Source: Cruoricaptor ignavus (lineage in GTDB: Bacteria > Bacteroidota > Bacteroidia > Flavobacteriales > Weeksellaceae). Taken from it: 64,000 nt of DNA. The position numbers and the translations under genes were made by a program. Of this stretch, positions 1 through 64,000 are shown piece by piece (the first letter of the stretch is position 1; each line of letters begins with the position of its first letter). The notes beneath the pieces were generated by a model. The model searched no databases. It saw nothing but the letters and a program-made list of their open reading frames with translations, and was not told the origin of the DNA. The stretch is from assembly GCF_900141665.1 (NCBI RefSeq), contig NZ_FQYI01000005.1, forward strand, positions 62,001-126,000. The letters are read 5' to 3'.

Positions 1-2
1 CG

Positions 3-620
3 GCTATAGGCGAAGCATTAAATTTTAATTTAAAACCTTCAAAACCAGAAGTTTACCTTGTCATTTTTCCGATGATGCTCGGGATGATGCTCATCTCCGA
101 ATTCCTAGTCTCGCTGGTGCCTGTCACCGGCCCGGTTTTTGGAAAATGGTACGACACCTTCGCCCGCGCAATGGAGATGGTCTCAATGGACACACCCACA
201 ATGCTAGTGATGACGGTCGGTTTCGCGCCGGTATTGGAAGAAATTATTTTCCGGGGGATTATTCAAAAAGGTCTGCAGAATAAAGGCTGGCAACCAATTT
301 CCGCAATTATATTTTCTTCGCTCCTTTTTGCCATTATTCACGGAAATCCCTGGCAGGCGATAGGGGCGTTTCTGCTCGGCTTCGTCCTCGGCTTCGTGTA
401 CTGGCGTACGGGTTCGCTGCTGAATTCCATCTTGTTGCACGCCTTTAACAATCTGGTTTCCTGCCTTTTAATTCTCAGTTCAAATTCCGAAAGTTTTGAA
501 ATTGCTTTTAACATAGAAGGCTGGAAGTTATTTTTTGCAGGATGTTTAATTTTTGGTGTCGCATTTTATTTTTTTAATAAACTGCCTGCTGAAGATTCAA
601 GGGGACAACAATTTGTTTAA
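3..620 (+). CDS. CPBP family intramembrane metalloprotease (5' truncated)
   Basis: The reading frame is open to the left edge, so the N-terminus lies outside the window; 205 residues are visible. The EExxxR-type motif (EEIIFRG) followed by a conserved His in FAIIHGNPW and a later HAFNN are the metal-binding and catalytic signatures of the CAAX-protease/bacteriocin-processing (CPBP, Abi) family. Several hydrophobic segments fit a polytopic inner-membrane protein. Such proteases cleave membrane-embedded or prenylated substrates, but no substrate can be inferred here. It lies 33 bases upstream of rdgB on the same strand. The family call is firm; the biological role is unknown. Confidence 0.88.
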   Translation, partial: AIGEALNFNLKPSKPEVYLVIFPMMLGMMLISEFLVSLVPVTGPVFGKWYDTFARAMEMVSMDTPTMLVMTVGFAPVLEEIIFRGIIQKGLQNKGWQPISAIIFSSLLFAIIHGNPWQAIGAFLLGFVLGFVYWRTGSLLNSILLHAFNNLVSCLLILSSNSESFEIAFNIEGWKLFFAGCLIFGVAFYFFNKLPAEDSRGQQFV

Positions 621-653
621 AGTTTTCTAATTTTTAATTCGAAAAAAAGATTG

Positions 654-1226
654 ATGAAATCTATCCTTATCGCCACGCACAACGAACACAAGAAAGATGA
701 AATCCGCCAGATTTTGGGCGATGATTTTTTGGTGAAAAGCCTCTCGGATTTTGAGCTTCACGATGAGATTGTGGAAGACGGAAATTCGTTTGAAGACAAT
801 GCCCTAATCAAGGCGAAATATTGCTTCGAGAAAACTGGAATCCCAAGCATTGGCGATGATTCTGGATTGGTGGTGGAAGCGCTTGACGGAAGGCCTGGGA
901 TCTATTCCGCAAGGTATGCCGGCGACCACGATTTTGATAAAAATATCGCGAAAGTTTTGGAAGAAATGCAGGGGAAAACCAATCGAAATGCATATTTCAT
1001 AACGGTACTGTGCTATTTTGATGAAAACGGCGCGCAGTTTTTCGAAGGTAGAGTTTACGGCGAACTTTTAACGGAAAACAAAGGCCATAAAGGTTTTGGC
1101 TACGACCCGATTTTCGTTCCAGAAGGCTGTGACAGGACTTTTGCCGAAATGCAGCCCGAAGAAAAAAACGCCATCAGCCACAGAAAAAGGGCGTTTGATA
1201 AGTTGATTGAGAAATTTGGAAGTTGA
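654..1226 (+). CDS. rdgB: Non-canonical purine NTP pyrophosphatase (RdgB/HAM1 family)
   Basis: It hydrolyses dITP, XTP and ITP to monophosphates and so keeps deaminated purines out of DNA and RNA. The N-terminal ATHNEHKKDEI segment matches the family's nucleotide-binding T/SxxxxK region. IGDDSGL near residue 70 carries the metal-binding acidic pair, and GFGYDPIF near residue 150 is the family signature. The length of 190 residues is normal. I start at the ATG giving MKSILIATHN; a TTG three bases upstream in frame is less likely. It may be cotranscribed with the protease gene before it. Confidence 0.95.
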   Translation: MKSILIATHNEHKKDEIRQILGDDFLVKSLSDFELHDEIVEDGNSFEDNALIKAKYCFEKTGIPSIGDDSGLVVEALDGRPGIYSARYAGDHDFDKNIAKVLEEMQGKTNRNAYFITVLCYFDENGAQFFEGRVYGELLTENKGHKGFGYDPIFVPEGCDRTFAEMQPEEKNAISHRKRAFDKLIEKFGS

Positions 1227-1238
1227 GAAATCAGGGAT

Positions 1239-1529
1239 TTAGCGAATAAAATTAATTATCGCTAAAATCGCACCGATAATGGTGATAACTTGCCCCAAAC
1301 CTACCATCACAATAAATTTCAGCGTATCATTCTTGTTGTCCGCCATTTCCTTTCTCAGCTGGGTCATCTCAGAATGAAGGTCATTTTTTGTCACAAGAAT
1401 GTTAGATTTTTCGTCGAACTTCTGGTCAACGGTCTGCTCAATTCTCGAAACAAATTCCCGCGCTTTCTCAGCATCCGGAATAAATTCCTGAGTAAGTTGG
1501 AAAAGTTTTAAACTTGTTGCTGCATCCAT
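1239..1529 (-). CDS. Small coiled-coil protein with C-terminal membrane anchor
   Basis: This is a 96-residue protein of unknown function. The central part is charged and heptad-like (DQKFDEKSNILVTKNDLHSEM), suggesting a coiled coil. The last 25 residues form one transmembrane helix (IVMVGLGQVITIIGAILAII). This layout resembles DUF1640/CCDC90-like proteins, but I cannot confirm that. The start chosen is the ATG giving MDAATSLKLF, because a TATATTTG promoter element lies just upstream (1545-1552, minus strand); the longer TTG-started frame would begin inside that promoter. It is convergent with rdgB, 12 bases apart. Confidence 0.6.
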   Translation of the reverse strand: MDAATSLKLFQLTQEFIPDAEKAREFVSRIEQTVDQKFDEKSNILVTKNDLHSEMTQLRKEMADNKNDTLKFIVMVGLGQVITIIGAILAIINFIR

Positions 1530-1544
1530 CGCCAAGCATTTATG

Positions 1545-1552
1545 CAAATATA
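1545..1552 (-). promoter_or_regulatory. Bacteroidota -7 promoter element (TATATTTG)
   Basis: The minus strand reads TATATTTG, an exact match to the TAnnTTTG -7 box, 15 bases upstream of the ATG of the small coiled-coil gene. No good -33 TTG lies at the usual distance, so strength is uncertain. Confidence 0.5.
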
Positions 1553-1606
1553 ATGACAAAAATCAAAACTTTGTTTCGTAAATTTACAGCCTTTTAACAA
1601 AAAATT

Positions 1607-2530
1607 TTGAGCGCCTTTCTCACGATCCTCGGTTTTAATTCTGCGATTCCCACCGTCAATTCTTCGCCCACAGCACAGCTGCTGGAAATGGAAGAGCGCC
1701 ACTTCCTCATCGATTGCGGCGAAGGCACCCAGGTGCAATTGCGGAAAGCAAGGGCGAAATTTTCGAAAATCAACCACATTTTCATCTCGCATCTTCACGG
1801 CGATCACTGCTTCGGTTTGCCAGGTTTAATTGCAAGCTTCAGGCTTCTGGGCAGGGAAACGCCGCTGCACATCTACGGTCCGAAAGGCATTCAGGAAATG
1901 CTGGAAACCATCTTCCGAATCACCGAAACGCAGCGCGGTTTTGAGGTGGTTTACCACGAACTTCAGGGCAGAAATTCCGAAAAGATTTTCGAAGACAAAA
2001 AGGTGGAAGTCTTCACGATTCCGCTCAATCACCGCATCTATTGCAACGGCTACCTTTTCCGCGAAAAGCCGAAGCCAAGGCATCTGGATATGCAGGAAAT
2101 TGCCAAGTATCCGGAAATTCAAGTCTGCGATTATCAGAATTTGAAGGACGGTAAAGATTTTCTTCTGAGCGATGGCTATCTGCTTAAAAATGAATCACTT
2201 ACAAAAAAACCAGACCGCTCCGTTTCCTACGCTTTCTGCAGCGATACCCGCTATTCTGAAAGCATCATCCCCATAATTCAGGATGTGGATGTGCTATACC
2301 ACGAAGCCACTTTTCTGCAGGAACTCAAGGAAATGGCAGATTTTACAGGGCATTCCACAGCGCTGGAAGCCGCAAGAATTGCGCGGAAAGCGAATGCCGG
2401 CAAACTGATTCTCGGGCATTTTTCGAACCGATATCCCGATAGAAGCGTTTTCACCGATGAAGCCCGCGAAATTTTCCCGAACAGCTTTCTGCCAACGGCT
2501 TTGGAACGCATTGAAATTTTGCCGAAATGA
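1607..2530 (+). CDS. rnz: Ribonuclease Z
   Basis: This is a metallo-beta-lactamase-fold endonuclease that trims the 3' end of tRNA precursors. HLHGDH near residue 65 is the HxHxDH zinc-binding motif. LIDCGEGTQVQL near residue 35 and a late GHSTALEAA/LGHFSNRY segment complete the active site. The length of 307 residues is typical of the short-form enzyme. No in-frame ATG precedes the conserved LTILGFNSAIP, so the TTG at 1607 is the likely start. An imperfect -7-like TAAATTTA lies at 1579-1586. The stop overlaps the ATG of the next gene (ATGA), indicating translational coupling. Confidence 0.95.
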   Translation: MSAFLTILGFNSAIPTVNSSPTAQLLEMEERHFLIDCGEGTQVQLRKARAKFSKINHIFISHLHGDHCFGLPGLIASFRLLGRETPLHIYGPKGIQEMLETIFRITETQRGFEVVYHELQGRNSEKIFEDKKVEVFTIPLNHRIYCNGYLFREKPKPRHLDMQEIAKYPEIQVCDYQNLKDGKDFLLSDGYLLKNESLTKKPDRSVSYAFCSDTRYSESIIPIIQDVDVLYHEATFLQELKEMADFTGHSTALEAARIARKANAGKLILGHFSNRYPDRSVFTDEAREIFPNSFLPTALERIEILPK

Positions 2531-3294
2531 ATTTCGATGGGCTGAAAATTTTCCTCGATGAAAAGGCGGATTTCTACAATGTTCCTGATTTTATAGAAAA
2601 CGACCCGATCAGCATTCCGCACCGTTTTTCGCAGAAACAGGACATCGAAATTGCAGGTTTTTTAGCGGCCACAATTTCCTGGGGAAACCGAAAATCGATT
2701 TTGAAATCAGCGGAAAAAATGCTGAATTTTATGGACAATTCGCCGTATGATTTCGTGCTGAATTTTAAGCCAAAAGATTTGCAATCCATTGAAAACCAGA
2801 GTATTCACAGAACTTTTAACGGTGAAGATTTTGCGGAATTCCTAAAAAATCTGCAGCGGCTTTACCGTGAAAATTCTTCGCTTGAAAACCTGTTTATCCT
2901 GGAAGAAAGTGAGGCTAATTTTTACCATTCGCTCGAAAGATTCCGCAATGCGTTTTTCGCTGAAAATCAGCAGCATAGAAGCAGGAAGCACATCAGCTCC
3001 ACTTACAAAAATTCTTCGGCAAAGCGGATGATGATGTTTTTGCGATGGATGGTTCGCCAGGATAAAAAAGGGGTGGATTTCGGTATCTGGCAAGAGCTTT
3101 CACCGAAAAACTTATCGATTCCGCTGGATGTTCACACCGGAAATATTTCCCGAAAATTAGGACTGGTTTCCCGAAAACAAAACGACTGGAAAACTGTGGA
3201 GGAGCTGGATATGGCCATACGCAAAATGAACGCCGATGACCCTGCAAAATACGATTTCGCGCTGTTTGGCCTGGGCATTTCGAAGGAAATTTAA
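2527..3294 (+). CDS. TIGR02757 family protein (DUF2400)
   Basis: This is a 255-residue conserved protein common in Bacteroidota with no established function. Recognisable features are the N-terminal DPISIPHRF/DIEIAGFLAATISWGNRK block and the C-terminal RWMVRQ...VDFGIW...LDVHTGNISRKLGL block, which gives the family a helix-rich, HhH-glycosylase-like appearance. It overlaps rnz by four bases, so the two are probably cotranscribed. It converges on rsmA with nine bases between. The family call is confident; any DNA-repair or RNA role would be speculation. Confidence 0.85.
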   Translation: MNFDGLKIFLDEKADFYNVPDFIENDPISIPHRFSQKQDIEIAGFLAATISWGNRKSILKSAEKMLNFMDNSPYDFVLNFKPKDLQSIENQSIHRTFNGEDFAEFLKNLQRLYRENSSLENLFILEESEANFYHSLERFRNAFFAENQQHRSRKHISSTYKNSSAKRMMMFLRWMVRQDKKGVDFGIWQELSPKNLSIPLDVHTGNISRKLGLVSRKQNDWKTVEELDMAIRKMNADDPAKYDFALFGLGISKEI

Positions 3295-3303
3295 TCGGGC
3301 AGA

Positions 3304-4080
3304 TTACCGAACGGCGGAAATTTCCCATTCATTTGCAAAGCGGATAAAGTCTTCCACGGAAAGCTCTTCGGCGCGCTTTTCCAGGAATGGATGAGCCTTT
3401 AATTCTTCCGGGATGCTCAGCGGTTTCAGCGCGTTGGAAAGCTTTTTCCGCCTTTGATTGAAGCCGGTTTTCACAATCTGCCGGAAAAGATTTTCATTGC
3501 CCTGCAAACCGTCCTTCGGATTTCGCGCCAATCTTATCACGCCGGATTTCACCTTTGGCGGCGGACTGAACACATTTTCGTTCACAGTAAAAAGATAATC
3601 TACGCTGAAGTACGCCTGCACTATAACCGATAGTATGCCATAATCCTTGCTGCGCGGCTTTGCGGCCACCCTTTCAGCCACTTCCTTTTGGAACATCCCC
3701 ACCATTTCAGGAATTTGCCGGTAAAAATCCACGATTTTAAACAAAATCTGCGACGAAATATTGTAAGGAAAATTGCCGATTACTGAAATTTCCTCATCAT
3801 TTACAAAGGAAAAATCCGTCTGAAGAAAATCACCGATGAAGCTAGCAGCGTTCAGTTTTTGATAGTTAAACTGCAGATAATCAATGGATTCCTTATCAAT
3901 TTCCGCTAGCCAGATTTTGCGGTCGGTTTCCAGCAGGTATTTCGTGAGAACGCCCATGCCAGGCCCTACTTCCAGAATGTGTTCCGCCTTGCAAAAATCC
4001 AGGGAATGCACGATTTTCCGGGCGATATTTTCATCCGTGAGAAAATGCTGGCCGAGATGCTTTTTCGCTTTTACACTCAA
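3304..4080 (-). CDS. rsmA: 16S rRNA (adenine1518/1519-N6)-dimethyltransferase
   Basis: It dimethylates two adjacent adenines in the 3'-terminal helix of 16S rRNA late in 30S assembly (KsgA). The N-terminal KKHLGQHFLTD is the family hallmark. LEVGPGMGVLT is the SAM-binding motif I, and IGNFPYNISSQILF is the catalytic N-(L/F)-P-Y motif IV. The length of 258 residues is typical. It is transcribed towards the TIGR02757 gene and divergently from ftsX, with 75 bases between starts. Confidence 0.97.
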   Translation of the reverse strand: MSVKAKKHLGQHFLTDENIARKIVHSLDFCKAEHILEVGPGMGVLTKYLLETDRKIWLAEIDKESIDYLQFNYQKLNAASFIGDFLQTDFSFVNDEEISVIGNFPYNISSQILFKIVDFYRQIPEMVGMFQKEVAERVAAKPRSKDYGILSVIVQAYFSVDYLFTVNENVFSPPPKVKSGVIRLARNPKDGLQGNENLFRQIVKTGFNQRRKKLSNALKPLSIPEELKAHPFLEKRAEELSVEDFIRFANEWEISAVR

Positions 4081-4155
4081 TGCTTTCAGTTTTTGCCTGG
4101 CTGTGGAAGCGGCAAATTTCGCAAGATTTTTCTATTTTAGCCAAAAATTTTTTGA

Positions 4156-5055
4156 ATGGCTAAAACAGTGGACGACTTAAATAGGAATAGGCTGCGTTCC
4201 AGCAACATTACGGTCGTGATTTCCATTTCGCTCGTTCTCTTCCTGCTCGGTTTGATGGGTATGATTCTCATCAATGCGCAGAAATATTCGGACTACATCA
4301 AGGAGCAATTGGTGGTGAATGCGTTTTTCAACGAGAATTATGACGCGAAAGACTCGGCGAAAATTGCGAAGCAAGAGCAGGAAGCCTTCCGGCAAATCCA
4401 AATTTTGTTGCCGGTAAAAAAGGCGACCTACATCAGTCGGGAAAAGGCTGCCCAAGAGGCGAAAGCCAGTATGGGAATTGATAGCGATGCGCTTTTCGAC
4501 AAGAATATTTACCCATCTTCCGTGGAAGTTTCGCTTCGCCCAGAATATGTGGACCCGGCGAAAATCGATAGTGCGATAGCGCAGATTGCAGCGGTGCCAG
4601 GCATTGTGGATGTGAAGAACAACAGCACAATGATGGTGGAAATTTACAACAATCTCAGCCGAATTCTCAAGTGGATCCTCGGCTTCTCACTGCTGTTCCT
4701 GATTTTAGCTATCGTTCTGATTAACAATTCGATACGCCTGAAAATCTTCGCCAAGCGCTTCATCATCAAAACAATGCAGCTGGTAGGTGCAAAGCGTGGC
4801 TTCATCCTGCGGCCATTCATTACCGAAGCCGTTGTTTTGGGGTTGATTGGTTCCATCATCGCGATTTTATCCCTAGTTGGCGTTTGGTATTATTTTACGC
4901 AACAGATTGGGCAGCAGTTCGTTACGGAAGATCCTAAATACATTTGGCTAGGTTTGGGAATTTTAGCCTTGGGCATTATCATCACCGTTCTCAGCACGGT
5001 GGTTGCAACTTGGCGCTTCCTTCGTTCCAATGTGGATGACCTTTATTACAGTTGA
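4156..5055 (+). CDS. ftsX: Cell division protein FtsX
   Basis: This is the inner-membrane ABC-family permease partner of FtsE, which couples septum assembly to activation of peptidoglycan hydrolases. It shows one N-terminal transmembrane helix (residues about 18-42), a periplasmic domain of about 130 residues, and three C-terminal helices with the FtsX core (IKTMQLVGAKRGFILRPF). No ftsE lies next to it, which is common in Bacteroidota. The 299-residue length is normal. A DUF3098 gene follows within six bases and then uppP, consistent with a cell-envelope operon. Confidence 0.93.
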   Translation: MAKTVDDLNRNRLRSSNITVVISISLVLFLLGLMGMILINAQKYSDYIKEQLVVNAFFNENYDAKDSAKIAKQEQEAFRQIQILLPVKKATYISREKAAQEAKASMGIDSDALFDKNIYPSSVEVSLRPEYVDPAKIDSAIAQIAAVPGIVDVKNNSTMMVEIYNNLSRILKWILGFSLLFLILAIVLINNSIRLKIFAKRFIIKTMQLVGAKRGFILRPFITEAVVLGLIGSIIAILSLVGVWYYFTQQIGQQFVTEDPKYIWLGLGILALGIIITVLSTVVATWRFLRSNVDDLYYS

Positions 5056-5060
5056 TTTCG

Positions 5061-5354
5061 ATGGCAAAGCAAAGGAAAATTCAGCCGCAGCAAAAAATTC
5101 TTACTGACGAAAAATCGGAAGCTTTCTACTTCGGCAAAGAAAATTTCAGGTGGATGCTCATCGGCCTTGCGCTGATAATTCTCGGCTTCCTGCTGATGAT
5201 GGGAAGCGGCGCCAATACAAGGCCGGATGGAACTTTTGACCCAAATTACTGGAACGACGGTATCTTTTCAATAGTCAGAATTCGCATCGCACCATTGCTC
5301 GTAGTTCTCGGTTTCGCCGTGGAGGCCTACGCCATTCTAAAGCGCAAAAAATAA
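5061..5354 (+). CDS. DUF3098 domain membrane protein
   Basis: This 97-residue protein has two predicted transmembrane helices (about 33-51 and 72-91) joined by a short loop carrying DPNYWNDGIFS, the DUF3098 signature. The family is regularly found between ftsX and uppP in flavobacteria. Function is unknown; a role in division or envelope assembly is only a guess from context. I start at ATG 5061 (MAKQRK) rather than the upstream TTG, which lies inside the ftsX stop region. Confidence 0.8.
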   Translation: MAKQRKIQPQQKILTDEKSEAFYFGKENFRWMLIGLALIILGFLLMMGSGANTRPDGTFDPNYWNDGIFSIVRIRIAPLLVVLGFAVEAYAILKRKK

Positions 5355-5360
5355 TTTTAA

Positions 5361-6176
5361 ATGGACTTACTAAAAGCCCTCATCATCGCCATTGTGGAAG
5401 GCCTCACGGAATATTTGCCCGTATCTTCCACGGCACATATGATTTTCACCAGCTCTATTTTCGGCATCCAGGAAGATGAGTTTGTCAAAATGTTTCAGGT
5501 ATCCATACAGTTCGGCGCCATACTCGCTGTCGTAGCGCTTTACTGGAAAAAATTCTTCAACTTCAGCAACCTCAATTTCTACCTGAAATTAGCCGTAGCA
5601 GTACTTCCAGCGCTGCTTCTTGGCTATCTTTTTGATGATTATATCGATGCAATTCTCGGCAAGCCCATCCCAATCGCCGTGATGCTAGTCATCGGTGGTA
5701 TTTTCCTGCTCTTCATCGACAGGCTTTTTACCAACCAAACTATCGACGACGAAAAAGACATATCCTTCAAAAGCGCCGTGCTCATCGGCTTCTGGCAATG
5801 TATGGCAATGATGCCAGGCACCAGCCGAAGCGCCGCCTCCATCATTGGTGGTATGCAGCAGAAGCTCACCCGCAAGGCCGCTGCAGAATTCTCATTCTTC
5901 CTCGCCGTACCCACAATGCTCGCCGTCACGGTTTACTCCGTATTCCTCAAAAAATGGGATTACCAGGGCATAGAGCAGAAAGGCTACGAAATGCTGATGC
6001 AGGGCGAAAACCTCAAGCTATTCCTCATCGGCAACGCCGTAGCATTCATCGTCGCCGTCATCGCCATCCGTTTCTTCATCGGCGTTCTCACGCGTTTCGG
6101 TTTCAAGCCGTGGGGCTGGTACCGCATCGTAGTAGGCCTCGTGCTCATCATCTACTTCTCCTTCTTCCAGGCGTAG
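5361..6176 (+). CDS. uppP: Undecaprenyl-diphosphate phosphatase
   Basis: This integral membrane enzyme (BacA/UppP) recycles undecaprenyl diphosphate to the monophosphate lipid carrier for peptidoglycan synthesis. The EGLTEYLPVSSTAH block at residues 13-26 holds the (E/Q)xxxE active-site motif, and MPGTSRSAASI near residue 150 is the PGxSRSxxT-like motif with the catalytic Arg. Both halves are repeated hydrophobic bundles. The length of 271 residues is typical. It ends the ftsX-DUF3098-uppP run and is followed by a structured intergenic repeat. Confidence 0.96.
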   Translation: MDLLKALIIAIVEGLTEYLPVSSTAHMIFTSSIFGIQEDEFVKMFQVSIQFGAILAVVALYWKKFFNFSNLNFYLKLAVAVLPALLLGYLFDDYIDAILGKPIPIAVMLVIGGIFLLFIDRLFTNQTIDDEKDISFKSAVLIGFWQCMAMMPGTSRSAASIIGGMQQKLTRKAAAEFSFFLAVPTMLAVTVYSVFLKKWDYQGIEQKGYEMLMQGENLKLFLIGNAVAFIVAVIAIRFFIGVLTRFGFKPWGWYRIVVGLVLIIYFSFFQA

Positions 6177-6201
6177 TTTTCAGGTGGAATTTTTACGGCG
6201 C

Positions 6202-6345
6202 GTGCCGATTGCCAGCGCTAATCGCGCTGCCATCGGCACCGGGCTATCCGCTCATACTCCTCGCTTCGCCGCTCCGCTTCGCTCCGCGGCTACGCTGCGG
6301 GGTATCCGCTACTATCCCTCGCGCAAAATCGCGCCGCCATTTTAA
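6202..6345. repeat. GC-rich palindromic intergenic repeat
   Basis: The stretch starts with a hairpin: GTGCCGAT (6202-6209) pairs with ATCGGCAC (6232-6239), with AGCGC/GCGCT inside. Two related direct units follow, GGGCTATCCGCTCATACTCC at 6241-6260 and GGGGTATCCGCTACTATCCC at about 6299-6318, separated by a run of short alternating CGCT/CTCCG palindromes. It is much richer in GC than its surroundings and contains no convincing gene. I recall similar TATCCGCTACTATCCC elements scattered in flavobacterial genomes; that is memory, not a search result. Confidence 0.65.
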
Positions 6346-6380
6346 TTCCTGAAAATCCTTAACTTTGAAAAAATAAAACG

Positions 6381-6638
6381 ATGCACAGCGAAGAACTCAC
6401 ACTCACGATGGATGCCGCCGTCATTCGCAGAGCCAGGAAATACGCCTCCGCCCATAATACAGACCTTTCCAAGCTCGTAGAAAACTACCTTACCAATTTG
6501 GATTCGGAAGATGTTTCGGAAATTCCATTATCTCCGCAAGTCCAGAAAATACTTTCAGGGAAATCGATTCCTGGCAATCTTTCAGACGAAGAATTAAAAG
6601 AAATGTACTACGATTACCAGGAAAAAAAACACGGATGA
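6381..6638 (+). CDS. DUF6364 family antitoxin, ribbon-helix-helix
   Basis: This 85-residue protein has a short beta-strand (EELTLTMDAAVIRRARKYA) followed by two helices (TDLSKLVENYL), the ribbon-helix-helix layout of DUF6364 antitoxins, and an acidic C-tail that would contact the toxin. The four-base ATGA overlap with the next frame, which encodes a PIN-domain toxin, is typical of VapBC-like modules. It would bind its own promoter and neutralise the toxin. The open reading frame looks intact although the toxin is frameshifted. Confidence 0.82.
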   Translation: MHSEELTLTMDAAVIRRARKYASAHNTDLSKLVENYLTNLDSEDVSEIPLSPQVQKILSGKSIPGNLSDEELKEMYYDYQEKKHG

Positions 6639-7059
6639 TTTCGAAAATCTTCTTCGATACCAACGCCATAATGGATTTTCTCGGTGAGAGAAAAGGCGCT
6701 TTGGAAATAGGCAAAATTATTAGCATTTCCGAAAATAGAGCTTGGAAAATCTTCATATCTCCCGTCAGCATTGCCACTACATTTTACCTTCTTACAAAAA
6801 CCTTGGGCAAAGAAACTGCTCTGCAAAAAATTAAATTATTCAAGCAGTTTTCGTGCGTTTCAGAAATAAATGATGAGGTTGTTAACAAGGCTATAAACTC
6901 GGATTTTTCCGATTTTGAAGACGCGCTTCAGTATTCAGCGCCTTGGCTTCAGGTTGCGATGTCATCATTACAAAAAATGAAAAGGATTTCCGCAAAGCAG
7001 AAATTCCGGTTCTCAACGCTACTGATTTTTTAGCAGATTTGGATAACTTCTTGCAATGA
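6635..7059 (+). pseudogene. PIN-domain toxin broken by a one-base frameshift
   Basis: The frame from 6635 encodes a PIN N-terminus (FFDTNAIMDFL, first catalytic Asp) up to DFEDALQY, then becomes unrelated sequence and stops at 7033. From 6931 the next frame reads FSALASGCDVIITKNEKDF and on to LADLDNFLQ, which is the normal PIN C-terminus. Adding one T in the tatt run at 6932-6935 joins the two. The restored stop (7057-7059) would overlap the truB ATG by three bases, supporting the longer frame as ancestral. The uncorrected product lacks the last conserved acidic region and is probably inactive. A sequencing error is an alternative. Confidence 0.85.
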
Positions 7060-7766
7060 CCGCCCAGCAACTTCTCGACGGGCATATCTTCCTGATTGAC
7101 AAGCCTTTGGATTGGACGAGTTTTCAAGCTGTCAACAAGCTCAAATATCTCCTTCGCCAGAAATTCGACCTGCCGAAAAAATTCAAAATCGGGCATGCTG
7201 GCACGCTCGATCCGAAGGCTACAGGCCTGCTCATCATCTGCACCGGGAAATTCACCAAGAAAATCCCGGAAATTCAGGACGCACCCAAAGAATACATCGC
7301 CGAAATAAAACTCGGCGCGCAAACCGAATCCTTCGACACGGAAAAACCGGAAATCCTCCACACCGATATTTCCCATCTTTCCCACGAAAAAATCACCGAA
7401 GCCATCCAAACTTTCATCGGCGAAATCGAGCAGGCACCGCCCATATTTTCCGCCATAAAAATAGATGGTGAAAGAGCCTACAACATTGCGCGTTCTGGCG
7501 AAACCGTGGAAATGAAAAAGCGCAAAACCACCATCCATTACATCGAAAATATCGAAATCGAAATGCCGATCGTACGCTTTACGGTGGGCTGCTCAAAAGG
7601 CACTTACATTCGAAGTCTTGCGCACGATATTGGTCAGAAATTGCAAGTCGGCGCATATTTAACCAAGCTTCGCCGCACGAAAATCGGCGATTTTAATGTG
7701 GAAAATGCGATGAAAATCGAAGATTTATCATCTAATATCGGAGAAATTCACGCCGGATTTTCGTAA
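7056..7766 (+). CDS. truB: tRNA pseudouridine(55) synthase
   Basis: It isomerises U55 in the T-loop of tRNAs. The IGHAGTLDPKATGLL motif near residue 47 carries the catalytic Asp. The KEYIAEIKLG, PPIFSAIKIDGERAYNIAR and GTYIRSLAHDIG blocks are the other TruB signatures. At 236 residues it is the short form without a full PUA extension. Its ATG overlaps the stop of the ancestral toxin frame just upstream, suggesting past translational coupling. Confidence 0.96.
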   Translation: MTAQQLLDGHIFLIDKPLDWTSFQAVNKLKYLLRQKFDLPKKFKIGHAGTLDPKATGLLIICTGKFTKKIPEIQDAPKEYIAEIKLGAQTESFDTEKPEILHTDISHLSHEKITEAIQTFIGEIEQAPPIFSAIKIDGERAYNIARSGETVEMKKRKTTIHYIENIEIEMPIVRFTVGCSKGTYIRSLAHDIGQKLQVGAYLTKLRRTKIGDFNVENAMKIEDLSSNIGEIHAGFS

Positions 7767-7792
7767 ATTTACCTAAAGAAAAATTGACAGAT

Positions 7793-9469
7793 ATGAGTTT
7801 CCCTACGGATTTAGAAATTGCGCAAAGTGCTGACATTCAGCATATTAAAGAAATTGCCGCAAAAATAAATATCGATAATGACGACCTTGAATACTACGGC
7901 AAGCACAAAGCGAAAATCCCGCTGAAATATATCGACGAAGCGAAAATCCGGAATTCCAAGCTGATACTGGTTTCCGCCATCAATCCTACGCCTGCAGGCG
8001 AGGGCAAAACCACCGTATCTGTGGGGCTTTGCGACGGATTGAACAAAATCGGGAAAAAGGCAATCGCCGTTTTGCGCGAGCCAAGCCTTGGCCCAGTTTT
8101 CGGCATCAAAGGCGGTGCAGCAGGTGGTGGCTATGCACAGGTTATTCCGATGGTGGATATCAACCTGCATTTTACGGGCGATTTTGCGGCTATTGAGAAG
8201 GCGAACAACCTGCTTTCTGCGCTGATTGACAATAACTTACAGAACAAAGAACATTCGCTGAACATCGATCCGAGAACCATTGTATGGAAAAGGGTGATGG
8301 ATATGAATGACCGTTCCCTGCGCAAAATTGTGGTGGGACTTGGCGGACTTTCCGATGGCATCGTGCGCGAAGAAGGTTTCAACATAACGCCGGCCAGCGA
8401 AGTGATGGCGATCCTCTGCCTTTCCAAAGATTTTGAAGACCTAAAAACGCGGCTCGGCAATATTTTCATCGGGTACACTTTCGATAAAAAACCTGTTTTT
8501 GCAAGAGATTTGAAAGCGCAGGGTGCAATGGCAATCCTGCTGAAAGACGCCATTAAACCGAACCTGGTGCAGACTCTGGAAAGCAATCCAGCGATTCTTC
8601 ACGGCGGGCCATTTGCCAACATTGCTCAGGGAACGAACACGATTATCGCGACAAAAACCGGGCTCTCCCTTGCAGATTTTGTGGTAACGGAAGCTGGTTT
8701 CGGTGCAGATTTGGGCGCGGAAAAATTCCTGCACATCAAGTGCCATTATGCCGGGCTGAAACCCGATGCTTTCGTGATTGTTGCCACAGTTCGTGCGCTG
8801 CGCTATCACGGCGGCGCGAAAAAAGGCGAATACGAAAAACCGAATTTGCAGGCCGTGGAAAAAGGCTTTGAAAATCTTGACAAACATATCGAAAATGCGC
8901 TGAAGCTGGGGCTGAAACCAATCATCGCCATCAACCATTTTGCGACGGATGCTCAGGATGAGATTGATTTTATCCAAAAAAAATGCGATGAATTGGGCGT
9001 GAAGGCGATTCTTGCCGATGAATTTACGAAAGGTGGAGAAGGAATGCGTGAGCTGGCGGCTGCTGTGGCGGAATCTGCGGAAAGTGGCGAAAATAATTTC
9101 CAGCCGCTGTACGATGTGAATGATACAATTGAAACGAAAATCGGCATCATTGCCCGGGAAATCTACGGTGCTGATGGCGTGAATTTTTCTCAGAAGGCGA
9201 AATCTCAACTGAAAACCATCAACAATTTAGGCTTCGACAAATTGCCGATTTGTATGGCGAAAACTCAGAAATCACTGTCGGACGATGAGAAGAAAATCGG
9301 CAGGCCAATCGGCTTTAAAATCACAGTCCGTGAGTTTGAATTTGCTGCCGGTGCAGGTTTCATCATCCCGATTCTTGGCGATATGATGCGGATGCCAGGG
9401 CTTCCAAGCGTGCCGGCTTCCGAAGGGATGGACATCGATAAAGACGGCAACATCACGGGATTGAGCTGA
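7793..9469 (+). CDS. fhs: Formate--tetrahydrofolate ligase
   Basis: It joins formate to tetrahydrofolate with ATP to give 10-formyl-THF for one-carbon metabolism. TPAGEGKTTVSVGL near residue 63 is the P-loop, GGAAGGGYAQVIPM follows, and a late GAGFIIPILGDMMRMPGLP block fits the family C-terminus. The length of 558 residues is standard. I start at ATG 7793 (MSFPTDLEIA) rather than the TTG at 7784. A TAAATTTA box, one mismatch from the -7 consensus, lies at 7764-7771. It converges on the helix-hairpin-helix gene with one base between stops. Confidence 0.96.
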   Translation: MSFPTDLEIAQSADIQHIKEIAAKINIDNDDLEYYGKHKAKIPLKYIDEAKIRNSKLILVSAINPTPAGEGKTTVSVGLCDGLNKIGKKAIAVLREPSLGPVFGIKGGAAGGGYAQVIPMVDINLHFTGDFAAIEKANNLLSALIDNNLQNKEHSLNIDPRTIVWKRVMDMNDRSLRKIVVGLGGLSDGIVREEGFNITPASEVMAILCLSKDFEDLKTRLGNIFIGYTFDKKPVFARDLKAQGAMAILLKDAIKPNLVQTLESNPAILHGGPFANIAQGTNTIIATKTGLSLADFVVTEAGFGADLGAEKFLHIKCHYAGLKPDAFVIVATVRALRYHGGAKKGEYEKPNLQAVEKGFENLDKHIENALKLGLKPIIAINHFATDAQDEIDFIQKKCDELGVKAILADEFTKGGEGMRELAAAVAESAESGENNFQPLYDVNDTIETKIGIIAREIYGADGVNFSQKAKSQLKTINNLGFDKLPICMAKTQKSLSDDEKKIGRPIGFKITVREFEFAAGAGFIIPILGDMMRMPGLPSVPASEGMDIDKDGNITGLS

Positions 9470-9470
9470 T

Positions 9471-11087
9471 TTATTTGGTGTAAAGCCGCATCCTTGCTTC
9501 GTATTCTGGCTTCAGCTGCAGGAATTTCCAAATTTTCTTTTCGTCCGGGTGGCTTAGCCGGTAGAAAATTATTTTATCCGCCGAATTTTTGAAGTACGGA
9601 TGCGTTTTCAGCCAATCTTCCGGCGCATCCACAAGGCTGTATTTTTGAACGCTTGTAGTATTGAGTTGAGTGGAATTTACCAATTTTGTCGCCAACTCTT
9701 TGTCGATTTCATAAGTATCCACAACTTGCTGAGTGTTCACAAAACCGCCAAGTTTTTTGCGGAAACTTAAAAGCATTGCCGCATCTTTCTCGGAAAAGCC
9801 AAACTCACGCAATTGTTTGAAGGTTATTTGGTTCAAATCCACTTTTGCGAAATCCGTAGGGCCAGGGCTTTCCGGTGCTGCAGGTTTCGGAGCGCTTTTC
9901 GGCGCTGCAGGTTTTGGTGCAAATTGCGCAGAATGCTGCTGTGTATTTCGTGGTGCTGTGCCTGAAAAATTCTCAGGATTCAGCCTGATGAACGGCTTGA
10001 GCTCCCAATATTTGTCCTCATTTATCACGAAGCAATTCCTGATGTCTTCCAAACTTCGGAAGCTCCCGCGCAAATTTCTGTCACGGTAATTCACGATAAC
10101 CTGGGCCTGTTTCTCGCTGAAACCCAGCGCTTTCCATCCGTCAAAATCCAGAAGATTCGGGTCAAACGGCGCAAGCTCCACCTTCGGTTTCTCCCTTCTT
10201 GGAAAGCGCGAATAATCTTCCGGCGTTTTCTCTGGCAAAATCAAATACGGCGCAAGTTTAGCATAATTTTCATCGGAAATAATGAAGCATTCCCTAAATT
10301 TTTCCTTGCTCACGAAACTTCCGCCCAAGTAATTTTTGTACTTCAAAATTGCGGCAGACTGTTTTTCCGAAAAACCCATTTTTTCCCAATCTTGCTGTGA
10401 AAAATCATCAGGGTTAAACTTGCCCGGAATTTTCAGCTCTCGTTTTTCCCGCCCTGCAAATCGAGAATAGCTGGCAGGCGTTTTTTCTGGCAATATGAGA
10501 TACGGCGCAAGTTTGGTGTAATTTTCCTGCGAAATAATGAAGCACTCCTTAAACTTTTCCTTGCTCACGAAACTTCCGCCCAAGTAATTTTTGTACTTCA
10601 AGATCGCGGCAGACTGCCTTTCGGAAAAACCGAGTTTTTCCCAGTCTTTCTGCGAATAATGATCCGGATTAAACCTGCCCGGAATTTTAATTTCTCGTTT
10701 TTGATAACCGACAAAACCGCTTTCAGGCAGCAGGATGTAAGGCTCAAGCTGCACATACATCTCAGCTGAAATGGCGTAGCATTTTTTAAACTGCTGCTTC
10801 GATTTGAAACTGCCGCCAACAACATTCTTATAGTTCAGAATCGTCTTGGCCTGGCCCTTGCTGAAGCCAAGTTTCTGCCAATCCTCCGCCGATAAATCAT
10901 TCGGGTCAAATTCCGCGAGAAATTCCGGGTTAAGCTGCTCCGAAAGGAATTCCACCTCAATTTCCTTCGGTGGATTTTTCTTTTTGTAATACGAAAATCC
11001 CAGCTGAAACCCAAGCACCAGCAAAGCCAAAATTACCAGCGCAAAACTCTGCCTCCGGTACATCGTGCGAGCCAGTTTGGATTTCAT
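9471..11087 (-). CDS. Membrane-anchored protein with tandem helix-hairpin-helix repeats
   Basis: The 538-residue protein has one N-terminal transmembrane helix (about 15-33), then ComEA-like HhH modules of the form FxPxxxxxxxWxxLGFSxxQAxxIxxYK...GGSFxSxExFxxCFxI. Units start near residues 60, 137, 222 and 306, with a more divergent one near 420 after an Ala/Pro/Lys-rich linker and a weak sixth at the C-terminus. The second and third units are nearly identical, also in DNA (46 identical bases at 10301-10346 and 10556-10601, offset 255). HhH modules usually bind DNA non-specifically; a periplasmic DNA-uptake role is possible but unproven. Confidence 0.8.
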   Translation of the reverse strand: MKSKLARTMYRRQSFALVILALLVLGFQLGFSYYKKKNPPKEIEVEFLSEQLNPEFLAEFDPNDLSAEDWQKLGFSKGQAKTILNYKNVVGGSFKSKQQFKKCYAISAEMYVQLEPYILLPESGFVGYQKREIKIPGRFNPDHYSQKDWEKLGFSERQSAAILKYKNYLGGSFVSKEKFKECFIISQENYTKLAPYLILPEKTPASYSRFAGREKRELKIPGKFNPDDFSQQDWEKMGFSEKQSAAILKYKNYLGGSFVSKEKFRECFIISDENYAKLAPYLILPEKTPEDYSRFPRREKPKVELAPFDPNLLDFDGWKALGFSEKQAQVIVNYRDRNLRGSFRSLEDIRNCFVINEDKYWELKPFIRLNPENFSGTAPRNTQQHSAQFAPKPAAPKSAPKPAAPESPGPTDFAKVDLNQITFKQLREFGFSEKDAAMLLSFRKKLGGFVNTQQVVDTYEIDKELATKLVNSTQLNTTSVQKYSLVDAPEDWLKTHPYFKNSADKIIFYRLSHPDEKKIWKFLQLKPEYEARMRLYTK

Positions 11088-11184
11088 AACTATTTAGTTT
11101 TCAGGCGAAGATAAAAATTTAACTTCAATGTACAAGTCAAAGTAAATACCTATTATCACTCATCGCTCATTCACAAATTATCTC

Positions 11185-11192
11185 TATCTTTG
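11185..11192 (+). promoter_or_regulatory. rpsA promoter -7 box (TATCTTTG)
   Basis: TATCTTTG matches TAnnTTTG exactly and lies 115 bases upstream of the rpsA ATG, implying a 5' leader of about 110 nt. No clear -33 TTG is visible. Confidence 0.6.
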
Positions 11193-11209
11193 CAAAACTT
11201 TTTGCGAAG

Positions 11210-11290
11210 GGTCTGGGAAAGTGTAAGTTATTCACTATTAACAACTTCCTGAGTTTTCGGTTCGCCAAGGCAGACCGCCGAAAAGGAGGG
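11210..11290 (+). promoter_or_regulatory. Structured rpsA mRNA leader, pseudoknot-like
   Basis: Two perfect complementary pairs interleave. GGTCTG (11210-11215) pairs with CAGACC (11271-11276), and TTTTCGG (11254-11260) pairs with CCGAAAA (11278-11284). Because each stem starts inside the loop of the other, together they would form an H-type pseudoknot ending at the AGGAGG at 11284-11289. The ATG is 18 bases beyond AGGAGG, too far for standard initiation. S1 autoregulates its own mRNA in enterobacteria, so an autoregulatory leader is a reasonable inference. No structure was calculated. Confidence 0.45.
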
Positions 11291-11307
11291 AATACAAAAT
11301 TTATTTT

Positions 11308-13113
11308 ATGTCTGAATTACAAGACGAGGTTCTGATGAACCAAAATGTTTCACCTGAGGAGTTTGACTGGGATTCCTTCGAAAGCGGCCTGGATGCCGAT
11401 GCAAGAAAGGAAAAGACGGACCTTCAGGAAATCTACAACGACTCCCTGAACGATTTGGAGGACAATGATGTGCTTGTTGGCAAAGTGGTGAGAATCACGG
11501 ACAAAGAAGCGATTGTGGACATCAACTTCAAATCTGAAGGAGTGATTTCCCTAAACGAATTCCGCTACAACAATGACCTAAAAGTAGGCGACGAAGTGGA
11601 AGTGATGGTGGACAGAAGGGAGGACAAAAACGGGCAGCTGCAGCTCTCGCACAAGAAAGCGAGAACGCTGAGGGCCTGGGATAAAGTAAACGAGCTGAAC
11701 GAAACCGGTGAGGTGGTGAACGGCTTCGTAAAATCCCGTACGAAGGGCGGTATGATTGTGGATATCTTCGGAATCGAAGCCTTCCTGCCTGGTTCTCAAA
11801 TCGATGTGAAGCCTATTAAAGATTACGACCAGTATGTGGGCAAGACGATGGAATTCAAGGTGGTGAAAATCAACCCGGAATTCAAGAATGTGGTAGTGTC
11901 TCACAAAGCGCTCATCGAAGCGGATATCGAAGATCAGAAGAGAGAAATCATCGCTCAGCTGGAGAAAGGTCAGGTTTTGGAAGGCACGGTGAAAAACATC
12001 ACTTCTTACGGTGTGTTCATCGACCTTGGCGGTGTGGATGGTTTGATTCACATCACGGATTTGTCTTGGAGCAGAGTGAACCACCCTTCCGAAATTCTGG
12101 AGGACGGCCAAACTGTGAAGGTGGTAATCCTAGATTTCGACGACGAGAAAACGCGCATCCAGCTGGGTATGAAGCAGCTTGAACCGCACCCTTGGGAAAA
12201 ACTTTCCGAAGAGCTGAAGGAAGGCGATAAGGTGAAAGGCAAAGTGGTAGTGGTAGCAGATTACGGCGCTTTCGTAGAGGTAGCACCTGGTGTGGAAGGC
12301 CTTATCCATGTATCGGAAATGTCCTGGTCAACGCATTTGAGAAGTGCAGGAGATTTCGTGAAGGTGGGCGATGAAGTGGAAGCCGTGGTGCTTTCTATCG
12401 ACAGAGAGGAGCGCAAGATTTCCCTTGGTATGAAGCAGCTGAGCAGCGATCCTTGGGAAAACATCGAGCAGAAATATCCTGTGGGAAGCAAGCATACAGG
12501 TACGGTGCGGAACTTCACGAACTTCGGTGTATTTGTGGAGCTTGAGGAAGGCATCGATGGTTTGATTTACATCTCGGACCTTTCATGGACGAAGAAAATC
12601 AAGCATCCATCCGAATTCTGCAATGTGGGCGATAAACTGGATGTAGTAGTTCTTGAGCTTGACACAGCAGCAAGAAGATTGTCGCTCGGTCATAAACAGC
12701 TTCAGGAAAACCCTTGGGATAAATTCGAGCAGAAATATGCCGAAGGCACGGTGCATACCGGAAAAGCGAGCGATGTGTTCGACAAAGGTGCACAGGTGCA
12801 GTTTGAGGATGCTGAGGTTGAAGCATTCTGCCCGGCAAGATTGCTGGAGAAAGAGGACGGCACGAAGATTAAGAAAGGTGAGGAGGCTGAGTTTAAAGTA
12901 ATTGAATTCAACAAAGACTTTAAGCGTGTGGTGGTCTCTCACACAGGAACATTCCGTGAGGATGACCGCAGAGGAAACTCCGGAGGCGGCAGTAAAAACC
13001 AAAGCCAATCGAATAACGCTGCGGCCGTGGTATCTACCGGCGACGAAAGAGCGACGCTTGGAGACATAGATGCTCTGGCAGAACTAAAAAGAAGAATGGA
13101 AGAGGGGCAGTAA
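11308..13113 (+). CDS. rpsA: 30S ribosomal protein S1
   Basis: This 601-residue protein contains six S1 (OB-fold) RNA-binding repeats, beginning near residues 50, 135, 220, 305, 390 and 480. The central ones are clearest (GVFIDLGGVDGLIHITDLSW, GAFVEVAPGVEGLIHVSEM, GVFVELEEGIDGLIYISDLSW). It recruits mRNA to the 30S subunit. A low-complexity Gly/Ser/Asn-rich tail follows. Codon use is strongly biased (few rare codons, many GGT/CTG/GAA), as expected of a highly expressed gene. A structured leader precedes it and a strong terminator follows. Confidence 0.97.
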   Translation: MSELQDEVLMNQNVSPEEFDWDSFESGLDADARKEKTDLQEIYNDSLNDLEDNDVLVGKVVRITDKEAIVDINFKSEGVISLNEFRYNNDLKVGDEVEVMVDRREDKNGQLQLSHKKARTLRAWDKVNELNETGEVVNGFVKSRTKGGMIVDIFGIEAFLPGSQIDVKPIKDYDQYVGKTMEFKVVKINPEFKNVVVSHKALIEADIEDQKREIIAQLEKGQVLEGTVKNITSYGVFIDLGGVDGLIHITDLSWSRVNHPSEILEDGQTVKVVILDFDDEKTRIQLGMKQLEPHPWEKLSEELKEGDKVKGKVVVVADYGAFVEVAPGVEGLIHVSEMSWSTHLRSAGDFVKVGDEVEAVVLSIDREERKISLGMKQLSSDPWENIEQKYPVGSKHTGTVRNFTNFGVFVELEEGIDGLIYISDLSWTKKIKHPSEFCNVGDKLDVVVLELDTAARRLSLGHKQLQENPWDKFEQKYAEGTVHTGKASDVFDKGAQVQFEDAEVEAFCPARLLEKEDGTKIKKGEEAEFKVIEFNKDFKRVVVSHTGTFREDDRRGNSGGGSKNQSQSNNAAAVVSTGDERATLGDIDALAELKRRMEEGQ

Positions 13114-13130
13114 ACCTTTCCCAAAAACAT

Positions 13131-13160
13131 AAAACCGCTTCGAAAGAGGCGGTTTTTTTT
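13131..13160 (+). terminator. Intrinsic terminator of rpsA
   Basis: AAACCGC/CTC arms fold as AACCGCTTC...GAGGCGGTT with loop GAAA, followed by eight T residues, 18 bases after the rpsA stop. Confidence 0.9.
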
Positions 13161-13162
13161 GC

Positions 13163-13185
13163 AAAAAAACCACGCCGAAGCGTGG
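13163..13185 (-). terminator. Intrinsic terminator of rplS
   Basis: On the minus strand CCACGC-TTCG-GCGTGG (13185-13170) is followed by seven T residues (13169-13163), 24 bases after the rplS stop. It is separate from the rpsA terminator on the other strand. Confidence 0.85.
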
Positions 13186-13208
13186 AATGTGGATTTATTA
13201 AGTGATGT

Positions 13209-13562
13209 TTACTTCTTAAACGGAGCGTCTTTAATTCTCGCTTTCTTACCGCGGAGATTACGGAAGTAAAAGATTCTCGCTCTGCGAACTTTACCTCTTC
13301 TATCTACCTCAATTTTCTGTAGCGCCGGCATATTGATAGGGAATACCCTTTCCACGCCCACTTCACCGCTCATTTTCCGGATGGTAAAAGTCTTCGTAAG
13401 ACCTGTTCCGCGAAGCTGAATCACAGTCCCCTTAAAGAACTGCGTTCTCGTTTTCTGCCCTTCCTTAATTTCGTAGTACACCGTGATAGTATCGCCGGCT
13501 TTGAATTCAGGAAACTCTTTCTTTGTGATGTACTTGTCCTGTACATACCTCACTAAATCCAT
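13209..13562 (-). CDS. rplS: 50S ribosomal protein L19
   Basis: This 117-residue protein of the large subunit lies at the 30S-50S interface. FKAGDTITVYYEIKEG, RTQFFKGTVIQLRG and FTIRKMSGEVGVERVFPI are the family blocks, followed by the basic KVRRARIFYFRNLRGKKARIK tail. I start at MDLVRYVQ, since the longer frame adds eleven residues from an alternative start. It is monocistronic, with its own promoter and terminator, and convergent with rpsA. Confidence 0.97.
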   Translation of the reverse strand: MDLVRYVQDKYITKKEFPEFKAGDTITVYYEIKEGQKTRTQFFKGTVIQLRGTGLTKTFTIRKMSGEVGVERVFPINMPALQKIEVDRRGKVRRARIFYFRNLRGKKARIKDAPFKK

Positions 13563-13632
13563 GATTTTGAATAAAATAAATTTAACGCTAAGCAACTTAC
13601 ACGGCTCTCGTCAGAGGTTGATTAACAGGCGG

Positions 13633-13663
13633 CAAAATTAAAACATTTACTCATAACAACCAA
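13633..13663 (-). promoter_or_regulatory. rplS promoter (TTG-N20-TAATTTTG)
   Basis: Minus strand: TTG at 13663-13661, then 20 bases, then TAATTTTG at 13640-13633, matching the Bacteroidota TTG-N17-23-TAnnTTTG pattern, about 70 bases upstream of the rplS ATG. Confidence 0.7.
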
Positions 13664-13716
13664 ATTTTATTGAATACTTTTCAGCATCCGCTTAAAGCTT
13701 ACAGCCTTGCTTTCTG

Positions 13717-14223
13717 CTAAAATCGCTGAGGCTCAAAACTTTTGAACTCCCCATTTGAATAAAACCAGACAATCTTAATAATATCCGCGTCTCCGCCGGG
13801 GTGGTGAGGTGTACTTTCCGCAGAGACGCTTGATAGCATATGTGCATTAGCCCGACCCGCTTCCGGAGTTCGTTTGTATGAAGCTGTCTCGGTGAGGGGA
13901 CTCGTTGTGGGGGCATCCCCAGTAGATTCCTTCCCGAAGTTATCATCTTCAATTAGAGAAAACAAGTCGGGCAGGGAAGCAGGTTTTTGAGACTTATCTT
14001 CTTCAGATTTCTTCAGCATATCGCCCTCGCCATTGATAAGCCAATCCCATTCTATTTCAGGGAACCTCGTCTTTATTTTGGTAATAAATTCTAGCGAGGG
14101 TTTATTTCTGCCAGAGGTAATATGGGAGATAGAAGAACGCTGCACATCCACCGCTTCAGCAAATTCCGTAGCAGAGAGCTCAGAATATTGCATTATTTTT
14201 TCAATCCTTTGGTTGATATTCAT
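13717..14223 (-). CDS. XRE family transcriptional regulator
   Basis: This 168-residue protein has an N-terminal lambda-repressor-type helix-turn-helix (residues about 6-60: RIEKIMQYSELSATEFAEA, VQRSSISHITSGRNKPSLEF), followed by a WDWLINGEGDM segment seen in many flavobacterial XRE regulators. A variable Ser/Thr/Pro-rich linker leads to a C-terminal IVWFYSNGEFKSFEP motif of unknown role; no S24 peptidase residues are present. I start at MNINQRIEK. Three copies of a palindrome (14231-14301) lie directly upstream, and related copies occur at two further promoters, suggesting autoregulation and a small local regulon. Confidence 0.85.
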   Translation of the reverse strand: MNINQRIEKIMQYSELSATEFAEAVDVQRSSISHITSGRNKPSLEFITKIKTRFPEIEWDWLINGEGDMLKKSEEDKSQKPASLPDLFSLIEDDNFGKESTGDAPTTSPLTETASYKRTPEAGRANAHMLSSVSAESTPHHPGGDADIIKIVWFYSNGEFKSFEPQRF

Positions 14224-14230
14224 TTTTTTG

Positions 14231-14301
14231 TTTACAAAAGTAACCAAAGTAATTTATATCTGCATTTACAAATGTAAATAATTGGATTTTACAAAAGTAA
14301 A
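14231..14301. promoter_or_regulatory. Three XRE operator palindromes upstream of the xre gene
   Basis: Sites are TTTACAAAAGTAA (14231-14243), ATTTACAAATGTAAAT (14264-14279, perfect 7-2-7 inverted repeat) and TTTACAAAAGTAAA (14288-14301, perfect 5-4-5). Consensus is TTTAC-AAAW-GTAAA. On the minus strand each site itself contains TACTTTTG or TACATTTG, which match the -7 consensus TAnnTTTG. Binding there would therefore cover promoter sequence of the xre gene. Repression of its own gene is an inference. Confidence 0.7.
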
Positions 14302-14334
14302 TTTAGAAAAACCAGATTGGCGCCGTCCTTTACT

Positions 14335-15378
14335 TTAAGCTTTTTTCTCTGGTATTACCAACGATGCAATGATGCTCGCTGCCAGTATCCCTACGATTAT
14401 GAAGAGCGAATGAGCGGTTGTAAAGCCAAAATCTTTTAGATAGTCGTGGAGAAGCATTTTCGCACCGATGAAGACAAGAAGAGCTGCAAGACCCACCTGA
14501 AGGTAGCGGAATTTGTTAATAACTCCTGCCAGAAGAAAGAACATTGACCGGAGGCCTATGATGGCGAATATGTTCGAGAAAAATACGATGTAAGGATCCT
14601 TCGTCACTGAAAAGATTGCCGGAATACTGTCTACAGCGAATAGAAGATCGGTAGATTCTATCACCAGAAGCACCAGGAACAGGGGGGTTATTTTGAGTAC
14701 GCCATTAATCCTGACAAAAAATCTGTCCCCGACATATCCATCGTGCATTCGGAGATGCTTGTAGGCAAACCTAACGACAGGATTTTTTTTAATGTCAACA
14801 TTTTCTTCCCTGTTCCTGTTAAAGAACATCTTAATACCCGTAAGAACCAGAAAGATGCCGAAGACATACATTATCCAGCTGAATTTCTCGATGAGTGCTG
14901 CACCAGCGAAAATGAAAGCCAAACGCATTACGATCGCCCCAAGAATGCCCCACACCAACACCTTGTGATAATTCTCCCTGGCAACTCCAAAAGAGCTGAA
15001 AAGCATCACCATAACAAAAATATTATCCACTGAGAGCGCATACTCCACTATATAACCGGTAAGGAATTCCAAGCTGAGATTACGATTGTAAATTTCTAAT
15101 GATTTCTCAAGATCTGAAGGATCAATTTTAATCGGGTGTCGGTATTTTGTCACAACTTCCTGCAGGTGGGATATACTGTGAATATCGTGTATCTCATTCC
15201 CGTAAAACCGCAGCAGAGCAGCAAAACCAAGCGAGAGAAGTATAACAAATGCACTCATTATACCCGCCTGAATAAGAGAAACGGTACCGTCCTTATTGCC
15301 CATAAGTTTCAGGTCAATAAATAGGATTACGCCAATTAGCAGCAGAAATCCTATCATAAAAATTAATTCGTGTGACAT
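14335..15378 (-). CDS. TerC/Alx family membrane protein, probable Mn2+ exporter
   Basis: This 347-residue polytopic protein has about nine hydrophobic helices. The two TerC hallmark blocks are present: EYALSVDNIFVMVM and ESTDLLFAVDSIPAIFSV, whose acidic residues line the transport path in this family. Homologues (Alx, TerC, MeeF/MeeY) export manganese, often to metallate secreted proteins; the substrate here is inferred. It lies between the XRE gene and its promoter region. A TATATTTG -7 box and an XRE-type palindrome lie upstream. No yybP-ykoY riboswitch is visible. Confidence 0.9.
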   Translation of the reverse strand: MSHELIFMIGFLLLIGVILFIDLKLMGNKDGTVSLIQAGIMSAFVILLSLGFAALLRFYGNEIHDIHSISHLQEVVTKYRHPIKIDPSDLEKSLEIYNRNLSLEFLTGYIVEYALSVDNIFVMVMLFSSFGVARENYHKVLVWGILGAIVMRLAFIFAGAALIEKFSWIMYVFGIFLVLTGIKMFFNRNREENVDIKKNPVVRFAYKHLRMHDGYVGDRFFVRINGVLKITPLFLVLLVIESTDLLFAVDSIPAIFSVTKDPYIVFFSNIFAIIGLRSMFFLLAGVINKFRYLQVGLAALLVFIGAKMLLHDYLKDFGFTTAHSLFIIVGILAASIIASLVIPEKKA

Positions 15379-15395
15379 TTTAAAAATTTAAAGCC

Positions 15396-15403
15396 CAAAT
15401 ATA
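15396..15403 (-). promoter_or_regulatory. terC-like gene promoter -7 box (TATATTTG)
   Basis: Exact TAnnTTTG match on the minus strand, 17 bases upstream of the ATG. No TTG is found 17-23 bases upstream; the nearest is only 11 away. This fits a promoter that needs an activator. Confidence 0.6.
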
Positions 15404-15428
15404 AAGTAAATACACAAAATAATTAAGA

Positions 15429-15442
15429 TTTACAAAAGTGAT
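15429..15442. promoter_or_regulatory. XRE-type operator upstream of the terC-like gene
   Basis: TTTAC-AAAA-GTGAT, one half-site mismatched from the operator consensus. Its centre is 39.5 bases from the last G of the terC -7 box, near position -45 of the expected transcript. Confidence 0.55.
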
Positions 15443-15663
15443 AAAAGGAAAGATAGGCAAAACTATTAAGATTCTGAGTGCTTAAAAATTTTATTGCCAT
15501 TCAACGAAAAATCTTAGTTTATACACTTAAAGTAATCCTAAACCAAAGGTTTATTAAAACTATGTAAACTATTGATTATCATTTAATTATAATTTTATTT
15601 TTAAATGAATACAATCAACAAAACTTTCCACCGACAAAAAGTCACACCTATATGTTTAATGCG

Positions 15664-15677
15664 TTTACAAATGTAAA
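15664..15677. promoter_or_regulatory. XRE-type operator upstream of the M14 peptidase gene
   Basis: Perfect TTTAC-AAAT-GTAAA palindrome. Its centre is 40.5 bases from the last G of the M14 -7 box, within one base of the equivalent spacing at the terC promoter. Confidence 0.65.
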
Positions 15678-15680
15678 ATA

Positions 15681-15711
15681 TTGTGAATGATTTTTATTTA
15701 AATTAAATTTG
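15681..15711 (+). promoter_or_regulatory. M14 peptidase promoter (TTG-N20-TAAATTTG)
   Basis: TTG at 15681-15683 and TAAATTTG at 15704-15711 with a 20-base spacer, 20 bases upstream of the GTG start. The operator ends four bases before the TTG. Confidence 0.7.
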
Positions 15712-15731
15712 AAATTGTAAACTCCCCTGCG

Positions 15732-16835
15732 GTGAAAGACTTTATTTACTTCTGTAATGATAATTTTAGAGAGCGTTTTGTTCTCCCCGAGATGCTTTCT
15801 ATTTATTTAGAGAAAAATTTTAAAGACAAAATTTTCCGGCTCGGAAATTCATTTCTGGGCAAACCTATCTATATGCTGAGGTTGGGAAAGGGCAGAATTA
15901 AGATTTTGGCCTGGTCACAGATGCACGGAAATGAAAGCAATGCAACGCTGGCTATGCTTGATTTTCTGGAGTCTTATAACAAAAACCCGGCACACTTTAG
16001 CAGATTATTTGACAAAATTTCGCTGGATTTTATTTTTATGCTAAATCCTGATGGCTCCGCAAAGTGGACACGCCACAATGGGCAGGGCATCGACCTGAAC
16101 CGCGATTTTCATTCGAGAGAAAGCGTAGAGCTGCCATTGCTGCTGAAGTCGGTAGAAGATAAAAAGTACACTTATGCCCTCAATCTTCACGAGCAACGCA
16201 GCATCTTTTCCACCGACGGCGTACATCCTGCAACGCTTTCCTTTTTGGCACCTTCGGAAAATTTGGAAAGAGAGATCACCGATACCAGGAGAAAATGTAT
16301 GGCAGTGATCGCTGAAGTTTACAGAAATATGGAAAATCTTTTGCCAAACGGCATCGGGAGGTACACAGATGAGTACTATCCCAACTCTGTGGGGGATAAC
16401 TTCACTGCCATGGGAATCCCGACTGTTCTTTTCGAGGGAGGGCATTTCCCGAACGATTATTTAAGGAAAAACTCAAGAAAATTCTACACTATTGCCCTCT
16501 ACGAATGCCTTACGGCAATTGCTAAACTGAACGGCTCCGAGGAAGGCTGGGAGGATTATTTCAAAATCCCGGAAAATAAAGAGTCTCATTTTGATATTAT
16601 TTACCGAAATGTGACGCTCGATACAGATTTTCCCTGCAAAATGGATATTGCAGTGCAATACCGCGAAATCATCCGCGAGGGGGAAAGCGAAATTTCCTTC
16701 GTACCGATCGTGGTGCGCGCAGGCGACTGCAGCGATAAAAAAGGCTGGCAGGAAATAGACTGTACGGGGAAAAAATTTATCTCAGAATCAAAATTTCCCA
16801 AACTGGATGCTGAGGTAAATTTTAAAATAGAATAA
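15732..16835 (+). CDS. M14 family zinc carboxypeptidase
   Basis: This 367-residue cytosolic protein has no signal peptide. QMHGNESNA carries the HxxE zinc ligands, NPDGSAKWTRHNGQGIDLNRDF the family N-P-D-G...R...D-x-N-R-D block, YALNLHEQRSIFS the third zinc His, and LFEGGHFPNDY the catalytic Glu. It probably removes C-terminal residues from peptides or acts on acylated amino acids; the substrate is not predictable. The GTG start (MKDFIYF after initiation) is supported by a promoter ending 20 bases upstream. A strong XRE operator suggests coregulation with the terC-like gene. Confidence 0.85.
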   Translation: MKDFIYFCNDNFRERFVLPEMLSIYLEKNFKDKIFRLGNSFLGKPIYMLRLGKGRIKILAWSQMHGNESNATLAMLDFLESYNKNPAHFSRLFDKISLDFIFMLNPDGSAKWTRHNGQGIDLNRDFHSRESVELPLLLKSVEDKKYTYALNLHEQRSIFSTDGVHPATLSFLAPSENLEREITDTRRKCMAVIAEVYRNMENLLPNGIGRYTDEYYPNSVGDNFTAMGIPTVLFEGGHFPNDYLRKNSRKFYTIALYECLTAIAKLNGSEEGWEDYFKIPENKESHFDIIYRNVTLDTDFPCKMDIAVQYREIIREGESEISFVPIVVRAGDCSDKKGWQEIDCTGKKFISESKFPKLDAEVNFKIE

Positions 16836-16859
16836 AAAGGCAGCCCGTTTTGGACTGCC
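16834..16859 (-). terminator. Terminator after the pepP-like gene
   Basis: Minus strand GGCAG...CTGCC (16859-16839) followed by TTTTT (16838-16834). It sits between two convergent stops and could also serve the M14 gene, though the plus-strand T tract is interrupted. Confidence 0.7.
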
Positions 16860-16869
16860 ATTCAATTTT

Positions 16870-18642
16870 TTATAAAGGCTTTATCAGCTCGACAAACCAT
16901 TCTTTCACCTCACCGGAAAGCAGCGGCAAGAGTTTTTCCCCGCACCAGCGATGATAATCGTTCAGCCAGCTCAGTTCCTCCTCGGCAAGCAATTCTTTTA
17001 CAATGATATCCTTAAAAAATGGGCAGATGGTAAGCGTTTCAAATTCATAAAAATCACCGCTCTCAGAATTTTGCCATTCTCTCACGGCGATCAGGTTCTC
17101 GTGCCTTATCCCGTATTTCCCCTCAGCATAGAACCCGGGCTCGTTGGAGCATACCATTCCGGGCAGCAGCTCCTGAGGATTCAAATCCTTACGAATGTTC
17201 TGCGGTCCTTCATGCACATTCAGGAAGCTGCCGATGCCGTGGCCGGTGCCGTGGGCGTAGTCTTTTGCATCCATCCAGAGCGGCAGCCTGGCAATGGCAT
17301 CCAGGTGTGTGCCGCGCGTTCCTTTCGGAAATTTCACCATTGAGAGGCGGATCATCCCCTTCAGCACCAGCGTGGAATCCCGTTTAAATTCCTCTGAAAC
17401 CTCGCCCAGAGCCATCGTCCGCGTGATATCAGTGGTGCCCTCGAGATATTGCCCACCCGAATCGATCAGAATGCTACCCTCGGCCTCCACTTCTGCGCTG
17501 CCATTTTCAGGGGCAGAGTAGTGTACAATCGCGCCATTACCCTGGTATCCTATAATGCTCGAAAAACTTTCGCCAACGAAATTTTCTCCCTCAGCGCGCA
17601 TCTCCCGTAGTTTCTCGCCAATGCTGTGCTCAGTCATCGCCTCCCTGCCGGCATTGTGCGTCAGCCAGTAAAGGAATTTCACCATTGCTACGCCATCCCG
17701 TACCATCACTTTTCGGAAACCCTCGAGTTCCGTTTCGTTTTTTATGGCTTTGAGCAGATTGCCCGGTGCAGGTGCTTCTATAATTTCGTTTTTATTTTTA
17801 ATGCTTTCAAAAATTGACTGATTGGAATTTGGAGAAATCAAAATCCTTTCCCCCTCTAGTCGTTCTATTTCATTGAAAAAATCCTGATAATCAGATATTT
17901 GCACAGAAGATTCTGAAAGATGCCTGCTTACATCCTCGGAGATTTTTTCCAAATCCACAAACAATTTTGCAGAATTTTCCGTGAGCAGGATGTAGCCGAG
18001 GAATACCGGGTTCGCCTCCACATCGCTGCCGCGGAGGTTCAGCGTCCAGGCTACATCATCCAGGCTGCCGATGATGTGCGCCGTGGCGTCCTGCTCTGCC
18101 ATCTTCTTCCGTATAGCCGAGATTTTTGCTGACACGCTTTGCCCCGCTCTATCCTCCGGATGAATGAAAACTGGTTTTATTACTTCGCCCGGATTCCTCC
18201 CTGTCCAGATATCTTTCAGGAGGGGCAGGTTTTTCAGGCCAATATTTTTATTGTTAAATTTATCCTCTAAAGCTTTCCAGCTGGCGTGCGAAGTCGCAAG
18301 CGCGTTCACGGCTACCGTGCCGCCAGCAGGAATTTCGGAGAGGATCCAGTCCCGGTAGTCGGGAGTGCCGATCACGCCGTCTTTCATCAGTTCTATGCCG
18401 CTACCGGCCAGCTCCGTTTTTGCCTGTACAAAGTAGCGCCCGTCCGTCCAGAGTGCGGCTTTGTCCCTGGTAAAAACCGCAAAGCCTGCAGAGCCGGTAA
18501 ATCCCGTTATCCATTTTCTTTCCTGCCATTCGGTTGGTAGGTATTCGCTTAGGTGCGGATCTGCTGAGTATATTATGAAAGCATCTACGCCACTTTCTGC
18601 CATTTTATCCCGCAGTAAGGATATTTTTTCCTGTATTTCCAT
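16870..18642 (-). CDS. Xaa-Pro aminopeptidase (M24B family)
   Basis: This metallopeptidase of about 590 residues is predicted to release an N-terminal residue preceding proline. Two creatinase-like N-terminal domains (residues 1 to about 310) are followed by a pita-bread catalytic domain. Metal ligands are seen in ILIDSGGQYLEGTTDITRT (Asp, Asp), GTGHGIGSFLNVHEGP (His), SNEPGFY (Glu) and GIRHENL (Glu). The length and three-domain layout match cytosolic APP1/XPNPEP1-like enzymes. I start at ATG 18642 (MEIQEK). Confidence 0.93.
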   Translation of the reverse strand: MEIQEKISLLRDKMAESGVDAFIIYSADPHLSEYLPTEWQERKWITGFTGSAGFAVFTRDKAALWTDGRYFVQAKTELAGSGIELMKDGVIGTPDYRDWILSEIPAGGTVAVNALATSHASWKALEDKFNNKNIGLKNLPLLKDIWTGRNPGEVIKPVFIHPEDRAGQSVSAKISAIRKKMAEQDATAHIIGSLDDVAWTLNLRGSDVEANPVFLGYILLTENSAKLFVDLEKISEDVSRHLSESSVQISDYQDFFNEIERLEGERILISPNSNQSIFESIKNKNEIIEAPAPGNLLKAIKNETELEGFRKVMVRDGVAMVKFLYWLTHNAGREAMTEHSIGEKLREMRAEGENFVGESFSSIIGYQGNGAIVHYSAPENGSAEVEAEGSILIDSGGQYLEGTTDITRTMALGEVSEEFKRDSTLVLKGMIRLSMVKFPKGTRGTHLDAIARLPLWMDAKDYAHGTGHGIGSFLNVHEGPQNIRKDLNPQELLPGMVCSNEPGFYAEGKYGIRHENLIAVREWQNSESGDFYEFETLTICPFFKDIIVKELLAEEELSWLNDYHRWCGEKLLPLLSGEVKEWFVELIKPL

Positions 18643-18707
18643 TTTCAATTAAAAACTTAAAAATACAAAATTCTTTGTCCATGACATAATATATAAAATC
18701 ATATTTT

Positions 18708-18822
18708 TATTTTTGCATAATTAATTAATTAAAGTTTTATATAAAAATATAATTAATTAAGCTTTTAATGTATTGAGTATCAGTATAATATATGTGTTAT
18801 TTAAATAAATTAATATTTATAT
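18708..18822 (+). promoter_or_regulatory. AT-rich parA promoter and possible centromere (parS-like) region
   Basis: TATTTTTG at 18708-18715 matches the -7 consensus. Downstream are repeated TTAATTAA palindromes (TTAATTAATTAA at 18721-18732, AATTAATTAA at 18751-18760) and further TA-rich repeats up to the parA ATG. In type Ib partition systems the centromere lies upstream of the ATPase gene as AT-rich repeats, so this is the obvious candidate; it is an inference. Confidence 0.4.
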
Positions 18823-19410
18823 ATGGCAAAAATAATTCTTATTACACACCAAAAGGGGGGAGTCGGGAAGTCCACCCTGACTTTTAATCTCGCGGCCAAC
18901 CTTCGCGAAAATGCCAAAACCTGCATAGTGGATATGGACCTGCAAGGTTCTTTGATGAATGTAAAAGGATTGTCCGAAGTAGAAATTTTTGGTGCTGATG
19001 ATTTAAAAAAAGTTCTTACAGATGGTTATGATTTTGTTTTTATTGACACTCCGCCCTATCTCACGGACCAGCTGCCGGAGCTTTGCAATCTATCCGATGT
19101 CATCATAGTTCCTACCAAAGCGGGGGTGCTGGATCTGCTGGCGATAAAGTCCACGATAGATATTATCAAAGATTCTGGGAATAAAGAAAAAGCAGTTATC
19201 GTTTTTAATATGGTTAAACCAAACACTACGCTAACGAAAGAAATTGCCGACCAGCTAGCAGAGTATGAAGTAAAGGTGTCTAAAAACATGCTTTCTGATC
19301 TGGTTGCTTTTTCCAGATCTGTATTGGTGAATGGGGTGGAAACTCACAATAAAGCCCAAAAACAGATTGATAATCTTACGAAGGAAATACTTACTCTTTC
19401 AATTAAATAA
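18823..19410 (+). CDS. ParA-family partition ATPase, small ParF-like form
   Basis: The deviant Walker A motif KGGVGKST is at residues 11-18, VDMDLQG is the Walker A' region and FIDTPPYLTDQ the Walker B. At 195 residues it lacks the N-terminal helix-turn-helix of long ParA proteins, as in type Ib ATPases such as ParF (about 206 residues). Such ATPases bind nucleoid DNA non-specifically and move the cargo complex. A 73-residue DNA-binding-like gene follows after 50 bases. There is no parB of chromosomal type nearby, so this is not the chromosomal parABS locus; a plasmid or mobile-element origin is plausible. Confidence 0.88.
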   Translation: MAKIILITHQKGGVGKSTLTFNLAANLRENAKTCIVDMDLQGSLMNVKGLSEVEIFGADDLKKVLTDGYDFVFIDTPPYLTDQLPELCNLSDVIIVPTKAGVLDLLAIKSTIDIIKDSGNKEKAVIVFNMVKPNTTLTKEIADQLAEYEVKVSKNMLSDLVAFSRSVLVNGVETHNKAQKQIDNLTKEILTLSIK

Positions 19411-19459
19411 ATGTATAATAATATAAATATATAATTTTATTTTTATTAAAATGTATAAT
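19409..19459 (+). repeat. Direct repeat AAATGTATAAT between the partition genes
   Basis: AAATGTATAAT occurs at 19409-19419 and again at 19449-19459, the second copy ending just before the ATG of the small partner gene. It may be an operator or additional partner binding site. Confidence 0.45.
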
Positions 19460-19460
19460 T

Positions 19461-19682
19461 ATGGCAAAGGAAGATTTTTCGGCCTTAATCGGGAAGGCTA
19501 AGGAGGCGCAGACGAAATCGCCGGCGCAGAAGGTAGTACCACTGAAGGAGAAAAAGGAGGAAATACTCTTTTCCCTCCACATCCCGGCGGAAAATATGAA
19601 AAAACTGAAAATAATGGCAGCCGAGCAGGGCAGGACACTGAAAGACCTCATCAACTCTGCCATAGAGGAGGCATATTTTTAG
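19461..19682 (+). CDS. Small ParG-like partition partner, probable ribbon-helix-helix
   Basis: The protein has 73 residues: a flexible, Lys/Ala-rich N-terminal half (about 1-33) followed by EILFSLHIPAENMKKLKIMAAEQGRTLKDLINSAIEEAYF, which reads as one beta-strand and two helices. That is the ParG layout (76 residues, mobile tail plus RHH fold). It probably binds the centromere and its own promoter and stimulates the ATPase. The assignment rests on size, fold pattern and position next to the ParF-like gene. Confidence 0.72.
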   Translation: MAKEDFSALIGKAKEAQTKSPAQKVVPLKEKKEEILFSLHIPAENMKKLKIMAAEQGRTLKDLINSAIEEAYF

Positions 19683-19722
19683 GCAGCCTTTTTGTTTGCA
19701 GATGTTTTAAAATTTTTTTGAG

Positions 19723-20853
19723 ATGATTAAATATGGCCATAATAATCTCTTCTGGCAGCGAGGCAACGGGAAAGAATTTATCCATTGGGCAGGGGTGGAG
19801 GTTCCAGAGACGGACTTCAGCACGGCGATTTTCTATAAAGTAGATGAGGAGATGGACGCATTGGTAGAGGGGTGGATGAAGAACGGGGAACTGAAATTCA
19901 TTATGAAATCCCTGCACAGCGGCGAAGAAAAAAATCTTCCGCAGGATTATAAAGATTTCCTTGATGAAAATCGCGCCGTGCCTGGCTGGGTAGATTGGGA
20001 ACTGATGGAAGCTGGCTGCAGTCTCTCGGAACGAAGCGGGCTTTCAGGATTGCTTGTTTTGAGGAATTTTGCTCTGCTTGGCGGTTACAATTTTGGGAAC
20101 CTCACCAAGCCCCTCGTTGCAACCGGGGCGCTGGAGAAGGGTGCCGTGCACAGGCTTTATAACACGCTGGGCTTTTGGGTAGATGTCTCCCGCAACGGCG
20201 CAGAATCTCAGGAGAGGCGTCTGCGCGCCTGCATCCGGACGCGGATCGTGCACAGCGTATCCCGCCTCAGCATACTGAAAAAATACCCCGACTGGGACGG
20301 GGAAAAATTTGGCACGCCCATCAATTTTGCAGATATGATTGCCACCAATATCGCCTTCACGGTGTATTACCTCTTTGGCCTCAGCAGGATCCATTTCCAG
20401 TTTTCGGAGCAGGAGGAAGAGGGTACTTTTCACCTTTGGAAATATGTGACCTGGCTGCTTGGCGTGCCCCAGAATCTCATTCCCGAAAATAGGGCAGAAG
20501 CTCTCGCATTTTTCCGGTTTTGGACTCAATACCAAGCCTCTCCGGATGCTGATGCCCTGAAGCTTACCGAAGCATTGCTGCATGAAAACACGCCCATCAG
20601 CCTGCTGAAGCTGGACATCGTAAAGCGCAATATGGGCTACATCCATAGAAGCGTAGCCAATTATCTCATTGATGAAAATATCCGCCAAAACTTGAAAGTC
20701 CCTCCCGTGAGGTTTAAAAATGTAATTCCAAACGCGCTGAAAATCAGGAATGTAGTGCCTATAGACCGCGCAACCCAGATCGCAATCGGCGCCAGAGAGC
20801 AGCAGAGTGTGCTGGAAGATTATAAGGCACACACGGCGAAAATTTGGAAATAA
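19723..20853 (+). CDS. Oxygenase MpaB/latex-clearing-protein family (DUF2236)
   Basis: This 376-residue, mostly helical protein has the RIVHSVSR segment near residue 180, the family's conserved R-x-x-H region thought to take part in heme binding. The FADMIATNIAFTVYYLFGL block also fits DUF2236 proteins. Characterised members are heme-dependent oxygenases that cleave isoprenoid or rubber chains, or MpaB'-like enzymes; the substrate here is unknown. No signal peptide is visible. It follows the ParG-like gene by 40 bases on the same strand and may share its transcript, which is odd for a metabolic enzyme. Confidence 0.75.
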   Translation: MIKYGHNNLFWQRGNGKEFIHWAGVEVPETDFSTAIFYKVDEEMDALVEGWMKNGELKFIMKSLHSGEEKNLPQDYKDFLDENRAVPGWVDWELMEAGCSLSERSGLSGLLVLRNFALLGGYNFGNLTKPLVATGALEKGAVHRLYNTLGFWVDVSRNGAESQERRLRACIRTRIVHSVSRLSILKKYPDWDGEKFGTPINFADMIATNIAFTVYYLFGLSRIHFQFSEQEEEGTFHLWKYVTWLLGVPQNLIPENRAEALAFFRFWTQYQASPDADALKLTEALLHENTPISLLKLDIVKRNMGYIHRSVANYLIDENIRQNLKVPPVRFKNVIPNALKIRNVVPIDRATQIAIGAREQQSVLEDYKAHTAKIWK

Positions 20854-20943
20854 ACAATTTTTCAGGTTGATTAATTTTAACTAGATTCTGTGAGTTTTTC
20901 TCTCGGCTTCGTTTTTGCATTCATTTAAAACAAATCTCTTATT

Positions 20944-21453
20944 ATGTCCACACAAAACTTACTTCACACCGATGCCATTAAAAAACTTAAAGAACTTTCC
21001 GAAAAAGCGCGCTTCTGTATGTTCGCCACCGATCTTGAGAAACTGCCGATTAATGCCCGGCCGATGACTTTGCAGGAGTGTGATGAGGAGGGAAATCTTT
21101 GGTTCATCAGCAGCCGGGAAAGCAATAAAAATTTCGACATTGCAGATGACAATAGGGTGCAGCTCTTCTTTATGAATAGCAGCCACCAGGAATACCTTTC
21201 CGTATTTGGTAATGCATTCATTTACAATGATAAGGCCACGATTGAAGACCAATGGAGCCCGATGGCTTCTGCCTGGTTTGAGGACGGGAAGGATGACGAG
21301 AATGTGACCATCATCCGTGTGCAACCCACAGAAACCTACTATTGGGATACTAAGGCAGGCAGGCTAGTATCGCTAATTTCTTACGCTGCCGCTGCAATTT
21401 CCGGCGGGAGGACCGATAATTCCGATGGAGTGGAAGGGCAGCTGACGATTTAA
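20944..21453 (+). CDS. Pyridoxamine 5'-phosphate oxidase-fold stress protein
   Basis: At 169 residues it has the split-barrel flavin-binding fold of the general stress protein 26 group: ARFCMFATDL, RPMTLQECDEEGNLWFISS, NRVQLFFMNSSHQEYLSVFG and YYWDTKAGR are the recognisable strands. It probably binds FMN or FAD and acts in stress reduction, not PLP synthesis. It is followed after 11 bases by an SDR on the same strand, a plausible two-gene operon. Confidence 0.85.
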   Translation: MSTQNLLHTDAIKKLKELSEKARFCMFATDLEKLPINARPMTLQECDEEGNLWFISSRESNKNFDIADDNRVQLFFMNSSHQEYLSVFGNAFIYNDKATIEDQWSPMASAWFEDGKDDENVTIIRVQPTETYYWDTKAGRLVSLISYAAAAISGGRTDNSDGVEGQLTI

Positions 21454-21464
21454 TTTTTATCGAA

Positions 21465-22454
21465 ATGAAAAATATCAACAAAAGCAATAGAGAACTTGCC
21501 GGAAAAACCGTGGTCATTACCGGCGGTTCAAGCGGCGTAGGCCGTGCTGCGGCAGAGGCTTTTGCTTTGGAAGGTTGCAACATCGTGATTGCGGCAAGAG
21601 GTGAGGAGGGCATTGCAGAAACCGTGAAACTTTGCCACGATTTAGATGTGACGGCCATCGGAATAAAGACCGATGTTTCTGATTTTGAACAGGTTAGAAG
21701 GCTGGCGGAAGAAGCGAAATCGCTAAACGGAAGAATTGACATCTGGGTGAATAATGCAGGCGTAATGGCAAGCGGGAAATTTGAGGAAATCCCCATGGAA
21801 GTGCATCACCAGACGGTGGGCACCAATCTGCTAGGCTACATCCACGGCACTTATGTGGCACTGCCGATTTTCAAAGCGCAGGGCGAAGGCATCCTCATCA
21901 ACAATGTCTCCATCGGCGGCTATATGCCGGCACCATACAGCGCGGTATATTCCGCTACGAAAGGCGGCATCAAGATGATGATGAGCGGGCTTCAGGGCGA
22001 AGTTTCCAACGAGCCGAACATCCACATATGCAATATATACCCGCAGATTCAACGCAGTACCGGCAATATGCATTCCGCGAAATATTCCGGGCTGGAGTTT
22101 AAAATTCCGCCGTTTGCTGCGGACCCAAGAGATACGGCGAAAGCGATGGTAAGCCTGGCGAAAAATCCGCGAAAGGATTTATTCCCGGATTTTATGTCGA
22201 AATTCATCAAGAACACTTACCAAAGCTTCCCAAGTCTTGTGATGAACGGTGCTTCCGCTGTGATGAGGCTGGGAATGCAGGTGAAAAACGCGCCTGATGA
22301 CGGTGGAAATATCCTGAAACCGAGTGAGGAACCGCACAGGATTTATGGCGAAACCATGCTGCCCGTTCCATCTAAAAAGACTAAGAAAATCGCTTTGGCG
22401 GGATTGATTTTGGCGGCGGGTATTTGCGCATTTCGGAGGAAGAATAAGGATTGA
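21465..22454 (+). CDS. SDR family oxidoreductase with C-terminal hydrophobic tail
   Basis: TGGSSGVGRA is the Rossmann TGxxxGxG motif, NNAG and the YSAVYSATK block (Tyr-x-x-x-Lys) the catalytic set. At 329 residues it is longer than the 250-residue classical SDR. After the catalytic domain there is an extra region of about 70 residues and a C-terminal KIALAGLILAAGICAFRRKNKD, which looks like a tail anchor. It may therefore act at the membrane. The substrate is unknown. It is probably cotranscribed with the stress protein upstream. Confidence 0.85.
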   Translation: MKNINKSNRELAGKTVVITGGSSGVGRAAAEAFALEGCNIVIAARGEEGIAETVKLCHDLDVTAIGIKTDVSDFEQVRRLAEEAKSLNGRIDIWVNNAGVMASGKFEEIPMEVHHQTVGTNLLGYIHGTYVALPIFKAQGEGILINNVSIGGYMPAPYSAVYSATKGGIKMMMSGLQGEVSNEPNIHICNIYPQIQRSTGNMHSAKYSGLEFKIPPFAADPRDTAKAMVSLAKNPRKDLFPDFMSKFIKNTYQSFPSLVMNGASAVMRLGMQVKNAPDDGGNILKPSEEPHRIYGETMLPVPSKKTKKIALAGLILAAGICAFRRKNKD

Positions 22455-22526
22455 ATCAATTTAGATTGATAGAATTTAGGGCAAATACTCTGATAGTCTT
22501 TGCTCTTTAGTTTATTATTTTTGACG

Positions 22527-23786
22527 ATGAATTTCGACCGGATTAATGAAAAGCTGAGCATCCTGGCTGATGCGGCGAAGTACGATGTCTCCTGCTCTTC
22601 GAGTGGAGGTAACCGGAAGAATACAAGCGGCGGGCTTGGAAATTCCGCAAGAAGCGGCATTTGCCACAGCTATACGGAAGACGGCAGGTGCGTTTCGCTG
22701 CTGAAAATCCTGCTGACGAACCATTGCATTTACGATTGCATCTACTGCGTTTCCCGAAAATCGAACGATGTGAAGCGCGCCGCCTTTACGGTGGAAGAGG
22801 TGGTGGAGCTTACGATGAATTTTTACCGGAGAAATTACATCGAAGGGCTTTTCCTGAGCTCAGGGATTTTCAAAAGCCCGGATTATACGATGGAAAGGCT
22901 GGTGAGAATAGCGCGCGAACTTCGCACGAAGCACAAGTTCAACGGCTACATCCACCTGAAAACCATTCCCGGTGCATCGGACGAATTGCTGCAGGAAGCC
23001 GGGCTTTACGCCGATAGGCTGAGCATTAATCTGGAGATTCCCACAGTTTCCGGGCTGAAGCTTTTGGCACCGGACAAGAGCCACGAGCAAATGAAACGGC
23101 CGATGGAATTCGTGAAAAACGGCATCGTGCAGTACAAGGCTGAAAGGAAAATCATTAAATCTACGCCGAAATTTGCGCCGGCTGGTCAAAGTTCGCAATT
23201 CATCATCGGTGCTGCCGGTGAGAACGACATCCAAATCATCCGCAGTGCAGATTTTTTCTACAAGAATTTCAATCTGAAAAGGGTGTATTATTCGGGATAT
23301 GTGCCTGTGACCGAAGATGCACGGCTGCCAGCAATTTCCACACCTGTTCCGATGATTCGCGAAAACAGACTCTATCAGGCTGATTGGCTGATGCGGTTTT
23401 ACGGCTTTGATGCCACGGAAATTCTTGACCCGAGAAGCCCGTTTCTCGATTTGGAAATCGACCCAAAATTAGCCTGGGCATTGAGAAACCCGGATAAATT
23501 TCCAGTGAATTTGCAAACGGCACCGTACGAAATGATTTTGCGGATTCCTGGCATCGGTAGGACTTCTGCTATGAAAATTGTGAAAGCGAGAAGGTTTCAA
23601 ACTTTAACCATAGACCATCTGAAAAAAATGGGTGCCGCTGTAAACCGCGCCAAGTATTTCATTGATTTTCAGAGTGGTAATGCGTTTTTGAAACATCTGG
23701 ATACGATGAATTTACGGCAAATTATTCTCAGCGGTTCAAGTTCGAAATATAAGGCAAATTTCTCTCAGCAACTTTCGCTGTTCTGA
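22527..23786 (+). CDS. Putative DNA modification/repair radical SAM protein (TIGR03916)
   Basis: LTNHCIYDCIYC near residue 70 is the CxxxCxxC 4Fe-4S motif of radical SAM enzymes. The N-terminal DRINEKLSILADAAKYDVSC is the TIGR03916 hallmark. The C-terminus has a helix-hairpin-helix LRIPGIGRTSAMKIVKARR, consistent with DNA binding. Its stop overlaps the ATG of the TIGR03915 gene by one base. This fixed pair is widespread and suspected of DNA repair or modification, but its reaction is not established. I start at ATG 22527 (MNFDR). Confidence 0.9.
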   Translation: MNFDRINEKLSILADAAKYDVSCSSSGGNRKNTSGGLGNSARSGICHSYTEDGRCVSLLKILLTNHCIYDCIYCVSRKSNDVKRAAFTVEEVVELTMNFYRRNYIEGLFLSSGIFKSPDYTMERLVRIARELRTKHKFNGYIHLKTIPGASDELLQEAGLYADRLSINLEIPTVSGLKLLAPDKSHEQMKRPMEFVKNGIVQYKAERKIIKSTPKFAPAGQSSQFIIGAAGENDIQIIRSADFFYKNFNLKRVYYSGYVPVTEDARLPAISTPVPMIRENRLYQADWLMRFYGFDATEILDPRSPFLDLEIDPKLAWALRNPDKFPVNLQTAPYEMILRIPGIGRTSAMKIVKARRFQTLTIDHLKKMGAAVNRAKYFIDFQSGNAFLKHLDTMNLRQIILSGSSSKYKANFSQQLSLF

Positions 23787-24544
23787 TGACAAGGCTGGTT
23801 TACGACGGTAGTTTTGAAGGCTTGCTCACGGCAATTTTCGAAGTTCACGAATATAAATTTCGTGATGCGGAAATTGTGGCGGAAGCCTTTCCCGATGAGA
23901 ATCTTTTCGCGGAAAAGCATCAGGTTTTTACCGATGAAGCAAAAGCGAAGCGCATTGAAAAATTTGTGGAAAAATATTCAGGAAGTGAAGGCGTGCGAAA
24001 TTTGCTGCGCGTTTTTCTTTCCGAAAGTGAAGATAGGGAGCGTTTAATCTTCTTTTCCTTAAATTATTTAATTCAGGAAAAAGTGAATATTTTTGACAAT
24101 TATGCAAATAAAAAAATTGCGGAAATTTCTAAAATTGTAAAATCTGTAGGCAGGGAAACTCACCGGATGAAGGCTTTTGTGAGATTTATAAAGCTGGCTG
24201 ATGATAGTTACTTTGCGCATATTGAGCCAGATTTTAATGTGCTGCCTTTAATTATCAATCATTTCAAAAATCGCTATACCGATCAGAGATGGATGATTTA
24301 TGATTTGAGAAGAAACTACGGTATTTATTACGATTTAAATAATGTAGAATTTTTCTCGCCAACTTCAGAAATGCGTGAAAGACTTCTAAAACCGTCGGAA
24401 TTTCTGCACGATGAAGAGCTGCAGTTTGAGAATTTGTGGCGGAATTATTTCCGTAGCACGAACATTCGGGAGCGCAAAAATCCAAAGCTGCATTTGCAGC
24501 ACTTGCCGAAACGCTACTGGAAATACTTGACGGAGAAGCAATGA
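23786..24544 (+). CDS. TIGR03915 family putative DNA metabolism protein (DUF4130)
   Basis: This 252-residue partner of the radical SAM protein begins LVYDGSFEGLLTAIFEVHEY, the family hallmark. The central GRETHRMKAFVRF block and the C-terminal NPKLHLQHLPKRYWKYLTE are conserved in DUF4130. In some genomes the domain is fused to a uracil-DNA glycosylase-like (UdgX) domain, which is absent here. The one-base overlap (TGATG) with the preceding gene indicates translational coupling. Confidence 0.9.
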   Translation: MTRLVYDGSFEGLLTAIFEVHEYKFRDAEIVAEAFPDENLFAEKHQVFTDEAKAKRIEKFVEKYSGSEGVRNLLRVFLSESEDRERLIFFSLNYLIQEKVNIFDNYANKKIAEISKIVKSVGRETHRMKAFVRFIKLADDSYFAHIEPDFNVLPLIINHFKNRYTDQRWMIYDLRRNYGIYYDLNNVEFFSPTSEMRERLLKPSEFLHDEELQFENLWRNYFRSTNIRERKNPKLHLQHLPKRYWKYLTEKQ

Positions 24545-24571
24545 TTTGCCATCGGAAGAGTTTACTGATGT

Positions 24572-25057
24572 TTAATCCGGGAAGATTTGGCGGAGGACTC
24601 TGTAGCGGTTTTCGAAGATGTATCTTACACGATGGACCACGGCTTTCCCTGCAATTAAATCGCCGAGAAAGCCGAGCGGTAATTTGAACGAGACGATGTC
24701 CTGCATTTCGGTTCTGCCACTGGAAATTTCGCGGAAATGATGTTCGTGGTGCCACATTGCATAGGGTCCGAAACGCTGCTCGTCCACGAAAAATCTGCGC
24801 TCATCAAACTGGGTGATTTCCGTAACCCAACTGCTTTTTACCAGTGGAAAAATCCCGATTTTGTAGGTGATAATCTGCCCGGCATAAGTGAAATCCGGCG
24901 GATTGTTCGTGATTCGGAAAGCCATATCAGGCGGCGTAATGCGGTCGAGATTTTTCGGATTCGAAAAGAAATCCCAAGCTTCGTCCAAGCCCACCGGCAG
25001 AACTTGCACCGACCGCAAAATGTAAATCCCGGACTGCTTTTCTACTGAAATATTCAT
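24572..25057 (-). CDS. SRPBCC family protein
   Basis: At 161 residues it reads as one START/Bet v1-like helix-grip fold: LPVGLDEAWDFFSNPKNLDRITPP at the N-terminus, VTEITQFDERRFFVDEQRFGPYAMWHHEHHF in the middle. Such proteins bind hydrophobic ligands; relatives are annotated as cell-division inhibitors or cyclases, with little experimental basis. I start at MNISVEKQ, downstream of a TATCTTTG promoter box at 25073-25080. It converges on the TIGR03915 gene and diverges from the nucleoid-protein gene. Confidence 0.8.
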   Translation of the reverse strand: MNISVEKQSGIYILRSVQVLPVGLDEAWDFFSNPKNLDRITPPDMAFRITNNPPDFTYAGQIITYKIGIFPLVKSSWVTEITQFDERRFFVDEQRFGPYAMWHHEHHFREISSGRTEMQDIVSFKLPLGFLGDLIAGKAVVHRVRYIFENRYRVLRQIFPD

Positions 25058-25072
25058 CGGAAATCGTTTCAC

Positions 25073-25119
25073 CAAAGATAAGCCATCACCAAAAAACTCG
25101 CCGAAATCAAATATCTTTG
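25073..25119. promoter_or_regulatory. Divergent -7 boxes (TATCTTTG on each strand)
   Basis: Minus strand TATCTTTG at 25080-25073 serves the SRPBCC gene; plus strand TATCTTTG at 25112-25119 serves the nucleoid-associated gene starting at 25136. Both match TAnnTTTG. Neither has a clear TTG at -33. Confidence 0.6.
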
Positions 25120-25135
25120 CAGCGGAAAATTCACT

Positions 25136-26164
25136 ATGCTGCAGAAAATCATCATTCATAAAGTTGGGAATAAAATCAATCAGGAGCCGCTGGTTTTTGG
25201 TTCGGAAGTTGTTGATTTAGAGGAAGATATGAAGGATTTGCTTACGGATTTTTTCTTCAAATCTTTCAAATCGGAGGAGCAGTTTCAGTTTTACAGCGAG
25301 AATTATTTGGCGAATAATTCGGTTTATTCTTCGGTTGCGAAAATTTTTGAAAATCCGGAAAATTTTGTGGAATCATCCAAAGAGATTGCGCAGCATCTTT
25401 ATGATATTACCGAAAATCCGAGGGTTCAGAATGGTGAATTGTTCGTTGTGTTGTTTGATGATGCTAATGAAAACGGCGATATATTACCTAAAATAGGAAT
25501 TTTCAAAACTGAAAATAAATTGCCTTTTCTTAAATTATTCCGCAAAAATGACGATGAGAACGAGGCAGTATTTCAGCTCGAAAAAGATTTCGGGATTTCT
25601 TTGGCAAAACTGGATAAAGGTGCGCTGATTTACAATGTTTCCAGGGAAGATGGTTTTGCGGTTTCCGTAATTGATAACAATAAAAACGGCGATGAGTATT
25701 ACTGGTTTGAAGATTTTTTGAAAGTTCGGCAAAGAAATGATGATTATTTTCAAACGCAGGAAACGCTGCAGGTTTACAAGGATTACATCACGAAGCAACT
25801 GCCGCAGGAATTTGAGGTTACAAAAATGGATCAGGCAGATTTCCTGAATCGCTCGCTGGAATTTTTTAAAGAGAAGGAGCAGTTTTCCTTTGAGGAATTC
25901 ACGAAGCAAATCCTTCAGGATGAACAGGTTATCGAGAGTTTTGAAAATTACAAAAGCGATTATGAGCAAGAAATGCAGCTTTCGATAGAGGAAGATTTCC
26001 CGATAAATAATGCCGCGGTGAAGAAAAATCAGCGGTATTTCAAAAGCGTGATAAAGCTGGACAAGAACTTCCACATCTATGTGCACGGCGACCGAAAGCT
26101 GATAGAAACCGGGCAGGATGAGAAGGGAAAATTCTACAGGCTGTATTTCGAAGAGGAAAATTAA
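25136..26164 (+). CDS. Nucleoid-associated protein (YejK/NdpA family)
   Basis: This 342-residue cytosolic acidic protein fits the YejK (37-kDa nucleoid-associated) family: IIIHKVGNKINQEPL at the N-terminus, LFVVLFDDA and IGIFKTENK in the middle, a long C-terminal segment with KSVIKLDKNFHIYVHG at the end. YejK is a nucleoid component of uncertain function, reported to interact with topoisomerases in E. coli. A promoter box lies 17 bases upstream. It precedes mdh but has a separate promoter. Confidence 0.85.
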   Translation: MLQKIIIHKVGNKINQEPLVFGSEVVDLEEDMKDLLTDFFFKSFKSEEQFQFYSENYLANNSVYSSVAKIFENPENFVESSKEIAQHLYDITENPRVQNGELFVVLFDDANENGDILPKIGIFKTENKLPFLKLFRKNDDENEAVFQLEKDFGISLAKLDKGALIYNVSREDGFAVSVIDNNKNGDEYYWFEDFLKVRQRNDDYFQTQETLQVYKDYITKQLPQEFEVTKMDQADFLNRSLEFFKEKEQFSFEEFTKQILQDEQVIESFENYKSDYEQEMQLSIEEDFPINNAAVKKNQRYFKSVIKLDKNFHIYVHGDRKLIETGQDEKGKFYRLYFEEEN

Positions 26165-26220
26165 AGAAAAATTAACAATTATACTGACATTCCTCATAGC
26201 CTAAGCCAGGAAGACTTTCG

Positions 26221-26228
26221 TAAATTTG
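26221..26228 (+). promoter_or_regulatory. mdh promoter -7 box (TAAATTTG)
   Basis: Exact TAnnTTTG match 25 bases upstream of the mdh ATG; no clear -33 TTG. Confidence 0.6.
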
Positions 26229-26253
26229 AGAGAATTTAAAATCACCAAACAAA

Positions 26254-27180
26254 ATGAAAGTCACAGTAGTAGGCGCCGGTGCAGTAGGCGCGAGCGCAGC
26301 GGAATACATTGCTCTGAAAAATTTCTGTTCGGAGGTGGTGCTGCTCGACATTAAAGAAGGCATCGCGGAAGGCAAGGCTATGGACCTGATGCAGTGCGCA
26401 TCTCTGAACGGTTTCGACACGAAAATCACCCCAAGCTCAAACGATTATAGCAAAACCGCAGGCTCCGAGATTGCGGTCATAACCTCCGGGGTGCCTCGCA
26501 AACCGGGCATGACGCGGGAAGAGCTAATCGGAGTAAATGCTGGAATTGTACGCACTGTTGCAGAAAATCTGGTGAAGTATTCACCGGAAGTTATCATCAT
26601 CGTGGTTTCTAACCCGATGGACACTATGACTTACCTTGTGCACAAGGTTTCCGGGCTGCCAACACATAAAATCATCGGGATGGGTGGCGCGCTGGATTCT
26701 GCAAGATTCAAATACCGGCTTGCGGAAGCGCTCGATTCCCCGGTGGCAGATGTGGATGCAATGGTCATCGGTGCCCATAGCGATACGGGGATGATCCCTT
26801 TGGCGACCAAGGCATCGCTTCGGGGCGTGCCTGTAGCAGATTTGATTTCTGATGAAAAACTTAAAAATGCCGTAGAAGAAACCAAAGTAGGCGGCGCTAC
26901 GCTCACTAAACTGCTCGGTACCTCGGCGTGGTATGGCCCGGGCGCTGCGGTATCTGCTGTGGTTCAGGCAATTGCCTGCGATCAGAAAAAACTTATCCCG
27001 AGCTCTGTAATGCTGAATGGTGAGTACGGCGAAAGCGACATCTGCATTGGTGTGCCGGCAGTTATTGGCAGAAATGGCGTTGAGAAAATTTTGGAAATAC
27101 AGCTAACGGAAGAGGAGAGAGCTCAGTTCAAAGCATCTGCTGATGCGGTGAGAAGCGTAAACAACGATCTTTCGATTTAA
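26254..27180 (+). CDS. mdh: Malate dehydrogenase
   Basis: It oxidises malate to oxaloacetate with NAD+ in the TCA cycle. GAGAVGASAAEY is the NAD-binding GxGxxG, SGVPRKPGMTREEL holds the substrate-binding arginines (mobile loop), VSNPMDTMTYL contains the conserved Asn-Pro, and GAHSDTGMIP the catalytic His. At 308 residues it is of the LDH-like type common in Bacteroidota. It is monocistronic with its own -7 box. Confidence 0.96.
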   Translation: MKVTVVGAGAVGASAAEYIALKNFCSEVVLLDIKEGIAEGKAMDLMQCASLNGFDTKITPSSNDYSKTAGSEIAVITSGVPRKPGMTREELIGVNAGIVRTVAENLVKYSPEVIIIVVSNPMDTMTYLVHKVSGLPTHKIIGMGGALDSARFKYRLAEALDSPVADVDAMVIGAHSDTGMIPLATKASLRGVPVADLISDEKLKNAVEETKVGGATLTKLLGTSAWYGPGAAVSAVVQAIACDQKKLIPSSVMLNGEYGESDICIGVPAVIGRNGVEKILEIQLTEEERAQFKASADAVRSVNNDLSI

Positions 27181-27214
27181 CAATTACTTAAACTCAGTCC
27201 GCCGGATTTTTCAA

Positions 27215-27222
27215 TAAATTTG
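27215..27222 (+). promoter_or_regulatory. pafA promoter -7 box (TAAATTTG)
   Basis: Exact TAnnTTTG match 21 bases upstream of the chosen pafA ATG. Confidence 0.55.
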
Positions 27223-27243
27223 GCGGATAATTTTTTTTGTTTT

Positions 27244-28899
27244 ATGAAGAAACTTGCAATTTTTGGCCTCTCCGCACTTTTTGCAGTGCCTGCAATGGCT
27301 CAGCGGCAAAAAAGGCAGCCGCAGCAAAATACCCAGCTAGAAAGACCAAAGCTGGTAGTGGGCCTTGTGGTGGATCAGATGCGCTGGGATTTCCTTTACC
27401 GGTATTATAACCAGTATGGTAGCGGCGGTTTTAAGCGGCTGCTGAATGATGGCTTTGCGCTTCACAACACCCATATCAACTATGTTCCAACGGTTACTGC
27501 CCTGGGCCACACCTGTGTGTATACCGGCTCCGTGCCATCCATCCACGGCATTGCGGGCAACGATTGGTTCGACAGAACCACGGGCAAGGGTGTATACTGC
27601 ACCACCGATGAAGGCGTGAATCCTGTAGGGACGGATGACCGCAAAGTAGGCAGCCATTCACCAAAAAATCTTTGGAGTACTACCATTTCCGATGAGCTTC
27701 GCCTTGCCACAAATTTCCAGGCAAAGGTCGTAGGCGTGTCTCTGAAAGACCGCGCATCCATCCTCCCGGCAGGGCATAACCCTACCGGCGCCTACTGGTT
27801 TGACGGGAATACCGGAAACTTCGTGACGAGTTCCTATTACACCCACCAGCTGCCGCAGTGGGTGAGCAATTTTAACAGCCTAAAACTGGGTGAGCAGCTT
27901 TTGGCAGGCGGGTGGAATACTCTGTATCCCATTTCCGAATATACACAGAGCTCCGCGGATAATGTAGAGTGGGAAGGCTTGCTCGGCAGCGCAAAGGCAC
28001 CCGTATTTCCTTACAGCAACCTGGCGGAGGATTATAGGAAAAATCCGGATGTGATCCGAAGCACGCCGTATGGGAACACGCTTTCCCTGAAAATAGCAGA
28101 GGCGGCCATAGAAGGAGAAAATCTTGGCAAAGATGCTGTAACGGATATGCTTGCCATTAACCTTGCATCCACGGATTATGTAGGTCACAAATTTGGTCCA
28201 AATTCCGTAGAAATTCAGGATACTTACCTCAGGCTTGATAGAGATCTGGAGGAATTTTTCAATTATCTTGATAAAAATGTAGGCAAAGGTCAGTACACGG
28301 TTTTCCTTACCGCCGACCACGGTGCAGCACATTCCGTAGGCTTCCTGCAGCAGCACAAGATAAAAACCGGCTATTTCGGCGAGGGTGCGCAAAGAGAGTA
28401 CAATACCAGGATGAAATCCAAATACGGAGTGGATAACCTGCTGACATCCATCACCAATTACCAAATTTACCTGAGCGACGAGCTGGTGGAGAAAAACAAA
28501 ATGGATATGAACAATACGGTGGATTATCTGGTGGATCAGCTCAATAAAGACCAAAGCATCCTATATGCCGTAAATATGAAAAAAATCGCTACCGCGCCCA
28601 TACCGGAACCAATAAAAACCAGAATGATAAACGGATATAACTGGCAGCGCAGCGGCGATATCCAGCTTGTTTCGCACGATTCTATGCTGCCCTCCGGGCT
28701 GAAGAAGGGCACCACCCACAGCGTCTGGAATCCCTACGATGCCCACATCCCGCTGATATTTATGGGATGGGGGATACCTCGTGGCGAGAGTAATGCGCCG
28801 TATGATATGACGGATATTGCACCAACTATTTCCGCATTGCTGAAAATCCAGTTCCCGAGCGGTAACATAGGTAAGCCGATCACGGAAATAGTGAAATGA
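27244..28899 (+). CDS. pafA: Alkaline phosphatase PafA
   Basis: This is a periplasmic or secreted phosphomonoesterase, well studied in Elizabethkingia. A 20-residue signal peptide ends at AMAQ. The active site matches PafA with an offset of six: zinc-ligand Asp44 (D38), nucleophile Thr85 in VPTVTALGH (T79), Asn106 (N100), Lys168 and Arg170 in SLKDRA (K162, R164). TADHGAAHS supplies later zinc ligands. PafA releases phosphate from organic phosphates independently of Pho regulation in Bacteroidota. I start at MKKLAIFG, eight codons into the longer frame, because the signal peptide begins there. A terminator follows. Confidence 0.95.
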   Translation: MKKLAIFGLSALFAVPAMAQRQKRQPQQNTQLERPKLVVGLVVDQMRWDFLYRYYNQYGSGGFKRLLNDGFALHNTHINYVPTVTALGHTCVYTGSVPSIHGIAGNDWFDRTTGKGVYCTTDEGVNPVGTDDRKVGSHSPKNLWSTTISDELRLATNFQAKVVGVSLKDRASILPAGHNPTGAYWFDGNTGNFVTSSYYTHQLPQWVSNFNSLKLGEQLLAGGWNTLYPISEYTQSSADNVEWEGLLGSAKAPVFPYSNLAEDYRKNPDVIRSTPYGNTLSLKIAEAAIEGENLGKDAVTDMLAINLASTDYVGHKFGPNSVEIQDTYLRLDRDLEEFFNYLDKNVGKGQYTVFLTADHGAAHSVGFLQQHKIKTGYFGEGAQREYNTRMKSKYGVDNLLTSITNYQIYLSDELVEKNKMDMNNTVDYLVDQLNKDQSILYAVNMKKIATAPIPEPIKTRMINGYNWQRSGDIQLVSHDSMLPSGLKKGTTHSVWNPYDAHIPLIFMGWGIPRGESNAPYDMTDIAPTISALLKIQFPSGNIGKPITEIVK

Positions 28900-28923
28900 T
28901 TTTTGAATAATTTCTTCTTAAAA

Positions 28924-28955
28924 AAAGCTGTCCGAAGTTGAGACAGCTTTTTTTA
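28924..28955 (+). terminator. Intrinsic terminator of pafA
   Basis: AAAGCTGTC (28924-28932) and GACAGCTTT (28942-28950) form a nine-base stem followed by a T tract. Confidence 0.9.
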
Positions 28956-29020
28956 TTTGATTTCACTACTACATTTGGAAAAATCCGGATTCCTCCAATT
29001 TACCGGATAGTTTTGCAATA

Positions 29021-29047
29021 AAAAATCCGGTATTAAACCGGATTTTT
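29021..29047 (-). terminator. Bidirectional terminator, end of the fatty-acid operon
   Basis: AAAAATCCGG (29021-29030) pairs perfectly with CCGGATTTTT (29038-29047); on the minus strand it is followed by a T-rich tract and lies three bases after the acyl-CoA dehydrogenase stop. Confidence 0.85.
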
Positions 29048-29050
29048 GTC

Positions 29051-30829
29051 TTAGTAAGAACCTTTTTCAAGGTAGTGGGCGGCGATCTCTTCGGTGAGTT
29101 TTATCGGGTTCGGAGTGTTCACATATTTTGTGAATCTTCTCAGCCCGGAAAGCATCATGCGCTGCTCATCGCCCTCCGCGAAGGAGATAATTGCCTCTTT
29201 CGCCGCTGCGATGGTTTTCTCCACAGCTTGATAAAGGTTCAGCTGAGCCATTTTCGCCTGAACAGAATCTGCCCCGAAATGCTTCTCAACGCGAAGAACT
29301 GCGGATTCTGCCATATAAATCTGGTTAAGAATTTCTGAAGCATTCAGAAGAAGGTGCTGTTGCTGCTCAATTTTGGAGGTATATTTCTGTAGTGCCGCTC
29401 CCGAAACCATCAGGAATACTTTTTTCAGGTTGGCAATCATTGCCTTTTCCTCACTCATAAATTCGGAGTAATCCGGAGTATCGAAGGATGGGATGCCTGT
29501 AAGTTCCTTAGCAATTCCTTTCGCAGGAGTAAGCAGGTCTATCTGCCCCTTCATTGCACGCTTGATGAGCATACCCACCGCAAGGAGCCTGTTGATTTCG
29601 TTAGTACCTTCGTAGATTCTCGCGATGCGCGCATCTCTCCACGCAGATTCCATCGGCGCATCTGCAGAGAAGCCCATACCACCGTAGATCTGGATGCCTT
29701 CGTCCGCCACATGCTGAACAGCTTCTGAGCCGAAAACTTTCAGAATAGAGCACTCCACTGCGTATTCCTCCACACCTTTCAGCTCAGCCTCCTGGTGGTC
29801 AGCTCCTCCTGCTACGAGTTCATCAATTTTAGACTGGATGTCGCTGGACGCGCGATAAACTCCGGACTCGGAAACATAGGCAAGCGTAGCCATCTCACCG
29901 ATTTTCTTGCGGATAGCGCCAAATGTGGAGATCGGCACCTGGAATTGCTTTCTCTCATTAGCATAAGAGATGGAATATTTCAGGATTTTCCTCATACCAT
30001 CCAGCCCGGCAGCTGCAAGCTTGATGCGGCCTACATTCAGCGCGTTCAGCGCGATTTTAAAGCCGTTGTTCCTCTCGCCCAGAAGATTGCCCACCGGCAA
30101 TTTCAGATCGTTGAAAAATACCTGGCGGGTAGAGGAGGAGTGGATGCCGAGTTTGTGCTCCTCTTCGCCGAGCGTAAGGCTCTGAGGGTCTTCAATCTCA
30201 GAACGGTTCACTACGAAACCGGTGATGTTTTTATCATCCTCAATCCTTGCAAAAAGTGTGAATGTATCCGCAAAACCTGCATTGGAAATCCACATTTTCT
30301 GCCCATTGATGATGTAATGCTGCCCATCCTCAGACAGTCTCGCCTTCGTTTTCCCGGAATTGGCATCGGAGCCAGCATCAGGCTCGGTGAGGCAGTATGC
30401 GCCAAACTTTTCTCCGCTTGCCAGCGCAGGCAGATATTTTTGCTTTTGCTCCTCGTTTCCGTAAAGAACTATTGGCAGCGTGCCGATGCCCGTGTGCGCG
30501 CCGTAGGCTGTACCGATGGAACCATTCGCCCCGGAAACTGCGTCGCAAACGAGAACGGTTTCTACAAAGCCCATACCCATACCGCCGTACTCGGCAGGCA
30601 CGGAGATCCCAAGGGCGCCCATCTCGCCAAGTTTACGCATAACCTCTTCGGTAAGGGCGTAATCTTTCTTCTCAAAACGCTCATTCACAGGCATTACCTC
30701 CCGGTCGATGAATTCTTTCACGCTGTCGCGGAGCATGCGCTGCTCCTCATTAAGGTCTTCAATGGTGAAGATTTCCGTGGCAGGTGTTTCATTTACAAGA
30801 AACGCCCCGCCGATTAGTTGTTTGCTCAT
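29051..30829 (-). CDS. Acyl-CoA dehydrogenase, long form
   Basis: It catalyses FAD-dependent alpha-beta desaturation of acyl-CoA, the first step of beta-oxidation. YCLTEPDAGSDANSG and KMWISNAGFADTFTLFARI are the ACAD signatures. RIYEGTNEINRL holds the Glu expected to act as catalytic base. At 592 residues it exceeds the 380-residue core by a C-terminal helical domain of about 160 residues, as in VLCAD/ACAD9-like enzymes. It is the last gene of the marR-fadB-fadA-acd operon, 24 bases after fadA. Confidence 0.93.
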   Translation of the reverse strand: MSKQLIGGAFLVNETPATEIFTIEDLNEEQRMLRDSVKEFIDREVMPVNERFEKKDYALTEEVMRKLGEMGALGISVPAEYGGMGMGFVETVLVCDAVSGANGSIGTAYGAHTGIGTLPIVLYGNEEQKQKYLPALASGEKFGAYCLTEPDAGSDANSGKTKARLSEDGQHYIINGQKMWISNAGFADTFTLFARIEDDKNITGFVVNRSEIEDPQSLTLGEEEHKLGIHSSSTRQVFFNDLKLPVGNLLGERNNGFKIALNALNVGRIKLAAAGLDGMRKILKYSISYANERKQFQVPISTFGAIRKKIGEMATLAYVSESGVYRASSDIQSKIDELVAGGADHQEAELKGVEEYAVECSILKVFGSEAVQHVADEGIQIYGGMGFSADAPMESAWRDARIARIYEGTNEINRLLAVGMLIKRAMKGQIDLLTPAKGIAKELTGIPSFDTPDYSEFMSEEKAMIANLKKVFLMVSGAALQKYTSKIEQQQHLLLNASEILNQIYMAESAVLRVEKHFGADSVQAKMAQLNLYQAVEKTIAAAKEAIISFAEGDEQRMMLSGLRRFTKYVNTPNPIKLTEEIAAHYLEKGSY

Positions 30830-30853
30830 TTTTATTTTGTTTAAATAGTTGAA

Positions 30854-32032
30854 TTAAAGAAGCTCAAAAATGCTTGCCGCACCCTGGCCGGTACCCACGC
30901 ACATCGTTACCATCCCGTACTTATTCCCGCGCTGGCGCATTTCATCCAAAAGCTGCACGGTAAGTTTTGTACCGGTACATCCCAGTGGGTGCCCGAGCGC
31001 TATGGCTCCGCCGTTTACATTGATGATTTCAGGGTTCAGATCCAGCTCTTTTTTAATGGCCACAGATTGCGACGCGAATGCCTCATTCAGCTCTATGAGT
31101 TCGATGTCCTTCAGTTCTAAGCCTGCCTGCTTCAGCGCTTTCGGGATTGCGTATACCGGCCCCATGCCCATCACGCGCGGCTCAAGGCCTGCTGCCGCGT
31201 AGGAAACGAGGCGCGCCTCTGGCTGTAGCCCGAGCTCCTTTATCATTTCTTCACTCATCACGATCACAAAGGCAGCCCCGTCGGACATTTGTGAAGAATT
31301 TCCTGCTGTCACTGTACCACCGTTAGCGAAAACGGGCTTTAATTTCGCCAGACCTTCTAGCGAAGTGTCTTTCCTAGGACCTTCATCCACTGAAAACTCA
31401 TAAGTTTTGGTTTGGGATTTCTGGTTTTCGTCCAGGAAATTATATTCGACATTTATCGGGACAATCTGATTCTTGAATTTCCCTTCCGCATTGGCTTTCA
31501 GCGCCTTTTGGTGGGATTCGAAGGCAAACTGATCCTGCTCTTCCCGGGTGATGCCGTACTCCTTAGCCACCGCTTCCGCAGTATAGCCCATACCCCAGTA
31601 GTAGTCCGGGTTGTCCTTGGCAAGGTCTGTTTCCGGAACCGCCTTGTAGCCGCCCATCGGGATGTAGCTCATGGACTCCGTTCCGCCTGCGATGATGCAG
31701 TCCGCCATTCCGGACTGGATTTTAGCCGCCGCTATGGCGATGGCTTCCGAGCCGGATGCGCAGTAGCGGTTTACCGTTACGCCGGGTACTTTATTCGTAT
31801 CGAGACCCATCAGGGAGATGAGCCTTGCGACATTGAGCCCCTGCTCGGCTTCCGGCATCGCGTTGCCCACGATGAGGTCATCTATTCTGTTGATGTCCAG
31901 CTGCGGAACATCCGCCACAAGTTTTTGGATGACGGTAGCCGCCATCACATCCGGCCTTGTGAACCGGAGACTGCCTTTCGGGGCTTTGCCGACTGCAGTT
32001 CTGTATCCTTTTACGATATATGCCTGTTTCAT
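30854..32032 (-). CDS. fadA: Acetyl-CoA C-acyltransferase (thiolase)
   Basis: It catalyses the last, thiolytic step of beta-oxidation. [14 protein letters not shown] contains the nucleophilic Cys, [17 protein letters not shown] the catalytic His, and [12 protein letters not shown] the second Cys. The length of 392 residues is normal. It is encoded between the trifunctional-like subunit and the acyl-CoA dehydrogenase, so the complete spiral except acyl-CoA ligase is in this operon. Confidence 0.95.
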
Positions 32033-32059
32033 TTTGTCTAATTGTATGATTATTATTGA

Positions 32060-34465
32060 TTAATTCCTCAGCGGCTTGCCATTTTGAAGCATATACTGAA
32101 TTCTCTCTAGCGTTTTGCGTTCGCCGCAGAGGGAAAGGAATGCTTCTCGTTCAAGATTCAGCAGGTAGCGTTCTGTAACCAAGGTTGGCTCGGAAAGGTT
32201 TCCGCCCACCATTACATAGGCGAGCTTATCTGCAATCTTCTTGTCGTGCTCGGAGATATAGTTCCCTGCCAGCATCTGGTCAGTGCCTACATAGAACATG
32301 CCGAGTGCTTCCCTGCCGAGTACCGTAACTTTCTGCTCTATTGGCTGCGTATATCCGTGCTCTGCCATACTTTTTGCAAGCATTTTCGCAGTTTGGATTT
32401 GCTCGGCCTTATTCACCACCACGATGTCTTTGTGCTCCTGCAGGATGTTCATATCAAAGGCTTCGTATGCAGAGGTGGAAACTTTGCCCATAGCGATATT
32501 CATAAATGCATCGCGGAGCCTGTTGTTCTTCACATCATCTTTCTGGAACTCTCTGGAGGTACGCAGCGTCATTTCCTTGGTACCGCCACCGCCCGGGATC
32601 ACGCCCACGCCCACTTCCACCAGGCCGATATAAGTCTCAGCCGCTGCCACGGCCCTGTCGGCGTGCATCGTCATCTCGCAGCCGCCGCCAAGAGTCATTG
32701 CAAAAGGTGCTGCCACTACAGGCACTGCGGAGTAGCGTACGCGCATCATCGTGTTTTGGAAGGTTGCGATAGCCATATTGAGATCATCCCAATCCTGCTC
32801 TATTGCCATCATAAGGATCATGGCAAGGTTGGCTCCCGCGGAGAAATTGGCTCCCTGGTTGGCAATCACGAGACCGTCATATTCTTTTTCGGCAAGGTCA
32901 ATGGCGCGGTTCAGCCCATCCAGCACCTCGCCACCCAGCGAGTTCATTTTTGAGCGGATTTCAAAGTTGATGATGCCATCTCCCAAATCCTGGATTGCCG
33001 AGCCGGAGTTGCTCCAGAGCGTTTTGTTTTTCCGGATATTGTCAAGGATGATGAAGTTCTCCTGCCCCGGGATGTTTTTGTAGGAAGTATCCAGCTGGTC
33101 GTAGAAGGTTGATTTGCCATCATCATCTACCTTGTAGAAGGTTTCGCCTTTCTCAGCCATCTGTTTTGCCCAGTCTGCCGCTTCGTAGCCGGCCTCCCTA
33201 GCCAGCTCGATACCTTTCTGTATGCCGATGGCATCCCAGATCTGGAAAGGACCGTTTTCCCAGCCAAAACCGGCGCGCATAGCATCATCGATTCTGTAGA
33301 TTTCATCAGAGATTTCCGGCACTTTGCTGGAGGCGTAGGCGAAAAGGGAGCCGAACATTTTTCTATAAAGCTCGCCCGCCTTGTCATCCGCTTCCACCAG
33401 AACCTTAAATCTGTCGATCGGTTTTTCTATGGACTTTGTTTTTTCCAGAACGGGGAAGTTGGTTTTGCCTTGCGGCTCGTATTCCATAGTTTCCAAGTTC
33501 AGCCCGTGGATTTCAGATTTCCCGCCCTCACCTTTGATTTTTTTGAAGAAGCCGCTTTCGGTTTTGCTGCCGAGCCATTTATTGTCAAGCATCTTCTGAA
33601 CATATTCCGGCAATTTGAAGACATCATTAAAATCATTCGCCTCCGCATTGCTGCTGTACACGCCGTTTGCCACGTGGATGAGGGTGTCAAGCCCCACCAC
33701 ATCGGCGGTGCGGAAGGTAGCGGATTTCGGCCTGCCGATTACCGGGCCGGTCAGCTTATCTACATCCGTTACATTAAGTCCCAGCTTCTGCACATTGTGA
33801 AAGAGATCCATAATGCCGAAAGTCCCGATTCTGTTGGCTATAAACGCCGGCGTATCCTTTGCAAGAACTGTGGTTTTGCCGAGATATTTCGCGCCGTAAT
33901 CCATGTAGAATTTCACGATTTCCGGATCGGTATCCTTTGTCGGTATGATTTCTAGAAGCGGCAGGTAGCGCACCGGGTTGAAGAAGTGCGTGCCTGCGAA
34001 GTGCTTTTTAAAATCCTCGCTGCGGCCTTCCGCCAGCTGATTGATCGGGATGCCGGAGGTGTTGGAGGATATCAGCGTGCCCGGCTTGCGGAATTGCTCA
34101 ATCTTCTCGTACACCTGTTTTTTGATGTCGATTCTCTCCACCACTACTTCAATGATCCAGTCCGTATTTTTTATTTTCGGGAGATCGTCATCAAAGTTTC
34201 CGATGGTAATTCTGTCTGCAAATTTCGGTGAGTAAAGCAGCGCCGGGCTTGCCTTCTTCAGCTTCTCGAAATTTTCCGCAGCGATGCGGTTGCGCACAGC
34301 CTTGTCCTCTTTTGTAAGGCCTTTTTTCTGCTCCGCCTCGTTCAGTTCAAAGGGCACAATATCCAGCAAAAGCACTTCCACGCCTATGTTGGCGAAGTGC
34401 GCCGCGATACCGCTGCCCATGATTCCCGAGCCGAGGACGGTCACATGCTTGATTCTTCTTTTCAT
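32060..34465 (-). CDS. fadB: 3-hydroxyacyl-CoA dehydrogenase / enoyl-CoA hydratase fusion
   Basis: This bifunctional beta-oxidation enzyme has 801 residues. The NAD-dependent dehydrogenase comes first (VLGSGIMGSGIAAHF at residue 7; GTHFFNPVRYLPLLEI). The enoyl-CoA hydratase half follows from about residue 500 (GLVIANQGANFSAGANLAM, EVGVGVIPGGGGTKEM). This is the reverse of the hydratase-first order of E. coli FadB. I start at MKRRIKHVTVLG, since the longer frame reaches back into the marR stop region. Confidence 0.93.
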   Translation of the reverse strand: MKRRIKHVTVLGSGIMGSGIAAHFANIGVEVLLLDIVPFELNEAEQKKGLTKEDKAVRNRIAAENFEKLKKASPALLYSPKFADRITIGNFDDDLPKIKNTDWIIEVVVERIDIKKQVYEKIEQFRKPGTLISSNTSGIPINQLAEGRSEDFKKHFAGTHFFNPVRYLPLLEIIPTKDTDPEIVKFYMDYGAKYLGKTTVLAKDTPAFIANRIGTFGIMDLFHNVQKLGLNVTDVDKLTGPVIGRPKSATFRTADVVGLDTLIHVANGVYSSNAEANDFNDVFKLPEYVQKMLDNKWLGSKTESGFFKKIKGEGGKSEIHGLNLETMEYEPQGKTNFPVLEKTKSIEKPIDRFKVLVEADDKAGELYRKMFGSLFAYASSKVPEISDEIYRIDDAMRAGFGWENGPFQIWDAIGIQKGIELAREAGYEAADWAKQMAEKGETFYKVDDDGKSTFYDQLDTSYKNIPGQENFIILDNIRKNKTLWSNSGSAIQDLGDGIINFEIRSKMNSLGGEVLDGLNRAIDLAEKEYDGLVIANQGANFSAGANLAMILMMAIEQDWDDLNMAIATFQNTMMRVRYSAVPVVAAPFAMTLGGGCEMTMHADRAVAAAETYIGLVEVGVGVIPGGGGTKEMTLRTSREFQKDDVKNNRLRDAFMNIAMGKVSTSAYEAFDMNILQEHKDIVVVNKAEQIQTAKMLAKSMAEHGYTQPIEQKVTVLGREALGMFYVGTDQMLAGNYISEHDKKIADKLAYVMVGGNLSEPTLVTERYLLNLEREAFLSLCGERKTLERIQYMLQNGKPLRN

Positions 34466-34472
34466 ATTAAAA

Positions 34473-34928
34473 CTATTTGTTATTTCTGTTAATTTCTGTT
34501 GCAACTTTCTGAATTTCAGTCATTACCTCCTTGAAAATTTCAAGTTTGTTCTGAGGAATCCGCTCTGCCACCATCCGGTTGAAATCCATTACAAATTTTT
34601 TGGATAAATCCCTATGGTGCAGGCCTTTCGGCGTAAGTTTAAGTATCACCTCCCGCTTGTCCGCCCCGGATTTATCTTTGTAGATGTAGCCCTCGTCTGC
34701 CAGGAGTTTTACGATCCTCGTAAGCGAGGTTGGCTCTATCGCCATCTTCGGGCCAAGGTTGGTGCTGCGGGTACCGTTTTTAGGATCAATCTTCAGGAGT
34801 GCGAGCCCCTGCACCACGGTGGCATCCATATTCTGTGCCTGCTCGGAGAACATCCTGTTCAGCGCCAGCCAGGTCGATTTTACGATCAGGTCTACATTTT
34901 CGGCTTTAGGCCTTTTTGCTTCATCCAT
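34473..34928 (-). CDS. MarR family transcriptional regulator of the fatty-acid operon
   Basis: This 151-residue winged helix-turn-helix protein has LGPKMAIEPTSLTRIVKLLADEGYIYKDKSGADKREVILKLTPKG, the MarR recognition helix and wing with the conserved DxRxxxLxLT-like segment. It is the first gene of the operon, eight bases before fadB. Palindromes CTATGCACGCATAG lie at its promoter, implying autorepression. The ligand is probably an acyl-CoA, inferred from the operon only. Confidence 0.88.
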   Translation of the reverse strand: MDEAKRPKAENVDLIVKSTWLALNRMFSEQAQNMDATVVQGLALLKIDPKNGTRSTNLGPKMAIEPTSLTRIVKLLADEGYIYKDKSGADKREVILKLTPKGLHHRDLSKKFVMDFNRMVAERIPQNKLEIFKEVMTEIQKVATEINRNNK

Positions 34929-34935
34929 CAGGAAT

Positions 34936-34965
34936 CAAATATAAAGATTTACTATGCACGCATAG
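34936..34965 (-). promoter_or_regulatory. marR promoter with overlapping palindromic operator
   Basis: TATATTTG (minus, 34943-34936) is an exact -7 box 8 bases upstream of the ATG. Eight bases further upstream is the perfect palindrome CTATGC-AC-GCATAG (34952-34965), within the -15 to -35 region where a repressor would block RNA polymerase. Confidence 0.7.
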
Positions 34966-35033
34966 CATTTAAAAGTACAATAATTTGCAATATGTTGAAA
35001 ATCAGCGCATTAAATTGTATGAGATGCATAATG

Positions 35034-35047
35034 TTATGCACGCATAG
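35034..35047. promoter_or_regulatory. Second copy of the MarR-type operator
   Basis: TTATGCACGCATAG repeats 13 of 14 bases of the first operator. The two centres are about 82 bases apart, near eight helical turns, so looping or cooperative binding is possible. Confidence 0.6.
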
Positions 35048-35051
35048 TATT

Positions 35052-35768
35052 TTATAGCTGGGATATATCCAGTTTTAGCTCCGGGAATTTATTAAAAAAA
35101 TCATCAGGGCGGCTCTCTGAGATCTCCCGGTTGGATATGAGCCAGATTCTGTCCGCGAAGTGCATGGCCAGCCGCCAGTCGTGGGAGGATAGGAGGATGG
35201 CTTTAGAATTTTCCTGCGCGAGCCTCCGCAGCAGTTTCAGGATCATCAGTTTGTTTTTTTCATCCAGGTGTGCGGTGGGCTCATCCAGGATTATGGCGGG
35301 TGAGTTTTGCGCCAGTGCTCTGCCGATGAATGCCTTCTGCAGGTTCCCGTCGGATAGCTGCCTCAGGGGGGTGTAGGAATATTTTTTTAAACCCAAGTCA
35401 ATTAAAATTCTCTCCACCATTTCGTTGTCATCTTCCGAAATTTTGAAATAATACGGGTAATGGATGAACCTGCCGAAAGCCACCAGATCCCGCGCCGCCA
35501 AGTGTGCGGGGATGGCTCCGCGGGATAGTACCGCTGCAGCTTTCTTGGCGATCTCCTTGCGGGAAAGACGGGAAATATTGGCATTATCCAAAAAAATCCC
35601 GCCCCCCCGTAGCGGCACGGAATTGAGTATCGATTTAAAAAGTGTGGTCTTCCCGGAGCCGTTATCGCCGATGAGAAGGACCACCTCGCCGCGCTCCAGC
35701 CCGCAATTTACATTGCGGATGAGTGGCTGTTGGTAGCCTATTTCAGCATTGTTGAATTTTAAAAACAT
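35052..35768 (-). CDS. ABC transporter ATP-binding protein, FecE/BtuD type
   Basis: This 238-residue ATPase has Walker A GDNGSGKTT near residue 34, signature LSDGN (a variant of LSGGQ), Walker B AIILDEP and the H-loop SSHD. It pairs with the FecCD permease whose stop overlaps its ATG by one base (TGATG). Iron-siderophore, heme or cobalamin are the usual substrates; the sequence does not decide. No substrate-binding protein or TonB receptor is encoded nearby. Confidence 0.9.
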   Translation of the reverse strand: MFLKFNNAEIGYQQPLIRNVNCGLERGEVVLLIGDNGSGKTTLFKSILNSVPLRGGGIFLDNANISRLSRKEIAKKAAAVLSRGAIPAHLAARDLVAFGRFIHYPYYFKISEDDNEMVERILIDLGLKKYSYTPLRQLSDGNLQKAFIGRALAQNSPAIILDEPTAHLDEKNKLMILKLLRRLAQENSKAILLSSHDWRLAMHFADRIWLISNREISESRPDDFFNKFPELKLDISQL

Positions 35769-36754
35769 CAGTAGCCGATTTTAGTTGTTCTCCCGCGAAG
35801 CATCATAGCAAAAATTACAGGAATCCCCAGCAGCGAGCTCCAGATATTGATGGGCAGGAGGCTGATTTCTGATAAAATAGAGAGAGATTCCATCACGAGG
35901 ATGCCCATCAGAACATTTAATACCCCCTGATGCCAGAGTTTTGCAGGTCTGAAAATGAGCCGGCAGAAATGCGGCACCACGATCCCGATGAACACCACCG
36001 GCCCGAGAAAAGCCGTAGCAGAGGCACATAGCAGCGAAGATGCGATGATGATGTGCGTCTTTAGCCGAGCGGAATCTACCCCCAGGGTAGCGGCGTATTC
36101 TTCCCCTAAAATATTGCCAATCAGTGGATTGATACTTTTTAATGAAAAAATGATTCCCCCAATGGTGAATAGTGCAAAAATTAATAGCTGAGATCCCGTC
36201 AGAGCCGTAGTACTGCCAAATGACCATAGGATGAAATTCCTAAGGCTCTGGTTGTCAGTATAATATTGGAATATAGACATCGCGGCGCCGCAGAATGCAG
36301 AAATCAGGAACCCGAATATGATGAGAAAATTTGAATCCTGTAGCCGCGCCGCAAATGTGAGGAGAACCAGTACGGAAATCAGGCTGCCTGCCAGGGCAGC
36401 AGTCGCTGTAAGGCTGCCGTCCAAAAACGCGGGCAGCTGCAACCCAGAGGAAAAAGCCATGTACAGAGCTACCCCAAGCCCGGCTGCGGAACTTATTCCC
36501 ATCACAGAGGGGCCTGCTAGCGGATTCCGGAAGAATTCCTGAAGCAAGAAGCCCGATGCTGGCACAGAAATCCCTGCCAGTACCATGGCTGCTACTCGGC
36601 GGAGGCGCATCCCGGCAATGGGAGATTGGGGAGTATCATAAAAAAAATCCGCAAAAGATAGGCCGATGTATCCCGTAGCAAGATTGCAGAGGACAGAAAT
36701 TATTATGCCAACCGAGAGGAGACGCACTAGGTCACGGAATCTTCTGAAAATCAA
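35768..36754 (-). CDS. FecCD-family ABC transporter permease
   Basis: This 328-residue inner-membrane permease has about nine to ten helices. RRVAAMVLAGISVPASGFLLQEFFRNPLAGPSVMGISSAAGLG is the FecCD family signature, and GPVVFIGIVVPHFCRLI the cytoplasmic coupling region. Translation appears to start at the TTG directly after the stop of the upstream TlpA-like gene; no ATG precedes the conserved region. The gene order lipoprotein-permease-ATPase has no binding protein. Confidence 0.92.
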   Translation of the reverse strand: MIFRRFRDLVRLLSVGIIISVLCNLATGYIGLSFADFFYDTPQSPIAGMRLRRVAAMVLAGISVPASGFLLQEFFRNPLAGPSVMGISSAAGLGVALYMAFSSGLQLPAFLDGSLTATAALAGSLISVLVLLTFAARLQDSNFLIIFGFLISAFCGAAMSIFQYYTDNQSLRNFILWSFGSTTALTGSQLLIFALFTIGGIIFSLKSINPLIGNILGEEYAATLGVDSARLKTHIIIASSLLCASATAFLGPVVFIGIVVPHFCRLIFRPAKLWHQGVLNVLMGILVMESLSILSEISLLPINIWSSLLGIPVIFAMMLRGRTTKIGY

Positions 36755-37315
36755 TTATTTAAAGCTTTGGATAAATGTATTGAGCTCTCCTTCGGAGATA
36801 CCGCCCAGAAACTCTTTCGTTTCATTGCCTTTGCGGAAGTGGGTAAAGGGTATCGCCGTTCCATCCCATCCTGAAAAATTTTTTTCGAAAAAGTCCTCCG
36901 GAAGTTTTTCGCCGTCCAGCAGTACCACATTGCCGTTTACGCCCATTTTTTCCGCAAAAGGTTTTACTTGGGAATCCCAGTCTTCGCGGGCATCCAGTGA
37001 AACAAAGGTGAATTTTACCTGGCTACCCTTCAGGCTCTCCATTTTCTTTGCAAAGAGTGGCATCTCCCTCACGCAAGGGCCGCACCAGGTAGCGAAGAAG
37101 TTGGTAATATATAAGGTGTCATTTTTGGTATTAATAAGCTCACTGATTTTTTGCGGAGGCAGCTCTTGGATTTCAGCTAAGGCAGTTGGCGTAGGCTCCA
37201 GCTCTGGTAGCGCTGCAGTGTCCTGTGCCGGTGTATGCATTGCCACATTCTCACTTGTTTTTTTGCAGGAATAGAGTGCTGCACCGAGGAAATATATATA
37301 AATTAATTTTCTCAT
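36755..37315 (-). CDS. TlpA-like thioredoxin-fold lipoprotein
   Basis: A signal peptide ends in a lipobox (GAALYSC, Cys16), so the 186-residue protein is membrane-anchored outside the cytoplasm. FFATWCGPCVREMP is the CxxC redox motif and AIPFTHF the cis-Pro loop. It probably reduces or transfers electrons to disulfides of envelope proteins. Its stop touches the TTG of the ABC permease, so the three genes form one operon; a link between redox and metal or cofactor uptake is possible but speculative. Confidence 0.88.
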   Translation of the reverse strand: MRKLIYIYFLGAALYSCKKTSENVAMHTPAQDTAALPELEPTPTALAEIQELPPQKISELINTKNDTLYITNFFATWCGPCVREMPLFAKKMESLKGSQVKFTFVSLDAREDWDSQVKPFAEKMGVNGNVVLLDGEKLPEDFFEKNFSGWDGTAIPFTHFRKGNETKEFLGGISEGELNTFIQSFK

Positions 37316-37352
37316 ATTTATATATTTATATAATTATTGTGTTCTTTCTGAC

Positions 37353-37380
37353 TTGATTTAATAAAAATTCTGTAATTTTG
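37353..37380 (+). promoter_or_regulatory. Promoter of the PaaE-like gene (TTG-N17-TAATTTTG)
   Basis: TTG at 37353-37355 and TAATTTTG at 37373-37380, spacer 17, five bases before the first ATG; the second ATG at 37389 would allow a slightly longer leader. Confidence 0.6.
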
Positions 37381-37385
37381 GGTGA

Positions 37386-38513
37386 ATGATGGATCATTTC
37401 AGCAGCCCCAAACATTTGCCCGAATTTTATCCGCTAAAATTAGCAAAAAAAAAATGGATCACACCCAGCGTAGTAGCGGCACAATTTGATGTACCGGAAG
37501 ATTTATCCTCGCAATTCAGCTTTCTTGCTGGGCAGTATATCACTTTGAAGATAGAGAAAAACGGTGAATATTTTTTCAGAGATTTTTCTATCACATCCGC
37601 GCCCTATGAAAATTCGCTGGCGATAGCCGTGAAGAAAACAGAGAAAAATTCGCCTTCCGATTTTTTTTGCGATAATTATAATGTAGGAGATGAGATTGAA
37701 GTTTCCGTGCCGCAGGGGCGTTTCACCTTGAAGTCCAAGCCGCACGAATTTCGCACTATTCTCGGCTTTGCTGCCGGGATCGGCATATCACCGATCTTTA
37801 GTCATTTTAAAAATATCTTAAAAACTGAACCGCGAACCAGGCTTTTCCTTTTCTATAGCAATAAAAATTTGGAAAGTATCGCATTCCGTAGCGAGCTGAA
37901 TGCTCTTTCGGAAGCCTCGGGAGGGAGGTTGCAGGTTTTCAATTTTCTGACGCAAAAACCTTCGCCCAACAGTTTTTTTAGTGGAAGGCTGGATGGGCAA
38001 AAGCTTGAGCTGATCATCAATCAGCTGCTCCACCTGGACGAAACGGACGAGGAAAGCACCATTTGGGATTCTGTGGACCAGGTGCTGATCTGCGGTCCTG
38101 GGGAGATGGTAAAGTCCCTGGCTAACGCCTGCCACAGCAACGGAATACCGAAGAAAAACATACATTTTGAGCTATTCGGAGAATTTGCAGAAAATATTTA
38201 TCCCCTGGAAAAATCCCTGCCGCTGATTCAGGATATTGAGGTAAACTTCAGGCTGAACGGTAAGTGGCACCGCGCCGTGCTCCCGGACAACCGTACGAAT
38301 ATTTTCAGCCAGCTGGCTGCGATGGGTTATAATGTCCCATATTCCTGCAGGGCGGGCATCTGCGGCAGCTGCATTTGCCTGCTAAACCGTGGGAGTGTGG
38401 AGCTCCTTGAGAATGAATACCTTACCGAGAGCGAAGAGAAAGCCGGTAAAATACTGGCTTGTATGGCTTTGCCTCTTTCCTCCGATCTGGAACTTGATTT
38501 TGACCTCGTTTGA
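37386..38513 (+). CDS. PaaE-like ferredoxin reductase with 2Fe-2S domain
   Basis: This 375-residue electron-transfer protein has an FAD-binding barrel (RDFSITSAPYE), an NAD(P)-binding domain (LGFAAGIGISPIFS; VLICGPGEMV) and a C-terminal plant-type 2Fe-2S ferredoxin domain with CRAGICGSC and a later CMALP cysteine. This order matches phenylacetyl-CoA epoxidase reductase PaaE and related monooxygenase reductases. No paaABC genes are present, so the partner oxygenase is unknown. The stop overlaps the TTG start of the next gene. Confidence 0.85.
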   Translation: MMDHFSSPKHLPEFYPLKLAKKKWITPSVVAAQFDVPEDLSSQFSFLAGQYITLKIEKNGEYFFRDFSITSAPYENSLAIAVKKTEKNSPSDFFCDNYNVGDEIEVSVPQGRFTLKSKPHEFRTILGFAAGIGISPIFSHFKNILKTEPRTRLFLFYSNKNLESIAFRSELNALSEASGGRLQVFNFLTQKPSPNSFFSGRLDGQKLELIINQLLHLDETDEESTIWDSVDQVLICGPGEMVKSLANACHSNGIPKKNIHFELFGEFAENIYPLEKSLPLIQDIEVNFRLNGKWHRAVLPDNRTNIFSQLAAMGYNVPYSCRAGICGSCICLLNRGSVELLENEYLTESEEKAGKILACMALPLSSDLELDFDLV

Positions 38514-39136
38514 AGCGCCTGAAAAGCATATTGAAAACCCTGGTGTTGCTCACGGAATTTGTGCTGCTGTTCGTGCTGGCAGCCAATATCTGGGTGTATG
38601 CGCTTACCAACGGGCGTACCTACTCCAGGGTATCAAGAATCCCGCCGAGGGATACTGCCCTGGTGCTCGGTACATCTCCCAAGACCAAATCCGGGGCATA
38701 CAACCCGTATTTTATCTCGAGGATGCAAGCGGCAAGCCTGCTTTATCATCACGGAAAGATTAAAAAAATAATCGTGAGCGGCGAGCGGTCTACCGGCTAC
38801 AACGAGCCGGCTGCGATGAAAAATTTCCTCGTGAATCAGGACGGGCTGCCGGAGGAAGCAATTACGGAAGACCCCGGCGGATTCCAGACGCAGATAAGCG
38901 TGCGGCGGTGCAAGGAGATCTACGGCGAAGATGAGGTGATCATCGTATCCCAGGGCTACCACAACCTTCGCGCGCTTTTCTATGCGAGGAATGCAGGGAT
39001 GAACGCGCTGGGCTTTGATGCGCAGGAAATTACCCGGCCGGAAAGCTATTACAGAAACCAGACGCGGGAGATTTTCGCCCGGGTGCAGGCGGTGATCTAC
39101 TATCTTTTCGGCATTGAAAAGAGTTTTGGCCGCTGA
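38510..39136 (+). CDS. SanA/ElyC-like DUF218 membrane protein
   Basis: It has 208 residues with one N-terminal transmembrane helix (about 9-31) and a periplasmic DUF218 domain: ALVLGTSPKT, ISRMQAASLLYHHGKIKKIIVSGE, EDPGGFQTQISVRRCKEIYGEDEVIIVSQGYHNLRALFYAR. SanA affects envelope permeability to vancomycin in E. coli; ElyC acts in envelope biogenesis. Translation seems to start at TTG 38510, overlapping the upstream TGA (TTGA); there is no suitable ATG. Confidence 0.87.
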   Translation: MKRLKSILKTLVLLTEFVLLFVLAANIWVYALTNGRTYSRVSRIPPRDTALVLGTSPKTKSGAYNPYFISRMQAASLLYHHGKIKKIIVSGERSTGYNEPAAMKNFLVNQDGLPEEAITEDPGGFQTQISVRRCKEIYGEDEVIIVSQGYHNLRALFYARNAGMNALGFDAQEITRPESYYRNQTREIFARVQAVIYYLFGIEKSFGR

Positions 39137-39166
39137 TTGTATTTTTTTTATAAAATTTTATCTTTG
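39137..39166 (+). promoter_or_regulatory. udk promoter (TTG-N19-TATCTTTG)
   Basis: TTG at 39137-39139 and TATCTTTG at 39159-39166 with a 19-base spacer, an exact consensus Bacteroidota promoter 14 bases before the udk ATG. Confidence 0.8.
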
Positions 39167-39179
39167 TAAAAACTTAAGA

Positions 39180-39809
39180 ATGCTTACGATAGGCATCGCA
39201 GGCGGGACGGGAAGCGGCAAAACTACGGTGGTAAATAATGTGCTCCGGAAATTGAATGTGGATGGGGTGAATGTCCTTTCGCAGGACAATTATTATCGGG
39301 ATAATCAGCATCTTCCGCTTGCAGACCGGGAGCTGCTGAATTATGATCACCCGAAATCCATAGATTTCGAGCTTTTAACGCAGCATGTGCAGGCGCTGAA
39401 GAGGGGGGAGAGCATCCATCAGCCTGTGTACAGCTTTGTAACGCATTCCAGGACGGGGGATTATACCGTGGTGCAGCCGAAGGAAGTTTTGATTGTGGAG
39501 GGCATCCTGGTGCTTACCTCCAAGGAACTGCTGAAGGAGTTTGACCTGAAAGTGTATGTGCAGACCGATTCCGACGAGAGGCTGATCCGCAGGATCCGAA
39601 GGGATACGCAGGAGCGGGGCAGGGATCTGGAGGAGGTTTTGCAAAGGTACCAGACTACCCTGAAGCCTATGCATCAGGAGTTTATCGAACCATCTAAAAA
39701 TGAGGCGGATCTCATCATCCCCAATATGCGGCAGAATCTGATGGCGATAGAAATTCTCACCACAGTTATTTACCATTCATTAAAAAAAGAAAACAATGCA
39801 GCAAGATAA
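39180..39809 (+). CDS. udk: Uridine kinase
   Basis: It phosphorylates uridine and cytidine in pyrimidine salvage. IGIAGGTGSGKTTVV is the P-loop, SQDNYYRD and NYDHPKSIDFELL the nucleoside-binding segments, and RLIRRIRRDTQERGRD the lid. I start at ATG 39180 (209 residues, typical length) because a consensus promoter lies just upstream; the longer frame overlaps the sanA-like gene. The last 14 bases overlap the FtsB-like gene. Confidence 0.95.
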   Translation: MLTIGIAGGTGSGKTTVVNNVLRKLNVDGVNVLSQDNYYRDNQHLPLADRELLNYDHPKSIDFELLTQHVQALKRGESIHQPVYSFVTHSRTGDYTVVQPKEVLIVEGILVLTSKELLKEFDLKVYVQTDSDERLIRRIRRDTQERGRDLEEVLQRYQTTLKPMHQEFIEPSKNEADLIIPNMRQNLMAIEILTTVIYHSLKKENNAAR

Positions 39810-40149
39810 TTTGATAAAAGACATAAAGCCAAAATCCCGCGCCTGGCGCCTGCTGAGGCGGTATTTCCTGAATAAGTATATTATCACCGTGCTGCTGTTT
39901 CTGGTATGGATGACCTTTTTCGACAGTACCTCGTTTCTGGTGATCAACGAAATAAACAAGGAAATCGCCCGCTACGAAAAGCAGCTGGAGTACTATAAGG
40001 AGGAGTACCACAAAAACGACAGCTTCTACAAAAAACTTATGAATAATAAAGAGGAAAAAGAAAAATTTGCCCGCGAAAATTATTTCATGAAAAAACCGAA
40101 TGAAGAAATCTTCATCCTTGTTGCGGACAGCACCAGCGTGGACAGATGA
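39796..40149 (+). CDS. FtsB/DivIC-like septum formation initiator protein
   Basis: This 117-residue bitopic protein has a cytoplasmic basic N-terminus, one transmembrane helix (about 28-48) and a periplasmic coiled coil (residues 50-90, KEIARYEKQLEYYKEEYHK), then the conserved KFARENYFMKKPNEEIFIL. FtsB/DivIC bridges FtsL and FtsQ in the divisome. It overlaps udk, an arrangement seen in other flavobacteria. Confidence 0.88.
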   Translation: MQQDNLIKDIKPKSRAWRLLRRYFLNKYIITVLLFLVWMTFFDSTSFLVINEINKEIARYEKQLEYYKEEYHKNDSFYKKLMNNKEEKEKFARENYFMKKPNEEIFILVADSTSVDR

Positions 40150-40188
40150 TTTCAGATGATTTATGAAGACGAAGAGAAATTATAATTG

Positions 40189-40479
40189 ATGAAAGGAAAA
40201 CTTACTCTGACATTAGAAAAGGATTTGATAGAAAAAGCAAAAGTTTTTGCAAGGGAAAACAAACAGAACCTTTCGGAAATTGTCGGGAAATATTTAGAAG
40301 AAATCGACCAGAAACAACAGCCCCATCCTCCCGCAGAAGAAGGCGAAATCGTAAGCTCCCTGAAGGGTCTTTTTGCGCCAAAAGCTACGGAGAAAAGACA
40401 GGATAGCCCAAAAAGACGCGGCAGAAAGCCCGGAACCAAAAACAAAAAGAAAAATGGAGAAGGTACTGATAGGGAGTGA
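40189..40479 (+). CDS. DUF6364 family antitoxin, second copy
   Basis: This 96-residue RHH-like protein (GKLTLTLEKDLIEKAKVFARENKQNLSEIVGKYLEEID) is followed by a long basic tail (KRRGRKPGTKNKKKN) that is unusual for an antitoxin. It overlaps the PIN-like gene by 26 bases. It belongs to the same family as the antitoxin at 6381 but the two differ outside the RHH core. I start at ATG 40189; a TTG precedes it by three bases. Confidence 0.78.
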   Translation: MKGKLTLTLEKDLIEKAKVFARENKQNLSEIVGKYLEEIDQKQQPHPPAEEGEIVSSLKGLFAPKATEKRQDSPKRRGRKPGTKNKKKNGEGTDRE

Positions 40480-40861
40480 TGTAATTCTGGATTTGCTCTT
40501 TAGCAGAGAGGGCGTGGAAGATGTAGCAAAACTGCTTAGCCACTGCGAAAACCGAAGGCTGCAGGGCTGCATATCGTCGGTAGCGCTCGCGGCGGTCTGC
40601 AGCGAAGTTTCCGCAGCGGTGCCGTTTCCGGAGGCAGCAGAAAAGATCAGCCAGCTCCTGGTATTTCTGGAAACTATGGAGTGCAGCAGGGAGGATATGG
40701 TAATTGCCTTAAATTCGGAATATCCTGATTTCGAGACCTCGGTAAACTGCACCCTGGCGGAGCGCTGCTACAGCATCACCGCATACATCACGGGGCGCTT
40801 CGCAGATCAGCAAAGCCGAAAGCCGGTGCTGAGTGCTAAAGATTTTCTGCTCCGCCTCTGA
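40454..40861 (+). CDS. Divergent PIN-domain protein, possible inactive toxin
   Basis: This 135-residue protein follows the antitoxin. The N-terminal VLIGSDVILDLLFSREG corresponds to the PIN FxDTNxxLDxL strand with one Asp kept. Where canonical PIN toxins have DFEDALQ this has DFETSVN, and the usual ITRNxxDF region reads ITAYITGRFADQ. Two catalytic acidic positions therefore appear changed. Context and length support a PIN fold; nuclease activity is doubtful. The start is ATG 40454. Confidence 0.65.
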   Translation: MEKVLIGSDVILDLLFSREGVEDVAKLLSHCENRRLQGCISSVALAAVCSEVSAAVPFPEAAEKISQLLVFLETMECSREDMVIALNSEYPDFETSVNCTLAERCYSITAYITGRFADQQSRKPVLSAKDFLLRL

Positions 40862-40867
40862 ATTCTT

Positions 40868-42022
40868 ATGCCAAATAAAAATATTCTTGCAGAGGATGTC
40901 CAGGCATTCATCGAAGAAAATCTCAATGCCGACCTACACAAACTGATCCTGAAAAAACCCGTATTCCCGGGCATCACGATGCAAGAACTTGCCGCGCAGA
41001 TACACGGCAGGCGCACGGCGCAGAAAAAATATCCCTTCCTCAGCCGCAGCGGTATCCTGCATCCCGCGTGGCTCAGCACGGAGCAGGCTAGCTCCGAGGC
41101 GGCAGCAAGGTATAAATCAAACATCGCGGGCAGCGGGGAACTTTTCGCAGACCTTACTACAGGATTTGGCATCGATGCCTGGTTTATTTCACAAAAATTC
41201 AGGGAGGCAATTCTGGTGGAGCAGGATGGGGAATTACTCGGCACGGTGGCACACAACTGGCAGATATTGGGCAGGGAGGCACGGTTCATTAACACAAAAC
41301 TTGAGGAATTTATAAGTGAGACGCAGGAACATTTTGATTTAATTTACCTAGATCCTGCGCGCCGGGATAAGAATAAAAAAAAGGTATTCCACCTGGAGGA
41401 TATGTCCCCAAACATCCTGGAGATCCAAGGGCGGCTGTCTGAAATTTCGGAAAGAATTTTAATCAAGCTATCACCACTGACCGACCTTGCATTGCTGAAA
41501 GAAAAAATCATAAATCTCGCTGAAATCCACATCGTTGCCTTGAAAAATGATGTGAAGGAAGTTTTAGCCCTCTGCAGAAAAAATGCTGCCTGCAGCGATG
41601 TATCCGTATTTGCTGCAGACCTTGCCGATGATACGGTTTTCAGTTTTTTAATGAATGAAGAGGCAGCAAGCCAGCCGGAATATTCATCACCGCTGAAATA
41701 CATTTACCTCCCGAACAATGCACTGCTGAAAACCGGCGCCTGGGGAGCCATCTGTAAAAAATTTACCCTGAAAAAACTGCACCCGAACACTCAGATTTTT
41801 ACTTCTGAAGAGCTGCTTGAGGAATTCCCGGGGCGTATTTTGGAAATGAAAACCATTAGCCCAAAAGAAATCCCTAAAGGCGGAAAATTTAACATTATTT
41901 CAAAAAATTACCCGCTCACTCCGGACGAAATACGAAAAAAATATAAAATAAAAGACGGCGGCGAAGAGTACCTGATTTTTACGAAAACCCTTTCCGGGAA
42001 AATTATTTTACAGTCGGTTTGA
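40868..42022 (+). CDS. THUMP-like class I SAM-dependent methyltransferase
   Basis: At 384 residues: ADLTTGFGIDAWFIS is SAM motif I, DLIYLDPARRD the catalytic DPxR motif IV-like segment, and the C-terminus (SPKEIPKGGKFNIISKNYPLTPDEIRKKYKI) has the THUMP-like domain of this family. Related proteins are presumed RNA or DNA methyltransferases; the target is not known. It begins six bases after the PIN-like gene. Confidence 0.82.
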   Translation: MPNKNILAEDVQAFIEENLNADLHKLILKKPVFPGITMQELAAQIHGRRTAQKKYPFLSRSGILHPAWLSTEQASSEAAARYKSNIAGSGELFADLTTGFGIDAWFISQKFREAILVEQDGELLGTVAHNWQILGREARFINTKLEEFISETQEHFDLIYLDPARRDKNKKKVFHLEDMSPNILEIQGRLSEISERILIKLSPLTDLALLKEKIINLAEIHIVALKNDVKEVLALCRKNAACSDVSVFAADLADDTVFSFLMNEEAASQPEYSSPLKYIYLPNNALLKTGAWGAICKKFTLKKLHPNTQIFTSEELLEEFPGRILEMKTISPKEIPKGGKFNIISKNYPLTPDEIRKKYKIKDGGEEYLIFTKTLSGKIILQSV

Positions 42023-42051
42023 AGAATCTGAGAAAATATTTTTTAAATTTG
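42019..42051 (+). promoter_or_regulatory. Promoter of the small lipoprotein gene (TTG-N22-TAAATTTG)
   Basis: TTG at 42019-42021 (overlapping the upstream stop region) and TAAATTTG at 42044-42051, 17 bases before the ATG. Confidence 0.6.
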
Positions 42052-42068
42052 CCGTAAACAGATAAACA

Positions 42069-42350
42069 ATGAAAAAACTGATATTCGCAATGGCGATCGC
42101 CAGCCTGGCGGTTTCCTGCAAAAAAGTGGCTGCCGGAGGCAATAAAAACGCTATAAAAATGGAAGAAGGCGTGGAGCGTTATAACGACGATAAGGAGCAG
42201 GTGAAGCTTCAGCCGGTGCGAGATTCCGCCGGCGCAGTAGCCGCTGCCCCGGTGGTAGCAGACAGTGCAGCAGCCGCCAGCCCCGCAGCGGTGGAGACCA
42301 AGCCAAGCACGAGCGCACCGGTGAACAATGCCACCACTCCGGAAAAATAA
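42069..42350 (+). CDS. Small Ala/Pro-rich lipoprotein
   Basis: This 93-residue protein has a lipoprotein signal (LAVSC, Cys17). The mature part is low-complexity, rich in Ala, Val, Pro and Thr after residue 55, with a charged stretch before it (EEGVERYNDDKEQVK). No domain is recognised. It is monocistronic, with a good promoter and a terminator 25 bases downstream. Function unknown. Confidence 0.7.
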   Translation: MKKLIFAMAIASLAVSCKKVAAGGNKNAIKMEEGVERYNDDKEQVKLQPVRDSAGAVAAAPVVADSAAAASPAAVETKPSTSAPVNNATTPEK

Positions 42351-42374
42351 ATAAGTCAGATATTCACAATATGT

Positions 42375-42400
42375 CTCGCCAGAGGGTGAGGCTTTTTTTT
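42375..42400 (+). terminator. Terminator after the small lipoprotein gene
   Basis: CTCGCC-AGAG-GGTGAG (one G-T pair), then GC and at least eight T residues. Confidence 0.85.
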
Positions 42401-42407
42401 TAACAAA

Positions 42408-43787
42408 ATGGAAAAAACATTAGAATTTATTCAGCAAAATCGCGAAAGATTTGTAGAAGAATTGTTTGAATTGCTTAGGATACCATCCGTTTCAGCCGAT
42501 CCGGCTTACAGAAATGATGTGATCGCTTGCGCCGAAAAAGTCGCGGATTTTCTGCGTTCTGCGGGCGCGGATGCTGTGGAGCTCTGCAGTACTTCGGGCA
42601 ACCCCATAGTGTACGGCGAGAAAATCATCAGCGATACGCTGCCTACGGTATTGGTGTACGCGCATTACGATGTTCAGCCTGCCGATCCGCTGGAGCTATG
42701 GAGCGAGCCACCCTTCGAGCCGTATATAAAAAAGACAGACCTTCACCCGGATGGTGCCATTTTCGCCAGAGGTTCCGCAGATGATAAGGGCCAGTTTTTT
42801 ATGCACATCAAAGCCTTTGAGGCAATGATGAAGACAGATTCCCTGCCGTGCAATGTGAAATTTATTATTGAAGGCGAGGAAGAGGTAGGCTCCGTAAGCC
42901 TTGGCGGATTCGTGAAGGAAAACAAGAAAAAACTCCAATGCGACTGCATCCTGATTTCTGATACACACATCTACTCCAGTGAGCAGCCTACCGTGACCAC
43001 CGGGCTGCGCGGCCTCAGCTATGTAGAGGTGGAGGTGGAAGGCCCGAACCGCGACCTGCATTCCGGGCTGTATGGTGGCGCGGTGCCGAATCCCATCCAT
43101 ATCCTCAGCCGTATGATTGCGCAGCTGATTGATGATAAAGGCCACATCACCATCGACGGATTTTATGATAATGTGGAAAATGTATCCGGCGAAGAGCGAG
43201 CCGAGATGAACAGGCTGAAGGACAACCCAGAGGAGTTTAAAAAATCCATAGGCCTGCGCGGTGTGGAAGGCGAGGAGGGATACACCACGCTGGAGCGTAC
43301 CTCCATCCGCCCGACCCTCGATGTGAACGGCATTTGGGGAGGCTACACCGGGGAGGGCGCAAAAACTGTAATCCCGAGCAAAGCCTATGCAAAAATTTCC
43401 ATGAGGCTGGTACCTTACCAAACCCCGGATGAAATTACTGAAAAATTCTCGGCTTATTTTGAGAAAATCGCACCAGAGAATGTGAAGGTGAAAGTAACCC
43501 CGCACCACGGCGGAATGCCGTACCTGCTCCCCGCAGATTCCAAAGAGTTTCTGGCGGCTAAGGATGCGATGTCCCAGGCATTCGGCAAGGAGGTACTGCC
43601 ATATAGGAGCGGGGGCAGCATCCCTATTACCGCGCTTTTTGAGGAGGTCTTAGGAGCTAAATCTGTGCTGATGGGCTTTGGGCTGGATAGCGACGCTATA
43701 CATTCCCCGGATGAGCATTTCGGGCTTTATAATTTTTTAAAAGGTATTGAAAGTATTCCCCGTTTCTTTGAAAATTTTTCAAAATAG
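42408..43787 (+). CDS. M20 family dipeptidase
   Basis: This 459-residue metallopeptidase has VYAHYDVQPADP (His, Asp), RGSADDKGQ (bridging Asp), IEGEEEVGS (catalytic Glu and Glu ligand) and AIHSPDEHFGL (last His), the five-residue dinuclear zinc site of M20A/C dipeptidases. RDLHSGLYGG marks the lid/dimerisation domain. It probably cleaves dipeptides in the cytosol. No signal peptide is visible. The terminator follows. Confidence 0.92.
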   Translation: MEKTLEFIQQNRERFVEELFELLRIPSVSADPAYRNDVIACAEKVADFLRSAGADAVELCSTSGNPIVYGEKIISDTLPTVLVYAHYDVQPADPLELWSEPPFEPYIKKTDLHPDGAIFARGSADDKGQFFMHIKAFEAMMKTDSLPCNVKFIIEGEEEVGSVSLGGFVKENKKKLQCDCILISDTHIYSSEQPTVTTGLRGLSYVEVEVEGPNRDLHSGLYGGAVPNPIHILSRMIAQLIDDKGHITIDGFYDNVENVSGEERAEMNRLKDNPEEFKKSIGLRGVEGEEGYTTLERTSIRPTLDVNGIWGGYTGEGAKTVIPSKAYAKISMRLVPYQTPDEITEKFSAYFEKIAPENVKVKVTPHHGGMPYLLPADSKEFLAAKDAMSQAFGKEVLPYRSGGSIPITALFEEVLGAKSVLMGFGLDSDAIHSPDEHFGLYNFLKGIESIPRFFENFSK

Positions 43788-43798
43788 GATGTTGCAAA

Positions 43799-43830
43799 AA
43801 ATTGGTTCCCTCGGGAATCAATTTTTTTTT
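43799..43830 (+). terminator. Terminator of the M20 dipeptidase gene
   Basis: AATTGGTTCCC and GGGAATCAATT pair (with a G-T pair) around a TC loop, followed by nine T residues. Confidence 0.85.
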
Positions 43831-43838
43831 AAAAATAT

Positions 43839-43868
43839 TTGCATTGTTAAGAAAAGTTAATATATTTG
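43839..43868 (+). promoter_or_regulatory. Promoter of the first T9SS cargo gene (TTG-N19-TATATTTG)
   Basis: TTG at 43839-43841 and TATATTTG at 43861-43868, spacer 19, 26 bases before the ATG. Confidence 0.75.
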
Positions 43869-43894
43869 TCTTGCAAACATTAAATTTTTTTACA

Positions 43895-44893
43895 ATGAAA
43901 AAACTATTATTTTCTGCTGCGTTGCTTACCGCAACAATCGCGTCAGCGCAGGTTCTCATTACCGAAACCTTCGATGATATGAAACCTGGCAACCTTACTG
44001 AAGGGATGACTCTCGCCGGGCAAAATGGTTGGAATGTTTACAGCGGCTCCGTTGCAGATTATCAGATTATGGATACCGGGGATGATCACGGGAAAACGCT
44101 TTTCCTTACAGGGGGTGCCGGTACTACAATTGCTGACATCCGCTGGGCATTCAAGGATATTGAAGCATCTTGGGCTGCTAGAGACAATGATAAAAACATT
44201 CTCGTAGGCCAGTTTGAAATCTACACAGGTAAGCCTACTGGCAGCCACCGCCTGGGTGCAGTACTTTATGACTCGAAGGGGAGTACTATTGCAGGAATCA
44301 CTTACGATACCAAGGCTAAAACTGTGCGCGGCCTGGCATCATTGGTAAAAGATGGTGACACGCAAGCCACTGCATATAATATTGGCCTTTGGAGTGACCA
44401 GTTTCAGGAAGATACTTGGATAAAAGTAGGTTTTTCATATAATAAGACTGATGGTGAGATTGCATACCGCGTAGGGGATAAGCAAACGCTTCTTCAGATA
44501 GACGGATACTCCGTAGCAAAGGATATTGATCCAGCAGAATTCGATTTCTTCCTGCCATACAGTACCGGAAATAATGCAAAATACACCGGCGCTGTGGATA
44601 ACCTGAAGCTGCAGGCGGTGGATAAGCTGGAAACCTTCCTGAGCACAGCTACCGCAACTATAGAAAGTGCAGTAGCAGAGGTGTCCGTATTCCCGAATCC
44701 TGTAACCGATGTGCTGAATATCCGCACAGCAGATAAGGTGCTTTCAGCTAAAGTATTTGATGCTTCCGGTAAGGCTGTACAGACCGCTGCCGCTTCCAAG
44801 ATTCTGAATGTCAGCAAGTTACCGAAAGGTGCCTACATTCTGAAGGTTGAGACTTCCGGCGGGGTATCTACGCACAAGTTTATTAAGAAGTAA
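43895..44893 (+). CDS. Secreted protein with T9SS type A sorting domain
   Basis: It has a signal peptide (residues 1-18, TIASAQ), a region of about 240 residues starting ITETFDDMKPGNLTEG that looks like a beta-rich jelly-roll, then the T9SS C-terminal domain VSVFPNPVTDVLNIRT...GKAVQ...LPKGAYILKVETSGGVSTHKFIKK. PorU would remove this domain at the cell surface. The function of the N-terminal part is unknown. The following gene encodes a paralogue. I start at MKKLLFSAA, just after a consensus promoter. Confidence 0.85.
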   Translation: MKKLLFSAALLTATIASAQVLITETFDDMKPGNLTEGMTLAGQNGWNVYSGSVADYQIMDTGDDHGKTLFLTGGAGTTIADIRWAFKDIEASWAARDNDKNILVGQFEIYTGKPTGSHRLGAVLYDSKGSTIAGITYDTKAKTVRGLASLVKDGDTQATAYNIGLWSDQFQEDTWIKVGFSYNKTDGEIAYRVGDKQTLLQIDGYSVAKDIDPAEFDFFLPYSTGNNAKYTGAVDNLKLQAVDKLETFLSTATATIESAVAEVSVFPNPVTDVLNIRTADKVLSAKVFDASGKAVQTAAASKILNVSKLPKGAYILKVETSGGVSTHKFIKK

Positions 44894-44900
44894 ATACTTA

Positions 44901-44930
44901 AAAAGGTCAGTTTAAAATCTGACCTTTTTA
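44901..44930 (+). terminator. Terminator between the two T9SS cargo genes
   Basis: AAAAGGTCAG (44901-44910) pairs with CTGACCTTTT (44919-44928), ending in a T tract. Confidence 0.85.
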
Positions 44931-44952
44931 ATTTATTCAAATTTTGTAACCT

Positions 44953-45933
44953 ATGAAAAATATTTTATTAATTATAACCCTCTTATTTATTGTAAAGGTT
45001 AATTGTCAAATAATTCAGAAAGAAGATTTTGAAATTTTAAATCTAGGTGATTTAGGTTCTCCGGCTAATGGCGTTGTTGCAGGTCAGGGAAATTGGTATT
45101 CTCAAAATGGATTGCCAACAGACTACCAAATCGTAAGCTATGATGAGCAGCACGGAAAATCAATCCAGTTGATTGGCAGCAAAAACAAGCCGAAATATGT
45201 TTTTAAGGGTAATTTTTCGGTGGCTGATTTGCAGGAAGGAAATAACATCATTAAGGTTACTTTCGATGTCCATACGGGCAGAAACTTTCCGGGCGGTTCA
45301 GGAAGTTTAAGGTCTATGCTCTATGAGCCAAACCGATGGCTTGCCGGAATTGGCATCGATTATGCTACAGGTGAAGCCAGAGGATATATTCAGGCAAAAA
45401 GCACCGCTGGTGAGGGCCTGCATGTTGTGAAACTTGGTAAACAAAAATATCCTACAGATTCCTGGGTTAGCTTGGGTTATTATTTTGATTTGGTGACGGG
45501 AAATGCCTACTTCCAAACACCTGAAGGAACTTTTGGCTTGCCCGCTACCTTAACTCCAATTGGTGGTGGTTCCAAGCCTGATGAGCACGATTTTATGAAC
45601 TATGTTCCAACAACCGGAAGCTCAATTGCACATACTATCGGTTTTGATAACTACTCAGCGGAAGCGATTGGTACTGTTCCACTCGGTTTAAGGGAAGCAA
45701 TTTCTGAGGAGAGATTAAAAGTAGAAATTTATCCAAACCCAGCATCAGAGTTCATCAATGTCATTTCTGAAAATATAATAAAGTCCGTGACCATTTTTGA
45801 TGCAACAGGAAAAAGTGTCAAGTCTGAATTTAGTGGGAAAAAGCTGAATTTGAGACATTTATCACCAGGGAATTATATTTTGAAAGTACAAACAGATAGT
45901 GAAATAACTACTCAAAAATTCATAAAAAAATAA
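44953..45933 (+). CDS. Second secreted T9SS type A cargo protein, paralogue
   Basis: At 326 residues it has the same layout as the gene before it: signal peptide (to VNCQ), a beta-rich domain with the shared DYQI...HGKS segment, and a T9SS sorting domain (VEIYPNPASEFINV...GKSVK...LSPGNYILKVQTDSEITTQKFIKK). Its DNA is more AT-rich, with many TTA, ATA and AAT codons that neighbours avoid, suggesting separate acquisition or relaxed selection. Function unknown. Confidence 0.82.
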   Translation: MKNILLIITLLFIVKVNCQIIQKEDFEILNLGDLGSPANGVVAGQGNWYSQNGLPTDYQIVSYDEQHGKSIQLIGSKNKPKYVFKGNFSVADLQEGNNIIKVTFDVHTGRNFPGGSGSLRSMLYEPNRWLAGIGIDYATGEARGYIQAKSTAGEGLHVVKLGKQKYPTDSWVSLGYYFDLVTGNAYFQTPEGTFGLPATLTPIGGGSKPDEHDFMNYVPTTGSSIAHTIGFDNYSAEAIGTVPLGLREAISEERLKVEIYPNPASEFINVISENIIKSVTIFDATGKSVKSEFSGKKLNLRHLSPGNYILKVQTDSEITTQKFIKK

Positions 45934-45950
45934 TTTGTTAAATATATGCG

Positions 45951-45965
45951 CCCTGGACTTCAGGG
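45951..45965. other. Unexplained hairpin without T tract
   Basis: CCCTG-GACTT-CAGGG forms a perfect five-base stem 17 bases after the second cargo gene and 28 bases before the next ATG. No T run follows, so it is not a standard terminator; it could affect the mRNA of the SDR gene. Confidence 0.35.
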
Positions 45966-45993
45966 GTGTGGAATTTAAAGAAAATTTTAAACA

Positions 45994-46695
45994 ATGGAAA
46001 AAAAATCAGCCTACATTACTGGCGGTACAAAGGGAATAGGATTTGGAATTGCCAAAGCATTGCTGCAAAACGGTATCGCCGTGGCTTTTACCGGCAGAAA
46101 AGCGCAAGATGTGGAAAGAGCAGAGCAGGAGCTCTCTCAGTACGGGGAAGTTTTCGGTATTGTCTCAAATGCTAGAAATCTTTCTGACGAACAAAAGGCC
46201 GCAAACCTCGCCGTACAGAAGTTCGGCAGAATCGATTACACCATCGCCAATGCTGGCCTGGGGATTTTCAAGCCTGTGGATGAGCTAAGCGAGGAAGAGT
46301 GGAACGATATGATTGATACCAACCTCACGGGCTGCTTTTTTACATTAAAAGCCACAGTGGAGCAACTGAAGAAATCCGAAGGTTATTTCATCACAATTGC
46401 GAGCCTTGCCGGCACCAATTTTTTTGAAAACGGAGCAGGCTACAATGCTTCAAAATTTGGCGTGGTAGGCTTCACGCAGGCTGCGATGCTGGACCTGCGG
46501 AAGCACAATATAAAGGCAACCACCATTATGCCGGGCTCAGTGGCAAGCTACTTCAACGGGCACACGCCCTCTGAGGAAGATGCCTGGAAAATTCAGCCAG
46601 AAGACATCGGCCAGCTGGTAGTGGATCTGATAAAAATGAACCCGAGAACCCTGCCGAGCAAAATTGAGGTAAGGCCGGCGAGGACCTCTAAATGA
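45994..46695 (+). CDS. SDR family oxidoreductase
   Basis: This 233-residue classical short-chain dehydrogenase has TGGTKGIGFGIA (cofactor), ANAGLG, catalytic Ser in TIASLAG, and GYNASKFG (Tyr-x-x-x-Lys). Length and motifs are complete. The substrate is unknown. It stands alone between the cargo genes and the convergent porV, with a shared terminator downstream. Confidence 0.9.
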   Translation: MEKKSAYITGGTKGIGFGIAKALLQNGIAVAFTGRKAQDVERAEQELSQYGEVFGIVSNARNLSDEQKAANLAVQKFGRIDYTIANAGLGIFKPVDELSEEEWNDMIDTNLTGCFFTLKATVEQLKKSEGYFITIASLAGTNFFENGAGYNASKFGVVGFTQAAMLDLRKHNIKATTIMPGSVASYFNGHTPSEEDAWKIQPEDIGQLVVDLIKMNPRTLPSKIEVRPARTSK

Positions 46696-46730
46696 AAGAT
46701 TGAAACACACTTGCTTTCCCATTTAATAAA

Positions 46731-46757
46731 AAAGACAGCCGATTTCAGGCTGTCTTT
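46731..46757. terminator. Bidirectional terminator between SDR and porV
   Basis: AAAGACAGCC (46731-46740) and GGCTGTCTTT (46748-46757) form a perfect ten-base stem with T tracts on both strands, serving two convergent genes. Confidence 0.9.
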
Positions 46758-46778
46758 CTTATTTCTGTATAATACGAA

Positions 46779-47969
46779 TTAATAATCTGCGTTGGAAGTC
46801 GGCTGCCCGAAGTTCCAGGTAAGGCCGAAGCGAAGAGTATTATCCAATGCGGAATTTTCCTTCGCCGTATTAATCAGGTAGGAAATATCAAGACCAAAAT
46901 TTTGGTATTTTAAACCAAGACCCACAGTAGCAAACTGCCTGCCGCCCTGCTCCTTGCTCTCGTGGAAGTAGCCGGTGCGGATGGCAAATGCATCGGCATA
47001 GGCATATTCCAGCGCGCCGCTGAACATTATGGATTTTGGATTGCTGCTGCTGTTGAAGGACTTCCCGATGCCTTCCATCACCCCATAGTTGGGAATTTGG
47101 TATATTGGCGTTTTTATAATTTCCCCATCGATTTCTTCCTCGTTGTAGTCCACAACCTCTGCGCCAGGCACCAGAAGTTTAGAAGCTTCCAGCGTGATTC
47201 CTATTTTATTTTGATCATCAATGAAAAGATCATAGCCTGCGCCGAGCCTCATAGTAGTCGGCAGGTAGGATTTTGACTCCTCATCTCCGGAATAATCGAG
47301 CTTAGGCCCAAGGTTCTGGAATGCGAACCCCCCGCGCACCTGCCCTTCGTAATCGCCGAAGCTGTCGTGCCTGTTGGATTTGTAGAAACCTGAAACATCA
47401 ATACCAAAGGTGTTTGCCGCCTTTAGCGTACTGTTGGTTCCGAAATTCCCGCCAAGATCGGAGCGGATGTAGCGGCCGGTAACCGCCATTGCGTAGGTAT
47501 CGGAAAGTTTCAAGCCATAGGCTACATCCAGAGAGAATTCATTAGGTTTTGATTTTCCTAGGGAAGCAATCTCGCTGCCCACAAGCTCGTTGAGCTCTAC
47601 CTCGCCCATATTAAAGTAGTATAGGCTGGCAGAAATGGTAGAGCGCTCATCCTGCCCCAGAAACTGATGATAGTTGGCATACAGAAGGAATACATCGTTC
47701 GTAAGCTTGCTCATGTATGGGGTATAATTCACGCCCACTGCCGCCGAGGTATTGCTGAAAGGAAACTTAGCAGCGTTCCAGAATTGCGAAAACGCATCCG
47801 GAGAGGTAGCTACACCCTGGTCCCCCATACCGCCGGAGCGTGCATCGGGCGCGATTCTTAAGAAAGGTGCCCCGGTAAGTACCGGCCCGGGACCTGGATC
47901 TTCCTGCGCAAAAGCAAGTACACATACGCCTAAGCTAAGGCTGGCAATCAGTTTTTTTGTAATCTTCAT
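46779..47969 (-). CDS. porV: Type IX secretion outer-membrane shuttle PorV (LptO)
   Basis: This is an outer-membrane beta-barrel of the FadL-like PorV family that carries cargo from the T9SS translocon to the PorU sortase. A signal peptide (residues 1-22, VLAFAQ) is followed by GAPFLRIAPDARSGGMGDQGVATSPDAFSQFWNAAKF, the family hallmark, and the barrel ends in an aromatic-flanked strand (LRFGLTWNFG). It follows porU on the same strand with 25 bases between. The start is ATG 47969, one codon after an alternative GTG. Confidence 0.95.
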   Translation of the reverse strand: MKITKKLIASLSLGVCVLAFAQEDPGPGPVLTGAPFLRIAPDARSGGMGDQGVATSPDAFSQFWNAAKFPFSNTSAAVGVNYTPYMSKLTNDVFLLYANYHQFLGQDERSTISASLYYFNMGEVELNELVGSEIASLGKSKPNEFSLDVAYGLKLSDTYAMAVTGRYIRSDLGGNFGTNSTLKAANTFGIDVSGFYKSNRHDSFGDYEGQVRGGFAFQNLGPKLDYSGDEESKSYLPTTMRLGAGYDLFIDDQNKIGITLEASKLLVPGAEVVDYNEEEIDGEIIKTPIYQIPNYGVMEGIGKSFNSSSNPKSIMFSGALEYAYADAFAIRTGYFHESKEQGGRQFATVGLGLKYQNFGLDISYLINTAKENSALDNTLRFGLTWNFGQPTSNADY

Positions 47970-47994
47970 CACTCTTTTCTTTATATATTTTAAA

Positions 47995-50900
47995 TTATTT
48001 CAAAATTACCAATTTTTCCACTGCGGTAGCGCTTCCGCGGCATTTTTCCTGGTCGGGGCTTTTCACATTCACCTTGTAGATGTAAGTGCCTCTGCCCACC
48101 GCGCTACCGTGATCGTCCCTGCCATCCCACATAATCGCCTGGCGCGGCGTGCGGTAGCCCTGAAGGAACCTCTCCGAGGATACATGCTGGCGGATGCTGC
48201 GCACAAGCTTCCCAGTGATGGTATAGATCTGCACGCTGGCTTCCAGAACACTGTCACAATTGTGTTCAAACTGGAAATAAGTTTTATCCGTAAAAGGATT
48301 TGGCCAGTTCAGCAGCCGGTTGATTGCCAGTCCCTCATCTTTTGAGTCCCGCACTACAAAGTTTAACGATGCCGTGGAGGAATTATTGTTAATATCCCAA
48401 ACTTTCATCGTAAGCTGGTGATCTCCCGGGCGAAGGTTTCGCAGCGGATAGGAGACGCTGCCCCTCTGAAAATCTGCAAGATTGCCGGGGTTAGTACAGC
48501 CATTGCCGTCCCCCGGCGCGTAGAAGTCATTCAGCACCTGGGTATTTACCACCTCGCCGTCCAGTATCAGCGTTATGTCATGCCCAATGCCAGCTCCGGT
48601 GGAGTTGATGCCGGAATTGTCGGAAAGGCACGCGAGCACCACCGGATTTTCGTTTGCAATACCGCCGTCAGCAAAATTGGTGTTGTTCAAATAGAGCTGT
48701 ATTTTCGGTGCCTCGGTATCGTTGATGATTTCCGAATTTTCATTAATTTGGCCCACTTTTACCGGTTTGGAGGCAAAGACATCGAATGCCTGCGATTTTG
48801 CCGTCTCGAAGTTATCAGCATAAACCAGAATTCTGCCGTCGCCGATATTGTAATCAATATCTTTCGGGATATAAAAATCCACCTCGAATCTGCCGCTTTC
48901 TACCTTCCCTGATGCCTTTACCAGGGCTGAGGATTCTTCGCTGTATTTCAGCACAGGCGTAAGGTCGCCATCGTTGTTTCTGGTTGTTTTTTCAGTTTTT
49001 TTATCATAAATATTTACCACTACTCTGCCGTTAAAACCCTGGTTGAGTGTGCCGTCATCATTTTTAATGAACCCCTTTACCACAACTTTATCCAAAGCGC
49101 GGAGCACCCCGGTAGGCGTATTGATTTCCTCTATTACGATGTTTTCCTTCGGCCTGCTGAGCCTCATCGCAGGATCGCCGAGGAAGTTTACCTTCAGGTG
49201 GTTAGAGTCGTAGCCGTGCTCTTTCTTCGCGGCGAGGTGCGCTTCGCCCAGCGTACGGAATTCGTTCTGGGAATTCTGTTCAAAAATGTGGTTGGTAAAG
49301 GTGTTCGTAAACCTCCTTCCGTAGCTTACGCCTACCGCGCGGCTGGAGGTGATCAGGGTGGCTGCGCCGCCGGTGCGAAGCTTCATCAGCTGCTCGCCGG
49401 CGCTCTTCATATCCGGATCATCCCAGAGAGTAAATTCGCAGGTGATGGTAGAAACCAGCGGCAGGTGGGTAAATGCCGGGTTAAAGTTGTTAAAGGCTTT
49501 GATTTCATCCAGGGTCAGTACGCGCTCCTGCGCCCACCCGTTGATGCCGCCGTGCCCGAAGTAGAAGAGGTAGAGGCTGTTGTTTATGTCGCTGCTGATC
49601 GCCTGGTTTACCAGCGGGTATCTCTGGCCGCCCGCGCTGGATTCTGCCGGGAAAGCATCCAGGTATAGCTTGCGGATGTTGTACTCTGTACGCCTGTCTT
49701 TTTCAAAATTGTTTTTGATGACAAAATCCATCACATCGTGGAAGTTCCCGTTCAGAATAGGGTTGAAAGGCTGCCCGCCCGTGTTGCCTATGCGGTCGTC
49801 ATTATCATCATCCACCACGAAGTCCAGCTTCATGCGCCAGTCCCCGAAAGGGGAGCTTTGCCCGGGCAGTGCGTTGTAGTAAGCCAGCGTTTTATCCACC
49901 AAAACCTTGGCTTCCGAAAGGCTGGCAGCGGGCAATCTGCCGATGGGCAGGTCCGGCACATTGCTGCCCATAGAGGAATTTTCCCTTGTCATCACGAAAT
50001 AATCATCCGTCACATAGCTTGAGATAAAATCCCCGCTGTACTCGCTCTGGTAGCTGGAAACAATGTTGTCATTCCCCTGCACGCGGTTTTTAAAATCATA
50101 GCTGGTATCCCCTAAAATCAGAACATATTTCAGGTTGCCGGTCTGCCGGTGCAGGCGGGTCACGAAGTTCCGTATTGCCGTAATGTCCCTGCTGCCGCTG
50201 CCGAATTCATTGTAAATTTGCTCCACATCTGCCACGGCTACATTAAATTTGCTGCTGTTTTCGTGATAGCTTTTCAGGCGGTTGGCTTCGGATAGAAAAT
50301 TTTTCCCGGTGATAATGAGGTAGTCGATGTTAGTAAGGCTCATCAGGTCCTTGCCGCCGCCGTACTGCACCTTGCCCACGAATTTCGGGAGGTAGGCAGC
50401 GCCTGCCTTGAAGGCTACAAACTCGTTCTGAAAATCATCCCGTACGGTATGGCCGAAGCGGAAATTCCCGCTGCCGGCGGCATTCAGCTTGCGCACAGGG
50501 TTTACATTGTCGGATACATCCCACACCTGCTCCAGCCCGCTATTTTCTGTGAAGCTGAATGTATATGTGCTCCCGGGATATTGATCAATGCTGTATTTCC
50601 GGAAGTTCATCTGGCTGCCGTTGAAGTTGAGATCCTGTGGATACATCACCTCGGCATAGTCGAAATAAAAGACGCCATTCGGGTTACCGGAAATATTCGG
50701 CACGGCGCTGAACTCCAGCGTGCTGGTACCGGGGGAGCTTAGTGTGCCAGTCTTTAGCATTTTGGAAAAATCGCTGCCGGACTGGTTTGCCACGCGCTGC
50801 GTGTATTTTGCTGAATTATTGATTGTGGTAGTGATGGAATTTCCCTGCGATTTATAGCCCACATAAGATGTCCTGTAATATACGGCATCCTCCTGCCTGA

Positions 50901-51957
50901 GGGGGGTTCTCAGCTTGAAACTTATTTTTTTCTCATTCCGCACCGCTTCCTCCACCCACACGCGGCCGAGGCGCATCAAGTTTAGCTTGTCATTGTTTAT
51001 AAACTGATAATCATCATAGCGTGTAATGTTCTCCCCGCCTGCGGGAGATTGTACTTCCGGAATTCTTTTTCCCGGGATGCCATCAAAACTGATAAAATAA
51101 TAGGCTGCGTCCTCGTAGATGTTTTTTATATGGCGGGAGGCGTCGAACCTGGTCTCGGTGCGCGCAGCGGGGCTTTGGTTGCTGCTGTTTCTGTAAAGGT
51201 TGAAGGCATCCGGCCCCTGGGCGTAGAAGAGCGCATAATCCCCATCGTCCCACTTCCCGTCATCTTCCCCCACCACCTGTATCGCCGCCTCCTGCAGGGC
51301 GGGGTACTGGAAGTCCGCATTGTACTCCGGCAGCATGGCTCCGCCATTGCCGTAGATATGCAGGTTTTTAGGGTTTACGCTGTTGGCATTTATCCCCATT
51401 TCCTGAAGGAATTTTTTCGTGATTTTAAAAACCCCGCTTTTGTCAACCCTTATTTTGTAGAAAGTATTTTGGGATGCAAAAGGGTTGCCGTAGTCTACCT
51501 TGGCGCGCCCGGTCCCGAGCCGCTTTGCGGTTTCAGAATTTGCCGATTTGCTCTCATCTTTGTTTATTACAAATGACTTCAGGCGGAATGCCTGCCCGTT
51601 TTCAAATTTGTAGGTGGGTATCCTGATAATGGTCTCCGCGCTGCCCGCCGCTGCAAAAGTAGTGTATGGATAGGTGCCGGCGGGCGCTTCCCCGGATTCT
51701 TCTATACGGAGGTCGTACACCTCTTCGGTTTTTTCCCAGACCGGGTTTTGCACCACAGGATTTTCTACTGCAGTCTTATAATTAAGATAAACATTGATGC
51801 CGTCGCTGTCGTAGCCTTCGTTTTTAAAATCGGGATAAGTTCTTTTAGTGCTGCCAAAATCGGCAATCCGTGGTTCCCCCCACTGAATTTCAACTTTTTG
51901 TGCCGCCAGGCTGCTGCCAAGGGCAAGGAGTAAAATACTAATAGGGCGCTTCCGCAT
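47995..51957 (-). CDS. porU: Type IX secretion system sortase PorU
   Basis: This 1320-residue surface-anchored gingipain-like (C25) cysteine protease removes T9SS sorting domains and attaches cargo to the surface. It has a signal peptide to about residue 19. The catalytic dyad is seen as His802 in YFGHGGINGW and Cys840 in STITCEFTLWDDP, followed by Ig-like domains. A C-terminal domain (LNWPNPFTDKTYFQFEHN...GKLV...GTYIYKVNV) resembles a sorting domain, as expected for PorU itself. It is in operon with porV and divergent from gldJ, the usual flavobacterial arrangement. Confidence 0.96.
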   Translation of the reverse strand: MRKRPISILLLALGSSLAAQKVEIQWGEPRIADFGSTKRTYPDFKNEGYDSDGINVYLNYKTAVENPVVQNPVWEKTEEVYDLRIEESGEAPAGTYPYTTFAAAGSAETIIRIPTYKFENGQAFRLKSFVINKDESKSANSETAKRLGTGRAKVDYGNPFASQNTFYKIRVDKSGVFKITKKFLQEMGINANSVNPKNLHIYGNGGAMLPEYNADFQYPALQEAAIQVVGEDDGKWDDGDYALFYAQGPDAFNLYRNSSNQSPAARTETRFDASRHIKNIYEDAAYYFISFDGIPGKRIPEVQSPAGGENITRYDDYQFINNDKLNLMRLGRVWVEEAVRNEKKISFKLRTPLRQEDAVYYRTSYVGYKSQGNSITTTINNSAKYTQRVANQSGSDFSKMLKTGTLSSPGTSTLEFSAVPNISGNPNGVFYFDYAEVMYPQDLNFNGSQMNFRKYSIDQYPGSTYTFSFTENSGLEQVWDVSDNVNPVRKLNAAGSGNFRFGHTVRDDFQNEFVAFKAGAAYLPKFVGKVQYGGGKDLMSLTNIDYLIITGKNFLSEANRLKSYHENSSKFNVAVADVEQIYNEFGSGSRDITAIRNFVTRLHRQTGNLKYVLILGDTSYDFKNRVQGNDNIVSSYQSEYSGDFISSYVTDDYFVMTRENSSMGSNVPDLPIGRLPAASLSEAKVLVDKTLAYYNALPGQSSPFGDWRMKLDFVVDDDNDDRIGNTGGQPFNPILNGNFHDVMDFVIKNNFEKDRRTEYNIRKLYLDAFPAESSAGGQRYPLVNQAISSDINNSLYLFYFGHGGINGWAQERVLTLDEIKAFNNFNPAFTHLPLVSTITCEFTLWDDPDMKSAGEQLMKLRTGGAATLITSSRAVGVSYGRRFTNTFTNHIFEQNSQNEFRTLGEAHLAAKKEHGYDSNHLKVNFLGDPAMRLSRPKENIVIEEINTPTGVLRALDKVVVKGFIKNDDGTLNQGFNGRVVVNIYDKKTEKTTRNNDGDLTPVLKYSEESSALVKASGKVESGRFEVDFYIPKDIDYNIGDGRILVYADNFETAKSQAFDVFASKPVKVGQINENSEIINDTEAPKIQLYLNNTNFADGGIANENPVVLACLSDNSGINSTGAGIGHDITLILDGEVVNTQVLNDFYAPGDGNGCTNPGNLADFQRGSVSYPLRNLRPGDHQLTMKVWDINNNSSTASLNFVVRDSKDEGLAINRLLNWPNPFTDKTYFQFEHNCDSVLEASVQIYTITGKLVRSIRQHVSSERFLQGYRTPRQAIMWDGRDDHGSAVGRGTYIYKVNVKSPDQEKCRGSATAVEKLVILK

Positions 51958-52114
51958 CAGAGATAATTTTAAGGTTTCAAATTTAATGCAAAATAGTTAA
52001 TACTGGGCTCAAAAATATTTGTTTCTTTAATCTTACCTGGAAAAACATCCAAATACTTTTTGTAGATTGGAGAAAATGCTTTTTCTTTGTACGCGAATTT
52101 TTTCAAAACCGATC

Positions 52115-53716
52115 ATGAAACGACCAAGGTTCTTAGCCGCCTTACTGATGACCTCCGCGATGCTGCTTACCGGCTGCGGAAATGTAAAAAAAGGCGGTGG
52201 TACTAAGCGCTTTACCAGCACGACAGGCTGGAAGCCAAACGATCAGAAAGGCTGGTTTTTCACCGGTAGGCAGCAAAAGGTAAAAGGCTGGCCGGGGATG
52301 GTATATGTAGAAGGTGGGACATTCACCATGGGGCTGGTTCAGGACGATGTAATGCACGACTGGAACAATACCCCACGCAGAATGCAGGTGAGCTCATTTT
52401 TTATAGGAGAGGCGGAAATCACCAACTACGAATACCGTGAATATGTAACCTGGCTGAAATATGTATTTCCACCAAGCGATCCGCAATTTAGGGACATCTA
52501 CACCGGGGCGCTGCCGGATACCCTCGTATGGAACAATAAGCTCTCGAGGAATGATTTTGCAGAATCTTATTTCCGGGGTCCGGAGTTTGATTTTTATCCC
52601 GTAGTGGGCGTATCCTGGACGCAGGCAAACCGCTATTGCGACTGGCTGACCGATAGGGCAAACGAGAAAGCCCTTATGGACAAAGGCCTTATATCTAAAA
52701 ATCTCTATTCTGATGCTGCCAACAACTCCGGGTATGCTTCTTTTACTTTGGATAAATATAAATCCAACGATCCGGAAATGCAGCAATACCTCAATACGCA
52801 GAGGATGCAGAAAAGTACCGGAATCCGTACCAATAACGAGCGGATCCGGGCTGCGAACATGAATTCCACTTCCGGCGCCGTTACAAAATTCCGACTGCCT
52901 ACAGAGGTAGAGTGGGAATTCGCTGCGCTCGGCCTGCAGAAAAACCGCGACTATAACAACTACCTTGGCAAGGATCCAAAAATTCAGGATCTGCGCGGTA
53001 AAAAAGGGAGAACCAGAGGAATGTTCCTGGAAAACTTTAAATACGGCCGAGGTGACTATTCCGGTGTCGCAGGCTGGAAGAATGACGGCTCGCCCATTAC
53101 CTCCGATGTACGCCAATATCCTTCCAACGACCTTGGAATCTACGGTATGTATGGAAATGTAGCAGAATGGACTGCCGATGTGTATCGCCCGATAATAGAT
53201 GAAGAAGCAAGTGATTTTAACTACTACAGAGGGGCGAAGACCACTGAAATCGTAAGAAATGGCGACGGCTCATTGAAAAAAGTAGAAGCCGGCTCTGTTA
53301 AATTTGATACCCTAGCGGACGGGAGACTTGTTTACCGGAATATGCCGGGGCAGTTTGAGCGCGAAGTAATTGCAGATAACAGTGACTTCCGGGATGGTGA
53401 CTTTATGTCATCACTGGATGCGGGCTACGGACGCGAACCGGACAGTTCAGGGTCCTACAGCATGTACAATTCCCCACGCACGAGATTTCGTGTGGATGAA
53501 AAAGGCCGCGTGATTCTGGAAAAAGATGAAAGGCAAAGGACTTCCGCAGTCTCTAACGAGTCCCGCGTTGTAAAAGGCGGCTCCTGGCAGGACACTGCTT
53601 ATTGGCTGGATCCGGGGCAGCGCAGATTCAAAAATGAAAATAAAGCCTATGGATGGATTGGCTTCCGCGTTGCGCAGGATGCTGCCAATGCAAAAGGAGG
53701 CAGGTCGAGGAGATAA
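52115..53716 (+). CDS. gldJ: Gliding motility lipoprotein GldJ
   Basis: A lipoprotein signal (MLLTGC, Cys21) precedes an FGE-sulfatase (SUMF1) fold: GGTFTMG at the start, FRLPTEVEWEFAALG in the middle, YGMYGNVAEWTADVY and VVKGGSWQDTAYWLDPGQRR at the end. GldJ stabilises GldK and is needed for gliding and T9SS function in Flavobacterium. I start at MKRPRFLAA (533 residues), where the signal peptide begins. It is divergent from porU with 157 bases between starts, and followed by murF. Confidence 0.95.
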   Translation: MKRPRFLAALLMTSAMLLTGCGNVKKGGGTKRFTSTTGWKPNDQKGWFFTGRQQKVKGWPGMVYVEGGTFTMGLVQDDVMHDWNNTPRRMQVSSFFIGEAEITNYEYREYVTWLKYVFPPSDPQFRDIYTGALPDTLVWNNKLSRNDFAESYFRGPEFDFYPVVGVSWTQANRYCDWLTDRANEKALMDKGLISKNLYSDAANNSGYASFTLDKYKSNDPEMQQYLNTQRMQKSTGIRTNNERIRAANMNSTSGAVTKFRLPTEVEWEFAALGLQKNRDYNNYLGKDPKIQDLRGKKGRTRGMFLENFKYGRGDYSGVAGWKNDGSPITSDVRQYPSNDLGIYGMYGNVAEWTADVYRPIIDEEASDFNYYRGAKTTEIVRNGDGSLKKVEAGSVKFDTLADGRLVYRNMPGQFEREVIADNSDFRDGDFMSSLDAGYGREPDSSGSYSMYNSPRTRFRVDEKGRVILEKDERQRTSAVSNESRVVKGGSWQDTAYWLDPGQRRFKNENKAYGWIGFRVAQDAANAKGGRSRR

Positions 53717-53737
53717 TGTGAATTTTTTTCAGTAAAG

Positions 53738-53762
53738 CCTTCCCGTATTGGGAAGGTTTTTT
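53738..53762 (+). terminator. Terminator of gldJ
   Basis: CCTTCCC-GTATT-GGGAAGG followed by six T residues; murF begins nine bases later. Confidence 0.85.
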
Positions 53763-53770
53763 ATTTTTGA

Positions 53771-55045
53771 ATGATGAACATTTCGGATTTTTACCAGATT
53801 TTTCTAAAATCAAGCAACACCGTTATAGACAGCAGGAAGGTACAGCCAGGCGACATTTTCTTTGCTTTTTCCGGAGAAAATTTCAACGCTGCGCTGGCAG
53901 CAGAGCAGGCCATCGAGTCCGGTGCGCTGGCAGCGATTGTTGAAGATAAAAATTATGAGAATCCCGACAAAAATATTTTTTACACTCCTTCCACATTAAA
54001 GTTTCTTCAGGAACTCGCAGTGCATCATAGAGAAAAACTAAACATCCCAATAATCGGGCTTACCGGAAGCAACGGCAAAACCACTACCAAAGAGCTCATC
54101 AGCGCAGTTTTGGCAGAAAAGTACAAAGTGCAGTTCACGCAGGGAAATTTAAACAATCATATCGGAGTGCCTCTTACGCTGCTTTCCGTAAAAGCCTTTC
54201 ACGAAATTGCCGTGGTGGAAATGGGTGCTAATCATCAGAAGGAAATAGAATTTCTCTGCAGTATCGCCAGACCAGATTACGGATATATCACCAATTTCGG
54301 TAAGGCGCACCTGGAGGGATTTGGCGGATTTGAGGGCGTAATAAAAGGAAAATCTGAGCTTTATGATTTCCTGCTAAAAAACAGCAAAACAGTTTTGGTG
54401 AATGCTGCAGACCCATTGCAGGCAGAAAAAACTGAAAAATATCCGAAAACTATTACTTTCAGCACAGCCAATTCAGATTATGAATTTTCTCCCGCTGAAA
54501 AGGATAATTTCGTCGGGATCTGCTATCGCGATGTTTGCGCTATTTCCCACCTCACAGGTCCTTACAATTTTACGAACCTTTGCGCCGCTGCAGCTTTAGG
54601 ATTGCATTTCGGCATTCCCTTTCACAAAATAAAAAATGCAGTTGAAAACTATAAACCTACCAATATGCGCTCGCAGGTTGTAGAAAAAAAAGGCAGAAAA
54701 CTGCTGCTGGATACCTACAACGCCAACCCCAGCAGTATGGAGGCTTCCCTTCGGAATTTTGCTGACTTCAAAGGCACAAAAGCTGTGATTCTGGGAGATA
54801 TGCTGGAGCTGGGCGCGGAAAGTAGGAGAGAGCACCAAGCTATTTTATCCTTAGCTAAAACACTGAAATTCAATGAGATAATCACGGTAGGAGAAAATTT
54901 CCTTGAAGAAAACAGCGAGAATGCTTACCGAAACACCGAGCAACTCGCGGAGCATCTCAGAGAAAACCCGCCACAGTGGGAGAACATTCTGCTGAAAGGC
55001 TCCCGGGGAGTCGCGCTGGAAAAACTAATGGATGTATTGATTTAA
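53771..55045 (+). CDS. murF: UDP-MurNAc-tripeptide--D-Ala-D-Ala ligase
   Basis: It adds D-Ala-D-Ala to the UDP-MurNAc-tripeptide, the last cytosolic step of peptidoglycan precursor synthesis. The three Mur-ligase domains are clear: N-terminal VIDSRKVQPGDIFFAF, central ATP-binding GLTGSNGKTTTKE with MGANHQKEIEFL, and C-terminal LLDTYNANPSSMEASL. At 424 residues it is slightly short but complete. The gldJ-murF order is common in flavobacteria. The stop overlaps that of a small minus-strand gene. Confidence 0.95.
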   Translation: MMNISDFYQIFLKSSNTVIDSRKVQPGDIFFAFSGENFNAALAAEQAIESGALAAIVEDKNYENPDKNIFYTPSTLKFLQELAVHHREKLNIPIIGLTGSNGKTTTKELISAVLAEKYKVQFTQGNLNNHIGVPLTLLSVKAFHEIAVVEMGANHQKEIEFLCSIARPDYGYITNFGKAHLEGFGGFEGVIKGKSELYDFLLKNSKTVLVNAADPLQAEKTEKYPKTITFSTANSDYEFSPAEKDNFVGICYRDVCAISHLTGPYNFTNLCAAAALGLHFGIPFHKIKNAVENYKPTNMRSQVVEKKGRKLLLDTYNANPSSMEASLRNFADFKGTKAVILGDMLELGAESRREHQAILSLAKTLKFNEIITVGENFLEENSENAYRNTEQLAEHLRENPPQWENILLKGSRGVALEKLMDVLI

Positions 55046-55188
55046 CCCCCGCAGCTCCTCAGGCCCTCCGCTCCCAAATAAAAGACCGCCAGCCAGGCAA
55101 GCCCTTTTACTGTGAAAAATACCAGACCACCGATGCCCACTCGTTTTAACCAGGTTTTGCCTTTGTCGTTATTTTTAGTATTCATCAT
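55042..55188 (-). CDS. 48-residue single-helix membrane protein
   Basis: A short open frame begins MMNTKNNDKGK, has a basic TWLKRVGIGG segment, one hydrophobic helix (LVFFTVKGLAWLAVFYL) and ends GLRSCGG. Its layout (basic, then Lys/Trp-containing helix) matches a class of 40-50-residue flavobacterial proteins I recall, sometimes misnamed alanyl-tRNA synthetase. The ATG at 55185 is an alternative start. TATGTTTG (minus, 55204-55197) could be its -7 box. It overlaps the murF stop by four bases. Coding status is inferred from composition and helix pattern. Confidence 0.55.
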   Translation of the reverse strand: MMNTKNNDKGKTWLKRVGIGGLVFFTVKGLAWLAVFYLGAEGLRSCGG

Positions 55189-55196
55189 TATTTTTG
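55189..55196 (+). promoter_or_regulatory. Probable GNAT gene -7 box (TATTTTTG)
   Basis: Exact TAnnTTTG match 18 bases before the ATG at 55215; a TTG at 55163-55165 gives a 23-base spacer, the upper limit. Confidence 0.45.
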
Positions 55197-55214
55197 CAAA
55201 CATAATAAAAAGAT

Positions 55215-55940
55215 ATGACCGCCACCGTATTTGAAGATGAAAATCTGCGGCTCGTGGAGGATATAGCAGGCCATCTATCTGCCGAAGGAATGAGCCCGGA
55301 AATTGTAAACGAGTACGAAGCTTCCGGGTTATATAAACTAAAAGTTACCTTACTGGAGGAGTTCCGCGCTTTTGAAATTATTGATAAATTTTTAAACGAT
55401 AATTTTCAGACTAAAACCCACGCGCTTGTCTGTGCAAAAAATGAGCAAGCAGATTTAATCTGGAAAATCCTTCAGCACGGAATCCGTCTGCGTGCCGAAT
55501 CGGGAAGTGCCCAATGGCAGGACGGCTATCCAAACCCTGAGGTGGTAGCCGATGATATTGCTAAAAACCAAGCCTATTTGCTTTTAGAAAATGGAGTTGC
55601 CGTCGCTTATGCTGCATTAGTTCCCGCGCCGGACCCTAATTACGAATATATTTTCGGAGAATGGCTTTCTGATGGAAACTACATCGCGGTGCACAGGCTA
55701 GCGGTGGCAGAGGGGCAGCAGGGACGCGGCCTAGCCGGTATTTTCCTTAATATGGCGGAAGGTTATGCACTTGAAAATCAGTTTAAAAGCATAAGATTGG
55801 ATACAAATTTTGATAATCTGGCAATGCTGAAAACCGCAGAAAAACTTGGATACAAATTTTGCGGGAAAGTGATGCAGAGAAGCGAGGAGCGCCTAGCATT
55901 TGAGAAACTTCTTTTAGCCGATTCCGATTTTTTAGGCTAA
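55215..55940 (+). CDS. GNAT N-acetyltransferase with N-terminal extension
   Basis: The 241-residue protein has a GNAT domain in the last 165 residues: IWKILQHGIRLRAESGSAQWQDGYPNPEVV, then VHRLAVAEGQQGRGLAGIFLN (acetyl-CoA-binding motif A) and IRLDTNFDNLAMLKTAEKLGYKFCG. The first 70 residues (FEDENLRLVEDIAGHLSAEGMS) form an extra region that ordinary relatives lack. The substrate is unknown. It is followed after 21 bases by kbl. Confidence 0.8.
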   Translation: MTATVFEDENLRLVEDIAGHLSAEGMSPEIVNEYEASGLYKLKVTLLEEFRAFEIIDKFLNDNFQTKTHALVCAKNEQADLIWKILQHGIRLRAESGSAQWQDGYPNPEVVADDIAKNQAYLLLENGVAVAYAALVPAPDPNYEYIFGEWLSDGNYIAVHRLAVAEGQQGRGLAGIFLNMAEGYALENQFKSIRLDTNFDNLAMLKTAEKLGYKFCGKVMQRSEERLAFEKLLLADSDFLG

Positions 55941-55961
55941 ATTAGCGGGAAAAAAAAAATT

Positions 55962-57155
55962 ATGATTTCTGAAAAATTTTTGAAAAATCTGCAAAATGAA
56001 TTGCTGAGCATAGATAACGACGGACTGTACAAAAGAGAGCGCATCATTACTTCGCAACAATCGGCAGAAATTGAAGCCAACGGAAAAACGCTGCTAAATT
56101 TCTGCGCCAATAATTATCTTGGCTTGGCGAATCATCCTGAAGTGATGAAGGCGTCGCAAGATATGATTGAGAAGCGTGGCTACGGGATGTCCTCCGTCCG
56201 CTTTATCTGCGGAACTCAGGACATCCACAAGGAATTGGAAGAAAAAATTTCCGACTTTTTGGGAATGGAAGACACGATTCTTTACGCGGCGTGCTTCGAT
56301 GCAAACGGTGGCGTTTTCGAGCCGCTTTTCACGGCGGAAGATGCTATTATTTCCGACGAGCTCAATCACGCCTCCATCATCGATGGCGTAAGGCTCTGTA
56401 AAGCAGCGCGTTACAGATACAAGAATAATGATATGGTGGATTTGGAAGCGCAACTGAAGACTGCTTCCGAACAGAACCACCGCTTTAAAATTATTGTGAC
56501 TGATGGCGTTTTTTCAATGGACGGCATAGTTGCCAACTTGAAGGGCATTTGTGATTTGGCAGAAAAATACGATGCTTTGGTGATGGTAGATGATTCTCAC
56601 GCCACAGGATTTATCGGCAAAACTGGCCGCGGAACGCACGAGGCAAATGATGTAATGGGCAGGGTGGATATCATCACTTCTACGCTGGGCAAAGCTTTGG
56701 GCGGTGCTTTGGGCGGTTTCACTTCGGGGAAAAAGGAAATTATCGATATGCTTCGGCAAAGGTCTCGGCCTTATCTTTTTTCGAATTCTTTGGCACCAGG
56801 AATTGTGGGTGCGGCAATGAAGGTTCTTGACCTGGTTTCTGCCGATACTTCGCTGAGAGACAGCGTGATGGAAAATGCGGAATATTTCCGTAATGAGATG
56901 AAAGTCAAGGGTTTCGACATTCCGGATGGCGATGCGGCAATTGTTCCCGTGATGCTTTACGATGCACCTTTAGCGCAAAAAATGGCTGAAATGCTGATGG
57001 ACGAAGGCATCTATGTCATCGGGTTTTTCTACCCGGTTGTTCCGAAAGGCAAGGCAAGAATCAGGGTGCAGCTTTCGGCGGCGCACACCAAAGAGCAGCT
57101 GGATAGGGCCATTGCAGGCTTCGAAAAAGTAGGGAAGGAATTGGGCGTAATTTAA
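55962..57155 (+). CDS. kbl: Glycine C-acetyltransferase
   Basis: This PLP enzyme forms 2-amino-3-ketobutyrate from glycine and acetyl-CoA, or cleaves it during threonine breakdown. It has 397 residues. [14 protein letters not shown] and [20 protein letters not shown] are the Kbl signatures; [11 protein letters not shown] and [10 protein letters not shown] bind [17 protein letters not shown] contains the Schiff-base lysine. No tdh is adjacent. A terminator with a GCGA loop follows. Confidence 0.95.
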
Positions 57156-57175
57156 TTTTTACATAAATTTTGCAG

Positions 57176-57204
57176 AATCCTTCAGCGATGAGGGATTTTT
57201 TTTT
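57176..57204 (+). terminator. Terminator of kbl
   Basis: AATCCTTCA-GCGA-TGAGGGATT (nine pairs, one G-T, GNRA loop) followed by seven further T residues. Confidence 0.85.
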
Positions 57205-57207
57205 AAA

Positions 57208-57642
57208 ATGTTTTCAAGACAGGAAGCGCAGCAGCTGAAGACGGAATTCTGGACGGTTTTTGGAAAAGCTTTTCCAAGAAAGTGGCTGCTGTATGACACG
57301 AAAATTAAGGATTTTTCCTTTAAATTTTTTGCGGATAACAAAAAGGCAGAGGTTTCGCTGGAAATAGAAATGAAGGACGAAGACTTGCGCAAAGCCTATT
57401 ACGATAAAATTTGGTCGCTGGAAAATATGCTTGCCGATTATGTTGGCGATTTTCAGAAGGATGAATCTTACGCTTTGGAAAACGGCAAAACGATTTCCAG
57501 ATTTTGGGTGGAAAAGCACGGCGTATCCATCTACAATAAAGATAGCTGGCGAGAAATCTTCGAATTTTTCGTTGAGAAAATGGACGGTTTCGAAAGATTT
57601 TTCTACGAATTTGAAGACTATATAAAAGATGTTGATATATAA
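57208..57642 (+). CDS. DUF4268 domain protein
   Basis: This 144-residue soluble protein spans one DUF4268 domain: SRQEAQQLKTEFWTVFGKAF at the start, FFADNKKAEVSLEIEMKDEDLRKAYYDKI in the middle, WREIFEFFVEKMDGFERFFYEFEDYI at the end. Related domains occur in restriction-like or DNA-associated proteins, but stand-alone copies have no known function. It begins immediately after the kbl terminator and converges on gldG. Confidence 0.8.
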   Translation: MFSRQEAQQLKTEFWTVFGKAFPRKWLLYDTKIKDFSFKFFADNKKAEVSLEIEMKDEDLRKAYYDKIWSLENMLADYVGDFQKDESYALENGKTISRFWVEKHGVSIYNKDSWREIFEFFVEKMDGFERFFYEFEDYIKDVDI

Positions 57643-57657
57643 GCAATAAGCCTGATT

Positions 57658-59313
57658 TTACCGGGAAAATTTTCTTCGGAAATAAAACAAACTTGCGCCG
57701 AAGATTCCTATCACGAATAGTGGCAGCAACAAATTCAGCCATTGCCAAAACGCCCTTTCCTCGCTAATTCTTCCGCGGTCCAAGAGCCGTGCCTCAATAT
57801 TGCGGTTCCGCAAATCAATCAAGTTGGCATCGTCCAGAAGCCAATCCAAAGCATTGCGCAAAAACTGCTCGTTCCCAAAGTGCTCATTTGTAAGCACATC
57901 CATTCCCAAGGGCAAGGCTTCGCCACGCAACAATTTATTCCTGCCCACATCACCGTCCGCAATTACAATCATCTTATTTTCAGGGCTTTGCGCGGAAAAA
58001 TTCGGGAAAGTATTGCGCTGCATTCTCGTAGCATAGGCAGAAGGAAATTGGCCTTCCAATGCCACGGCATAGATTTTCGGCGTGCTCGCTTTTTCATTCA
58101 TTCCCAAAGAATCCACGCTGGCAATTTCCTTCAGATCCACAAAATTCGGCACCTGTTTCAGCGTCGTTCTGTCGGACGATTCGTACAGCACCTTCGTTTT
58201 AATGCCAGGTCTTGCAAGCGTATCAATGGAAGTTGGGAACTCAAATTTCACGGGGTTGATGTTTCGCGTGATTGGGTGGTTGGCCTCATCAATCCCCAGC
58301 GTAAAATAAGGCCACGGCAAACTCATATATTGCGGATTGCCGCTGATTTCGCCGGTTACCAGGCGCAGTAAAGCGAATTTTTTAAAATCTTTTACCAAAG
58401 ACGGATTTATTCGCAATCCATAATTGAAGAAAAAATCGCCAAGATTCAGGTCTATCGGCATCGCCACCATTTTGTTTGAGCGCATCAGCGTATCCATCTC
58501 AGCATTCACCGCATCCAGCATCCACAGCGTTTTCCCGCCCTTCATTATGTATTGGTCCAGCAGCAGTTTTTCGTCATCGCTAAAGGCTTTCCGCGGTTTT
58601 GCAATTACCAGTGCCTGCGTTCTCGAAAGGTTCGGGAAATCCTCCAAAGTCAGTTCCTGAAGGTTTTTCGGGATGATGGGAAAGGCATTGTAATTTTCCG
58701 TTGCCATTTCCATAAAACCTTGGAATTCATCCGGCCGAAGTTCATCGTGGTTTACGAGGATGCCGATGTTTTTCCGTTCAGTTTGCATCACATTTTTTAT
58801 CGCGGAAATCAGGCTGTATTCCAAATTCTCGATCGAGCGGTTCAGCTGTTCATCGGCGTTTACATTCTGCTGCTGAGAAATCAGCGGCACGGAAATTCCT
58901 CTGCCTTCGTACTTGGCAACGGCATAGGGGAAGAGTACAATCTGCGAAATCCTGCCGTCCCGCACATCTGGGAGCACCGATGGCTGCATCCCCATCGCCA
59001 TCAGCGTGTCTTTGGACATTTTATTTTTTACAGGATCAGTAAATTTAAAACTGATGTTGGGATTAATTCTTCGGAATTCTTCCAGCATAAATTTTGTCTC
59101 CGACTGCAGTTGCTTGAAGTTGGCGGGGAAATCGCCTTCGAGATAAACTTCGAAACGAAGAGGATGTTTAATCTGTGTTAAAATATTTTCGGATGTATCG
59201 GAGAGCGTGTACCGCCGGTCTGCCGTGAGGTCCAGACGGAATTTAAAAACCCCAGCCGCTCCCAGCAGGGAGATCAGGATTAAAAAAATATAGGGTAGGG
59301 TAGTTTTCTTCAT
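57658..59313 (-). CDS. gldG: Gliding-associated ABC transporter component GldG
   Basis: This 551-residue protein has an N-terminal transmembrane helix (residues 4-25), a large extracytoplasmic domain with RFEVYLEGDFPANFKQLQSET and NIGILVNHDELRPDEFQGFM, and a C-terminal helix (LLLPLFVIGIFGASLFYF). GldG with GldF and GldA forms an ABC transporter required for gliding in F. johnsoniae. I start at MKKTTLPYIF, four bases inside the gldF stop (ATGA); the 690-codon open frame upstream only reads gldF DNA out of frame. Confidence 0.94.
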   Translation of the reverse strand: MKKTTLPYIFLILISLLGAAGVFKFRLDLTADRRYTLSDTSENILTQIKHPLRFEVYLEGDFPANFKQLQSETKFMLEEFRRINPNISFKFTDPVKNKMSKDTLMAMGMQPSVLPDVRDGRISQIVLFPYAVAKYEGRGISVPLISQQQNVNADEQLNRSIENLEYSLISAIKNVMQTERKNIGILVNHDELRPDEFQGFMEMATENYNAFPIIPKNLQELTLEDFPNLSRTQALVIAKPRKAFSDDEKLLLDQYIMKGGKTLWMLDAVNAEMDTLMRSNKMVAMPIDLNLGDFFFNYGLRINPSLVKDFKKFALLRLVTGEISGNPQYMSLPWPYFTLGIDEANHPITRNINPVKFEFPTSIDTLARPGIKTKVLYESSDRTTLKQVPNFVDLKEIASVDSLGMNEKASTPKIYAVALEGQFPSAYATRMQRNTFPNFSAQSPENKMIVIADGDVGRNKLLRGEALPLGMDVLTNEHFGNEQFLRNALDWLLDDANLIDLRNRNIEARLLDRGRISEERAFWQWLNLLLPLFVIGIFGASLFYFRRKFSR

Positions 59314-60038
59314 TTTTTTCTTTTCAAAATCCAGCCTGCCAGAAGGAGGTTCAGCAAAATCATCAGTACAAAGTAGAAGAGGTCTCTGCTGTCGATCAGC
59401 CCCCTGGTAAATCCTTGAAAATGATAATAAAAACCCAGGTTCCGCAGGAAAAAATCCGCACTTCCTAGCAGCGAAAAATTGGCGAGCTGCTCGATCCCGA
59501 AATACATCGTAAAGCATAGCAGAAGTCCGAGGAGGTAGGCTAAGACCTGGCTGGAGGAGAGCGCGGAGCAGAGGATGCCAAGCGCAGAAAAGGCGCCGGT
59601 AAGGAGTGTGAGCCCTAAATAGCTGCCAAATGTAGCGCCAAAATCCCAGTTGCCATTGGGGATCCCCAAAAAATGGATAGTGCAAAGGTGCATTAGGGAG
59701 GGTAGCAGGCAAAGAAGCCCTATGAGCCAAACGGCGAGAAATTTACCCAGAACAATGTCCGACAGTTTCACGGGCAAAGTGAAAAGGAACTGAAGCGTGC
59801 CGGTTTGCTGCTCCTCCGCGATGCTGCGCATAGTAAGTGCGGGAATTACAAACATCAAAATCCAGGGGGCAAGCACGAAATAGCTTTGCAGAGAGGCTGC
59901 CCCGATATCCAGAAGGTTGAAATCATTACTGAAGAAAAAAAGGAACGCGGCACTCACGAGGCTGAACGCAGCAAAGGCCGTCCACGCCGTGTAGCTGCCC
60001 AGATAGCTCCACAATTCTTTTTTTAAAATTGGCTTCAT
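59310..60038 (-). CDS. gldF: Gliding-associated ABC transporter permease GldF
   Basis: This 242-residue ABC-2-type permease has six hydrophobic helices. KELWSYLGSYTAW is the N-terminal cytoplasmic part and PALTMRSIAEEQQTGTLQFLFTLPVK the conserved ABC-2 coupling region. Its ATG overlaps the stop of the HemJ-like gene by one base, and its stop overlaps gldG by four, so three genes are translationally coupled. The ATPase gldA is not in the window. Confidence 0.94.
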   Translation of the reverse strand: MKPILKKELWSYLGSYTAWTAFAAFSLVSAAFLFFFSNDFNLLDIGAASLQSYFVLAPWILMFVIPALTMRSIAEEQQTGTLQFLFTLPVKLSDIVLGKFLAVWLIGLLCLLPSLMHLCTIHFLGIPNGNWDFGATFGSYLGLTLLTGAFSALGILCSALSSSQVLAYLLGLLLCFTMYFGIEQLANFSLLGSADFFLRNLGFYYHFQGFTRGLIDSRDLFYFVLMILLNLLLAGWILKRKK

Positions 60039-60595
60039 CAGCTATTGGATTTATTTTTTCTTCGGTTTACAAGCCGCACGGTAGCCATTATAAGAACCAC
60101 AAAGCCCGCAAAACCCAGGAGGAGCTGCCACCAGTGCTCAAGTGCCAGATTCTTGAGAATCACAGTGAAAACCACAGCGAAGAGAATCAGGGTTGCAAAT
60201 TCGTTTGCCATACGCAGTTTCAGGTTGTCTTTAGGCAGGTTTTCTCCGTTTAAATTTTTTATGAGCCGTACCATCTTCCAGCACCAAGCGTGGTAGGCTG
60301 CGAGGGCAAGCAGGAATGTAAGTTTCAAATGAAACCACGGCGCGGAAAGCAAGCCTGGATTCATCACAATCATTACGATACCGAAGGAGAGCATAAGTAC
60401 TCCTGCTGGCAGCGTGATGATGTTCCAGAGGCGTGCTGCCATGAAATTGTATTGTTCGCGGAGGATTTTCCGGCGGGTTTCGTCAAAATCATCGGTATCC
60501 TTATAGTAGACAAAAAGACGCACTAGATAGAAGATCCCTGCGAAATAGCTGACCATAAAAATGATGTGTAAGGCTTTGATAACGGAGTAGGCCAT
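60038..60595 (-). CDS. HemJ/CopD family membrane protein
   Basis: This 185-residue protein has four or five helices. VIKALHIIFMVSYFAGIFYLVRLFVYY has the conserved His and Arg of HemJ-like proteins, and PWFHLKLTFLLALAAYHAWCWKMVR a second His-Lys segment. HemJ is the oxygen-linked protoporphyrinogen IX oxidase of many bacteria; the CopD label is also used. I start at MAYSVIK; the longer frame runs through AT-rich leader DNA. It heads the operon with gldF and gldG. Confidence 0.8.
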   Translation of the reverse strand: MAYSVIKALHIIFMVSYFAGIFYLVRLFVYYKDTDDFDETRRKILREQYNFMAARLWNIITLPAGVLMLSFGIVMIVMNPGLLSAPWFHLKLTFLLALAAYHAWCWKMVRLIKNLNGENLPKDNLKLRMANEFATLILFAVVFTVILKNLALEHWWQLLLGFAGFVVLIMATVRLVNRRKNKSNS

Positions 60596-60602
60596 CTGTT
60601 TT

Positions 60603-60630
60603 CCTGCTAATATATACCTGCTAATATATA
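60603..60630. repeat. Tandem duplication of a 14-base unit
   Basis: CCTGCTAATATATA occurs twice head to tail (60603-60616 and 60617-60630) directly upstream of the HemJ-like ATG, in the expected mRNA leader or promoter. Copy number may vary. Confidence 0.75.
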
Positions 60631-60665
60631 ATTGTGTATTTGTATAATTATTTATACCAAAAAAT

Positions 60666-61496
60666 TTACTCGTCAAAAAATTCAATATAAACCTTTTCGC
60701 CCACATTCATCCCGAAGAGTGTTTTGGCGCCGTTATTTTTATTCCCGCGGTAAATTACCAGCTCCAGAAGATTTTCTTCATTGAAAACCGCTACGGACTT
60801 GCCGTGATAGTCGGATTCATTCGCCCAGTCCTTTACAAACTCGGTGTGGTGGTTGTAGATGGAGGTAAGCGCGAGGTTGCGGAATTTCACGATATACCGC
60901 GCGTGGCCGGCAAGTTTGTTAATAAAAAACTTCTTGCTGATATTGCTCACCAGATTCCCGAAATTATCTATGTACATTACCTCGCCCACTATCATCTTTT
61001 CCGCACCCGTGTACACGGCACGCTGGAAGGAGAGGATTTTCGGGTCATCGATCTGGCGGCCTATCACCTCCGGCACACCGCCGTGCGAGAGGTGTACCGC
61101 AGCAGGCGCAAGTATGTCCGTAGCCACGGATTTCAGCTCTTCATCGAAGCGCTTCAGGGTGATTTCGTGCACGCTTTCGGGATTAATATCAAAAAAAATG
61201 AGGCTTAGCAGGCCGTTGTCCGCAGCTACGAAATAATGCCCGTCCGCGCTGTACACAATGCTCCGCACCTCCTTCCGGTAGAAGCTGTCCACCGCAATCA
61301 GGTGCACGGTACCCTTGGGGAAGTACCGGTAGGCATTGTGGATGATGTAGGATGCCTGCCGGAGGTTGTATGCCTCGATCTCGTGGGAGATATCGGCGAT
61401 CACTGCCTGCGGGCTTTGGGAAAGTATCGCCCCCTTCACGGCAGCCGTGCGGTAGTCTGTAAGGCCGAAATCTGAGGTAAGGGTAATCACAGGCAT
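60666..61496 (-). CDS. SAM hydroxide adenosyltransferase (DUF62 family)
   Basis: This 276-residue enzyme is of the family that hydrolyses S-adenosylmethionine to adenosine and methionine, related to fluorinase. ITLTSDFGLTDY at the N-terminus, ISHEIEAYNLRQASYII, VDSFYRKEVR, and the C-terminal domain with GEVMYIDNFGNLVSNIS are the signatures. Physiological role is unknown. A TATTTTTG box lies only five bases upstream of the ATG. Confidence 0.9.
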   Translation of the reverse strand: MPVITLTSDFGLTDYRTAAVKGAILSQSPQAVIADISHEIEAYNLRQASYIIHNAYRYFPKGTVHLIAVDSFYRKEVRSIVYSADGHYFVAADNGLLSLIFFDINPESVHEITLKRFDEELKSVATDILAPAAVHLSHGGVPEVIGRQIDDPKILSFQRAVYTGAEKMIVGEVMYIDNFGNLVSNISKKFFINKLAGHARYIVKFRNLALTSIYNHHTEFVKDWANESDYHGKSVAVFNEENLLELVIYRGNKNNGAKTLFGMNVGEKVYIEFFDE

Positions 61497-61543
61497 TTTG
61501 CAAAAATAAGAAAGATAGGATAAAATTTACAGAAAATTTAAAA

Positions 61544-61573
61544 TTGCCGTTTTTAGAAAAATTTCTAATTTTA
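61544..61573 (+). promoter_or_regulatory. Probable phoH promoter (TTG-N19-TAATTTTA)
   Basis: TTG at 61544-61546, 19-base spacer, TAATTTTA at 61566-61573 (one mismatch), 26 bases before the ATG. Confidence 0.45.
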
Positions 61574-61599
61574 GGAGCTGAAATTTCTAAAATCTTTTA

Positions 61600-62559
61600 A
61601 TGTTTGAACTGAATTATGAACTCTCCGGCATAGACACTAAAATATTCTACGGCGTTCAGAACCAGAATTTTAACAAGATAAAATCTGCCTTCCCCACGCT
61701 GAAAATTACAGGAAGAGATCATTACATTTTCGCGATGGGCAACCGTGAAACGCTTGATATCCTTGAGAAGAAGCTGAACGATATCGTGAACTTCATCTCA
61801 AAAAACAACAGCATCAGCTTAAAAGACATAGAAAATATTCTTAGCATAAAAGATGAATTCGAAAAGCAGCTGGTGTTCGATCAGGATATCATAGTAAAGG
61901 GCGTCAACGGCAAAGTCATCAAAGCAAAAACCACCAACCTGAAAAAGCTCGTTCGCGAGAGCGAAAGGCGCGATATGGTTTTCGCAATAGGGCCTGCGGG
62001 AACGGGAAAAACCTACACCAGCGTGGCACTTGCCGTGCGCGCGCTGAAGGAAAAGGAGGTGAAGCGCATCATCCTTACCCGGCCGGCGGTGGAGGCGGGG
62101 GAGAGCCTAGGCTTTCTGCCTGGCGACCTAAAAGAAAAGCTGGACCCGTACCTGCAGCCCCTTTATGATGCGCTCCGCGATATGATACCCCACGAGAAGC
62201 TGGAGGGCTACATCGAGAAAAAGGTGATAGAAGTGGCGCCGCTTGCCTTTATGCGCGGTCGCACGCTGGATGAGGCTTTCGTAATACTGGACGAGGCGCA
62301 GAATACCACGCATTCCCAGATGAAGATGTTCCTCACGAGGATGGGGATGAATGCGAAGTTCATCATCACCGGGGACCCGAGCCAGATAGACCTTCCGCCC
62401 AAACAGAGCTCCGGGCTGAAGGAAGCGATGCGCATCCTGAAAGATGTGGAAGAGATTGGCTTCGTTCACCTTACGGAAGGCGATGTAGTGCGCCACCCGG
62501 TGGTGAAGAAGATTATTTCTGCCTACAATATAGAAGAGAAGAGGCTGAGAGAAGAGTAG
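61600..62559 (+). CDS. PhoH family ATPase
   Basis: At 319 residues it has an N-terminal KH-like region (residues 1 to about 110) and a PhoH ATPase domain with Walker A GPAGTGKTYTS and Walker B FVILDEAQNTTHSQMKMFLTR, then ITGDPSQIDLPP. PhoH/PhoL proteins are implicated in RNA metabolism and ribosome maturation, often with ybeY; ybeY is not adjacent here. It is monocistronic. Confidence 0.92.
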   Translation: MFELNYELSGIDTKIFYGVQNQNFNKIKSAFPTLKITGRDHYIFAMGNRETLDILEKKLNDIVNFISKNNSISLKDIENILSIKDEFEKQLVFDQDIIVKGVNGKVIKAKTTNLKKLVRESERRDMVFAIGPAGTGKTYTSVALAVRALKEKEVKRIILTRPAVEAGESLGFLPGDLKEKLDPYLQPLYDALRDMIPHEKLEGYIEKKVIEVAPLAFMRGRTLDEAFVILDEAQNTTHSQMKMFLTRMGMNAKFIITGDPSQIDLPPKQSSGLKEAMRILKDVEEIGFVHLTEGDVVRHPVVKKIISAYNIEEKRLREE

Positions 62560-62607
62560 TAGTATGCAATTTTTTATGATTTTTTTAATTTTTTTTAAAC
62601 AGAATAT

Positions 62608-62637
62608 TTGCAGAAAGAATATTTGTTTGTAGATTTG
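62608..62637 (+). promoter_or_regulatory. Promoter of the outer-membrane barrel gene (TTG-N19-TAGATTTG)
   Basis: TTG at 62608-62610 and TAGATTTG at 62630-62637, spacer 19, an exact consensus, 21 bases before the ATG. Confidence 0.8.
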
Positions 62638-62658
62638 CGCTGTAAAAATATTTAAACT

Positions 62659-63225
62659 ATGAAAAAATTATTAGTAGCTGGTGCTCTGGCACTTATGGGA
62701 ACTGCAGCAAATGCGCAGCTTCAGCAAGGTAACTGGACTGTAGGTTCTGACTTGGTAAACATGAGATTTACTAATGGTTTCGCATTAAGTCTTCAGCCGA
62801 GAGCTGCTTACTTCATTCAGGACAGATGGGCAGTTGGTGCTCATGTAGGTGTAGATGTACAAAAAGTAAATGGTGAAAGCGACACTCAGACCAACTGGGA
62901 AATTGCGCCATTCACCCGTTATTACTTTACTAGCAGCCAGATTGACTCTATGTTGAGAAACGGAGCTTTCTTCGGTGAAGCGCTAATAGGTGTGGGCGGC
63001 GTAAACAGCTCCGGCGGCGACACTACAAATGGTTTCGTATACGGTATTGGTGCTGGTTATTCTTATTTCATCACTGAGAATGTGAGTGTAGAAGGTCTTT
63101 TAAAATTTAGAGGAATCACAGGTGGAGGTAATGATTCTGACAACAATGATGTTTTCCTTGGTGTAGGTTTCAGCATCTACCTGCCTTCTGCTAAGGTTCG
63201 CCAGGTTGCAAACGACAGACAGTAA
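62659..63225 (+). CDS. Small outer-membrane beta-barrel protein
   Basis: This 188-residue protein has a signal peptide (residues 1-19, AANAQ) and alternating amphipathic strands (WTVGSDLVNMRFTNGFALSLQPRAAYFI, WAVGAHVGVDVQ, NWEIAPFTRYYF, GFVYGIGAGYSYFI, DVFLGVGFSIYL), fitting an eight-stranded OmpX/OmpA-like barrel. A consensus promoter, strong terminator and frequent-codon use suggest high expression. Function unknown. Confidence 0.85.
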   Translation: MKKLLVAGALALMGTAANAQLQQGNWTVGSDLVNMRFTNGFALSLQPRAAYFIQDRWAVGAHVGVDVQKVNGESDTQTNWEIAPFTRYYFTSSQIDSMLRNGAFFGEALIGVGGVNSSGGDTTNGFVYGIGAGYSYFITENVSVEGLLKFRGITGGGNDSDNNDVFLGVGFSIYLPSAKVRQVANDRQ

Positions 63226-63243
63226 TTATTACTTTTAAAAAAC

Positions 63244-63273
63244 AAAAATCCCGATATTTTTATCGGGATTTTT
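63244..63273 (+). terminator. Terminator between the barrel gene and ffh
   Basis: AAAAATCCCGATA (63244-63256) and TATCGGGATTTTT (63261-63273) pair perfectly around TTTT, with a long T tract on the plus strand. Confidence 0.92.
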
Positions 63274-63293
63274 TTTTGCCATAAAGTTAAATT

Positions 63294-64000
63294 TTATCGT
63301 CCGAAAAGATTGCCCATCCCTGGCATTCCGCCCGGCATATTGCCCATTTTGCTCATCATCTGCATCATCTGCTTGCCCTGCGGTCCCTGCATCATCTTCA
63401 TCACTTTTCCCATCTGGTCAAATTGCTTCATCAGCTGGTTCACCTCTTCCAGCTTTCTGCCGGAACCTTTCGCAATTCGGGCTTTCCGCTGGGTGTTGAT
63501 GATGGAAGGCTTCCGGCGCTCTTCCGGCGTCATAGAATAGATGATGGCCTCGATGTGCTTGAACGCATCATCCGAAATATCCACATCCTTGATGGCCTTG
63601 CCAACGCCTGGAATCATTCCCATCAAATCCTTCATATTTCCCATTTTTTTGATTTGATGAATCTGCTTCAGGAAATCGTCAAAACCAAATTCATTCTTCG
63701 CGATTTTCTTGTTGAGCTTCCGCGCTTCTTCCTCGTCGAATTGTTCCTGAGCCCTTTCCACAAGGGAAACCACATCGCCCATTCCCAAAATCCTGTCCGC
63801 CATTCTTTCGGGATAGAACAAGTCGAGCGCTTCCATTTTTTCACCGGTGGAGATAAATTTAATAGGCTTTTCCACCACGGAACGAATGGTGAGCGCAGCA
63901 CCGCCCCTTGTATCGCCATCCAACTTCGTAAGCACCACGCCGTCGAAGTTCAGCGCATCGTTAAAGGCTTTAGCAGTGTTCACGGCATCCTGCCCAGTCA
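63294..64000 (-). CDS. ffh: Signal recognition particle protein Ffh (5' part outside window)
   Basis: The frame is open to the right edge (TGQDAVNTAKAF at the edge) so only the C-terminal 235 residues are present. LTKLDGDTRGGAALTI is the G4/G5 region of the SRP GTPase, FISTGEKMEALDLFYPERMADRILGMGDV the link to the M domain, and the Met-rich M domain ends GNMPGGMPGMGNLFGR with SGRKLEEVNQL. It binds 4.5S RNA and signal sequences for co-translational targeting. Confidence 0.97.
   Translation of the reverse strand, partial: TGQDAVNTAKAFNDALNFDGVVLTKLDGDTRGGAALTIRSVVEKPIKFISTGEKMEALDLFYPERMADRILGMGDVVSLVERAQEQFDEEEARKLNKKIAKNEFGFDDFLKQIHQIKKMGNMKDLMGMIPGVGKAIKDVDISDDAFKHIEAIIYSMTPEERRKPSIINTQRKARIAKGSGRKLEEVNQLMKQFDQMGKVMKMMQGPQGKQMMQMMSKMGNMPGGMPGMGNLFGR

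Follow-up and report, generated by a model that had tools for sequence, protein, structure and literature searches.

A predicted kissing-hairpin leader of rpsA in Cruoricaptor ignavus and other Bacteroidia, a candidate for feedback by ribosomal protein S1

The mRNA of rpsA, the gene of ribosomal protein S1, is predicted from sequence comparison to begin in Cruoricaptor ignavus with two hairpins that are joined through their loops and lie just before the start codon. This leader is proposed to be a cis-acting RNA by which S1 controls its own synthesis, a reading to which a probability of about 0.6 is given and in which we infer both S1 as the ligand and the regulation itself. The window, that is, the whole stretch of 64,000 nucleotides that was analysed, belongs to a genome of 2.23 Mb, and the features of the locus are as follows (all on the + strand, in window positions):

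11185–11192, −7 promoter box TATCTTTG (TAnnTTTG), from the sequence; it places the predicted +1 at 11197
11197–11202, 5′ strand of P0 (ACUUUU), from the low-energy fit, beginning at the predicted +1
11204–11208, 5′ strand of helix a (GCGAA) in the P0 loop, from the fit and the swap and alignment tests
11210–11215, 5′ strand of helix b (GGUCUG) in the P0 loop, from the sequence, the fit and the swap tests; first stem of the initial annotation
11217–11222, 3′ strand of P0 (GAAAGU), from the fit and the swap test
11223–11245, A-rich linker between the hairpins, left unpaired by the fit, with the same A-richness in relatives; candidate contact of S1
11246–11250, outer 5′ strand of helix c (UUCCU), from the fit and the alignment tests
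11254–11260, inner 5′ strand of helix c (UUUUCGG), from the sequence and the alignment tests; second stem of the initial annotation
11261–11265, 3′ strand of helix a (UUCGC) in the c loop, from the swap tests and the fit
11271–11276, 3′ strand of helix b (CAGACC) in the c loop, from the sequence and the swap tests
11278–11284, inner 3′ strand of helix c (CCGAAAA), from the sequence and the alignment tests
11288–11292, outer 3′ strand of helix c (GGGAA), from the fit and the alignment; it overlaps AGGAGG and is not complementary to the genome's own 16S tail
11292–11297, AUACAA closing the structured leader; its columns are invariant or nearly so in 44 aligned leaders (alignment A1), where the pattern used to extract leaders itself demanded ATACAA
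11308–13113, rpsA, ribosomal protein S1, with an NCBIfam equivalog match above cut-off and six Pfam S1 stretches
13134–13160, terminator-like hairpin with a T-run right after rpsA, by eye from the sequence

The predicted +1 was set at 11197, the first base of P0, because the −7 box lies at 11185–11192 and TAnnTTTG is taken to span −12 to −5, as described for F. psychrophilum (PMC9723704). Given this position, a transcript starting after 11215, which the initial annotation had named as fatal to its pseudoknot, is unlikely. Counted from the predicted +1 to the ATG at 11308, the structured region belongs to the 5′ UTR of the r-protein gene rpsA and the leader is 111 nt long, compared with a median of 24 nt reported for F. 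psychrophilum (PMC9723704). The hairpin and T-run directly 3′ of rpsA suggest a one-gene transcript, and rpsA looks monocistronic. The gene upstream is divergent from rpsA (9471–11087, − strand) and encodes a protein of 538 aa that has helix-hairpin-helix stretches and matches ComEA below the cut-off. Downstream, an L19-Flavobacteria ribosomal leader (RF03130; 13593–13620, − strand) precedes an L19-like ORF (13209–13595) convergent with rpsA, so that two r-protein leaders are found inside about 2.5 kb.

In leaders of the same family, the elements follow the order TAnnTTTG, P0 5′ strand, a, b, P0 3′ strand, A-rich linker, c 5′ strand, a′, b′, c 3′ strand, AUACAA and AUG. Helices a and b are thus formed between strands in the P0 loop and partner strands in the c loop, giving two loop-loop pairings in crossing order, and the 3′ end of helix c lies 15 nt ahead of the AUG. 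Of the 97 leaders in which P0 was found, 93 have its first base no more than one position away from the predicted +1 (range of the fit, −3 to +9). Helix placements in the fit were picked for low energy and are a description, the swaps and shuffles being the tests; in the window, the fit gave four pairs of helix a and the fifth, A11208–U11261, was added by hand. The initial annotation had proposed an H-type pseudoknot, on the grounds that GGTCTG (11210–11215) with CAGACC (11271–11276) and TTTTCGG (11254–11260) with CCGAAAA (11278–11284) are perfect complements that interleave. Both complementarities were found as described, and the interleaving order holds, since a with b and b with c each interleave (order a, b, a′, b′); nevertheless, only two of the four helices had been seen, as P0, a and the outer part of c are also present.

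Taken alone, the two stems of the initial annotation are within chance and became credible only once relatives were compared: 209 of 2000 dinucleotide shuffles of 11193–11307 contained a perfect stem of 6 bp that interleaves with a perfect stem of 7 bp further on. Similarly, the minimum-energy fold of 11193–11330 was no better than that of its shuffles (z −0.44, 64/200). The fuller architecture exceeds chance in the window itself, where the kissing-hairpin score was matched in 1 of 250 shuffles and the score of a, b and c together in 0 of 40. The halves of the window's leader are not unique, however: when they were replaced by foreign ones, 5 of 98 3′ halves and 22 of 98 5′ halves paired as well as the window's own.

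A total of 148 genomes of the family were searched for relatives, leaders were taken from 129 of them, and leaders were also drawn from 36 of 105 other genomes of the order and from 60 of 96 genomes of other orders. The leader pattern failed at 15 loci (L117, L174, L178 and 12 of 20 other-order loci), and 178 leaders were kept: 136 from the family, eight of them second copies from the same genomes, 34 from the order and eight from other orders. Removal of near-duplicates left 73 family leaders and 32 leaders of other families. Six leaders with a wrong cut or no fit (L129, L146, L151, L161, L164 and L169) were excluded from the separate swaps of a and b, the strand counts, the kissing scans, the identity-limited swap and the foreign-half test, while the combined swap of a and b took all 73 and 32, including some cut at the wrong ATACAA.

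The sequence-only alignment A1 comprised 44 of the 73 family leaders, and in it the window's own a′ is displaced by a gap. RNAalifold recovered helix c from A1 unprompted, as the sole helix, with double changes at 8 of its 11 pairs. For a, b and c together, 82.0% of the cells were paired compared with 74.5% in shuffled alignments, a value above every slide; 84 cells carried double changes (33.8 shuffled, with 0 of 500 shuffles reaching 84), and 17 of the 23 pairs had a double change, a count reached by 4 of 500 shuffles. The proportion of paired cells was highest for c (92.8%), followed by a (82.9%) and b (58.8%). For helix a alone, 14 double-change cells were found compared with 3.4 in shuffled alignments; a slide of +2 has 13, with 11 further types compared with 10 for a, and is no worse on two of five measures. 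An R-scape-like null of our own, taken over all column pairs, gave no proposed pair at E<0.05 (best 0.71), probably because b and P0 slip by at least one column in the sequence-only alignment; with values rescaled to the 24 proposed pairs by our own arithmetic, five fell under 0.05, four of them in c and one in a. A conserved structure with compensatory changes, as expected of an r-protein leader, was found, with all-pairs E-values that are not significant.

Since column covariation over all pairs gave no significant proposed pair, swap tests were adopted, which need no alignment and give real and species-swapped pairs equal freedom. In crossing order, a and b paired better with their own partners than with swapped ones, both in the family (−20.3 vs. 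−15.2 kcal/mol, n=73, p=8e−14) and in other families (−17.6 vs. −14.7 kcal/mol, n=32, p=2e−4). The own pair came out among the top tenth for 40 of 73 family leaders and for 14 of 32 others. A control with nested pairing also beat the swapped pairs in the family (p=2e−9), but not in other families (p=0.16). Swapped separately, both helices were supported in the family (n=72; a, p=1e−10; b, p=3e−13; linker control, p=0.5) and in other families (n=27; a, p=0.005; b, p=1e−4; control, p=0.27). Helix c gave p-values of 1e−13 and 5e−8, and P0 gave 0.0014 and 0.0039, for the family and other families, respectively (controls, 0.66 and 0.24). P0 is weakly supported by these comparisons, as no more than 6 of 73 family leaders had their own P0 among the top tenth; c is much better supported. 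The swap difference was kept among leaders under 70% identical (n=29, p=4e−6) and under 62% identical (n=9, p=0.006). Moreover, the strands themselves were diverse, the 5′ strand of a occurring in 68 versions and that of b in 84 among 99 fitted leaders, and that of P0 in 51 among 97. The compensatory changes in relatives that the initial annotation had named as its check were thus found, in the swap tests and in the double-change pairs.

Kissing hairpins were also scored beyond the family. The score lay within the best 5% of a leader's own shuffles (40 each) in 63 of 72 family leaders, 22 of 27 from other families of the order and 27 of 57 from other orders of the class, while no kissing was found in 8 of the 57. 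An earlier scan (at most 5 of 100 shuffles) had given 56 of 72, 22 of 27 and 28 of 57, with no result for the window itself, probably from too short a candidate list, and was redone with another list and fewer trimmed helices. A promoter and a start were present at 57 of the 60 other-order loci, 27 of which had ATACAA; in these 27 AUACAA leaders, loops paired better with their own partners than after swapping (p=0.001; 8 of the 27 ranked among the top tenth), and so did the strands of c (p=5e−8). An initial swap test on eight other-order leaders had not been significant, and the sample was then enlarged to 27 and 57. Examples outside the order with one loop-loop helix are AUUCGACA/UGUCGAAU (L235), CUAAGGC/GCCUUAG (L227) and CCCUGAA/UUCAGGG (L183). 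Two other-order rpsA leaders (L194 and L223) are 33–34 nt long, too short for the element.

The restriction of the element to rpsA was assessed with a covariance model of helix c plus sequence, built on close relatives. The genome of the window had one strong match (E 3e−11), followed by one at 0.45, and 119 genomes of the order gave 26 matches at E≤0.01, one per genome, all 26 upstream of rpsA on the same strand. Twenty of them lay within 31 bases of the S1 match, and the other six at 103–457 bases, where the open frame continues past the match. The model misses genomes in which the helices are visible, such as G160 (leader L167); in the genomes searched, its matches were restricted to the gene of this r-protein.

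The initial annotation had also taken AGGAGG (11284–11289, 18 bases from the ATG at 11308) as a Shine-Dalgarno (SD) sequence. The motif and its spacing were confirmed, and the reading of the region as a true pseudoknotted rpsA leader with compensatory changes stood, but the SD role was rejected: AGGAGG pairs with the genome's own 16S tail at background level and is part of the 3′ strand of helix c. Both 16S copies found in the genome have the same 3′ end (GGAACATCTCATTTT, also given as AACATCTCATTTT), with the tail AUCUCAUUUU, and the tails of this and eight other family genomes have AUCUC replacing the canonical ACCUCC (two more family genomes gave no 16S match). A variant tail UCUCA of this kind has been described in Chryseobacteria and related genera (PMC9976891), to which the family of the window thus probably corresponds. 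Other tails beyond AUCUCAU were AUAUCUCUU, AUCUCUU, ACCUCAUU and AACUCCUU (L246, L248, L253, L250 and L251, in the own and related families). Against its own tail the rpsA region pairs at −3.8 kcal/mol, compared with a mean of −3.2 over the 46 window ORFs of at least 200 aa, rpsA included; rpsU carries a perfect match, AAATGAGATGT, pairing at −13.8 kcal/mol. The canonical tail, which is absent from this genome, would pair with the AGGAGG region at −12.7 kcal/mol. The complementarity to the own 16S tail that marks SD-led Bacteroidia genes of the rpsU type is thus lacking in rpsA, which has, like the gamma-proteobacterial rpsA leader, no canonical SD usable by its ribosome. AGGAGG occurred near the leader end in 2 of 73 family leaders (the window and L107) and in 1 of 32 others. 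In addition, 13 of 73 family leaders (e.g. L050, L052, L054, L115, L120 and L128) close the 3′ strand of c with GAGAU, which matches the alternative tail, and in these subclades an SD-like stretch is predicted to be buried in helix c. GAGAU does not follow the tail, since it stands at the same place with an AUCUC tail (L115) and with a CCUCC tail (L160, of another family) and is absent in 60 of 73 family leaders.

The lineage of the window barely uses SD sequences. In the proposed feedback, the folded leader would sit on the 30S platform next to S1; S1 on the 30S subunit would bind the linker and melt the fold, and initiation would go ahead. Free S1 in excess over 30S would bind the same element without melting it and keep the fold closed, holding 30S off the start region, so that the outcome would be negative feedback without an SD sequence. 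Several reports bear on this proposal. An H-type pseudoknot obtained by selection is reported to be bound by S1 with nanomolar affinity, and tmRNA, preQ1 and rpsO RNAs are reported to contain pseudoknots (PMC7708055). The asymmetry between free and 30S-bound S1 has a precedent, as melting of the rpsO pseudoknot by S1 was strongly stimulated on 30S (PMC3858243). Furthermore, E. coli S1 represses rpsA, with free and 30S-bound S1 competing on a start region without SD (PMC10931766), and F. johnsoniae ribosomes performed better on an mRNA without SD when S1 was added (PMC9976891). On the other hand, a viral IRES did not need its triple pseudoknot for S1-mediated activity in E. coli (PMC9458429); S1 may thus respond to single strands more than to knots, which counts against the proposal. 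A broader version is tentative and rather less probable than S1 feedback at this leader: a widespread Bacteroidia RNA, with two loop-loop helices in Flavobacteriales, might read the ratio of free to ribosome-bound S1, its kissing hairpins being locked by free S1 and melted by S1 on 30S. S1 is held on the 30S subunit mainly by protein contacts, and an rpsA RNA reading this ratio could therefore not copy an rRNA site, unlike other r-protein leaders.

The strongest competitor, although unlikely, is a constitutive translation enhancer or standby site, in which the pseudoknot and the A-rich linker would bring the 30S subunit, by way of its S1, to an SD-less gene in high demand, with no feedback. 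The tisB standby site, which requires S1, is similarly made of a 5′ pseudoknot and a single-stranded stretch (PMC7708055), and the layout here is alike, with structure at about +1, an unpaired linker and then the start region. However, helix c, the helix with the highest paired share, ends so close to the AUG that it looks inhibitory, and the lack of any other model match below E 0.4 in the genome fits feedback better than a general enhancer. A quite improbable alternative is a stabiliser of the mRNA 5′ end, where a hairpin at +1 locked by loop-loop pairing would block 5′-dependent decay; the position of P0 at the predicted +1 in nearly all leaders agrees with it, but it does not require a second hairpin beside the start codon, and c is far better supported than P0. 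There is just as little chance that the leader senses another signal than S1, be it a small molecule, another r-protein, temperature or magnesium, as every model match in the order precedes rpsA and leaders before a single r-protein gene are, by published practice, assigned to that protein (PMC7247131).

It is very improbable that rpsA is an SD-led gene under bS21-free ribosomes, as rpsU is, with helix c masking the SD. The strong pairing of AGGAGG with a canonical tail and the GAGAU stretches of some relatives would suit it, but the own tail, the same in both 16S copies, refutes it for this genome, and GAGAU does not track the tail. Chance complementarity is just as improbable: the shuffles of the two stems and the fold energy would allow it, against which stand the compensatory changes in relatives and the swap, alignment and kissing-shuffle tests. 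Two further candidates were rejected. A switch pairing the a strand with an upstream CCAC copy was discarded, as the copy lies mostly upstream of the predicted +1 and is absent in the window and in L007; so was transcription attenuation, as no terminator-like hairpin was found on the + strand of 11000–11400.

Regarding known systems, the alpha operon (S4) has another pseudoknot r-protein leader, and the gamma-proteobacterial rpsA leader is a three-hairpin fold. Unlike the latter, the present one is a two-hairpin, loop-loop pseudoknotted fold. Both share the gene, a structured start region, the absence of a canonical SD and an AU-rich single strand (PMC10931766 for E. coli and gamma-proteobacteria). 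The rpsO (S15) leader similarly places before an r-protein gene a pseudoknot that the ribosome must open and that S1 melts (PMC3858243), but that knot extends into the coding region and comes with an SD, neither of which applies to the rpsA knot, and gene and ligand differ. The S1-dependent standby site of E. coli tisB also combines a 5′ pseudoknot with a single-stranded stretch (PMC7708055); its pseudoknot is, however, a 5′ stem-loop one and its single-stranded site precedes the RBS by about 100 nt, whereas here an r-protein gene is preceded by two kissing hairpins that end 15 nt before its AUG. The flavobacterial and Bacteroidia r-protein leaders of Eckert and Weinberg (L13, S4, S15, S16; L19) are likewise lineage-specific and structured (PMC7247131), and Table 1 of that paper contains no S1 leader, nor does its main text contain the words pseudoknot, kissing or loop-loop. 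In the same lineage, bS21/rpsU of Flavobacteriales is a case of translational self-control of a 30S protein (PMC9976891), which uses an extended SD and bS21-free ribosomes, whereas rpsA lacks an SD that fits the 16S tail of its genome.

Searches of the window and 28 relatives with Rfam (release 15) gave no family at or above its gathering score over the leader. The window had three sub-threshold matches, none over the leader on its strand; at eight relative loci searched at E up to 1 there was none at the leader, and at 20 further loci searched at gathering score only Flavo-1 appeared, in L152. L152 is from a genome of another family, and there the Flavo-1 RNA (RF01705, of unknown function) occupies 1170–1255, immediately 5′ of the rpsA leader. 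In F. psychrophilum, 64 structured 5′ regions were reported, and rpsA is not mentioned in the main text of that paper (PMC9723704). Among titles and abstract starts, no Bacteroidota rpsA leader was found in the literature searched, in which subscription papers are thinly covered and a prior description is possible, and nothing was found on how SD-poor Bacteroidota set the level of S1.

S1 is probably a key mRNA-binding ribosomal protein in SD-poor Bacteroidota, and the many compensatory changes of the leader make the question of the S1 level testable by simple pair-swap mutants. The comparison across the class points to an RNA whose loop-loop helices differ in number, one or two, among orders. 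If the feedback proposed for the rpsA leader is true, S1 control would have been solved a second time with a different structure; if the broader reading of the S1 ratio is true as well, the leader would serve as the S1 gauge in a lineage whose translation starts without SD pairing.
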